Notes under the pieces: generated by a model | Seen by the model: the letters and a program-made list of their open reading frames with translations, nothing else | The model's database searches: none | Told to the model about the DNA's origin: nothing | Made by a program: the position numbers and the translations under genes | Shown here: one piece after another, positions 1 through 37,937 of the stretch | Position numbering within the stretch: the stretch's first letter is position 1 | How the letters are laid out: every line of letters starts with the position of its first letter | Assembly: GCA_003402745.1 (NCBI GenBank) | Contig: QQND01000024.1 | Location: forward strand, 1-37,937 | Origin: Verrucomicrobiota bacterium | GTDB taxonomy: Bacteria > Verrucomicrobiota > Verrucomicrobiia > Chthoniobacterales > Chthoniobacteraceae | Length of the DNA: 37,937 bases | Direction: 5' to 3'

Positions 1-480
1 CGTGTCATTAGCGCCTCAGGCTTCAATGCAGAGGGGATCAACACGAACTACACCGTGGCAACATCGACAGGGTTGCTGACGATCACTGCGCGCCCGGTCA
101 CGATCACACCGGACGCAAAGACGAAGGTCTACGGCAATGCGGACCCCTTGCTCACGTACTCGGTCACAACCGGCAATCTTATCGGGGCTGACACGCTCAC
201 GGGCACGCTGAGCCGGGTCGCTGGCGAAAATGTCGGTGGTCGTGTTATTAGCGCCTCAGGCTTCAATGCAGAGGGGATCAACACGAACTACACCGTGGCA
301 ACATCGACAGGGTTGCTGACGATCACTGCGCGCCCAGTCACGATCACACCAGACGCAAAGACGAAGGTCTACGGCAATGCGGACCCCTTGCTCACGTACT
401 CGGTCACGACCGGCAATCTTATCGGAGAGGATACCCTGACGGGCACATTAAGCCGGGTCGCTGGTGCCAACGTCGGCAAC
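1..480 (+). repeat. 240-bp tandem repeat encoding MBG modules
   Basis: Bases 1-240 and 241-480 are two copies of a 240-base unit that encodes one 80-residue module. The first 185 bases differ at only about four positions (6, 96, 111 and 168 against the second copy). After that the copies diverge quickly. The pattern suggests recent duplication or gene conversion of part of the unit, and the array probably continues upstream of the window. Confidence 0.85.
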
Positions 481-1083
481 TACACGATCAACGCGGTAAG
501 TCTCGCGAATCCGAACTACACAATCACACCTGTGAACGGGGCTTTCACGATCACGCCGAAGGCCATCACCATTACAGCTGATGAGAAGACGAAGGTGTAC
601 GGAGAAGTCGACCCGGAACTGACGTACAGGATCACCAGCGGCGCACTGGCGGGAGACGATCTTCTGAGTGGTTCACTGACACGCGCGGCAGGCGGCAATG
701 TGGGATCGTATAAAATCAGCACCATCGGCTTTCAGGGTCTGGAACTGAATTCGAACTACAAAATCACGGGCGAGGATAGCCTGCTTACCATCAGCGAGCT
801 TCCGGCCACAGCGAGCGCCGCCTTGAACGGTGTCTATGTGGTGCCTCCGGTTGTTTCACGTCCGGCGTCAGCGCAACTGAATTTGGGGCTCCAGCTTGTG
901 GATGTAGCTCCCAGTTCTAGCGGGCAATCAGGCGCCAACACCCTCTCTACGGGCGTCAGCTTTGACCCTGTCGCAGCGGCAAAAAGAGCGCCAGGAACGG
1001 TCTTGGTGCTTACGGGGGGCATTAAGCGCGCACCCGAGGACAAGGGAGATTTCAACGACAAGAAAGAAGCCTCCCGTCGTTAG
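1..1083 (+). CDS. MBG/YDG-repeat exoprotein, C-terminal part (TpsA-like), truncated by the window start
   Basis: The reading frame is open from base 1, so only the last 360 residues are seen and the true start lies upstream. The visible part is a chain of about 80-residue beta-rich modules. Each carries a K-T-K-V-Y-G core followed by a D-P-x-L-T-Y segment, the pattern of MBG/YDG repeats in large bacterial surface proteins. There is the tail of one module, three full modules, and a C-terminal tail of about 90 residues rich in Ser, Ala and Lys without a recognisable anchor. The TpsB-type transporter gene starts 33 bases downstream, so this is probably the secreted TpsA partner exported through that pore. 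The N-terminal secretion domain that would prove this is outside the window. Adhesion or matrix function is inferred from the family only. Confidence 0.85.
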   Translation, partial: RVISASGFNAEGINTNYTVATSTGLLTITARPVTITPDAKTKVYGNADPLLTYSVTTGNLIGADTLTGTLSRVAGENVGGRVISASGFNAEGINTNYTVATSTGLLTITARPVTITPDAKTKVYGNADPLLTYSVTTGNLIGEDTLTGTLSRVAGANVGNYTINAVSLANPNYTITPVNGAFTITPKAITITADEKTKVYGEVDPELTYRITSGALAGDDLLSGSLTRAAGGNVGSYKISTIGFQGLELNSNYKITGEDSLLTISELPATASAALNGVYVVPPVVSRPASAQLNLGLQLVDVAPSSSGQSGANTLSTGVSFDPVAAAKRAPGTVLVLTGGIKRAPEDKGDFNDKKEASRR

Positions 1084-1116
1084 GCCAGACACAGCAAAGC
1101 ACTGAACTTCTTTTTT

Positions 1117-2787
1117 ATGAATTGCTCTCACAACCTTTTTCCCTCTGCCACTCTCGTTGCCGTGGTGCTGGCACATGTCGCGGTTGCTCCTCTGCAGGCC
1201 GATGCCCAGACTCCGCCCGACGTGGGCGGCGTGCTCCAGCAAATGAAGCGCCCGCCGGAACCGACGCAAAAAAGCTCCACTCCTGTGCCCAAGCTCCCGA
1301 CGGCGGCTCCCCAGATCGCTCCTGGAGGCGTCAAGGTCGTCGTGCGCTCGTTTGTCTTTGGCGGCAACGAATCCATTGGAAGCGAGGAATTGAACTCGAT
1401 CCTTGGGGATGCGTTTGGAAAACCCGCCGACATGGCGACACTGGGCCAACTCGCCTTCGCGGTTGGTGAATTTTACCATACCTCAGGATACCCCTTCGCG
1501 AGGGCGTACCTGCCTGTCCAAGAGGTGAGCAGCGGGGTGGTGAGATTCGAGGTGCAGGAGGGGCGCTATGGAGAGGTGCAGGCAAAGGGAAAGAATCCGT
1601 TTTGGGTGTCGCAAACGCAGACTTTTCTTGGACCGTTAAAGACGGGCGAACTGATTAAATCCAAGAGACTGGAGCGTGTGACTTTGATGTTGGACGATCT
1701 GCCTGGCACAAAGTTTGTCCCCGTAATGCATCCCGGGGAGGAAGTGGGCACCGGGGATCTGACTGTTTTTGAGGAACGGGGAAAGCTCCTCTCAGGGCAG
1801 CTTGGAGTCGATAACTATGGAAACCGGTACACAGGAGCCTACCGGCTCAACACTGCCGTGAATATCAACAGCCCCTTTTTGATGGGCGATCAAATCTCAC
1901 TTACCAGCAGTGTCACGGACGAGGCGCTCTGGTTTGGCAGCGCGAACTACGCCTTGCCACTGGGTGGGATGGGCTTGCGGGCAAACGCCGGATTCAGCCA
2001 CACGCAGTATGAACTCGGGAGCGATTTTAAGTCTTCAAACACGACCGGGACCGCAGATATTTTCAGTGCCGGCATGAGTTACCAATGGGTCCGTTCGACC
2101 AATGCCAACCTCAAGCTCGTACTCGGCTATCAACACAAGGAATTGCACGAGGACGTCAATGGGAACATTACCAATAAGCGTAGCGAAACAGTTCCCGTGA
2201 GTGCTGAATTCGAGCTGCGTGACACTTTTGCTGGCGCGGGAGTGACCTACGGTTCGGTGAGCTTTACGCAGGGGGCTTTGAGCCTCCCGACAGACCGCCT
2301 TGCTGGAGATTTCAACCACACCGACGGCGCTTTCTCAAAGGCCAATATTGACGTCATGCGGATCCAGTCACTTCCGCTAAACTTCACCCTGTTCGGCCGT
2401 GCAGGCGGACAATTGGCGGGCGATAATTTGGATTCATCTGAAAAGATGAGTCTGGGCGGGGCCAGCGGAGTGCGGGCGTTTCCCAATGGTGAGGCTTTGG
2501 GGGACACTGGCTGGATGACCCAGCTTGAGTTGCGCAAGACGCTAGGAAAATACACCCCGTACGCCTTTGTGGATGCTGGTGGCATTCAAGTAAACCAGTC
2601 GCCGACGGCAGGCCAGGATAACACCCGCAACCTTGGCGGAGCCGGTGTGGGCTTGCGCTACCAGCGAGACAAATGGGAGCTCAATTCCTCCGTAGCATGG
2701 CGCGCCTGGGGCGGCGCTCCCGAGGCAGACACGCACGTGAAGGGTGGAAGACCCTGCGTTTGGGTGGGAGCGAACTGGCGTTTTTAG
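1117..2787 (+). CDS. TpsB/ShlB-type two-partner-secretion outer-membrane transporter
   Basis: A 556-residue protein. It starts with a signal peptide (about residues 1-30, ending near A-D-A-Q) and a Pro-rich linker. A POTRA domain follows at about 70-150 (it begins V-V-V-R-S-F-V-F-G-G-N), then a ShlB/FhaC-type 16-strand beta-barrel. The conserved barrel-loop motif appears as V-R-A-F-P-N-G-E-A followed by G-D-T-G-W, and the chain ends in an aromatic residue (W-R-F), as outer-membrane barrels do. The family recognises a TpsA exoprotein in the periplasm through POTRA and passes it through the barrel without ATP. The MBG-repeat protein 33 bases upstream is the obvious cargo. The linked order tpsA-tpsB suggests one operon. 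No clear ribosome-binding site precedes the ATG. Confidence 0.9.
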   Translation: MNCSHNLFPSATLVAVVLAHVAVAPLQADAQTPPDVGGVLQQMKRPPEPTQKSSTPVPKLPTAAPQIAPGGVKVVVRSFVFGGNESIGSEELNSILGDAFGKPADMATLGQLAFAVGEFYHTSGYPFARAYLPVQEVSSGVVRFEVQEGRYGEVQAKGKNPFWVSQTQTFLGPLKTGELIKSKRLERVTLMLDDLPGTKFVPVMHPGEEVGTGDLTVFEERGKLLSGQLGVDNYGNRYTGAYRLNTAVNINSPFLMGDQISLTSSVTDEALWFGSANYALPLGGMGLRANAGFSHTQYELGSDFKSSNTTGTADIFSAGMSYQWVRSTNANLKLVLGYQHKELHEDVNGNITNKRSETVPVSAEFELRDTFAGAGVTYGSVSFTQGALSLPTDRLAGDFNHTDGAFSKANIDVMRIQSLPLNFTLFGRAGGQLAGDNLDSSEKMSLGGASGVRAFPNGEALGDTGWMTQLELRKTLGKYTPYAFVDAGGIQVNQSPTAGQDNTRNLGGAGVGLRYQRDKWELNSSVAWRAWGGAPEADTHVKGGRPCVWVGANWRF

Positions 2788-2912
2788 CACCCAAACCACC
2801 GCCTTCGCTCCTCTCACCTCGGAGCAGCTCACCGGAGTTCAGCAGTATGGCGCGCGCGCGTGTCGTGGAGAAGACCCCCTTGTTGAGAAAAATGGCTGAA
2901 TTTTCACTTCAG

Positions 2913-2940
2913 TCGTTTGAAATGAGGCAAACGATTTTTT
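2913..2940 (+). terminator. Rho-independent terminator downstream of tpsB
   Basis: A 7-bp stem (TCGTTTG at 2913-2919 pairing with CAAACGA at 2928-2934) with an 8-base loop is followed directly by six T residues. It lies about 125 bases after the TpsB stop and would end the exoprotein/transporter transcript. Confidence 0.7.
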
Positions 2941-3232
2941 AAACTCGGGAACTTCGGCTAGCGCTCTTCCTAGAGTCCGCTGTTGCCTTGAATGAGGACA
3001 TTTTTGCAAACCGTCGGCGCCGGGATATCTCGGCTGGAGCAAAGAGCGCGGCCAGTTTGGCGGTGTCATCCACCGATGCAGCAGACGCCGGGGCTGTGAC
3101 TGCGTCTGGAGCAGGATTAGGTTGCGGCGCTGCATTGCCCGCGCTGGAAAGCAAAAGAAAACAAACGAGCGCACGATTGAATGCGACATCCGAGTTTAAA
3201 AACTCAGACCGTTCGGAGGAAGGATTTTTCAC
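2939..3232 (-). CDS. possible small secreted protein, unrecognised
   Basis: A 97-codon frame with a GTG start, lying downstream of glpX on the same strand. Residues about 19-36 form a hydrophobic stretch ending in A-G-N-A-A-P that could be a signal peptide. It is followed by a Pro/Ala-rich segment and a basic Ser/Arg-rich tail. I do not recognise a family. The stop codon falls inside the terminator of the facing tpsB gene. A different minus-strand frame (2839-3189) and a plus-strand frame (2988-3254) are also open, so the choice is uncertain. The 578 bases between tpsB and glpX hold nothing else I can support. Confidence 0.3.
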   Translation of the reverse strand: MKNPSSERSEFLNSDVAFNRALVCFLLLSSAGNAAPQPNPAPDAVTAPASAASVDDTAKLAALFAPAEISRRRRFAKMSSFKATADSRKSASRSSRV

Positions 3233-3365
3233 TGGGGCACGTTCGAATGACTGAGGGCTGTTTTCGCACGGGGTTTATAAAAAGGCGACCGCTTCGCTGC
3301 GCCAAATATTAAGCCAAATGCGACAAAACAACCCTCCCCAGCAACGCATCTCCTTTGAGAGCACC

Positions 3366-4430
3366 TCAGAGTTTGCGGTCGCTGCGGGCGCTGCGCAGGT
3401 GGATCGTTTTGGTCTCCAAGTCGTGGATCGCCTTGATGTAACGCACGGTGCGACTGCGCGCCCGCATAAGGATAGAGGTTGTTGTCGCCTTCTTTCCGGT
3501 CACCTTTACCCCGGGCAGCAGCGGGCTGTCGCTGATTCCCGTGGCGCAAAAGATGGCGCTGTCGCCCTGAATGAGGTCGTCCACCCCGTAAACACGGTCC
3601 ACTTCGGCTTGGCCAACCTCTGCGGCGACGCTCTCGCGTTCTGCCTGGTCCTTCGGCCACATTTGAAGCAACATACCGCCGCCCATTGCTTTGAGGGCCG
3701 CGGCGGTGAGAATCCCCTCGGGGGAGCCTCCGATGCCGTAATAGAGGTCCACGCCGGAATCCACGAGGGAAGGGGAAACGGCGGCGGTGATGTCGCCGTC
3801 GGAAATCAAACGGAGCGCAGCACCCGAGCGGCGAACCTGTTCGATGATGTGGGCGTGGCGGGGGCGATTCATGGTCATCACGACGAGCTCGGGGACGCGC
3901 TTGTCGAGGGCCTTTGCGACGAGGGCAAGGGTGTGTTCGAGGGGGGCGCTGAGGCTGAGGACCTCCATACCCTGCTCCATCGCGCGGACCACGGCGGGGC
4001 CGTAGGCGAGTTTGGTGGAGTAAAAGGCGGGCAGGTTGCGCATTGCCCGGGTGTTTCCGGCGTGCGTTTGGCTTGCCGCAATCACCGAGATCGAATTTGG
4101 CAGGCCGTTGGCGATGTTGGAGGTGCCGTCGATGGGGTCCAGGGCGATGTCAAAGCTGGGGGAGCCCGGTTTCCAAGTCCCCAGGTGCTCGCCCAGGAAG
4201 ATTCCCGGAGCGTTGTCTTTAATTCCCTCCCCTATGACAACTTCCCCGCAAAGATCCACCAGATCGAAGACGCCGTAGATCGCATCGCAGGCGGCGGCAT
4301 CCGCCAGTTCCTTTTCCCCGCGGCCAAGCCACGCAAGTGAATTCAAGGCGGCATTTTCCGTGGCCCGAACAAATTCAAATTCGATGGTTCGCTCGGCGTC
4401 GCTCACAGAAAGGGAAACAGGATGATGCAT
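3366..4430 (-). CDS. glpX: class II fructose-1,6-bisphosphatase (GlpX type)
   Basis: A 354-residue cytosolic enzyme that hydrolyses fructose-1,6-bisphosphate to fructose-6-phosphate in gluconeogenesis; some relatives also act on sedoheptulose-1,7-bisphosphate. The family landmarks are present: V-V-I-G-E-G at about 64-69 followed by K-D-N-A-P, the metal-binding loop D-P-I-D-G-T at 98-103, an S-D-G-D-I motif, and G-I-G-G-S-P-E-G-I near residue 240. Length matches the family (about 320-350). The start ATG is followed by M-H-H-P and has no obvious Shine-Dalgarno. It is transcribed divergently from ychF across a 259-base gap that should hold both promoters. Confidence 0.93.
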   Translation of the reverse strand: MHHPVSLSVSDAERTIEFEFVRATENAALNSLAWLGRGEKELADAAACDAIYGVFDLVDLCGEVVIGEGIKDNAPGIFLGEHLGTWKPGSPSFDIALDPIDGTSNIANGLPNSISVIAASQTHAGNTRAMRNLPAFYSTKLAYGPAVVRAMEQGMEVLSLSAPLEHTLALVAKALDKRVPELVVMTMNRPRHAHIIEQVRRSGAALRLISDGDITAAVSPSLVDSGVDLYYGIGGSPEGILTAAALKAMGGGMLLQMWPKDQAERESVAAEVGQAEVDRVYGVDDLIQGDSAIFCATGISDSPLLPGVKVTGKKATTTSILMRARSRTVRYIKAIHDLETKTIHLRSARSDRKL

Positions 4431-4689
4431 GTGAAATTAAAAGGTAAACGCCCATTCATAGGCAGAATCTTTCCGCTCGAACAGCGTCGGCAACTGTTTG
4501 CCCGCTTAAAATCTGAGTTTTATACAACGCACGACCGGCGAGCCCCCCACGCACGATTTGCAAAAAACACCCCCAACTGGCGAAATCCGCAGAAGTTTCA
4601 GTCAGAAGCGACCCCGGCCTGCGTTTGTCTTTGCTTGCCCGCATGAGATTCTGTGAGATTGCTCGTCTTCACCTTTTAGCTTTTATCCC

Positions 4690-5838
4690 ATGCTCTCAGC
4701 CGGAATCGTCGGTCTCCCTAACGTCGGAAAATCCACCTTGTTCAACGCCGTCACTCGTACTCGTAAGGCGCAGGCGGCAAACTATCCCTTCTGCACCATC
4801 GATCCAAATGTGGGCGTGGTGACCGTGCCGGACCCCCGGTTGGAGGTGCTGGCGAAAATTTCGCACACGAAAAAGGTGGTTCCTGCGGCGATCGAGTTCG
4901 TGGACATCGCCGGCCTGGTCAAGGGCGCGAGCGCAGGGGAAGGGCTCGGCAACCAGTTCTTGAGCCATATTCGCGAAGTGACGGCCATCGTGCAGGTGGT
5001 GCGCTGCTTTGAGGACGACGACATTCATCACGTCAGCGGTTCCGTGGACCCGGTCCGTGACATTGAAGTGATTAACACGGAACTTGTCCTGGCGGACTAC
5101 GCAGCGCTCACCAAGCGGCTGGAGCGACTCAACAAGGCGATCCGCGTGGGGGACAAGGTTGCCAAGGCCGAGGCTACGGTGATTGAAAAGCTGCTGCCGC
5201 ACCTCAACGACGGCCGCCCGGCGCTGACTCTGGAGTTGAGCGAGGAGGAAAAACGCGTGGCCAAGGAGTTTTTTCTGCTCACGAACAAGCCCACCATTTT
5301 TGCGTGCAACGTTTCGGAGGCGGATCTGGCGGTGGTTTCCAAACTCGTTCAGGAAGGCGCGGGAGCTGAGGCGCCGACGCTGCCGGCGGCCATCCACGTG
5401 CAGGCGGTCCAAAAATATGCCGCCGCCCATTTTGCGACGGGGGCCGTCGTGATCAGCGCGCAGATTGAAAGCGAGCTCGTTGATCTTCCCGAAGCAGAAG
5501 CGCAGGAATACCTCACCGGCCTGGGCGTGGCCAGCAGCGGCGTGGGCTCACTGATCCGGGCGGTGTACCACTTGCTGGGACTGCGGACGTATCTGACTAC
5601 CGGCGAACAGGAAACGCGGGCGTGGACGATTCGCTCGGGGGACAAAGCGCCCGCCGCGGCTGGGGTGATTCATTCTGACTTTGAGCGCGGCTTTATCGCG
5701 GCTGAAATCACAGCCTATGATGATCTTGTGGCGCTGGGATCGTTCGCGAAGGCGCGTGAGGCTGGCAAACTGCGGATTGAAGGCAAGGAATACGTAGTGC
5801 AGGACGGAGACGTGGTGGAGTTTAGGTTCAATGTTTAG
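4690..5838 (+). CDS. ychF: redox-regulated ribosome-associated ATPase/GTPase YchF (OLA1 family)
   Basis: A 382-residue Obg-like P-loop protein. The Walker A/G1 motif is G-L-P-N-V-G-K-S-T at 8-16, and the G3 region is D-I-A-G-L-V-K-G-A at 72-80. The G4 position reads N-V-S-E at 207-210 instead of N-K-x-D; this family-specific change gives YchF its preference for ATP. The C-terminal TGS domain (about 295-382) contains the usual T-R-A-W-T-I segment and ends [11 protein letters not shown]. YchF binds ribosomes and is linked to stress responses and translation quality control. The gene stands alone, divergent from glpX. Confidence 0.96.
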
Positions 5839-5945
5839 GGAGGGGGGAAATAGTGGGAGGATTGTCGACAGGGGAGCGACCGGCTCCCTATTTTAGAGCC
5901 CTCCCCTTTACACCGTGCGCCTGCTGGGCCATCTTAAAAGCACGC

Positions 5946-7463
5946 ATGGAACTTCGCTGGCTACCACCCCTTAGGCCTCTACACCCACGGCTTCACTCCC
6001 TTTTTGGCTTCGTGCTGCTGGGCATCGTCCAGTTCAGCCTGACCCCGCCCTCCCAGGCGGCGGACCCAAACGTGATCCGGAAGAGTCTGGCCCGAATCAG
6101 TAACACCTCTCAGGAGCCCAACTACCGCCAGCCTTGGCTGCCCGGAGTGACCATGAGCAGCTCCGGCACGGGCTGGGTTGTCTCCAAGAACCGGATCCTC
6201 ACGAACGCCCACGTTGTTTCCAACGCGCGCTTCCTCACCCTCGAGAAAGAGCGCGACCCCAAGAAATACATCGCAGAAGTCGAGCACGTGGCCCACGACT
6301 GCGACCTAGCCATTCTGAAAGTTCAGGATCCGACCTTTTTCGACGGTACCATCCCGCTTGATCTGGGGGGTATCCCGGACATTGAAACCGAGGTGTCTGT
6401 TTACGGCTATCCAATTGGTGGGGAACGCCTTTCTGTAACGCGAGGAGTCGTCTCCCGCGTGGACTTCCGGCCCTACGCTCATTCTGGACTGGACTCCCAT
6501 CTGACCATTCAAATCGACGCAGCCATCAACCCCGGCAACAGTGGAGGGCCGGTGCTTCAGAAGGGCAAGGTGGTGGGCGTCGCCTTTCAAGGGTTCAGCG
6601 GCGACGTCGCCCAAAACGTCGGCTACATGATCCCCACCCCAGTGATCCGCAGGTTTTTGACGGACATTTCCGACGGGACCTACGACCGCTATATGGACCT
6701 GTCGCTCACCACCTTCAATACGCTCAACCCGGCGATGCGAGCGGGACTGGGTCTCCCGAACAACGACCTGGGGGTTCTGGTTTCTTCCGTCGCCTCCGCG
6801 GGGGTCTGCCATGGTTACGTCCTGCCCGGAGACGTCATTCTAGCCGTTGACGGGCTTTCGGTGGCCAGCGACGGCACCGTGGAGCTCGAAAACGAGCGCG
6901 TTCAGATGGCGGAGGTTGCAGAGCGCAAGTTTCGCGGAGACTCCATAAAAATGCATCTTCTGCGCGCTCAAAAGGAAATGGATGTCACCGTGCCTCTGTC
7001 CAACGCTTGGCCCTTTCCGATGCAGGCCAACCAGTTTGATGTAAAGCCGACCTATGTGCTTTTCGGGGGACTGCTATTTCAACCCCTCTCGCGAAACCTC
7101 CTCAGTTCCGTGCAATTTCAGAATCCCCGATTGAATTATTTTTTCGAGGCCTTCGTTCCAAAGGAGATCTACCAAGAACACCCCGAGGTCGTCGTGCTGA
7201 GCAGCATTCTGGCTGACCCGATCAACACCTACCTCAACGAGTTCAAGGAGGGCATGGTCGAGGAAATCAACGCCGCGCCGGTGCGCACTCTGAGGGATGT
7301 TTCCGAGGCGTTCTCCAAAGCCTCAGATTTTTACGTCGTCAAATTCATTGGCAATGGCCGGCCCCTCGTTCTGGAGCGCGCGGCCGTGGAAGCCGCCCGC
7401 GAGCGCATCCGCACCCGCTACGGCCTGCAACGGGAAGAAAACCTGGAAGCCAACTCTCAGTAA
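5946..7463 (+). CDS. Deg9-like trypsin-family serine protease with PDZ domains, exported
   Basis: A 505-residue HtrA/Deg-type protease. The open frame extends to 5853, but I chose the ATG at 5946 because it places a signal peptide (hydrophobic core about 18-32, then S-Q-A-A-D) at the N terminus. The catalytic triad is intact: His89 in T-N-A-H-V-V, Asp120 in D-C-D-L-A-I-L and Ser199 in G-N-S-G-G-P. A PDZ domain follows at about 270-350. After it comes a C-terminal region with a F-G-G-L-L-F-Q-P-L-S segment, as in the third PDZ-like domain of plant Deg9/Deg2 proteases. It should cleave or guard misfolded proteins in the periplasm. It ends four bases before a paralogous gene whose product has lost the triad, so the two are almost certainly co-expressed. 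Confidence 0.9.
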   Translation: MELRWLPPLRPLHPRLHSLFGFVLLGIVQFSLTPPSQAADPNVIRKSLARISNTSQEPNYRQPWLPGVTMSSSGTGWVVSKNRILTNAHVVSNARFLTLEKERDPKKYIAEVEHVAHDCDLAILKVQDPTFFDGTIPLDLGGIPDIETEVSVYGYPIGGERLSVTRGVVSRVDFRPYAHSGLDSHLTIQIDAAINPGNSGGPVLQKGKVVGVAFQGFSGDVAQNVGYMIPTPVIRRFLTDISDGTYDRYMDLSLTTFNTLNPAMRAGLGLPNNDLGVLVSSVASAGVCHGYVLPGDVILAVDGLSVASDGTVELENERVQMAEVAERKFRGDSIKMHLLRAQKEMDVTVPLSNAWPFPMQANQFDVKPTYVLFGGLLFQPLSRNLLSSVQFQNPRLNYFFEAFVPKEIYQEHPEVVVLSSILADPINTYLNEFKEGMVEEINAAPVRTLRDVSEAFSKASDFYVVKFIGNGRPLVLERAAVEAARERIRTRYGLQREENLEANSQ

Positions 7464-7467
7464 TCCT

Positions 7468-9042
7468 ATGCGCGCCACCCCTTTTCTTCTGGCCCTTTTT
7501 TGGACCGCAACCGTCCCTTGTTTGCTCCAGGCAGCCCCTGTTTCGGCCGCCCAAGCAGCCCCTGTTTCGGCCGCCCAAGCAGCCCCTGTTTCGGCCGCCC
7601 AAGCAGCCCCTGTTTCGGCCGCCCAAGCAGCCGATACCCGAGCCGATTTTCTGCAAAATATTGTGCGGGTGACTGTGACTGCGCAACCCTACGACTTCGC
7701 TCGACCTTGGTCAAAACGCGCCCCGAGCTCGCGCAGGGCTCTGGGAACCGTTCTGGAAGGCAATCGCATTCTCGTGACTGCCGAGGTGGTGGCCAATGCG
7801 ACTTACATCGAGCTGGAAAGCCCCGATGGTGAACAGAAGCAACCCGCCAGCGTGGAATGCGTCGACTACGAGGCGGATCTGGCGCTCCTGAAGCCGGAGT
7901 CTCCGGACTTCTTCAAAACACGCCCCGGGCTTCGCTTTGCAACGCCCCAGGTGGGCGATTCCCTCAGCATTCTGCAGTTAGAGGCCAACGGAAACCCGCT
8001 TTTTTCCAAGGGACCGATGACAACGGCGGAGGTGGTCCGTTACCCAGTTGACGATTCCTCCTTTCTCGTGGGCCGTCTGAACGTGCCGCTTCAAATCCGG
8101 GAATCCACCCAGTCCCTCCCCCTGTTTAAGGAGGGAAAACTTGCCGGCGTCATGCTCCGTTATGACCCCCAGTCGAGCCTCCTCGATTTCATTCCCGCCG
8201 CTGTGGTCGAGCATTTCCTGAAGGATGCGGTCAAATCTCCCTATGAGGGTTTTCCACGGATGGGCTGTAGTTTTGCCGTCACACGCGACCCCCAGTTGAG
8301 GCGTTACCTCGGACTCAATGGCAACAACGGTGGGGTGTTGATCACGCAGCTCCTCAAAGGGGGGCCGGCGGAAAAAGGCGGGCTGCTCAAAGGCGACGTC
8401 CTGCTGGAGATTGCAGGGAACCCGATCGATTCGGACGGAAATTACCGCGACGAGACCTACGGCCGCATCTCCCTGGGGCATCTGGTTTGCACGAAACACT
8501 TTGAAGGCGAAAAGGTGAAAGTCCGCCTGCTGCGCGACGGCAAGCCCGTGGAAGCGGAAGTCCCCGTGGCCCGGCGGCATCCTGAAAAGTACCTGAGCGA
8601 GCCCTACATCATCGACCGCGCTCCCAACTACTACGTGCTGGGCGGGTTGATCCTGCAGGAACTGTCCAGGCAGTACCTCAAGGAATTCGGGACTGACTGG
8701 CCGCGCAAAGCGCCCATGGACTTGGTGAATATCGACCGAACCCAGGGGGAAATTGATGGGGAAGTCCGCCAGCGCGTTGTCGTTCTAAGCCGCGTCCTGC
8801 CCTCCGATGTGACCGTGGGTTACGAGGATCTGAGGCACCTTGTCCTGAAGTCGGTCAACGGCCAGGCCATCGGCAGCCTTTCAGATGTGCCCGAGGCGCT
8901 TTCTAAATCGGAGCGGGGGGTACACCGGCTGGAATTCCTAAGCGACCCGAGCGTCATTTTTCTAGATGCGAAGGCCGTCGAAGCCGCGGGACCTTCTTTG
9001 CAGCGGAGCTACGGACTGCCCGCGCTCAGCCGGCTGCAGTGA
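7468..9042 (+). CDS. Deg9-like pseudoprotease with PDZ domains, exported
   Basis: A 524-residue paralogue of the preceding protease, with its ATG four bases after that gene's stop. It has a signal peptide (residues about 1-22), then four A-A-P-V-S-A-A-Q repeats, a trypsin-like fold, a PDZ domain around 290-390 and the C-terminal domain marked by L-G-G-L-I-L-Q-E-L-S. Aligned with its neighbour, the catalytic His is replaced by Glu106 (V-T-A-E-V-V) and the catalytic Ser by Gln215 (S-T-Q-S-L-P instead of G-N-S-G-G-P). The Asp137 region is kept (E-A-D-L-A-L-L). It should therefore have no serine-protease activity. A scaffold, substrate-adaptor or regulatory role for the active partner is an inference. 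The open reading frame extends upstream to 7297, but that start would lie inside the first gene. Confidence 0.88.
   Translation: MRATPFLLALFWTATVPCLLQAAPVSAAQAAPVSAAQAAPVSAAQAAPVSAAQAADTRADFLQNIVRVTVTAQPYDFARPWSKRAPSSRRALGTVLEGNRILVTAEVVANATYIELESPDGEQKQPASVECVDYEADLALLKPESPDFFKTRPGLRFATPQVGDSLSILQLEANGNPLFSKGPMTTAEVVRYPVDDSSFLVGRLNVPLQIRESTQSLPLFKEGKLAGVMLRYDPQSSLLDFIPAAVVEHFLKDAVKSPYEGFPRMGCSFAVTRDPQLRRYLGLNGNNGGVLITQLLKGGPAEKGGLLKGDVLLEIAGNPIDSDGNYRDETYGRISLGHLVCTKHFEGEKVKVRLLRDGKPVEAEVPVARRHPEKYLSEPYIIDRAPNYYVLGGLILQELSRQYLKEFGTDWPRKAPMDLVNIDRTQGEIDGEVRQRVVVLSRVLPSDVTVGYEDLRHLVLKSVNGQAIGSLSDVPEALSKSERGVHRLEFLSDPSVIFLDAKAVEAAGPSLQRSYGLPALSRLQ
7531..7626 (+). repeat. four perfect 24-bp tandem repeats encoding A-A-P-V-S-A-A-Q
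   Basis: The unit GCAGCCCCTG followed by TTTCGGCCGCCCAA is repeated four times with no mismatch (7531-7554, 7555-7578, 7579-7602, 7603-7626). It encodes a low-complexity linker just after the signal peptide of the pseudoprotease. Perfect identity points to recent slippage, so copy number may vary between strains without breaking the frame. Confidence 0.95.
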
Positions 9043-9127
9043 GCCAAAGATCTTAGGACCCCATCCAGCAGAGGCGGCCGTGTGCTGGTCAGCTGTAACG
9101 CCAGAGGGGCCCCGCTCAGCCGGGGGC

Positions 9128-10171
9128 TCAGGCGGGAGGTTTTTCGAGCCTCTGGACGCGTTCAGCCAGTTTGTGGAGGCGTCTGAGATGGGCAACCTGC
9201 TCGCGATACTCAAGTGCGGGCACGGCGGGCGAACCCATATACAAAGCATTTGGCCCCAGATTTTTGCTTACTCCGGACTGGGCGCTCACCACGACCCTGT
9301 CTCCAATTTCAAGATGGCCCGCCACCCCCACCTGGCCCGCCAGCGTAACGTATTCCCCAAGGCGCGTGCTGCCCGAAATACCCACTTGGGCGACAATCAG
9401 GCAGTGTTTTCCAATCACCACGTTGTGGGCGATCTGCACGAGATTGTCGATTTTCGTGCCCGCCCCAATCCAAGTGCGCCCGAAGCGGGCGCGGTCCACG
9501 GTAGAGTTGGCGCCGATTTCGACATCGTCGTCGACTTGAACGATCCCGACCTGGGGGATTTTAACATGCCGACCCTTGTCATTTTCGAAGCCGAACCCAT
9601 CGCTTCCCAGCACGACGCCGGCATGCAGAATGACGCGGTTTCCGACCACACACCGCGCTTCGACGGTCACTCGCGGGTGAAGGAGGCACCCTGCACCGAT
9701 TTTGGCGCCCTGCCCCACATAACTGTGGGCCCCAACAACGCTCCCCTCGCCCACGGAAACGCCAGCTTCAAGAACGGTAAAAGGCTGAATGGAAACGCCG
9801 GCACCGAGTTGAACCCCCTCCCCAAGGATAGCCGTTGGATGAATGCCGGGCGCAAAAGAAACCGGGGGCGGTGCGAAATGGGCCACTAACCGCGCAAAGG
9901 CGAGGGAAGGATTTGGAACCCGGATTAACACGGGGGTAACCTGTTCGGCAAAATCTTCAGCGACCAGAACTGCGGCCGCTTGGGATCGGCGGAGCGCCGG
10001 CAAATACTTCAGGTTGCCCAGAAAAGTCACCTCGTCTGGTGCGGCCTCGGCGACGGAGGCGACGCCACGGATTTCCAAGGGTGGCGGGGTGGCCCCGCCA
10101 AAATACAACTGGCCGCCCACGAGGGCGGCCAGTTGCTGCAAAGTTAATGTAGGATCTGCGGACATCCGCAA
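9128..10171 (-). CDS. lpxD: UDP-3-O-acylglucosamine N-acyltransferase LpxD
   Basis: A 347-residue acyl-ACP-dependent enzyme that adds the amide-linked acyl chain to UDP-3-O-acylglucosamine, the third step of lipid A synthesis, in the cytoplasm. The N-terminal uridine-binding domain (about 8-105, with I-R-G-V-A-S-V and T-F-L-G-N-L-K-Y) is followed by a long left-handed beta-helix of hexapeptide repeats (about 108-320). The catalytic His is His249 in Q-I-A-H-N-V-V-I-G, and G-S-D-G-F-G-F is present at 189-195. The chain ends in a short helical tail. It begins three bases after the skp stop and completes the widely conserved bamA-skp-lpxD order. A second possible ATG lies two codons inside. Confidence 0.96.
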
Positions 10172-10174
10172 AAA

Positions 10175-10756
10175 CTACTTCTTCTTGGAGTCGGCGTTAA
10201 GCTTGGAAACAACGTCGGAGGTGAAATCAAACGCGTCCTTGGAGTGAACGATCACGTTCACGGCATTCAGGCTCTGGCCGGACTTGTCGAACACGAGGTC
10301 ATAGTTCTGGGCCTTGACGACCTCGGCAACGACCTTGTTGATTTCTTCCACCAGCGAATTGCGGGAACGCACGGACTGCTCGGAGAGTTGGCGCTCGCGG
10401 GTCTGCTGGAATTCCTGCACTTCGCGCTGCATCACGCCGAGTTCCTGAAGCTTTTCATTCAGCGCCTTGGTCTTTTCAGCCTTGGCCTTTTCAGAAAGTT
10501 CGGGTTTTGCAGCCTCTTCGTTGATTTTGCGGGCCTGCTCCTGCGCTTTGTTGAAGGTGTCGAGACGATCGTCCAGTTCTTTTTTAGCCTGGGTGCGGGA
10601 CTCGTTAATTTTGGCTTCTGCGTCCTTGGTTTTGTAGTAACCATCGAACACGGCTTTCATATCAATGGTGCCCACTTTGAGGTCGGCAGCCTGGGAAGCC
10701 GGCGCGAAGGCACCGAGTGAAATGGCGAGGAGAGCAGCAATACGATTTAGTTTCAT
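10175..10756 (-). CDS. skp: periplasmic chaperone Skp/OmpH family
   Basis: A 193-residue OmpH/Skp protein. A signal peptide (1-23, ending S-Q-A-A-D) precedes K-V-G-T-I-D-M-K-A-V-F, the usual start of the mature Skp core. A long charged alpha-helical coiled-coil (about 45-150, rich in Lys, Glu, Gln and Ala) forms the tentacles, and the chain returns to a beta segment (Y-D-L-V-F-D-K-S-G-Q) typical of the trimer body. Skp trimers hold unfolded outer-membrane proteins on the way to BamA, which is encoded 96 bases upstream. Codon use and spacing fit an operon with bamA and lpxD. Confidence 0.93.
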   Translation of the reverse strand: MKLNRIAALLAISLGAFAPASQAADLKVGTIDMKAVFDGYYKTKDAEAKINESRTQAKKELDDRLDTFNKAQEQARKINEEAAKPELSEKAKAEKTKALNEKLQELGVMQREVQEFQQTRERQLSEQSVRSRNSLVEEINKVVAEVVKAQNYDLVFDKSGQSLNAVNVIVHSKDAFDFTSDVVSKLNADSKKK

Positions 10757-10852
10757 GTGTTAATCTAAGGGGTAACTGTAGGGGAACCGCTCCAAAAGGA
10801 GCACTCCGAGAGGATCGTTTTTTTACTAAGCAAAGTTCAAGCTAGAAGTTGT

Positions 10853-13210
10853 CTAAAATTGGTAACCGACATTGAAGTTAAAGCGACCGCGCCCGGAATC
10901 CTCAAACCGCTTGTCTTTTTTCATGGGCATCGCGTAGTCAATCCGGACGGGACCGATCGGAAGATCCAAGCGCAATCCAAGACCGTAATCCGAGTTGTAA
11001 CCCGAAGTCGTAAAATCATACGCATCTTCATTCACAAACCCGACATCGTAGAAGACAGCGCCCCGCACCTTGTCGATCATTGGTACTGTATATTCGGCCG
11101 TGGCACGTGCCAGGGTTTTACCGCCCAGCGGTTCCTTGGTGGGTGTATCAACAACTGAAGCGCCCTTCCCCCCGACGTAGTGGTACTTGAATCCGCGCAG
11201 ATCGTTCGACCCGCCTAGGAAGAGGCGGTCGTAAAGCGGTACGAATCCGGTGTCCTCGTAGTTCTTATTCTCTTTTCCCCAAGCATCAACCACCCCCACC
11301 TGCGCGTTCAGAGTCAGGATGGTATCCCACTTGAAGCGGAAATATTTGGAGGCCTCGGCGTTCCAGCCGTAGATCTGAATGTCACCTCCCAAGGGACCGC
11401 CGGTCACAAACGTCGAAAGATCGAAGCGCTCGCCTTTGCGGGTGAGGAAGAGCGAATCGCGCGAATCGTACGTCACCCCAGTGAAAATCTGGCTTTTGAC
11501 CTGCGCGCCGATTTTGCTGAGATTGCTCACCGCTAAAGGCGTGTCGGTCCCCCCCGAGACGTCGTGGAGTTTGGCCTGCTCGACGCGGTAGCCGAGGCGA
11601 CCGAAGGAAAACTCTGTCAGCGGCTTGCGCGACACCAGTTCAAACCCGTAGCGCTCTGCAGAGTAGAGCGTCGAGCCGTAGGAGTCGTCGTGGAAAAACA
11701 ACTCCCCCCCAAGGGAGAGCTTTTTGTCCATAAAGTAGGGCTCCGTGAGCGAAATGGAGGCGTCCTTGCGCTTTGCTCCGTACTGCACGCGGGTGCGGAA
11801 CTTCTGACCGCCGCCTGTGAAGTTGGGGTAGTGGGCCGCGTCAAAATTGCCCTGCGTGAGTTCCACAAACCCCAGAAGGCTGTCCACCGAGGAGAAGCCG
11901 GCGCCGAAGTTCAAGGAACCCGTGCGTTTTTCCTCCAAAACAACGTTCAGATCCCGCTGATCTTTGTTGGCGGATTCCGCGGGGTACATGTCCACCTTGG
12001 AAAAGTAAGCCAGGTTGTTCAACCGCTGCTTGCTCGCTTCCATGCGGACGGTGTTGAAGACCTCCCCGGGCGTCAGCGCGAGTTCCCGGCGGATGACTTT
12101 GTCCTTGGTGCGGGTGTTGCCCGTGATGTTGATGCGGCCCACATAGGCTTGGGAGCCTTCTTCCATCGAAAAGGTGATGTCCGTGACATGATCCCCCCCG
12201 GGCGTGGTGCGTGCACCCGACTGGAAGTCGACGTAGCCCTTGGCCCCGTAGAGATCTTGGAGCGCCTTGATGTCTGCCTGAACGGCCGCCGGGGAATAAA
12301 CGGCGCCCGAACGCAGCTTGGTGACCCGATCGAACTGGTCTTGCCCAAAAAGCTTCCCGCCCTTGAAGGCGACCCGGCCCACCCGGTAGGGTGCGCCTTC
12401 GGCAATCCGGAAGACGACCTCGACCTTGCCGTTGAGACGATTCAGCTTTGCTTCAGAGATCTGGACGTCCGAAAACCCTTTGTTCTGGTAGAACTCACGA
12501 AGCGCAACCGCGTCCTCGCCCAACTGGTCCTGAGCAATCCGGCCCGTCTTCAAAATCGGGCTGAGAACGGGGCGGTATTTGCGGGTTTTGACCACCTTGA
12601 GCAGTTCGCTGGAGCTAAAACGGGTATTGCCCTCAAAAAGCACCGCTTTGATGGCCGTCTTTTTGCCTTCCTGGATGTCGTACACCACCTTCGCCGTGCC
12701 CAGCTTGTCGTTTGTATCGAGCTTGTAGGTCACGTTGATATCCGTGAATCCCTTGGAAGCGTAGTACTCCAAAATTTTCTGCCGGTCGGCCTCCATCGCA
12801 GCTTCGCTGGCGGAGTCCCCGGGTTTGACGGAGACCTTTTCGCGGATTTTGCTCAGTTTGACATCCTGGGCGCCCTGAATTTCAACCGCCGTGACGCGTG
12901 CCTTGGCCTGCAATACAACAATCACCTTCACCCCGTCCCCCTTGGGTTCCCCAAAAATGCGGACGTTCACGACGTTTCCTGTGGCGTAAAGATTGCGGAT
13001 GTCCTCCTCGACGACCTGCTCGGAGTAGGGTTGCCCCACCCGGGTGCGCATGTTTGCCAAGAGGCGCTCCTTCGACACCGTAGCGGGCCCAGCGTATTGC
13101 ACTTCGATTTCAGTAACGTTGGGCGCTTTATTTTGAGCGAGCGCCATCCCCGAAAGGAGCGGCGTGACTGCGGCCATACACAGGACGGAGGGGGCAATAC
13201 GATGATTCAT
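10853..13210 (-). CDS. bamA: outer-membrane protein assembly factor BamA
   Basis: A 785-residue Omp85 protein. After a signal peptide (about 1-25, ending A-L-A-Q) come five POTRA domains (about 30-425), each with the beta-alpha-alpha-beta-beta pattern and phrases such as G-N-T-R-F-S-S-S-E-L and G-N-T-R-T-K-D-K-V-I-R-R-E. The 16-strand surface-antigen barrel follows and ends G-R-F-N-F-N-V-G-Y-Q-F with the terminal Phe. The lid-loop motif is L-R-G-F rather than V-R-G-F. BamA inserts beta-barrel proteins into the outer membrane, so the TonB receptor and the TpsB pore in this window would be its clients. It is the first gene of the bamA-skp-lpxD cluster. Confidence 0.96.
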   Translation of the reverse strand: MNHRIAPSVLCMAAVTPLLSGMALAQNKAPNVTEIEVQYAGPATVSKERLLANMRTRVGQPYSEQVVEEDIRNLYATGNVVNVRIFGEPKGDGVKVIVVLQAKARVTAVEIQGAQDVKLSKIREKVSVKPGDSASEAAMEADRQKILEYYASKGFTDINVTYKLDTNDKLGTAKVVYDIQEGKKTAIKAVLFEGNTRFSSSELLKVVKTRKYRPVLSPILKTGRIAQDQLGEDAVALREFYQNKGFSDVQISEAKLNRLNGKVEVVFRIAEGAPYRVGRVAFKGGKLFGQDQFDRVTKLRSGAVYSPAAVQADIKALQDLYGAKGYVDFQSGARTTPGGDHVTDITFSMEEGSQAYVGRINITGNTRTKDKVIRRELALTPGEVFNTVRMEASKQRLNNLAYFSKVDMYPAESANKDQRDLNVVLEEKRTGSLNFGAGFSSVDSLLGFVELTQGNFDAAHYPNFTGGGQKFRTRVQYGAKRKDASISLTEPYFMDKKLSLGGELFFHDDSYGSTLYSAERYGFELVSRKPLTEFSFGRLGYRVEQAKLHDVSGGTDTPLAVSNLSKIGAQVKSQIFTGVTYDSRDSLFLTRKGERFDLSTFVTGGPLGGDIQIYGWNAEASKYFRFKWDTILTLNAQVGVVDAWGKENKNYEDTGFVPLYDRLFLGGSNDLRGFKYHYVGGKGASVVDTPTKEPLGGKTLARATAEYTVPMIDKVRGAVFYDVGFVNEDAYDFTTSGYNSDYGLGLRLDLPIGPVRIDYAMPMKKDKRFEDSGRGRFNFNVGYQF

Positions 13211-13228
13211 AGATGAAACAAACTGTTT

Positions 13229-13246
13229 TGCTCTGTGGTAAGAGCA
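13229..13246 (-). promoter_or_regulatory. small hairpin in the bamA leader
   Basis: A perfect 6-bp stem (TGCTCT / AGAGCA) with a 6-base loop lies about 20-35 bases upstream of the bamA start codon, in its 5' leader. It could affect ribosome access. It is short and could occur by chance. Confidence 0.25.
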
Positions 13247-13446
13247 GACCTATTAAGGTTCAGCGTTCATTTCATGCGCAGCTTTCCTCTTCGTCAAGTT
13301 ACCATTTGTCTGGGCCTGAAAAGCCGCGGCCCCAAAACAAAGTCCTGTCGCTAGATTGCCAGCAGGTTCAAGGGGGACGTTGTTGTCGGCATTTGCTTTG
13401 TACTTGCTTGTTATTACGGGACCGTTCAACACAACGGTTGGCTTCC

Positions 13447-13833
13447 TTGAAATCGACTCTGCACAAACTCTTGATCTTCTGCTGTGCGCTGTATCTCAGC
13501 GGCGCGCACTGGATTGTTTTGCAGTCAACAGCCTGGACAGGGATGGTGATTTCCCGCTCCATGACGGCCTCTGTAGCCGAGGCGGTTGAGTCCACTTTCG
13601 ACGGGCAGCACCCCTGCCCGCTCTGCTCGGCAATCACGGACGGCAAGCAAACAGAAGGGCAGGCCGAGAAAAACTTCGCCCTGTTGAGAAAGGCGGGGGA
13701 CTTGAAGTTCACCCAGTTCAATTTTGCGGTTTTGGAACCTTGCCTCGCCCAGAACTGGGCGGAATGGCCGCCGTATTCGCCGCACGGAAGCCTGCGCAGC
13801 GAAGCGCCGCCGACTCCCCCGCCGCTCGCCTAA
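13447..13833 (+). CDS. small exported protein with an H-P-C-P-L-C motif (DUF2946-like appearance)
   Basis: A 128-residue protein read from a TTG codon at 13447, chosen because it gives M-K-S-T-L-H-K-L-L-I-F, a normal signal-peptide start. A TTG at 13438 is also possible and the frame stays open to 13213. Residues about 7-30 form one hydrophobic segment. H-P-C-P-L-C follows at 55-60, a metal-binding-like Cys pair, and then a polar region ending in a Pro-rich tail. From memory, similar small proteins with a C-P-x-C motif stand next to TonB-dependent receptors in Verrucomicrobia and resemble DUF2946 copper-related proteins. I cannot confirm this by search. It lies just upstream of the TonB receptor, which suggests a shared role in metal or metallophore handling. 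Confidence 0.55.
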   Translation: MKSTLHKLLIFCCALYLSGAHWIVLQSTAWTGMVISRSMTASVAEAVESTFDGQHPCPLCSAITDGKQTEGQAEKNFALLRKAGDLKFTQFNFAVLEPCLAQNWAEWPPYSPHGSLRSEAPPTPPPLA

Positions 13834-14300
13834 CAAGGGCGAACGGCTGAATTTCAACGCGCCTCTGGCGTTGTAAGAACCCACCCGCATCCGGGCCGGG
13901 TTTCACTTTTGCTCCGCCCTCTTTCCGGCCCGCCCGGCCGCACTTCTTTTGTTCCCGGGCGGCACCCCACTTTCCGTGGAGGGTGGCTGGCTGCACGCCG
14001 CGCGCGCCTCGGAAGCGCCCGCAACGATGGATGTCGTTTGTGATGTTTATAGCCCGCGGCGGCTTTCTCCACCCTCCACGGAGCCCTCCCTTTTTCTGGA
14101 ATTTGTTCCACCTAGGGGGCGCCGCTCTACAGCGGAGGCATCCAAGCGCCTCATCTCAAGTGCGGGGACCTTGGAAGATGCGGTTTCCCTCCGCTGAATC
14201 TGTATTTCAAGAACTTCCTGCCGTTTCTCTGTTCGCTCCATCAAATCTGCGGCTCCTCATCCCTCGGCCGCGTCGCGGCAACCCCTAAAACCCCTCTCAA
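13834..14300 (+). other. 467-base leader region with inverted repeats upstream of the TonB receptor
   Basis: No coding region is convincing here. Two secondary structures stand out. An 8-bp GC-rich inverted repeat (CGGGCCGG at 13892-13899 with CCGGCCCG at 13925-13932) follows the small Cys-motif gene. A perfect 14-bp inverted repeat (TCCGTGGAGGGTGG at 13973-13986 with its complement at 14069-14082) encloses an 82-base loop. The long leader could carry an RNA regulator of the receptor gene. I looked for the cobalamin-riboswitch B12 box and did not find it. Confidence 0.5.
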
Positions 14301-16559
14301 ATGAACCCTGCTCCCTTTTTCTCCAAAACAAAACGCGCCCTGAAACTCGTGGAATTAAACAAGTCCGCATTGGTTACTGTTTCCCTCAGTGTCAGTGCGC
14401 TGTTGGTCCACTCCGCCGAAAACCAACCCGCCTCGCAGGCAAAGCAACCGCCTGAGGAAGTCCAGGAACTAGGCGAAGTCGTTATCACGGCCACCCGCGA
14501 AGCCCAACCGCTTAAGGAAACCCCAGCTTCCATCGGGATCCTCAAGGGCGAGGCCATCAGGCTGACGGGACCGGCCCATCCGCAGCAAATTCTCGGCCAG
14601 ATTCCCGGGGTTGCCATTTCCGTGACGAATGGGGAGGGGCATCAGACCGCCATTCGCCAACCCTTCACCACAAGCCCTCTTTACTTGTTTTTGGAAGATG
14701 GCATTGGAGTGCGACCCACGGGGTTTTTCAACCACAACGCCCTTTATGAAATCAACCTCCCGATGGCGGGCGGCATTGAAGTCACCCGGGGCCCGGGCTC
14801 CGCGCTCTACGGTTCTGATGCCATCGGCGGGATCGTGAATGTTCTCACGCGGGCGTCCGGTCCGGGGCCCGAGGGCTCGCTTTCCGCGGAAATGGGCAGT
14901 GCTGGGTGGCGGCGCGGACTGGGTTCCCTGAGTAGCGGAGAGACCCGATTCGGGGCTTTCCACGGGGATTTGAACATCACGCAAACGGATGGCTGGCGGG
15001 AACGTACGGGTTATGATCGCCAAAGCGGTAATTTTCGTTGGGACTGGCATTTGGACGAAGATACAAAGCTCAAGACGATCGTCGGTTACACGCACATCGA
15101 TCAGCAGACTGGAGCAAACTCAGCATTGCCGTCGGATTTGTATCAGTCTTCCCCAAAAACAAATCTCTTCGCGCCCGCATACCGCAAAGTGCAGGCACTG
15201 CGTGTTTCCTCGGAATTTGAACGTAAGTTCGGGGAGGGCGCACTCTCGCTAACTCCCTATTTTAGGGACAACTCAATGGACCTTAATGGGTCCTACAACT
15301 TCAGCAGCGACCCACGAATTGAAAAGACAGCGAGCCAGTCCTACGGCTTGCTCGCAAAATGGAGGCAGGATTTTCCGGATTTTAAACGCGCGCGCGTCAT
15401 CCTCGGCGTGGACATGGAAAACAGTCCCGGAACCCGCGCCGAGGACGCGATCAATCTTACAAAGACCGGAACCGGAGCGTACACCAACTACACCGGATAC
15501 ACGATTGGCAGCCGCGTCTACGACTACGACGTCACGTTTCAAAGCTTTTCCCCGTACCTCCACACGGAACTGTCACCACTGGAAAAACTGCGACTGACTG
15601 CGGGCGTTCGTTACGATTCTCTAGGATACGACTTCCATAACAATCTGCCGAGTAGCGCTAGTTCCAATGGCGCCACTCGATACGGTCAGAGCGAGTCGAC
15701 TTCCAAAAACTTTGAACGCTTCAGCCCCAAACTCGGGGCGACCTACGAGCTGACCAAAACGACCAGCGCCTATGTCTCATACAATCAGGGGTTCCGCGTT
15801 CCCTCCGAAAGCCAATTGTTCCGAGGCGGAATAGGAACGCCCATCACGGGCGTGACGGCGGTTCAGGCCGCTCAAAGCAGAGCTGCCGATGCCTTGCTTT
15901 TAAAACCCATCAAGGCAGACCAATTTGAAATTGGAACGCGAGGAAAGGTGCTGGGGTTTGATTACTCCGTGGCAGCGTATGAACTCATCAAACGCGACGA
16001 TCTCGTCTCCCAAAAGGATCCCCTCACCGGTGCCAGCATCAGTCAGAATGCAGGCAAAACACAGAGCCGGGGAATCGAGCTGGCGCTCGGGCGTGAAATC
16101 TTTAAATCCCTGAAGCTGGAAACGGCGCTCTCATACTCGCACCACGAATATAAACAATGGATTAGCAGAAACCAAAACGGCTCGATCGCATACGATTACT
16201 CAGGAAAAGAAATCGCTGCGGCCCCGCGCTTTATCGGTAACACGCGTCTCACTTGGGCACCCTCACAAAAGATTTCCACCCAGTTTGAATGGGTGCGAAT
16301 CGGCGGTTACTTTCTGCAAGATGCCACCGTCCGAAGCACAACGACCGGGGTAGATCGCGGCGTCTCCAAATACAGCGGATACGATCTCTTCAACTTCCGC
16401 GCTAGTTACGACGTTTGCAAAAACGCGACGATCTTCGGCCGTGTGATGAATATCGCCGACAAACGTTACGCCGACAGCGCGTCCGTCTCGTCCAACACGG
16501 CGATGTACGCGCCGGGCTTGCCCCGCAGTTTTTACGCAGGGCTCGAGTTGAAATGGTAG
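14301..16559 (+). CDS. TonB-dependent outer-membrane receptor
   Basis: A 752-residue receptor that imports a scarce nutrient using energy passed by TonB. A signal-anchor-like N terminus (hydrophobic about 22-38) is followed by a TonB box (E-V-V-I-T-A-T-R-E at 59-67). The plug domain (about 70-185) contains I-P-G-V-A-I-S, G-I-E-V-T-R-G-P-G-S-A-L-Y-G and G-G-I-V-N-V, and is followed by a 22-strand barrel. The last residues (F-Y-A-G-L-E-L-K-W) are the usual aromatic-ended final strand. A plug loop with several His and Asn (F-F-N-H-N-A-L-Y-E) and the catecholate/cobalamin-type layout do not settle the substrate. A metal chelate is the best guess because of the adjacent H-P-C-P-L-C protein. A strong terminator follows. 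Confidence 0.92.
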   Translation: MNPAPFFSKTKRALKLVELNKSALVTVSLSVSALLVHSAENQPASQAKQPPEEVQELGEVVITATREAQPLKETPASIGILKGEAIRLTGPAHPQQILGQIPGVAISVTNGEGHQTAIRQPFTTSPLYLFLEDGIGVRPTGFFNHNALYEINLPMAGGIEVTRGPGSALYGSDAIGGIVNVLTRASGPGPEGSLSAEMGSAGWRRGLGSLSSGETRFGAFHGDLNITQTDGWRERTGYDRQSGNFRWDWHLDEDTKLKTIVGYTHIDQQTGANSALPSDLYQSSPKTNLFAPAYRKVQALRVSSEFERKFGEGALSLTPYFRDNSMDLNGSYNFSSDPRIEKTASQSYGLLAKWRQDFPDFKRARVILGVDMENSPGTRAEDAINLTKTGTGAYTNYTGYTIGSRVYDYDVTFQSFSPYLHTELSPLEKLRLTAGVRYDSLGYDFHNNLPSSASSNGATRYGQSESTSKNFERFSPKLGATYELTKTTSAYVSYNQGFRVPSESQLFRGGIGTPITGVTAVQAAQSRAADALLLKPIKADQFEIGTRGKVLGFDYSVAAYELIKRDDLVSQKDPLTGASISQNAGKTQSRGIELALGREIFKSLKLETALSYSHHEYKQWISRNQNGSIAYDYSGKEIAAAPRFIGNTRLTWAPSQKISTQFEWVRIGGYFLQDATVRSTTTGVDRGVSKYSGYDLFNFRASYDVCKNATIFGRVMNIADKRYADSASVSSNTAMYAPGLPRSFYAGLELKW

Positions 16560-16581
16560 ACGCAGGGTAGCGTCCCTGGGG

Positions 16582-16618
16582 AGGCCACGCACTAGGCGCG
16601 TGGCCTGCCCCTTTTTTT
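16582..16618 (+). terminator. Rho-independent terminator after the TonB receptor
   Basis: A perfect 9-bp stem (AGGCCACGC at 16582-16590 with GCGTGGCCT at 16598-16606) and a 7-base loop, followed after five bases by seven T residues. It separates the receptor from the DUF1592 gene. Confidence 0.9.
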
Positions 16619-16699
16619 AGCTGCCCTGAAGCCCGCTTGATGTGTATCTAAAGCAACATCAGCAATGGATTACCATCCTTTGCATAGCCCCCTGGCACC

Positions 16700-19144
16700 G
16701 TGTCAAACCTTCCTCCATCCCTTCGAAACGTTCTTCTGATTTCAGCCCTGGCATTGTCGGCGCGTCTCGATGCATCTGCTGCGCGAGTGGATTCCGCCAA
16801 GCGGTTTTTGGAAAAACACTGCATCGCTTGCCATGGCGAGGACGAGCAGAAGGGGGGCTTGCGCCTCGACACGATCCCCTTCGAGCCTGCCAAATTAGAA
16901 AATACTCAGATGTGGGAACAAGTGTTCCAACGCGTCGCCGACTTGGAAATGCCGCCGAAAAAAAAGGCCAGACCGTCGGAAGCAGAGCAGCATGATTTTC
17001 TCAAGACGCTAAATGACCGTTTGGTCGCAGCAGACCTCAAAAGACAAACAGGCGAGGGGCGGGTGGTATTGCGTCGTTTAAACCGCAATGAGTACCAAAA
17101 CACCCTGTTTGAACTGCTCGGAGTGGAAACAGACCTCAAGAGCCTTCTTCCAGAAGATGCACAATCTCTTGGTTTTGATAATGTCGGCGAGGCGCTGAAT
17201 GTGTCTGCGATCTTGATGGAGCGTTATGTGGAAGCGGCGGATGCAGCGCTTGATGCCGTCTTGGTAAAGGGCAAGAGGCCTGAGTGCCAAAAATGGCACC
17301 TCTCGATGATGCCGAACAACATCCGGAAACCGGAGACTAATTCCGGAAAATGGGATTATCGGCTGGCTTCCGGCGTCCGTGTGCTTCCGGACGAGACGTT
17401 CATTTTTTTCAATTCCATGTTTCAACCAATGCGACTGGAGAAGTTCCAAGCGCCTGTTGCGGGGCATTACAAATTTCGCGTGAGCGCCTATGCGGCGCAA
17501 AGCGCAGGACACAAGCTCAGCTTCGCTTTGTATGCAGGCTCCTTTGATCCCAAGAGTCTGAACACGCATTTGGTGGGACATTTCGATGTACCTCCGGAGG
17601 AACCCACGGTCATTGAGTTCACAGACCCTCTGCCTTTACGCGGGAGCATCCGACCTCTGCCCTATCGATTGGGACAGCACAGCATCAATACCCCGGAATT
17701 GGTTGAGGCTTATCAGGGGCCGGGAATTGCCATCCAGTGGGTCGAGATCGAAGGTCCGCTCATCGAAGAATGGCCCCCGAGAGGGTACCAGCGTCTTCTG
17801 GGAGACTTGGAGTTGGAAAAGGGGCAGCTCGAAGACGCTGAAAAAGCGTTGCGGCGCATCCTTCCTGCGGCTTTTCGAAGACCTGTCGAGGACGATGAAG
17901 CGCAGCCTTTCATCGATCTTGTGAGTGCTGAGTTGAAGGCCGGGAAAAAATTTGAGGATGCGTTTCGAGGCGGCATCAAGGCGGTTCTTTGTTCGCCTGA
18001 TTTCCTGTTTTTAAAAGAGGTCTCACCCTCTGAAAATCCGCTCAAACAAAAAAAACGCGCGAGCTCCACTCGGCTCCCCCTCGCAGACTTCGCCCTGGCT
18101 TCCCGCCTGAGTTACTTTTTGTGGTCCTCGCCGCCGGATGACACGCTGTTTGAAATCGCCAAACGCGGCACGCTGCGCGACGGCGCCACGCTGCATTCGC
18201 AGGTGGAGCGGATGCTTTCCGATGCCAAGGCGCAGCGCTTCGTGTCCAATTTCACCGGCCAATGGCTCGGACTTAGAAACATCGAGCTGACCACACCCGA
18301 CAAGAAGTTGTACCCAGAATATGACGACGCGTTGCAGGAGGCCATGCTCAAGGAGACTCAGTTGTTTTTTGCCGAGGTGCTCCACAACGACCTGCCCGTG
18401 ACTCACTTTATCGACTCGGACTTCACCATGCTCAACGAGCGCATCGCCAAGCACTACGGCATCTCCGGAGTGGATGGGCAAAATTTCCGCAAGGTTTCCT
18501 TGGATCCCGCATTTCACCGGGGTGGGCTGCTGGGGCAGGCAGCCATTTTAAAAGTAACGGCCAATGGCACAAACACCTCGCCCATCATCCGCGGAAACTG
18601 GGTGTTGAAAAATATCCTCGGCAAACCGGTGAATCCGCCTCCTCCGAATATCCCGGCTATTGAACCTGACATCCGCGGTGCAAAATCGATCCGGGAACAG
18701 ATTGCAAAACATCGCGAACTCGCAAGCTGTGCGGGGTGCCATGACCGGATGGATCCCTTGGGGTTGGCGTTGGAAAATTACGATGTGATCGGAGGCTGGC
18801 GTGAAGCCTACCGTTCAACCGGCGAGGGCAAGAACGCAACCACTGAGGTCGAAGGAAGACGCGTGCAGTACAAAATCGGACTGCCTGTCGATGCGTCCGG
18901 AGTGCTTCAAGACGGCCGCTCTTTTCAAACCCTTGCGGAACTCAAAAGCCTGCTGTTTTCCGAGGGATCCCAGGTGGCCCAATGCCTCGGCGAGAAGCTT
19001 CTTGTCTATTCAACAGGAGGCCCGCCGGGATTTGCTGACAAAATGGAATTACGTGAAATCATCCATCGGGCGGGAGGATCGGGCCTGGGCCTGCGCCGAC
19101 TCATCCACGAAATCGTCCAGAGCCAGGCTTTCCTCAACAAATAA
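16700..19144 (+). CDS. DUF1592 family protein with cytochrome-c heme site (planctomycete-type)
   Basis: An 814-residue exported protein starting with GTG and a signal peptide (about 1-27). A c-type heme motif C-I-A-C-H at 41-45 begins the planctomycete cytochrome-c domain. The family blocks follow in the usual order: a DUF1587-like part (R-R-L-N-R-N-E-Y-Q-N-T-L), a DUF1595 part (about 385-440, L-P-A-A-F-R-R-P-V), DUF1592 (about 455-580, L-S-Y-F-L-W-S-S-P-P-D), DUF1588 with a second C-x-x-C-H (C677-A-G-C-H) and D-P-L-G-L-A-L-E-N-Y-D, and a DUF1585 end. The paired DUF1552 gene starts ten bases downstream, the usual partnership. The proteins are thought to act in extracytoplasmic oxidation, probably of polysaccharide or sugar compounds, but no reaction has been settled. 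Confidence 0.92.
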   Translation: MSNLPPSLRNVLLISALALSARLDASAARVDSAKRFLEKHCIACHGEDEQKGGLRLDTIPFEPAKLENTQMWEQVFQRVADLEMPPKKKARPSEAEQHDFLKTLNDRLVAADLKRQTGEGRVVLRRLNRNEYQNTLFELLGVETDLKSLLPEDAQSLGFDNVGEALNVSAILMERYVEAADAALDAVLVKGKRPECQKWHLSMMPNNIRKPETNSGKWDYRLASGVRVLPDETFIFFNSMFQPMRLEKFQAPVAGHYKFRVSAYAAQSAGHKLSFALYAGSFDPKSLNTHLVGHFDVPPEEPTVIEFTDPLPLRGSIRPLPYRLGQHSINTPELVEAYQGPGIAIQWVEIEGPLIEEWPPRGYQRLLGDLELEKGQLEDAEKALRRILPAAFRRPVEDDEAQPFIDLVSAELKAGKKFEDAFRGGIKAVLCSPDFLFLKEVSPSENPLKQKKRASSTRLPLADFALASRLSYFLWSSPPDDTLFEIAKRGTLRDGATLHSQVERMLSDAKAQRFVSNFTGQWLGLRNIELTTPDKKLYPEYDDALQEAMLKETQLFFAEVLHNDLPVTHFIDSDFTMLNERIAKHYGISGVDGQNFRKVSLDPAFHRGGLLGQAAILKVTANGTNTSPIIRGNWVLKNILGKPVNPPPPNIPAIEPDIRGAKSIREQIAKHRELASCAGCHDRMDPLGLALENYDVIGGWREAYRSTGEGKNATTEVEGRRVQYKIGLPVDASGVLQDGRSFQTLAELKSLLFSEGSQVAQCLGEKLLVYSTGGPPGFADKMELREIIHRAGGSGLGLRRLIHEIVQSQAFLNK

Positions 19145-19153
19145 CCCCCATTT

Positions 19154-20416
19154 ATGCGAAACCTCCCGCTCTCTCGCCGCGCCCTCCTCAAGGGGGTTGG
19201 AGTCACTCTTGGACTTCCCTTTTTGGAGGCCCTCCACGCAGTCGCACCCGCCTCTGTGTTGAACCCGCGCAGGCGGCGGATGGTGTGCATCATGACCCCC
19301 CTTGGTGTGCATTCTGAAAACCTGTTTCCGCAGCAAACAGGGCGCGACTACTCTCCAAGCCCCTACCTCGCGGAGTTGGGAGAATTATGCAGCCACGTGA
19401 CTGTCTTCAGTGGGCTGTCCCATCCAGAGGTAGACGGCGGGCATGATTCGGAGCGCTCGTTTTTGACCGCGGCTCCACACCCGGGTCAGGCGAGTTTCCG
19501 AAACTCCATTTCAGTAGATCAGGTTGCCGCGGAACAACTGGGGGCAGACACGCGGCACGCAAGCCTTGTGCTCAACACCATGGGGGGAAGCATTTCGTGG
19601 GCGCGGGGCGGCGTGCAGATTCCTGGAGAGGGAAGTCCGGGGCGGTTATTCGCAAAGTTGTTTCTCACCGGCAGCCAAAAAGAGATGGAGGTGCAGCTCA
19701 ACAGGCTGAGGCAGGGGAAAAGCGTGCTGGATACAGTCAACGAGCAGGCAAAGCGCTTTGCCTCCGGCTTGGGGCAGCGTGACCGGGAGAAACTGGATGA
19801 ATACTTCACAGGAGTTCGGGAAGTTGAGGAACGTTTTAAAAAGGCGGAGGCGTGGGCAAAGCAACCCAAGCCCGCCGTCGAAGCCAAGCAACCCCTCGAC
19901 ATTCAGGATAATGCGGACCTCATCGGACGCACGCGCCTGATGTATGACGTGATGGGTTTGGCCCTCGAAACCGACTCCACACGCATCATCACGCTCCAAC
20001 TTCAGGGCACTGGGCTGGTGGTTCCGATCGAAGGAGTCACCATGGATCACCACAACCTTTCGCACCACGGAAAGGACCCGGAAAAATTAAAGCAGCTCGC
20101 ATTGGTGGAGGGTGCCGAGTTTAAGGCGCTTGGAGATTTTTTGAAGCGGCTTTCGGAGCGGCAGGAAGAAGGCGAAACGCTGCTTGAAAAAACAATGGTT
20201 CTTTTTGGCAGCAATCTCGGAAACGCCGCGAGCCACGATACCAAGAACATGCCGATCATCCTGGCAGGCGGCGGCTTCAACCATGGACAGCATCTCGGTT
20301 TTGATGCCGCAAAACCACCGCCCCTCGGAAACCTCTACGTCCAGATGCTTCAACAATTGGGGCTTCCCGTGGACACGTTTGCCTCAGGAAAAAGCTCCAT
20401 CCCCGGCTTCCACTAA
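19154..20416 (+). CDS. DUF1552 family protein, Tat-exported
   Basis: A 420-residue partner of the DUF1592 cytochrome gene, ten bases downstream. It starts with a twin-arginine-like signal (S-R-R-A-L-L-K-G-V-G-V-T-L-G-L-P-F), then M-V-C-I-M-T-P-L-G-V-H, G-G-H-D-S-E-R-S-F and G-S-I-S-W. The DUF1552 C-terminal half contains H-H-N-L-S-H-H-G and G-S-N-L-G-N-A-A-S-H-D with several conserved His, Asp and Asn that could bind metal. DUF1552 and the related DUF1501 belong to an alkaline-phosphatase/sulfatase-like fold; its specific function is unknown. Tat export suggests folding and perhaps cofactor insertion before transport. Confidence 0.9.
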   Translation: MRNLPLSRRALLKGVGVTLGLPFLEALHAVAPASVLNPRRRRMVCIMTPLGVHSENLFPQQTGRDYSPSPYLAELGELCSHVTVFSGLSHPEVDGGHDSERSFLTAAPHPGQASFRNSISVDQVAAEQLGADTRHASLVLNTMGGSISWARGGVQIPGEGSPGRLFAKLFLTGSQKEMEVQLNRLRQGKSVLDTVNEQAKRFASGLGQRDREKLDEYFTGVREVEERFKKAEAWAKQPKPAVEAKQPLDIQDNADLIGRTRLMYDVMGLALETDSTRIITLQLQGTGLVVPIEGVTMDHHNLSHHGKDPEKLKQLALVEGAEFKALGDFLKRLSERQEEGETLLEKTMVLFGSNLGNAASHDTKNMPIILAGGGFNHGQHLGFDAAKPPPLGNLYVQMLQQLGLPVDTFASGKSSIPGFH

Positions 20417-20616
20417 AAGCAGAGCTGTGCGCCCGGATAGATTCGAGAGGGAAACCCGACGCGCGAAAAATCCTTTCTAAAGCTGAGCCTCCGCCGGTCG
20501 ACGCGCGCGCTGGCATGGGATTGAAGCCAGGAATCCAACCCCGGCAAGAGCACGCTTGAGACTAAGAGTGTAAGGAGACTAGGCTTGTCGCTTAGCGATC
20601 CCTGACTCCATCCCCT

Positions 20617-21510
20617 ATGAACCGACGTGATTTCCTCCTCTCCGGTGCGGCCGCCCTCGCAGGCTCCGCCCTGGTTCCTGCCCTGGCCCAAGCGCACGCC
20701 GCGCCACTCAAAAAAGCCGTCAACCTCGGCATGATCAAGGGGCCGGAAGGCGCCACCATCTTGGACCGCTTCAAGATGGCGCGCGACGCCGGATTTGAAG
20801 GCGTCGAACTGAACCTGCCCGATGAAAAGCTCAGTGTGGAGATTCTTCAGGAAGCCAGGGCGAAAAGCGGCCTCGAAATCGCTGGCATCATCTGCACCCC
20901 GCACTGGAGTTTTCCGCTGTCCGACCCCGACCCCTCCAAAAGGGAGCGTACCGTCCGCGGCCTGCAGTTGGCCCTGCAACAGGGGGGCGAACTGGGCTGT
21001 AAACGCGTCCTACTGGTGCCGGGCGTGGTCAATGCGCAGGTGAACTACGCCCAGTGCTGGGAGCGTTCGGTGGAGGGGATCAAGCGCTGCGTGGAGACTG
21101 CGGAAAAGTCGAAGTGCCACATCGCCATCGAGAACGTCTGGAATCAATTCATCATGAACCCAATGGAGGCCGCTCGGTATGTAGACACTTTCCAGAGTCC
21201 CTGGGTCGGCTGGCACTTTGACATCGGTAACTGCGTGGTTTACGGCTGGCCTGAACACTGGCCTCAAATTTTGGGCAAGCGCATCCTGAATTTGCACATC
21301 AAAGAGTTCAGCCGGAAAAAGGCCAACGAGGAGGGCCTGCGCAAGGGGTTTAGCGTGGAACTGGGCGAGGGCGACGTCAACTGGCCGGTTTTGATGCAGG
21401 CGGTGCGCGACACCGGTTACACGGGCTTCGGCATCGCCGAGGTCGGCGGCGGGGATGCGGCGCGGCTGCAGTTTCTCTCGGAGCGGATGAGCAAACTCAT
21501 GAACGGATGA
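20617..21510 (+). CDS. sugar phosphate isomerase/epimerase-type TIM-barrel protein, Tat-exported
   Basis: A 297-residue protein with a Tat signal (N-R-R-D-F-L-L-S-G, then a hydrophobic stretch to A-Q-A-H-A) and a xylose-isomerase-like TIM barrel (AP-endonuclease family 2). Probable metal and catalytic residues are Glu172 (I-A-I-E-N-V-W-N), Asp202 (F-D-I-G-N), His227 (N-L-H-I-K-E-F) and Glu275 (I-A-E-V-G-G). Members of this exported branch in Verrucomicrobia and Planctomycetes are usually annotated as sugar phosphate isomerase/epimerase, with few characterised. Its stop overlaps the start of the aldo-keto reductase gene by four bases (ATGA), so the two are translationally coupled and may act on the same oxidised or keto sugar. 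Confidence 0.9.
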   Translation: MNRRDFLLSGAAALAGSALVPALAQAHAAPLKKAVNLGMIKGPEGATILDRFKMARDAGFEGVELNLPDEKLSVEILQEARAKSGLEIAGIICTPHWSFPLSDPDPSKRERTVRGLQLALQQGGELGCKRVLLVPGVVNAQVNYAQCWERSVEGIKRCVETAEKSKCHIAIENVWNQFIMNPMEAARYVDTFQSPWVGWHFDIGNCVVYGWPEHWPQILGKRILNLHIKEFSRKKANEEGLRKGFSVELGEGDVNWPVLMQAVRDTGYTGFGIAEVGGGDAARLQFLSERMSKLMNG

Positions 21511-22367
21511 AAACGCCCCCGTTTCTATTAGGCGGCGAATTGTCCGTAAACCGCGTGGGTTTGGGCGCGATGCGCCTGTGTGCGCAGCCCGGCAATTTTG
21601 GGCCCTTCCCTGACTGGGAGGCGGGCAAACGCCTGATTCGAAGGGCGGTTGACTTGGGGGTAAACTTCATCGACACGGCCCACGCCTACGGACCCGGCTG
21701 GAATGAAACCCTCATTGGCGAAGCGCTCGCGGGTTTGGAAGCGCACGTCGTGGTCGCCACCAAAGGCGGCGTAGAAAAAACCGCTCCAGACCAGGTTTAT
21801 CCCGATGGCCGGCCGGCCCAACTCCGTTTGCGTTGCGAGGAAAGCCTCCGACGCCTGGGCTTGGAACGGATCGACCTCTACCAACTGCACCGACCCGACC
21901 CGGCGGTACCCTTTGCCGAAAGCGTGGGAGCACTCGTGCAACTCCGCACCGAGGGTAAAATCCGTTTGATCGGTCTCTCCAATGTCACGCTTGGACAGGT
22001 GAAGGAAGCCCTGGCCCTCACCCCGGTGGCTTCGGTGCAAAACCGTTTCAACCTGCACGAGCGGGAGGACGAACCCGTTTTGCGGTTCTGCCAGCAGCAA
22101 GGCATTGCCTATCTGCCCTGGGGACCGCTGGCTGCGAAGCCCTTTGCTGCCGAGGCCCCGCTCGCTCAGGACCAAAGGTTTTTGGAAATCGCGCGCACCC
22201 TGGGAGCCACCGCCGGGCAGGTGGCACTGGCAGGCCTGCTGCATCACGCCCCCAATATCGTGCTCATTCCCGGCACAACCACCCTTCCTCATCTGGAAGA
22301 AAACATCGGCGCCGGACAGATGACTCTGGATGCGGCCGCACTGTCCGCCTTGGGGACGGTGGTTTGA
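21507..22367 (+). CDS. aldo/keto reductase
   Basis: A 286-residue NAD(P)H-dependent oxidoreductase with the complete catalytic tetrad: Asp56 and Tyr61 in D-T-A-H-A-Y-G, Lys86 in V-V-A-T-K-G-G and His128 in L-Y-Q-L-H-R-P. The late phosphate-binding part (I-P-G-T-T-T-L-P-H-L-E-E-N) is also present. No signal peptide, so it acts in the cytoplasm, unlike its exported isomerase-like neighbour. The ATG overlaps that gene's stop by four bases. Substrate is unknown; reduction of a sugar aldehyde or ketone is plausible from context. Confidence 0.93.
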   Translation: MKTPPFLLGGELSVNRVGLGAMRLCAQPGNFGPFPDWEAGKRLIRRAVDLGVNFIDTAHAYGPGWNETLIGEALAGLEAHVVVATKGGVEKTAPDQVYPDGRPAQLRLRCEESLRRLGLERIDLYQLHRPDPAVPFAESVGALVQLRTEGKIRLIGLSNVTLGQVKEALALTPVASVQNRFNLHEREDEPVLRFCQQQGIAYLPWGPLAAKPFAAEAPLAQDQRFLEIARTLGATAGQVALAGLLHHAPNIVLIPGTTTLPHLEENIGAGQMTLDAAALSALGTVV

Positions 22368-22678
22368 AGGCCTGAGTGGAAGGGTTTTGACCCCAACGTC
22401 CCAAAAGTCCCCGAAGCGAACTGCGCCCCGGCTTCCCTGCCGGTCGGTTGCCAAAAATTGTGTGAAATAGAACGAAACTTGGCCGCGTCATCGGTGTTTG
22501 AACTGACAGACGGTTCAGGCCTGGCCTTGGCTCCCCACCCCTCATGGAGCGAGGATGAGGCCTGCTCTTTCGATGTCTGCATTAAAGCCCGGTTCCGTTA
22601 CATTCCGGAGCAGGAAACTTTAAAAGGACCTGTTAGTTCGACAACGCAGTAGAATCCCCTAAACAAAACCAAAGACCC
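22368..22678. other. intergenic region without recognisable gene
   Basis: 311 bases between the aldo-keto reductase and EF-hand genes. A 64-codon frame at 22458-22652 has no signal peptide, motif or ribosome-binding site and I do not support it. The promoter of the EF-hand gene should lie here. I see no strong terminator for the upstream pair. Confidence 0.5.
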
Positions 22679-23023
22679 ATGAAACAACTCTCCACCCTGG
22701 CAGCCTTGCTTGCGCTGACTTCCCTGACGGCTTTTGCCGAAGACAAACCGGAGGCAAAGCCGGAAGCCAAGGCAGACGCCAAGGCCGAACCCGCGAAGCC
22801 TGCTGCCGATGCAAAGGCTGAGAAGCCGAAAATGACGCTTGAAGAACGCTTCAAGAAATTGGACAAGGACGGCAACGGCACGCTGAGCATTGACGAGTTC
22901 CGCGGCAAAAAAGGGGCTTCCGAAGTGGAGGAAGCTTTCAAGAAGCTCGACACAAATAGCGATGGCGCAATCAGCCTTGAAGAGTTCTCTGCAGGTTCGC
23001 AGAAAAAGAAAAAGAAGGAATAA
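22679..23023 (+). CDS. small secreted EF-hand calcium-binding protein
   Basis: A 114-residue protein with a signal peptide (1-20, ending A-F-A), a Lys/Glu/Ala/Pro-rich linker (21-50) and two canonical EF-hands. Loop one runs from Asp62 to Glu73 (D-K-D-G-N-G-T-L-S-I-D-E) and loop two from Asp91 to Glu102 (D-T-N-S-D-G-A-I-S-L-E-E). Both have acidic residues at positions 1, 3, 5 and 12 or their normal substitutes, so Ca2+ binding is likely. It ends in a poly-Lys tail (K-K-K-K-K-E). A periplasmic calcium buffer or sensor is inferred. It stands alone and is followed by its own terminator. Confidence 0.88.
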   Translation: MKQLSTLAALLALTSLTAFAEDKPEAKPEAKADAKAEPAKPAADAKAEKPKMTLEERFKKLDKDGNGTLSIDEFRGKKGASEVEEAFKKLDTNSDGAISLEEFSAGSQKKKKKE

Positions 23024-23040
23024 CACCCTCTGTTCATACC

Positions 23041-23079
23041 AAGGGAAGGCGGACCGCTCAGGTTGGCCTTCCCTTTTTT
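23041..23079 (+). terminator. Rho-independent terminator after the EF-hand gene
   Basis: A perfect 10-bp stem (AAGGGAAGGC at 23041-23050 with GCCTTCCCTT at 23066-23075) with a 15-base loop, running into six T residues. It lies between two convergent genes. Confidence 0.88.
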
Positions 23080-23106
23080 ACGCCTAGAATGTTCGTAATG
23101 AGCACT

Positions 23107-23544
23107 TTACGCAGACGCTTCCAGGCGCTCTAAAAGCAGTTCCCGCAACCGTTCCGGGATGGGACACGCTTGGAGTTCCCCCGTGAGCGCGCTCACCCCG
23201 GCGTGCACCGCCACCACTTCCCCGTGGGCGACCACCTCGCCGCCCGGAGCGCGACGGAAGACGAACGCGTAACACACGGAGCGGTTCCGCACTTCCTTGA
23301 GGGCAAGCACCGTCTCGACCTCGTCCTCAAAACGCAGGGGCTTTAAGTACTCGCAGCCCACTTTCACTCGCGGCCAGCCCGTCGAAACCCCTGCCTCCGT
23401 GGCGTGGACGGAGAAACCCAGGGAGCGTAAAAAGGCATGCTCCGCGGCCTCCATCCAGCGGAAAAAATTGGCGAAGTGGACGATTCCAGCCATGTCGGTC
23501 TCGCAAAATTCGACGGTGCGACGGTGTGTGAATTCAAAGCCCAT
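23107..23544 (-). CDS. acyl-CoA thioesterase of the 4HBT/YbgC-like hotdog family
   Basis: A 145-residue single hotdog-domain protein. The signature E-T-D-M-A-G-I-V-H-F-A-N-F-F at 15-28 contains the probable catalytic Asp17, followed by the long hotdog helix (W-M-E-A-A-E-H-A-F-L-R). Family members hydrolyse acyl-CoA or acyl-ACP thioesters as tetramers in the cytoplasm. It lies 30 bases after the glycosyltransferase stop on the same strand, the last gene of a five-gene minus-strand run. Substrate chain length cannot be read from sequence. Confidence 0.9.
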   Translation of the reverse strand: MGFEFTHRRTVEFCETDMAGIVHFANFFRWMEAAEHAFLRSLGFSVHATEAGVSTGWPRVKVGCEYLKPLRFEDEVETVLALKEVRNRSVCYAFVFRRAPGGEVVAHGEVVAVHAGVSALTGELQACPIPERLRELLLERLEASA

Positions 23545-23574
23545 ATGGGGATCAATGCCAGGAGCCCGGCCGGG

Positions 23575-24870
23575 TCAACTCTCTTTCACCAGAGCCCCCT
23601 GCGAGAGGGTTAAAAATTGCGCGGCCATGCAGGGCATTGAAAAATCGCGCTCCACCGCTTCGCGCGCAGCTGCCCCCAACCTGCGCGCCTGCGAGGGGTT
23701 CAGAAGTAGCTCCTCCCAAGCATCGGCCAGCGCAGCAGCGGTGTTGGACTCCACCAAAACGCCCCCTCCAGTGGCCTCTAAAATTTCAGGAAACGCCGCC
23801 ATCCTAGGCTGCACCACAGGGACGCCGCAGGCCATCGCCTCCAGCAGATACAACCCAAAAGCTTCCCCATAAGACGCCGGCACGGAAAGCAGGCTCAGCG
23901 ACTGTAGGAAATGGATCTTTTCGTCGCGACTGATGTTCGGGAGAAACTCCGCCTGCTCCAGTACCCCCGCGGCGCGCAGCAACTCCCGCTGCTGCTCCAG
24001 ATAAGGAACATCCCCGGCAATCATCGTCCCGGCACAGCGCAGGCGCACCCTGGGAACCTTCCCGCGCCGATGCAGTTCGATAAAGGCCTCCACAACCGTC
24101 CCCAACCCCTTGCCCTGAATAAAGCGGGCCAAATACCCGACCACAGGAGGCTCAGTCGGTGTCAGACTCGGCCCATACCCCTCCAAGGCCATCCCGTTGG
24201 GGACGACCTGAATCGTCCCGGCCTGCCAGCCCAGCCGCGCCTCCATGACCCCCGCGAAAAAGCGACTCGGCGCGACGACCCCGTCCAGCTCTCTCAAGCG
24301 CACTCCCATCTCCTTCCAGGCCTCCGTTTTCCACGGTTCAGGAAGACCATCCAAAAAACTGTCCTCCCCCTGCAGCGAGCAGAACACCGGCACCCCAGTC
24401 TCCCGCTTGAGCCGCCTGGCCACGCCCCCCAGCAACCCCGTGGAAAGCCAAATCACGTCCGGGCGCTCACTCTGCAGTATCCAGTCCACCAACTTGTCCA
24501 ACTCCCGGTTCTGCGCGCCGACTTCCCCCTGCAGCATCGATAGCGTGATCGCCGCAGTGTCGGCTCCCTGCGTCATTCCCGAAAAACGACCCAGCCATTT
24601 CAAAATCTTTGGATGGTCCAACCACCGATCCAACCAAGGCGGCGCCGTCCGAAACCAGGGAAAGCGCTGCTGCAAATACACATTCAACCCGCCAAACAAG
24701 ACGGGCGAGGCCGGGGAGGCCGCCGTCTCCTCTAGGGTGAGAGGCAGGTAAAGCGGAAGAAGCACCGCATCGTGCCCCATGAGGCAAAGCTGCTTGGCCA
24801 GCGCGTTGTCGCGCATACACACGCCGCAGTAGTAGCTTCCCGTGCCGGGGGTCAGGAAAAGAAGCTTCAT
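23575..24870 (-). CDS. glycosyltransferase family 4 (GT-B fold)
   Basis: A 431-residue GT-B enzyme without signal peptide or membrane segment. The N terminus is M-K-L-L-F-L-T-P-G-T-G-S-Y-Y-C-G-V-C-M-R-D-N, the first beta-strand with a Cys-containing loop. The C-terminal Rossmann domain has V-G-Y-L-A-R-F-I-Q-G-K-G-L and the E-x7-E motif in E-A-F-G-L-Y-L-L-E-A-M-A-C-G-V-P-V-V-Q-P, typical of GT4 nucleotide-sugar binding. Likely donor and acceptor are unknown; envelope glycolipid or polysaccharide synthesis is the usual role. It starts 16 bases after mazG ends, so they share a transcript. Confidence 0.9.
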   Translation of the reverse strand: MKLLFLTPGTGSYYCGVCMRDNALAKQLCLMGHDAVLLPLYLPLTLEETAASPASPVLFGGLNVYLQQRFPWFRTAPPWLDRWLDHPKILKWLGRFSGMTQGADTAAITLSMLQGEVGAQNRELDKLVDWILQSERPDVIWLSTGLLGGVARRLKRETGVPVFCSLQGEDSFLDGLPEPWKTEAWKEMGVRLRELDGVVAPSRFFAGVMEARLGWQAGTIQVVPNGMALEGYGPSLTPTEPPVVGYLARFIQGKGLGTVVEAFIELHRRGKVPRVRLRCAGTMIAGDVPYLEQQRELLRAAGVLEQAEFLPNISRDEKIHFLQSLSLLSVPASYGEAFGLYLLEAMACGVPVVQPRMAAFPEILEATGGGVLVESNTAAALADAWEELLLNPSQARRLGAAAREAVERDFSMPCMAAQFLTLSQGALVKES

Positions 24871-24886
24871 TTGAGTAGGAAAATCC

Positions 24887-25708
24887 CTAGGGAACCGCGT
24901 TCTTGGAAGCTTCCGAAACTTTCACCTCGTCCCAAAGCAAGTCCAACTCCACGAGGCTCGCCCCCTCCGCGCTCACCCCCCGCTCCCGCATGAGCCGCTC
25001 AACGGCCCGGAACCGCTGGGCGAACTTCCGAGTGGCCCCGCCCAGAGCGACCTCTGCATCCACTTTGAGTTTGCGGGTCAAGTTCACCACCGAAAACAGC
25101 AGATCCCCCAGCTCTTCCTCCACCCGCTTCTGCCCCTCGGGCAGGGCAGCCTCCACTTCCAAAAGCTCTTCCCGCACCTTCTCAATCACCGGCTTCACCT
25201 CCTGCCAATCAAAACCCACCCCGGCTGCCTTTTTCTGAATCTTCCCCGCGTACTGTAGCGCGGGCATCCCCTCCGAAACCCCATCCAAAACAGACGCCTC
25301 CGCACTCGCCCCTTTTTCCTGGCGCTTGATTTCCTCCCACCGCACCAAAACCGCCGCCGAATCTGCCGCACTCTCAGCACCAAAAACGTGCGGATGCCTG
25401 CGCACCAGTTTTTCGGAGATGCCAAAGGCCACGTTTTCAAACGTGAAACGCCCCTGTTCCTGGGCGATCTGAGCGTGGAAAACCACCTGCAAAAGCAAGT
25501 CTCCAAGCTCCTCACACAGATTCTCATCGTCGCCAGCGTCTATGGCCGCCACCACCTCATAGGCCTCCTCCAAAAGACCGCCGCGCAGTGTCGCGTGAGT
25601 TTGCTCCTGGTCCCAGGGGCAGCCCTCCGGGGCACGCAAGGAGGCGACCACCCCGCACAGTTGCTCGATGGCGGGCAGGAAGGGGTCGGGGGGAAGATGG
25701 CCTGGCAT
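24887..25708 (-). CDS. mazG: nucleoside triphosphate pyrophosphohydrolase MazG
   Basis: A 273-residue protein with tandem MazG domains that hydrolyses (d)NTPs to NMP and pyrophosphate, a house-cleaning enzyme for non-canonical nucleotides. The first domain opens with C-P-W-D-Q-E-Q-T-H and carries L-E-E-A-Y-E-V and E-E-L-G-D-L-L-L-Q-V-V-F-H. The second repeats the metal-binding Glu/Asp helices (R-E-E-L-L-E-V-E and E-E-E-L-G-D-L-L-F-S-V-V-N). I chose the ATG at 25708 over the TTG at 25744 because the extra 12 residues look like untranslated leader and a GAGG sequence lies 14 bases before the ATG. Confidence 0.95.
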   Translation of the reverse strand: MPGHLPPDPFLPAIEQLCGVVASLRAPEGCPWDQEQTHATLRGGLLEEAYEVVAAIDAGDDENLCEELGDLLLQVVFHAQIAQEQGRFTFENVAFGISEKLVRRHPHVFGAESAADSAAVLVRWEEIKRQEKGASAEASVLDGVSEGMPALQYAGKIQKKAAGVGFDWQEVKPVIEKVREELLEVEAALPEGQKRVEEELGDLLFSVVNLTRKLKVDAEVALGGATRKFAQRFRAVERLMRERGVSAEGASLVELDLLWDEVKVSEASKNAVP

Positions 25709-25821
25709 AGGCGGGAAGCTTACCTCAGGCGGGAGCGGATTCAACCGGAGTCAAACGGGATTTTAAAAAAAGCCCCGCGAAGCCCGCGTCCCCTTCCAAC
25801 CCGCAGCTTCCCTGAAGCCCC

Positions 25822-26565
25822 TCACAGCTTCCAGAGCGCGCGTTTGCGCATCCCAAAGTCGCTAAACTCCCCCGGAGAAACCCGGCTGATGTACATCGTG
25901 GTGCTGATCACCCCAAAGAAGGTGAGCGCGAATACCCCCACCACCAGCCAGGCAGGCATGCCGTGGCCGGCGGCGATGGCTTCAAAAAAAGTGCTCCATG
26001 ACGTCACCGGGGCGGGCGCGTGCAAAAAAATCTTGGTCAACCAAGCGCCCAGAATCAGGATAAAGAGGTACACATAATTCCTCTTGAGCCTCCGCCCCAA
26101 GGCCTCGAATTTCGTGATTTTAAAGGACGGCATGAGCAGATCTTCGCAGAGAATTTTCTGCCAGTCTCCCTGCAAAAACTGAGCGCTTTGCAGAACCATG
26201 GGCACCAAAAAATGTGCCTCTAAAAGCCGCACCCGGGCGCGAAACGCATCGTAGAAGCGATACCTCCGCGCCTCAATCCACAGCAGGATCCAGACGACGG
26301 CGATGTTAAAAAAGAAAATCCCGTGCGGCACGTCGCGGATGGAAAACGCAACGGTGAACACGGTGGAGGTCACCGTGATCGCCCAGTTTGTGGTGGCGTC
26401 CAACCGCGTGCGCCAAGCCATGATCCGACCCAACTCACCCCGGTAAAAATGAGACATGGCGTTGACATAGGCGGGGTCCAAATGAGGGGATCCCGCACCC
26501 GCACCCGCAAGATGCGGCGCCTTCGTTTCTCCAGTATCCTGCATGGGTTCCATGGCGCCCGGCAT
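25822..26565 (-). CDS. DUF2270 family membrane protein
   Basis: A 247-residue protein of unknown function. The family signature is H-F-Y-R-G-E-L-G-R-I near residue 40, followed by R-L-D-A-T-T-N-W-A-I. Two membrane segments follow closely (about 60-95). A cytoplasmic helical region holds E-A-R-R-Y-R-F-Y-D-A-F-R-A-R-V-R-L-L-E, and two more hydrophobic segments (about 165-185 and 205-230) lie near the C terminus. Several in-frame ATG codons make the exact start uncertain; residue 5 (M-E-P-M-Q-D) is an alternative. It lies between mazG and the rhomboid-like gene on the same strand. Confidence 0.85.
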   Translation of the reverse strand: MPGAMEPMQDTGETKAPHLAGAGAGSPHLDPAYVNAMSHFYRGELGRIMAWRTRLDATTNWAITVTSTVFTVAFSIRDVPHGIFFFNIAVVWILLWIEARRYRFYDAFRARVRLLEAHFLVPMVLQSAQFLQGDWQKILCEDLLMPSFKITKFEALGRRLKRNYVYLFILILGAWLTKIFLHAPAPVTSWSTFFEAIAAGHGMPAWLVVGVFALTFFGVISTTMYISRVSPGEFSDFGMRKRALWKL

Positions 26566-26641
26566 CTCAACACCCCCCCTTTACCCGCGGTTCCCGCCGT
26601 TCCAGCCCCAGCGCACAGCCGTCGGGATTCGCTCTCATAGA

Positions 26642-27514
26642 TCACCTGGGCGGATCCTTGCGTAAAAGCACCTCCCGCGCCTCCTCCAACTGGGCCTTCT
26701 CCGCTTCCGTCAGGCTGGCCAGCCCGGTGCGCCCGATCTTTTCCAAAACCGTGTCGATCATCGCGATCGCGTCCGGTTCCTGCCGCACCACACGAAAGGC
26801 CGACGGGGCTGGGGCAGCCGAGGAAACCGCCTTCTTTTGCACAGGCGCAGCGGGCAGCACCCGAAGCGGCTTGCGCTTAAAAGCGCTGAGCAGCCCGGGC
26901 ATTTCCCAGCGGCCCTGCTGCAGCCGCACGTAAGCAAAAGCAAAGCCTGCCGAGGCCAGCGAGTGAATCAGTTGCCCCCACGCGTGCTCGGCCACGCAGC
27001 TCAAGAGCTGGATCCCTAGAAAAATCAAAGCGGTCCACTTTGCCGAGAGCCCGAAAAGCAGGGTCACACTGGGAGCCATCGTCGCAAAAGCCACAAACAA
27101 GGCGAACGTACCGGGCAAACCCACCCACTGCGTGGCAAAAAGCAGGCCCGCCGCAACCCCCGCCACGGGCGGAGCAAGCACGATGCCCAGACACAGCTTG
27201 AGAAAAATCCGGCGCCCAAAATAAGCCTCCAGCTCCCTCCCGAACCACCAGAGCATCAGCATGTCCAACGCCAGCGAAAGCGAGGGCGGATTCCATAAAA
27301 CATAGGACACCACACGCCACACCTCCCCCCGCTGCAGGACCGCCTCGCTCGAAAACTGCAGCAGCGCCGCCCAGTGGTGGTTCAAGGCAAGGGCCGCGGT
27401 CGTTAAAAGCATCGACACGATGGAGCCGCCCACCAGCGCCAGAGGAGCGCTGACAGGATGACCGGCCACTTCAAACCAGGGGCCCCGGTCTTCGGCTGTG
27501 TGTCCACCAATCAT
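26642..27514 (-). CDS. rhomboid-fold membrane protein lacking the catalytic serine (pseudo-rhomboid)
   Basis: A 290-residue protein read from the ATG at 27514, because the 86 codons upstream look non-coding. It has the rhomboid layout: R-G-E-V-W-R-V-V-S-Y (the W-R motif, 62-71), a long hydrophobic helix with W-W-F-G-R-E-L-E, and five to six membrane segments to about 198. The active-site G-x-S-G motif reads G-L-P-G-T (132-136), so the serine is replaced by Pro. The TM6 His184 is kept (L-I-H-S-L-A-S-A-G). The cytoplasmic tail ends with a D-x-V-L-E-K-I-x-x-x-G-L-A-S-L-T block like the DUF6576 tail of bacterial rhomboids. It probably binds but does not cut membrane proteins, as iRhoms do. Confidence 0.8.
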   Translation of the reverse strand: MIGGHTAEDRGPWFEVAGHPVSAPLALVGGSIVSMLLTTAALALNHHWAALLQFSSEAVLQRGEVWRVVSYVLWNPPSLSLALDMLMLWWFGRELEAYFGRRIFLKLCLGIVLAPPVAGVAAGLLFATQWVGLPGTFALFVAFATMAPSVTLLFGLSAKWTALIFLGIQLLSCVAEHAWGQLIHSLASAGFAFAYVRLQQGRWEMPGLLSAFKRKPLRVLPAAPVQKKAVSSAAPAPSAFRVVRQEPDAIAMIDTVLEKIGRTGLASLTEAEKAQLEEAREVLLRKDPPR

Positions 27515-27656
27515 TGTTTGAATGAAGATAGCACAGGGGGGCAGCAGCCGCACCCTAGAAAAAGAACGAGATTCACTGCCCCCTCCCCCCTTCCCCGGAC
27601 ACCCCACACATACGCCCCGTTCGCTCCAAAGGTGTGCCACCTGCCGGGCGCACCAC

Positions 27657-27699
27657 AAAAAAGGGGCCGGTGGCAAGGCTTCCGCCCACCACCGGCCCC
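27657..27699 (-). terminator. Rho-independent terminator of the minus-strand amt-glnK operon
   Basis: An 11-bp perfect GC-rich stem (GGGGCCGGTGG at 27663-27673 with its complement at 27689-27699) precedes, on the minus strand, six T residues (A run at 27657-27662). It lies about 24 bases after the glnK stop. Confidence 0.9.
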
Positions 27700-27722
27700 C
27701 CCGCTGCGCGTCCGCCCGTTCC

Positions 27723-28112
<390 letters not shown>

Positions 28113-28134
28113 TCAATAAACAGGGAAAAGCCGT

Positions 28135-29754
28135 TTACAACAAATACCCCTCTTCCCCGTGTTCGCTGATGTCCAACCCGGCGTCTTCCACTTCCGAGGT
28201 CGGGCGCAGGCCGATCACCAACTTGACCACCAGGCCGATCACCACCGTGGCAACCACCGAGATCACCAGCGTGAGCGCAATCGCCTTGCACTGCACTCCC
28301 ACCAGACCGCCGTTGGCGACTAGGTCCGCCAGTCCGTTTCCGGGCGTGTCTGCGGTCTTCGCGGCGGTGACCGCCGTGTCCAGGTTGGCGTTCGAAGCCT
28401 TGTCGGCAAACACGCCGGTCAAGATCGCTCCCAAGGTGCCGCCCACAGCGTGGACGCCGAAGGTGTCCAAGGCGTCGTCGTAACCAAACTTCGCCTTGAG
28501 GTGCATCACAAAGAGGTAGGGCACCACGGCGGCAGCCACGCCGATCAGCACCGCCCCCGTCGTACCGACAAACCCGCAGGCCGGCGTAATAACCACCAGA
28601 CCGGCAACCGCACCCGAGCAAAACCCGAGAATCGAAGCGTGACCGCGGAGCACGCGCTCCATCAGTGCCCACACAAAGGAGGCTGTCGCTGCCGCCAGCG
28701 TTGTCGTTGTAAAGGCGTTTGCAGCCACGCCGTCGGCGGCCAGAGCGGAGCCGGCGTTGAAGCCGTACCAGCCCACCCAAAGCATCCCCGTGCCGACCAT
28801 ACAGAGCACCATCGAATGGGGAGCCATGCGCTCCTTGCCGAAGCCCAGGCGCTTGCCAACCATCATGCAGAGCACAAGAGCGCTCCAGCCCGAGGTCATG
28901 TGCACCACCGTGCCGCCGGCGAAATCAATCGCGGGAATCGCCGCGTCCTTGTTCCAAACGCCGTTCATGAAGCCCGTCACGCCCCACACCATGTGCGCCA
29001 TCGGGAAGTAAACCAAGAACATCCATGCTCCGATAAAAGTCATCACCGCCGTAAACTTCATGCGTTCCGCAATCGCACCCACGATCAGGGCCGGAGTGAT
29101 AATCGCAAACATCATCTGGTACATCGAAAACACGTTTTGCGAGATCCAGTACGAGTAGTCGGTGTTCGGTGCCGAATCGACGCCCTTCATGAAGAAAAAC
29201 TCAGACCCCCCCAGGAAGGGACTTTCGAAATTCTTGCCGAAAACAAGGCTGTACCCAAACGCCCACCAGAGCAGCGTCACCATGCCGGCGCAGCCCAAAC
29301 ACTGGGCAAGCACGCTAAGCACATTCTTTTTGCGGACCAACCCGCCGTAAAAGAGCGCCAAACCCGGCAGCGTCATGAACAGCACCAGCGCTGCGGACGT
29401 CATCATCCACGCGTTGTGCCCGGGACCCGCCACCCCAAGCGTGCTTTGCTTGAAGCCTTCCGGAAAGACCTCCTCCTCTTCGCCTTTGTCGTTTTTCTTT
29501 TTCACCTTCAGCGCTTTGAAGGCTTCCTCGGGGTTGGTATTCTGAAGGTATGCCTCCAGAGCGTTGATCCGCATCTCCAAGGTCGCCTCCACGGGGGCGG
29601 CCTCAGCGGCGGAAGGAGCCGCTGCGGGAGCTGCCGCTGCCGGAGGTGCTGCCGCGGGAGGGGCTGCAGGGGCGGCATCCTGTGCGCGGGCAGGGGTGAG
29701 GCTGAGGGCGGCTAGGCACGCGGCCAGCACTGCGATTCTGGGCATTCTTATCAT
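28135..29754 (-). CDS. amtB: ammonium transporter, AmtB type, with extended periplasmic N terminus
   Basis: A 539-residue Amt/Rh channel. A signal peptide (about 1-25) is followed by an Ala/Pro-rich stretch (26-55) and a charged helical segment (56-105) before the 11-helix channel. The channel has L-F-Y-G-G-L-V-R-K-K-N-V-L-S at 134-147, like E. coli AmtB. The twin pore histidines are His285 (G-G-T-V-V-H-M) and His435 (D-T-F-G-V-H-A-V-G-G), 150 residues apart as in AmtB His168/His318. It conducts ammonium into the cell and is closed by GlnK, encoded just downstream. The ~100-residue extension is unusual. A second ATG lies three codons inside. A sigma-54-like promoter lies about 110 bases upstream. 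Confidence 0.95.
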   Translation of the reverse strand: MIRMPRIAVLAACLAALSLTPARAQDAAPAAPPAAAPPAAAAPAAAPSAAEAAPVEATLEMRINALEAYLQNTNPEEAFKALKVKKKNDKGEEEEVFPEGFKQSTLGVAGPGHNAWMMTSAALVLFMTLPGLALFYGGLVRKKNVLSVLAQCLGCAGMVTLLWWAFGYSLVFGKNFESPFLGGSEFFFMKGVDSAPNTDYSYWISQNVFSMYQMMFAIITPALIVGAIAERMKFTAVMTFIGAWMFLVYFPMAHMVWGVTGFMNGVWNKDAAIPAIDFAGGTVVHMTSGWSALVLCMMVGKRLGFGKERMAPHSMVLCMVGTGMLWVGWYGFNAGSALAADGVAANAFTTTTLAAATASFVWALMERVLRGHASILGFCSGAVAGLVVITPACGFVGTTGAVLIGVAAAVVPYLFVMHLKAKFGYDDALDTFGVHAVGGTLGAILTGVFADKASNANLDTAVTAAKTADTPGNGLADLVANGGLVGVQCKAIALTLVISVVATVVIGLVVKLVIGLRPTSEVEDAGLDISEHGEEGYLL

Positions 29755-29874
29755 ACTTTAAGGAAGGTTAATGGTACTTACTCCGACTTGCTGCGCGCCC
29801 CCCTCACTCGAAGGGGACGCTCGACTTCCGGCCGCCGCCTTGAAAGCGAGACCAGCGTTACACCCCACCCCTAT

Positions 29875-29890
29875 AGCGAAAGCCGTGCCA
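29875..29890 (-). promoter_or_regulatory. sigma-54-type -24/-12 promoter for the minus-strand amtB
   Basis: On the minus strand the sequence is TGGCACGGCTTTCGCT. The GG and GC elements are exactly 12 bases apart, as in the RpoN consensus TGGCAC-N5-TTGC, with one mismatch in the -12 box (TCGC for TTGC). The start site would be near 29865, about 110 bases before the amtB ATG. Ammonium transporter operons are classic RpoN/NtrC targets. Confidence 0.7.
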
Positions 29891-30116
29891 ACCCAGGTAA
29901 ACCCCTTGAAATCAGACTAGAATCCGAAATCAGCCCGCCTAAAACAGCCCCAGCGTGTGCGTAAAATCAGGCATGTGTTCAAATTTCAACAGTCGCCAGC
30001 CCGCCGCTCCTCCGCTGGTTAATTTACAACAGGTTGCTCGATAGTCCGCCGCCAAAAAACGGCTGCCCACCCGCAAAATATACTTAAATTGTTCTCTTAA
30101 TTGTACTTACTAATTA

Positions 30117-30132
30117 TGGCACAAGCGATGCT
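30117..30132 (+). promoter_or_regulatory. sigma-54-type -24/-12 promoter for the plus-strand amt
   Basis: The sequence is TGGCACAAGCGATGCT. The -24 box TGGCAC is perfect, and the GC of the -12 box lies exactly 12 bases on (ATGC for TTGC). The predicted start near 30143 gives a leader of about 65 bases before the ATG at 30208. It mirrors the promoter on the other strand. I did not find a convincing NtrC dyad (TGCACC-N5-GGTGCA) between them. The 453-base gap 29755-30207 is otherwise non-coding, with an AT-rich stretch at 30075-30117. Confidence 0.7.
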
Positions 30133-30207
30133 TCATGTGTCGCAAGGCAAGCCCTCCGGGTAAAACCCAGGAAAGCCTGCCCGACCAACCGTAATCCCAT
30201 ACACACC

Positions 30208-32064
30208 ATGAAAACCCTGACGCGCAACACCCTCGCGCCTCTCGCCGCCGTTCTGGCCTGGCTCGCCGTTCCTTTCGGGTCGGCCTCCGCCCAGGACGCC
30301 GCTCCGAAGCCCGAAGCCGCCCCGCCAGCAGCCACTGCCCCAGCAGCCACTGCCCCGCCACCGGCCACTGCCCCAGCAGCGCCTGCCGAACCGGAGAAGC
30401 CCAAAGATCCGGTGGCGGACCCTCTGGGTTATTTGCCGGGGCTTAACGGCGGCACCAAGCTGGACCTCCAGTGGCCCGTGCCGGCGGAGTCCAAATCCGT
30501 CAACCCCGACGGGAAGGACGAAGTCTCCATGGAGGAGCTCGTCAACAACGTCGCTCACAACAAAGTGTCCATCAACATGGTCTGGGTGCTCCTGACTGGG
30601 TTTATGGTCATGTTCATGCAGGCGGGTTTCGCGCTTGTGGAAACCGGCCTTTGCCGCGCCAAACACGCGGCGCACGTCATGGCCACCAACCTGCTGATTT
30701 ATCCTTTGGGGATGATCGGTTTTTGGGTGTGCGGCTTCGCCTTCATGTTTGGCGGGTACTTCAACGGCCCGGTTGCCATCGGCTGGCAGCCTCCCTTCGG
30801 CCAAGGCCTGCAGCTACTCAACGGTGAGTTTTCCATCGAGCTCTTTGGAAAACCTTTCGGTCTATTGGGCACCAAAGGATTCTTCCTCAGCAATGACTTT
30901 CTAGACACGGCTGTTTTCGCCCTGTTTCTCTTCCAGATGGTATTTATGGATACCACGGCGACCATCCCCACTGGGTCCATGGCCGAACGCTGGAACTTCA
31001 AGAACTTCATCATTTACGGTTTATGGGTCGGCTCCCTGTGCTACCCCATTTACGGCAACTGGGTGTGGGGCGGCGGCTGGCTGGCCCAGCTGGGCATCAA
31101 CTTTGGACTCGGGCACGGACACGTGGACTTTGCGGGCTCTTCCGTAGTCCACATGACCGGCGGGGTGCTGGCCCTCATCGGGAGCATCATCATCGGCCCA
31201 CGCTTGGGCAAGTACGGGCCTGACGGCAAGCCTCGTGCGATTCCCGGCCACAACGTCCCCTATGTTCTCCTGGGGACCTTCATCCTCGCCTTCGGCTGGT
31301 TCGGGTTTAACCCGGGTTCCACACTCGCGGGAACCGACAACCATGCGTCCATTGTCGCCGTGAACACCATGCTTGCCTCTGCCGGTGGGGCTCTGGCCAC
31401 CACACTCTGGCTCTACCTGACCACCGGGAAGCCCGACCCAACCATGATTTGCAACGGCATGCTCGCCGGTCTGGTCGCCATCACCGCCCCCTGCGCCTTC
31501 GTGAGCTCCCTCGCAGCCGTCCTGATCGGCCTGATCTCAGGCGTCCTCGTCGTACTCTCAGTGAACTTCTGGGACCGCGTAATGCGCATCGACGACCCCG
31601 TCGGCGCCATTTCCGTGCACGGCGTCTGCGGTGCGTTTGGCGTGCTCTCCGTGGGCATCTTCTCCAACGGCTCCTACGGCGCCGGATGGGGAGGCGTGCA
31701 CACTTTGCTCAAAGATGGAGCGATCCAAACTGTCCTCAACGACGGCACCCCGGAAATGCTCAAAAAATACGCGGAACTCACCGGCGCTGGCTGGACGGAC
31801 CAAGGAGTAACGGGAATTCTCGGGCCCCTTTTTGGCGGCAACTACGCGGACTGGGGCCAACTGAGCGCCTCAGCCATCGGCGTCGTCGCAAACATTGTGT
31901 TTGTCGTCATCGCCGGCGTTGTCTGGTTCAAGCTCTCAAACTTGATCTTCCCGCTACGCAGCAGCAAGCAGGATGAAATGGACGGCCTGGACATGCCGGA
32001 AATGGGCGTTGAAGCCTACCCCGATTTCCACCTCTCAGACCGCACTTCTCCCTCTGTCCACTGA
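30208..32064 (+). CDS. amt: ammonium transporter, cyanobacterial/plant AMT1-like type, with extended N terminus
   Basis: A 618-residue Amt channel that is a different branch from its neighbour. A signal peptide (1-29, ending S-A-S-A-Q) precedes an Ala/Pro/Thr-rich repeat region (30-62) and a polar segment to about 110. The channel begins with M-Q-A-G-F-A-L-V-E-T-G-L-C-R-A-K-H at 137-153, the form seen in cyanobacterial and plant AMT1 proteins. Pore histidines are His315 (S-S-V-V-H-M-T-G-G) and His471 (I-S-V-H-G-V-C-G). A long insertion near residues 485-540 separates late helices. The C-terminal cytoplasmic tail (D-E-M-D-G-L-D-M-P-E-M-G-V-E-A-Y) is the regulatory region that touches PII. A glnK gene follows after 65 bases. 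Confidence 0.95.
   Translation: MKTLTRNTLAPLAAVLAWLAVPFGSASAQDAAPKPEAAPPAATAPAATAPPPATAPAAPAEPEKPKDPVADPLGYLPGLNGGTKLDLQWPVPAESKSVNPDGKDEVSMEELVNNVAHNKVSINMVWVLLTGFMVMFMQAGFALVETGLCRAKHAAHVMATNLLIYPLGMIGFWVCGFAFMFGGYFNGPVAIGWQPPFGQGLQLLNGEFSIELFGKPFGLLGTKGFFLSNDFLDTAVFALFLFQMVFMDTTATIPTGSMAERWNFKNFIIYGLWVGSLCYPIYGNWVWGGGWLAQLGINFGLGHGHVDFAGSSVVHMTGGVLALIGSIIIGPRLGKYGPDGKPRAIPGHNVPYVLLGTFILAFGWFGFNPGSTLAGTDNHASIVAVNTMLASAGGALATTLWLYLTTGKPDPTMICNGMLAGLVAITAPCAFVSSLAAVLIGLISGVLVVLSVNFWDRVMRIDDPVGAISVHGVCGAFGVLSVGIFSNGSYGAGWGGVHTLLKDGAIQTVLNDGTPEMLKKYAELTGAGWTDQGVTGILGPLFGGNYADWGQLSASAIGVVANIVFVVIAGVVWFKLSNLIFPLRSSKQDEMDGLDMPEMGVEAYPDFHLSDRTSPSVH
30325..30372 (+). repeat. 15-bp degenerate tandem repeat in the amt N-terminal extension
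   Basis: The unit CCAGCAGCCACTGCC occurs twice perfectly (30325-30339, 30340-30354) and once as an 18-base variant (30355-30372). It encodes the P-A-A-T-A linker of the plus-strand ammonium transporter. Confidence 0.8.
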
Positions 32065-32076
32065 TGACACCATTCA

Positions 32077-32106
32077 GGGCCGGCACTTTTAACGCTGTGC
32101 CGGCCC
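32077..32106 (+). promoter_or_regulatory. intercistronic hairpin between amt and glnK
   Basis: A perfect 10-bp GC-rich stem (GGGCCGGCAC at 32077-32086 with GTGCCGGCCC at 32097-32106) and a 10-base loop. It is followed by A residues rather than T, so it is not a classical terminator. It may protect the amt mRNA end or set the ratio of Amt to GlnK. Confidence 0.6.
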
Positions 32107-32120
32107 CAAAAATGAACTAA

Positions 32121-32468
<348 letters not shown>

Positions 32469-32506
32469 CTCCCTTCAACGTCAGTAACCTGCGGACTGCC
32501 AGTTCT

Positions 32507-32542
32507 GGGGCGACGGGATCCATCTTCCGTCGCCCCCTTTTT
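32507..32542 (+). terminator. Rho-independent terminator of the plus-strand amt-glnK operon
   Basis: A perfect 10-bp stem (GGGGCGACGG at 32507-32516 with CCGTCGCCCC at 32527-32536) with a 10-base loop, then C and a run of five T. It lies about 40 bases after the glnK stop. Confidence 0.88.
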
Positions 32543-32563
32543 ATCCCGCCCCGCCGTCACACC

Positions 32564-32899
32564 ATGAATCCACTTTCGATTGTTCTCGCCTCCAGTTCCC
32601 TTGGGATCTTGGTCCTCGGTGTTTTCCTCAAACGGATCAGCGACAGTCGTTCGACTGCGATGAACTGTTTTTTCGCAAGCGCCTGCCTGCTGTTTGCCGC
32701 CTACCAGTCCCTTGCCCGCACCAAACCCGAGTGGGTGTTTATGCTGCCCTTCCTCTCCTCAATGTTGTTTCTTGGAAGGACCCTTGGACTCTGGTGGCGG
32801 ACGAAAAAAGAGCCTGAACTGCGCCCTCACGCGCAGTTGTTGACCGCCGCGACTTCCATCTGTCTCGTCGCAACGTTGAGTGCTTGGTTCCTGAAATAA
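32564..32899 (+). CDS. small hypothetical membrane protein
   Basis: A 111-residue protein with about four hydrophobic segments (roughly 3-22, 32-50, 56-74 and 91-110), separated by short basic loops such as K-R-I-S-D-S-R and W-W-R-T-K-K-E-P-E. I do not recognise a family. It starts with ATG about 20 bases after the amt-glnK terminator and ends 63 bases before the convergent DUF1080 gene. The base composition and clean membrane pattern support a real gene. Confidence 0.65.
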   Translation: MNPLSIVLASSSLGILVLGVFLKRISDSRSTAMNCFFASACLLFAAYQSLARTKPEWVFMLPFLSSMLFLGRTLGLWWRTKKEPELRPHAQLLTAATSICLVATLSAWFLK

Positions 32900-32962
32900 T
32901 CTGCAGCCCCAATGCCTGCAGTGAGTTGCAACGCCTCCACTGCGACCTCCCTCCAACAGCGG

Positions 32963-33727
32963 CTACTTGGGCGGCGCAGCTGCAGCTTTTTTCTTCCCCT
33001 CGACGAAATTCCGTTCCTTTTCCAGCATCGCCTCGGGCACCGGAGCCGGGGTGATGTTTTCGCTGACCAGCGCCTCTGCTGCAGGAATGGAGCGCAGCTT
33101 AAAACTGCGGTACCAGACAAGATCACCGTGATCTTGGAGGCTTAGAAAAGCGCCCCTCGCGTTCAAGTCACCGCCTCGGATTCGCAGCAACTCAACTTCC
33201 GTCGCCCACTTGGAATCGCCGTAGTCAAAGTCTACAACCTTCTCACCATTAAGCCAGTGCTGGATCACGCTGCCCTTGCATACGATGCGCCCCTCGTTCC
33301 ATTCCCCCTGCGGGCGTGTGGCGTCCTTGGCCGGGGGCATGCAAAAATAGAGCGACGCGGCGCTGGTGCGGGGATTCTTTCCATCGCCGTGCATCTGGTT
33401 ATGGAGGACTTGATACTCATACTGGCCAGGCCGGTAGTAGACGCCACTGTTGCCCTTCTCAGAAATCTTCCATTCAAACTGGAGTTCAAAATCGTCCGGG
33501 ATCGGCTTGGCCTTGTAGACAAGGCTGCCGCCCTTGTCCTTGCGGAAGAGGGCACCATCATCCGGCGCCCAGTTTCCCTTGCTTTCCCAACCAGTCAGAT
33601 CAGATCCGTTGAAAAGCAGTTCGAAGCCTTTGGCTTTCTCCATTTCAGAGAGCGAATTCTGGGCAAATCCCGAGAAGGGAAACAGTGCCACACAGGAAGC
33701 AAGGCAGGAGAGGACGTAAAGTTTCAT
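32963..33727 (-). CDS. DUF1080 / 3-keto-disaccharide hydrolase domain protein, exported
   Basis: A 254-residue secreted protein with a concanavalin-like jelly-roll (DUF1080). The frame extends to 33757, but the ATG at 33727 gives a good signal peptide (M-K-L-Y-V-L-S to S-G-F-A-Q). Hallmarks are F-E-L-L-F-N-G-S-D-L-T-G-W, L-Q-F-E-W-K-I-S-E-K-G-N-S-G-V-Y-Y-R and the E-Y-Q-V-L segment, followed by G-E-W-N-E and a late L-Q-D-H-G. Members cleave 3-keto-glucosides in the periplasm and are very numerous in Verrucomicrobia and Planctomycetes. A Lys/Ala/Pro tail follows the domain. Confidence 0.9.
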   Translation of the reverse strand: MKLYVLSCLASCVALFPFSGFAQNSLSEMEKAKGFELLFNGSDLTGWESKGNWAPDDGALFRKDKGGSLVYKAKPIPDDFELQFEWKISEKGNSGVYYRPGQYEYQVLHNQMHGDGKNPRTSAASLYFCMPPAKDATRPQGEWNEGRIVCKGSVIQHWLNGEKVVDFDYGDSKWATEVELLRIRGGDLNARGAFLSLQDHGDLVWYRSFKLRSIPAAEALVSENITPAPVPEAMLEKERNFVEGKKKAAAAPPK

Positions 33728-33993
33728 AAGGGGGGAACGCGCAATTTGAAAAATCAATAACGGGTTTTGGATGGATGCCCGAGCCTAAAATTAAATGGCA
33801 CTGGATGCTTCCTGTATAGGCAAAACCTCCCCGCGCTAAAGTGATTTTAAGTCCTTATCGCCGCCACTCCTCCCGGCATTGACACCGGAAGAACAACGGT
33901 AGCGAATTACGGAAAACACATTGAGTCGTACCCAAAAGGGGCGACCATGGAAGCATCCGTGTTTCACAGTATTGCCACCAAAGGTCCCCGCGA

Positions 33994-35214
33994 TTGCCAC
34001 GCACGACTGAAAAAATAAATTCCAAATCAAAGGATTTTCTCACCCAAAAAAGAGCCGTGCACATCGCCCTCATCACAGAAACGTACGCTCCCGAAATCAA
34101 CGGGGTCGCCATGACCTTGGGGCGCATCGTGGATGGCCTGACATCCCGGGGCCATCGAATCACGCTGGTGCGTCCGCGGCAGAGACACGAGTCGCCGAAG
34201 TACAGCGTGACCCAAAGAGTGGCTTGCCAGCAGGTCCGGCTGCCCGGAATGCCGCTGCCTGGTTATCCACAGCTGCGCATCGGACTGCCGGCTGGCAAGC
34301 GCTTAAGAAGCCTTTGGGAGTCGGTCCGTCCCGATCTCGTGCACGTCGCAACCGAAGGTCCGCTGGGCGCCTCTGCGGTAACAGCGGCTCTGGAGCTGAG
34401 CATCCCTGTCACCTCCAGCTTCCATACTAATTTTGACCACTACACGCGGGATTACCACATGGGTTGGATGAAGCCGATGGTCACGACCTGGTTGCGCTAT
34501 CTTCACAACCGCACGATGCGGACGTTTGTTCCGACACAGGATATGTTGGGGAGATTGGAGCGGGAGGGTTATACAAACTTGCGGTTGCTCTCACGCGGAG
34601 TTGATTCCGACCTTTTCTCACCCAAGCGCAGAGACGAATCGCTTCGGAACTCTTGGGGGTTAAGCCCGAATGACCTGGCGGTGGTTCATGTGGGGCGCAT
34701 GGCGGCGGAAAAGAACTATCCGCTGCTCTTTCGGGCTTTTGATCAAATCAAGGCCGTGGAACCCACCGCCAGATTGGTCCTAGTGGGTGATGGGCCGTTG
34801 TTGGCCACCTATCAGAAACAGCGTCCGGATGTCATTTTCACCGGTTTTTATACCGGCCAAAACCTCGCCGCCCATTACGCCTCCGGAGATCTTTACGTGC
34901 ACGCCAGCACCACGGAAACCTTTGGAAATGTGGTCACCGAGGCGATGGCCAGTGGACTTGCAGTGAGTGCCTTCGATTATGCCGCGGCGCGTGAATTTAT
35001 CAGGTCTGGCCAGAACGGCCTTGTAGCACCGGTCGGGGACGAGGAGGCGTTTATCCAGAATGCAGTGCGCCTGGCAGGAGAGGGTCCACTACGACAGCGC
35101 CTCGCGGCTGCGGGCACAGATACAACGCGGCAACTGGGCTGGGACCAAGTCGTAGCGGGTTTTGAAAACGACCTTGTGGAAGCCGCGGAGTTCCACCCTT
35201 CAAGAGCCCTTTAA
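33994..35214 (+). CDS. glycosyltransferase family 4, MgtA/SqdX/PimB-like
   Basis: A 406-residue GT-B enzyme. H-I-A-L-I-T-E-T-Y-A-P-E-I-N-G-V-A is the first strand and acceptor loop, typical of GT4 enzymes that glycosylate membrane lipids (diacylglycerol, phosphatidylinositol or sulfolipid). The donor site has V-H-V-G-R-M-A-A-E-K-N and the E-x7-E motif in E-T-F-G-N-V-V-T-E-A-M-A-S-G. The TTG at 33994 has A-A-A-G-G nine bases before it and gives a basic 21-residue lead. A GTG at 34057 that would start right before the first strand is also possible. No membrane segment. Confidence 0.9.
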   Translation: MPRTTEKINSKSKDFLTQKRAVHIALITETYAPEINGVAMTLGRIVDGLTSRGHRITLVRPRQRHESPKYSVTQRVACQQVRLPGMPLPGYPQLRIGLPAGKRLRSLWESVRPDLVHVATEGPLGASAVTAALELSIPVTSSFHTNFDHYTRDYHMGWMKPMVTTWLRYLHNRTMRTFVPTQDMLGRLEREGYTNLRLLSRGVDSDLFSPKRRDESLRNSWGLSPNDLAVVHVGRMAAEKNYPLLFRAFDQIKAVEPTARLVLVGDGPLLATYQKQRPDVIFTGFYTGQNLAAHYASGDLYVHASTTETFGNVVTEAMASGLAVSAFDYAAAREFIRSGQNGLVAPVGDEEAFIQNAVRLAGEGPLRQRLAAAGTDTTRQLGWDQVVAGFENDLVEAAEFHPSRAL

Positions 35215-35326
35215 AAATTCGCCGCAAATCATCCCCCCGGAGCCGCCTTCCAGCCTCGCCTCGCGTTCGCTTAGCCGCGCCCACACAATTCGCCTTCCAA
35301 CGTAGCGGCGGCCTCCACCGCTGATT

Positions 35327-35360
35327 AAAATGCCCGCCGGCGGACCTCCGCCGACGGGCA
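35327..35360 (-). terminator. terminator-like hairpin downstream of the HPF-type gene
   Basis: A 30-base GC-rich hairpin (TGCCCG at 35331-35336 closing with CGGGCA at 35355-35360, inner stem CGGCGGA/TCCGCCG, one mismatch). On the minus strand it is followed by TTTT. It lies about 34 bases past the HPF-type stop. Confidence 0.6.
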
Positions 35361-35393
35361 CCCGTTTCCCCCAATTATTGAGCGGCTCCGTTT

Positions 35394-35729
35394 TTAGGTG
35401 CACACTCTGGGCGACGTCCTCTGCCACCTGCCCAAAATTTTCTGACTCTGTTTCAGCCGTTTCTTTTCAATCCTCGCAAAAAGCATCCCATCGAGTTTTT
35501 GAAGGGCTGCTCTCAGCGTGTGATCCACGGACTCGACCATAATGTCGGGGCCTGGGATCACCAAATGCGCCGAAAGGCGGAAGGCCGGGCTGCATTCGGC
35601 GCGTTTTTCGACAACAATTCGGGCTTCATCAATTCGCAGCAGTTTGCCCAAAGCAGCGAGTTTTTCCCTGAGCTGTGTGGAGAACTTGACCGAGGGTTGA
35701 TTCAGATTGGATTTGAGGCTGAGTTTCAT
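35394..35729 (-). CDS. HPF/RaiA-type ribosome hibernation factor
   Basis: A 111-residue protein that fits the S30AE domain of the ribosome-hibernation family. An opening V-K-F-S-T-Q-L-R-E-K-L leads into K-L-L-R-I-D-E-A-R-I-V-V-E-K, then A-H-L-V-I-P-G-P-D-I-M-V-E and the helix D-H-T-L-R-A-A-L-Q-K-L-D-G-M-L-F-A-R-I-E-K-K-R-L-K. Such proteins bind the 30S decoding channel and stabilise inactive ribosomes in stress or stationary phase; the family name also includes sigma-54 modulation protein. It is divergent from the LysR gene across 70 bases. The match rests on pattern, so subtype is not assigned. Confidence 0.75.
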   Translation of the reverse strand: MKLSLKSNLNQPSVKFSTQLREKLAALGKLLRIDEARIVVEKRAECSPAFRLSAHLVIPGPDIMVESVDHTLRAALQKLDGMLFARIEKKRLKQSQKILGRWQRTSPRVCT

Positions 35730-35799
35730 GACGCCGTGAAGTTTGCCTGCGGATTGAATATTCGACTAATACAAAGAAACATAGAAACTCTTCCATTTT

Positions 35800-36798
35800 A
35801 TGAAAGACTTAACAGGCCACGTCGAATGGCTTAATTATCATCATCTAAGGTATTTCCATGCAATTGCAAGGGAGGGGAGCCTCCGGCGCGCCTCGGAGGT
35901 GTTGCGCTGCTCACAGCCGTCCATCTGCTCCCAGGTCAAACTGCTAGAAGAGGCCCTCGGAGAAACGCTCTACAGGCGTAGTGGCCGTTCCATCGCCCTG
36001 ACAAGCTTCGGGAGGGTTGTTTACGAGTACGCGGAATCAATTTTTTCAATCGGCCGGGAATTGTTGTCCACGGCGCGGCGCGCTGCTTCCACGGCCACCC
36101 TACGGCTTCAGGTAGGCATTCTTGATTCCTTTCCAAAACTGCTTTCCATTGAGGTGCTCAAACCCGTTTTCGAAAGTCGGCCCGTCGTCCAAGTGACCTG
36201 TCGGGAGGGAAAAATCGAAGATCTTCTGGGCCAACTGGCATCGCACAGATTGGACGCCATTTTAAGTGATGAAGTGCCTCCCTCGGGGATGCAGATTAAA
36301 ACATTCTCGCATCTTTTGGGAGAATCCGGGCTCACCTTCTGCGCTGCCCCGGAGCTGGCCGCGCGCTTGAAAAAAAAAGGTCCGTTTCCGAAAGTGCTGC
36401 ATGACGCTCCGCTTTTGTTGCCGACCCAAAACACGGCACTCCGGAGGGAGATGGAAAAGTGGTTTGAAGCGAACCAAATCGAGCCTGTGGTAGTGGGTGA
36501 ATTTGAGGACGCCGCTCTAGCAAAAATTGTTGCTGCAGAAGGATACGGGGTGACCGCAGTGCCCTCCCTTGTTGAGACTGAAGCCGTGGAGCGTTATGGA
36601 TTTGTGCCTGTCGGCCGGACGCTTGAGTGTGGAGTACGCCTGTTTTTGATCACCGCCGAGCGCAACTTCGCACACCCCGGTGTCGCACTGCTTGCAAAAC
36701 AGTTTGCGAAAACGCCTCTATCCAAACAGCTCACTTCACAGCGCACCAAGTCTCCGACAAAACCACCAAAACGCCGGAGCAACGCTGAAACTCCATGA
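35800..36798 (+). CDS. LysR-family transcriptional regulator, NhaR-like
   Basis: A 332-residue LysR regulator. The winged helix-turn-helix (about 11-70) begins W-L-N-Y-H-H-L-R-Y-F-H-A-I-A-R-E-G-S, closely like NhaR, the Na+/H+-responsive activator of nhaA in E. coli, and continues A-S-E-V-L-R-C-S-Q-P-S-I. The effector domain (about 100-300) contains the usual G-I-L-D-S-F-P-K and G-Y-G-V-T-A-V-P segments. The tail is basic. It is divergent from the HPF-type gene and overlaps the phospholipase D gene by four bases (ATGA), so it probably controls both. The ligand is unknown; a sodium or ionic-stress signal is inferred from NhaR. Confidence 0.9.
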   Translation: MKDLTGHVEWLNYHHLRYFHAIAREGSLRRASEVLRCSQPSICSQVKLLEEALGETLYRRSGRSIALTSFGRVVYEYAESIFSIGRELLSTARRAASTATLRLQVGILDSFPKLLSIEVLKPVFESRPVVQVTCREGKIEDLLGQLASHRLDAILSDEVPPSGMQIKTFSHLLGESGLTFCAAPELAARLKKKGPFPKVLHDAPLLLPTQNTALRREMEKWFEANQIEPVVVGEFEDAALAKIVAAEGYGVTAVPSLVETEAVERYGFVPVGRTLECGVRLFLITAERNFAHPGVALLAKQFAKTPLSKQLTSQRTKSPTKPPKRRSNAETP

Positions 36799-37934
36799 AT
36801 AACGGCGAGGCGATGTGGGAGTCAGAAACCCTGTATTTGGACGGCGACAAGTTTTACGCAGCGCTGATCAATGAGATCGAATCTGCCACGTCTTCCGTGG
36901 ACATGGAGGTATACACTTTTGAAGGCGGCCTCCTGGCGGAAAGACTCTGCGAGAGTTTCCAGCGCGCGCATGTGCGGGGCGTGAAGGTACGGCTTGTTTT
37001 CGACCATTGGGGCTCTTCGGAGATCGACTACGGACTGCATCAACGCCTTCTTGAGGCCGGAGTGAAAACACGGATATTCAGAGGGTTGCCCTGGAGAATA
37101 CTAGACGCGCGAGGGGCGGGGCTCACCCGGAAAACCGAAGCGTGGGTGAGCCAGTTTTTGCGTAGGATCAAGAGGCTGAACCGCGGGTTCCACAGAAAGG
37201 TGACCATCATCGACGGCGTCGCCGCCTGGGTCAGTAGCTTGAACGTTTCCGACATGCACCTCAAGGAGGTGCAGGGGCGGGGTGCCTGGTCCGACGCAGG
37301 GGTGAGAGTGAGCGGTCCGGAGGTGCGCGTTCTCTCCGATGCATTCAGGCGGGTGTTTGGCGAGCGCCTGCCCGCTGATCCAAGAAAGTCACTGCCGGGG
37401 CTCGTGCTGCTGAACGACTCCCGCTTTCTGCGAGGCAGAATGAACAACCGGTTTCGCGAAAGAATTCACCTCGCCAAAAGCAGGGTCTGGATTCAGAACC
37501 CTTACTTTTTGCCGCCGCGCAGATTCCTCCGCGCGCTTTGCCGGTCTGCGAGGCAGGGGACGGATGTGCGTATTTTGGTGCCGGAAAAGAACGACCACCA
37601 GTTTATCCGCTGGATCAGCCTAGGCCTGATGGGGCTGCTTTTGAAGAACGGCGTTCGTGTCCTGGAGTATCAGGGCTCCTTCGCCCACAAGAAGGTGCTG
37701 ATCGTCGACGATCAAATGTTTTTGGGATCGGTCAATTGGAACTACAGGAGTTTTTTGCACGACCTCGAAGTGGAAGTGGAGGTGACGCATCCCTCCTCAA
37801 AGCAGCAGCTTGAAGCTTCGTTCCAAAGCGATGAGGCCCACTCCCAGGAATTGACGGAGTTAAAATTCGCCGCCCTGCCGTTCTGGTTGCAGGCGCTGAG
37901 CCGCCTGCTGTTTTTCTTCCGCTACTGGTGCTGA
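36795..37934 (+). CDS. phospholipase D-family protein, cardiolipin-synthase-like (ClsB/ClsC type)
   Basis: A 379-residue protein with two H-x-K-x4-D motifs: H133-R-K-V-T-I-I-D140 followed by S-S-L-N, and H298-K-K-V-L-I-V-D305 followed by G-S-V-N-W-N-Y-R-S. Both sites are complete, so activity is likely. There is no N-terminal membrane anchor, unlike ClsA, but the last 20 residues (F-W-L-Q-A-L-S-R-L-L-F-F-F-R-Y-W) form an amphipathic or hydrophobic tail that may bind the membrane. The family condenses phosphatidylglycerol (or PE with PG) into cardiolipin. The start overlaps the LysR stop (ATGA), and an internal ATG lies six codons on. The stop is three bases before the window end. Confidence 0.9.
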   Translation: MNNGEAMWESETLYLDGDKFYAALINEIESATSSVDMEVYTFEGGLLAERLCESFQRAHVRGVKVRLVFDHWGSSEIDYGLHQRLLEAGVKTRIFRGLPWRILDARGAGLTRKTEAWVSQFLRRIKRLNRGFHRKVTIIDGVAAWVSSLNVSDMHLKEVQGRGAWSDAGVRVSGPEVRVLSDAFRRVFGERLPADPRKSLPGLVLLNDSRFLRGRMNNRFRERIHLAKSRVWIQNPYFLPPRRFLRALCRSARQGTDVRILVPEKNDHQFIRWISLGLMGLLLKNGVRVLEYQGSFAHKKVLIVDDQMFLGSVNWNYRSFLHDLEVEVEVTHPSSKQQLEASFQSDEAHSQELTELKFAALPFWLQALSRLLFFFRYWC

Positions 37935-37937
37935 CCA

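Follow-up and report, generated by a model that had tools for sequence, protein, structure and literature searches.

Introduction

HtrA proteases typically form trimer-based assemblies, and pseudoproteases of this family are known in a handful of cases. Nma111 of yeast is a Deg7-like double protease in which an active Deg unit is fused to a degenerate one. In the ClpP/ClpR systems of cyanobacteria and plastids, one proteolytic assembly combines active with inactive paralogues, which are often encoded together; these proteins have an unrelated fold, are cytoplasmic and ATP-dependent, and serve here as an analogy only. For the active plant proteases Deg9 and Deg2, we know of no description that includes a dead partner gene.

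In plant Deg7, which combines an active with a degenerate Deg unit, each unit carries two PDZ domains and the units are thought to be derived from a duplication; the inactive domain of AtDeg7 participates in trimerisation (PMC3473262). In magnetotactic bacteria, the active HtrA MamE and the pseudo-HtrA MamO function in one process in which the pseudoprotease has been retained; proteolysis by MamE requires the presence of MamO, not the MamO triad (PMC4794232). MamO carries a TauE-like transporter domain, binds metal through a di-histidine motif and belongs to a set of pseudoproteases with separate origins in the magnetotactic groups (PMC4794232).

An active protease and a pseudoprotease of Deg9 type had been proposed at the present locus from its sequence alone, a reading supported by the analysis reported here. 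The accompanying statement that no system of this kind had been described does not stand, MamE/MamO (PMC4794232) and Deg7 (PMC3473262) being precedents. A combination of active and dead HtrA proteins is a known theme; no description of this Deg9-type pair or of its spread across Verrucomicrobiota was found in the literature searched, most subscription papers lying outside the reach of that search.

Gene A encodes a predicted protease and gene B its pseudoprotease paralogue

The window, that is, the whole stretch of 37,937 nucleotides that was analysed, belongs to a genome of 2.79 Mb (69% complete). Among named relatives the nearest are Chthoniobacter flavus Ellin428 and assemblies of Chthoniobacteraceae/Spartobacteria, which places the window in Chthoniobacterales (Verrucomicrobiota). 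Genes A and B are arranged head to tail on the + strand with 4 bases between them, and the ORF listing and translations reproduced exactly the coordinates of the sequence-only reading (Table 1). The stop codon of A occupies 7461-7463 and B starts at 7468; hence these are two separate genes and not one polypeptide.

Pfam matches to Trypsin_2 (1.1e-24) and PDZ_3 (2.5e-22) were obtained for A, and its best solved relatives were Deg2 (4fln, 7.9e-77) and Deg9 (5il9, 1.3e-68). The protease, PDZ and PDZ_3 architecture was seen in 50/50 A homologues checked, PDZ1 being weak in the A protein of the window. The AlphaFold2 model of A had a pLDDT of 80.7 and a pTM of 0.71. The full triad attributed earlier to the first protein (His89, Asp120, Ser199) is present. 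Judged by triad, GNSGGP motif and architecture, A is a Deg9/Deg2-type (S1C) protease.

In B, the Pfam scan matched PDZ_2 and PDZ_3 and gave no trypsin-family match. Pfam PDZ models fit PDZ1 of B better than PDZ1 of A, that of B being the more canonical. PDZ domains were matched in 57/57 B homologues, Trypsin_2 in 7/57. By sequence, the solved relatives closest to B are again plant Deg2 and Deg9, which share the protease, PDZ and PDZ_3 domains; these are active proteases, whereas B is without their triad. The replacement of His by Glu106 and of Ser by Gln215, read earlier from the sequence, was confirmed by alignment to A, Q215 standing three residues before a Pro common to A and B, like Ser in A.

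The N termini of both proteins are signal-peptide-like (judged by eye), from which we infer export of A and B to the periplasm. In Deg7, a eukaryotic polypeptide, the two units are fused; A and B are separately encoded bacterial proteins, each with its own signal-peptide-like start. As in MamE/MamO, an active HtrA is genetically linked to a pseudo-HtrA, but B has PDZ domains where MamO has its TauE-like domain: the Pfam scan detected no TauE domain in B. B gave no match to the MamO family model, and A scored 38.5 against a cut-off of 800. The linker between the signal peptide and the pseudoprotease domain of B contains a 24-bp tandem repeat; its APVSAAQA unit was not found by pattern search in four near relatives, and the repeat appears to be a recent expansion, perhaps variable in length.

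Table 1. Coordinates of genes A and B and of their features in the window.
Feature	Position	Strand	Basis
Gene A, predicted Deg9/Deg2-type HtrA serine protease (protease, PDZ, PDZ_3), 505 aa, ATG/TAA	5946..7463	+	ORF, translation, Pfam, solved relatives
Trypsin_2 core of A, residues 74-212	6165..6581	+	Pfam
Catalytic His89 codon of A, in TNAHVV	6210..6212	+	Alignment; His in 171/171 A sequences
Catalytic Asp120 codon of A, in DCDLAIL	6303..6305	+	Alignment; Asp in 171/171 A sequences
Catalytic Ser199 codon of A, in NPGNSGGP	6540..6542	+	Alignment; GNSGG in 171/171 A sequences
PDZ1 of A, weak match (23.9 bits, under the 27-bit cut-off)	6744..6998	+	Pfam
PDZ_3 (PF17815) of A	7026..7433	+	Pfam
Gene B, predicted pseudoprotease paralogue of A, 524 aa, ATG/TGA	7468..9042	+	ORF, translation, Pfam, AlphaFold2, Foldseek
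24-bp tandem repeat, 4.4 copies, 98% matches, APVSAAQA units	7527..7632	+	Linker between B signal peptide and pseudoprotease domain
Pseudoprotease domain in B (residues ~60-256)	7645..8235	+	Fold, alignment to A
Glu106 codon of B (His position), in ILVTAEVV	7783..7785	+	Gap-free alignment to A around E106
Asp137 codon of B (Asp position)	7876..7878	+	Alignment to A
Gln215 codon of B (Ser position)	8110..8112	+	Alignment to A
PDZ1 of B, 43.6 bits, above cut-off	8254..8568	+	Pfam
PDZ_3 (PF17815) of B	8608..9021	+	Pfam

The catalytic triad is incomplete in every B homologue sampled

The residues at the triad positions were compared in 319 distinct sequences, 171 of A and 148 of B. His, Asp, Ser and the GNSGG motif were present in 171/171 A sequences, while neither the full triad nor GNSGG was found in any B sequence (0/148 for each). 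The His position of B is taken by Glu in 60, Asp in 56 and Gln in 12 sequences (together 128 of 148), and the Ser position, counted back from the shared Pro, by Phe or Tyr in 104/136. One B sequence has His at the His position, the rest of the triad being absent; two keep Ser at the Ser position, yet are without His and Asp. The Asp region, PDZ domain and C-terminal domain of B had all been described as kept. This holds for PDZ and PDZ_3; the Asp itself is mostly not kept, since Asn stands at this position in 131/148 sequences and Asp in 10/148, D137 being confined to the window and a few relatives. No B with a regained triad or a generally broken gene was seen, an outcome in favour of the sequence-only reading.

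The fold of B is predicted to be preserved

An AlphaFold2 model of B, made from 57 rows taken from the window and related loci, had a pLDDT of 87.7 and a pTM of 0.82, with low confidence only in the first 47 residues. The best Foldseek matches of this model were Deg2/Deg9 structures (5ilb and 5il9), with TM scores of about 0.80 (query) and 0.90 (target). B is thus confidently predicted to retain the Deg9 fold, and it combines the architecture and fold of Deg9/Deg2-type HtrA (S1C) proteins with the absence of their catalytic triad.

Over the whole phylum, conservation in B is highest at P80-W81, common to A, and at residues within PDZ1 and PDZ_3, and the former active site is variable. Many invariant positions are specific to B in the conservation analysis, and at the level of the order a polar set (D133, N137, Q170, E172, R203, Q209, R211) is common to the B sequences. 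A B-specific DxDGNYxD stretch in PDZ1 (residues 321-328, window 8428-8451), in which D321 and G324 are nearly invariant phylum-wide, resembles a metal-binding loop.

Genes A and B adjoin across much of the phylum

Whether the two genes always adjoin was a question left by the sequence-only reading. B lies directly after A on the same strand at 170/175 B loci with room to tell, so the arrangement is far beyond chance and the pair is adjoining across the phylum. At one of the five exceptions (L123) A is about 2.6 kb upstream; at the other four, which belong to G038, a genome of the order, and to three genomes of one genus (g60), A is elsewhere in the genome. Within the order, nearly every genome sampled contains a B homologue (40-88% identity), with A adjoining. 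For the rest of the phylum 80 loci were fetched, picked among the stronger matches of a 289-genome search and hence no census; B was present in 53 of these and an A-type gene only in 27. A local oddity of the window genome is rejected by the B homologues and the pairing across relatives.

The neighbouring genes YchF, GlpX, LpxD, Skp and BamA are kept mainly within the genus, YchF sporadically beyond, and the A-B pair therefore persists while its surroundings change. In Chthoniobacter flavus, the stop codon of A has one base in common with the codon at which B probably starts. Since one lineage (the 27 loci) has A alone and the genes are apart in four genomes, A does not always need B.

Some individual loci differ from this arrangement or from their annotation. 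In genome G044 of the same order (L085, G044:C187), A occurs without B in the 2.4 kb downstream, on a contig of 4.2 kb. At L064 (G023:C125) two ORFs (373 and 151 aa) stand in place of A beside an intact B, through an assembly error or a real frameshift. A record titled Desulfobacteraceae (L167, JAUWMR010000046.1) carries a typical A-B pair of Chthoniobacterales and is probably a misnamed assembly.

B has a single origin and is under purifying selection

A phylogeny of 178 sequences placed B on one side of a branch with an SH-aLRT of 100, and B was again a single clade (SH-aLRT 100) when a third Deg9-like paralogue was used as outgroup. Independent losses of catalysis in many lineages are ruled out by this single clade, and B differs here from the MamO pseudoproteases with their separate origins. 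The sequences indicate that A and B arose from an old duplication of a Deg9/Deg2-type protease gene. Support is poor for the deep branching among the A, A-alone and B groups, and the A-alone lineage either lost B or never had it. The third paralogue, with GNSGG intact, forms a clade separate from A and B and occurs in two families of the phylum (L089, L090, L091, L286-L292).

The A and B subtrees contain largely identical groups, with pair distances correlated at r = 0.92, a value that shared descent alone would give. Covariation between the two proteins was analysed in 136 pairs (Neff about 91); the true pairing exceeded near-neighbour shuffles, as shared descent predicts, and within-protein pairs were not distinct. 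The two proteins share about 30% identity, and B has evolved about 1.6 times faster than A.

The dN/dS ratio of the second gene had been proposed as a check on its status. Against near relatives it was 0.034-0.15 for B as a whole, 0.02-0.13 within the pseudoprotease domain and 0.03-0.10 for A, values which are rough because many comparisons were saturated at synonymous sites; the two least diverged pairs agree, with 0.06-0.09 for B and 0.04 for A. B is thus under strong purifying selection (about 0.03-0.15).

Possible roles of the pseudoprotease

Because the genes have stayed together through much of Verrucomicrobiota, the results suggest that the dead copy B still has a real job, probably in helping or controlling A. 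We put at about even the chance that B is a non-catalytic subunit in Deg-type oligomers of A, giving them PDZ-based client binding or control; this reading draws on the tight gene linkage and the trimer-based assembly of HtrA proteins, together with the Deg7 precedent (PMC3473262). After duplication of the gene for a Deg9/Deg2-type periplasmic protease, catalysis would have been retained by A, and the active site of B would have been lost through change of His to Glu/Asp/Gln, of Asp to Asn and of the Ser loop to an SFT/SYT motif containing an aromatic residue, with the fold and both PDZ domains kept. B would then join A in trimer-based assemblies, bind clients or peptide signals through its more canonical PDZ1, and set the number of active sites per assembly and what reaches those sites. 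As a counterpoint, a physical interaction of MamE and MamO was not detected (PMC4794232). The wider proposal of a phylum-wide machine, in which active and always-dead Deg9-type subunits occupy one hetero-oligomer and the dead one recognises clients and limits active sites, is held more tentatively, at somewhat below an even chance. Such a hetero-oligomer, if true, would be a periplasmic, ATP-independent counterpart of ClpP/ClpR.

The strong divergence of B from A (about 30% identity), its roughly 1.6 times faster evolution, B-specific invariant positions that could form an interface of its own, and the four genomes with A and B unlinked would also fit a periplasmic chaperone or PDZ scaffold in its own right, homo-oligomeric and co-expressed with A yet outside its assembly. 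We consider this unlikely, though worth keeping in view; the near-universal A to B adjacency and the stop/start overlap in C. flavus better suit a stoichiometric partner. It is rather improbable that B regulates A without a stable subunit role, as a MamO-like activator or inhibitor acting, for example, via the PDZ domains of A or by competition for clients. MamO is needed for MamE proteolysis though no interaction was found (PMC4794232), and the single gene pair and the compartment probably common to A and B would suit such control; activation by MamO, however, requires the TauE domain, which B is without.

That the old active site of B has acquired a new activity, such as metal binding or another catalytic group, is very unlikely. 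The polar set common at the order level and the conversion of the pseudo-HtrA MamO into a metal binder (PMC4794232) point towards it, but most of this set is not conserved phylum-wide and the old His and Ser positions vary, so no common new centre is apparent in B; a new common catalytic centre is unsupported across the phylum by the conservation analysis. That B is merely a decaying duplicate can hardly be credited. It has lost its catalytic residues, but the clade is old and spread over the phylum, its main matches are full-length without internal stops, dN/dS is about 0.03-0.15 and the predicted fold is confident. Decay is rejected by dN/dS, age and integrity, and the argument of the sequence-only reading against it is borne out by the phylum-wide old clade, low dN/dS and intact ORFs.

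A pair of single origin, kept through much of the phylum and present in the cultured Chthoniobacter flavus Ellin428, offers a natural sequence series and a tractable system in which the role of a dead protease subunit in cell-envelope protein quality control can be addressed. Such a pair would also mean that many serine-protease- or PDZ-like genes in Verrucomicrobiota are non-catalytic partners.

Other genes of the window

Positions 1-2787 of the window hold the gene of an MBG_2 repeat protein, which contains a 240-bp tandem DNA repeat (94% matches), and after it a ShlB/FhaC-type transporter gene; this arrangement resembles the final part of a two-partner secretion system. At 16700-20416, genes of the PSD/PSCyt (DUF1592, DUF1588) and HXXSHH (DUF1552) families stand side by side.
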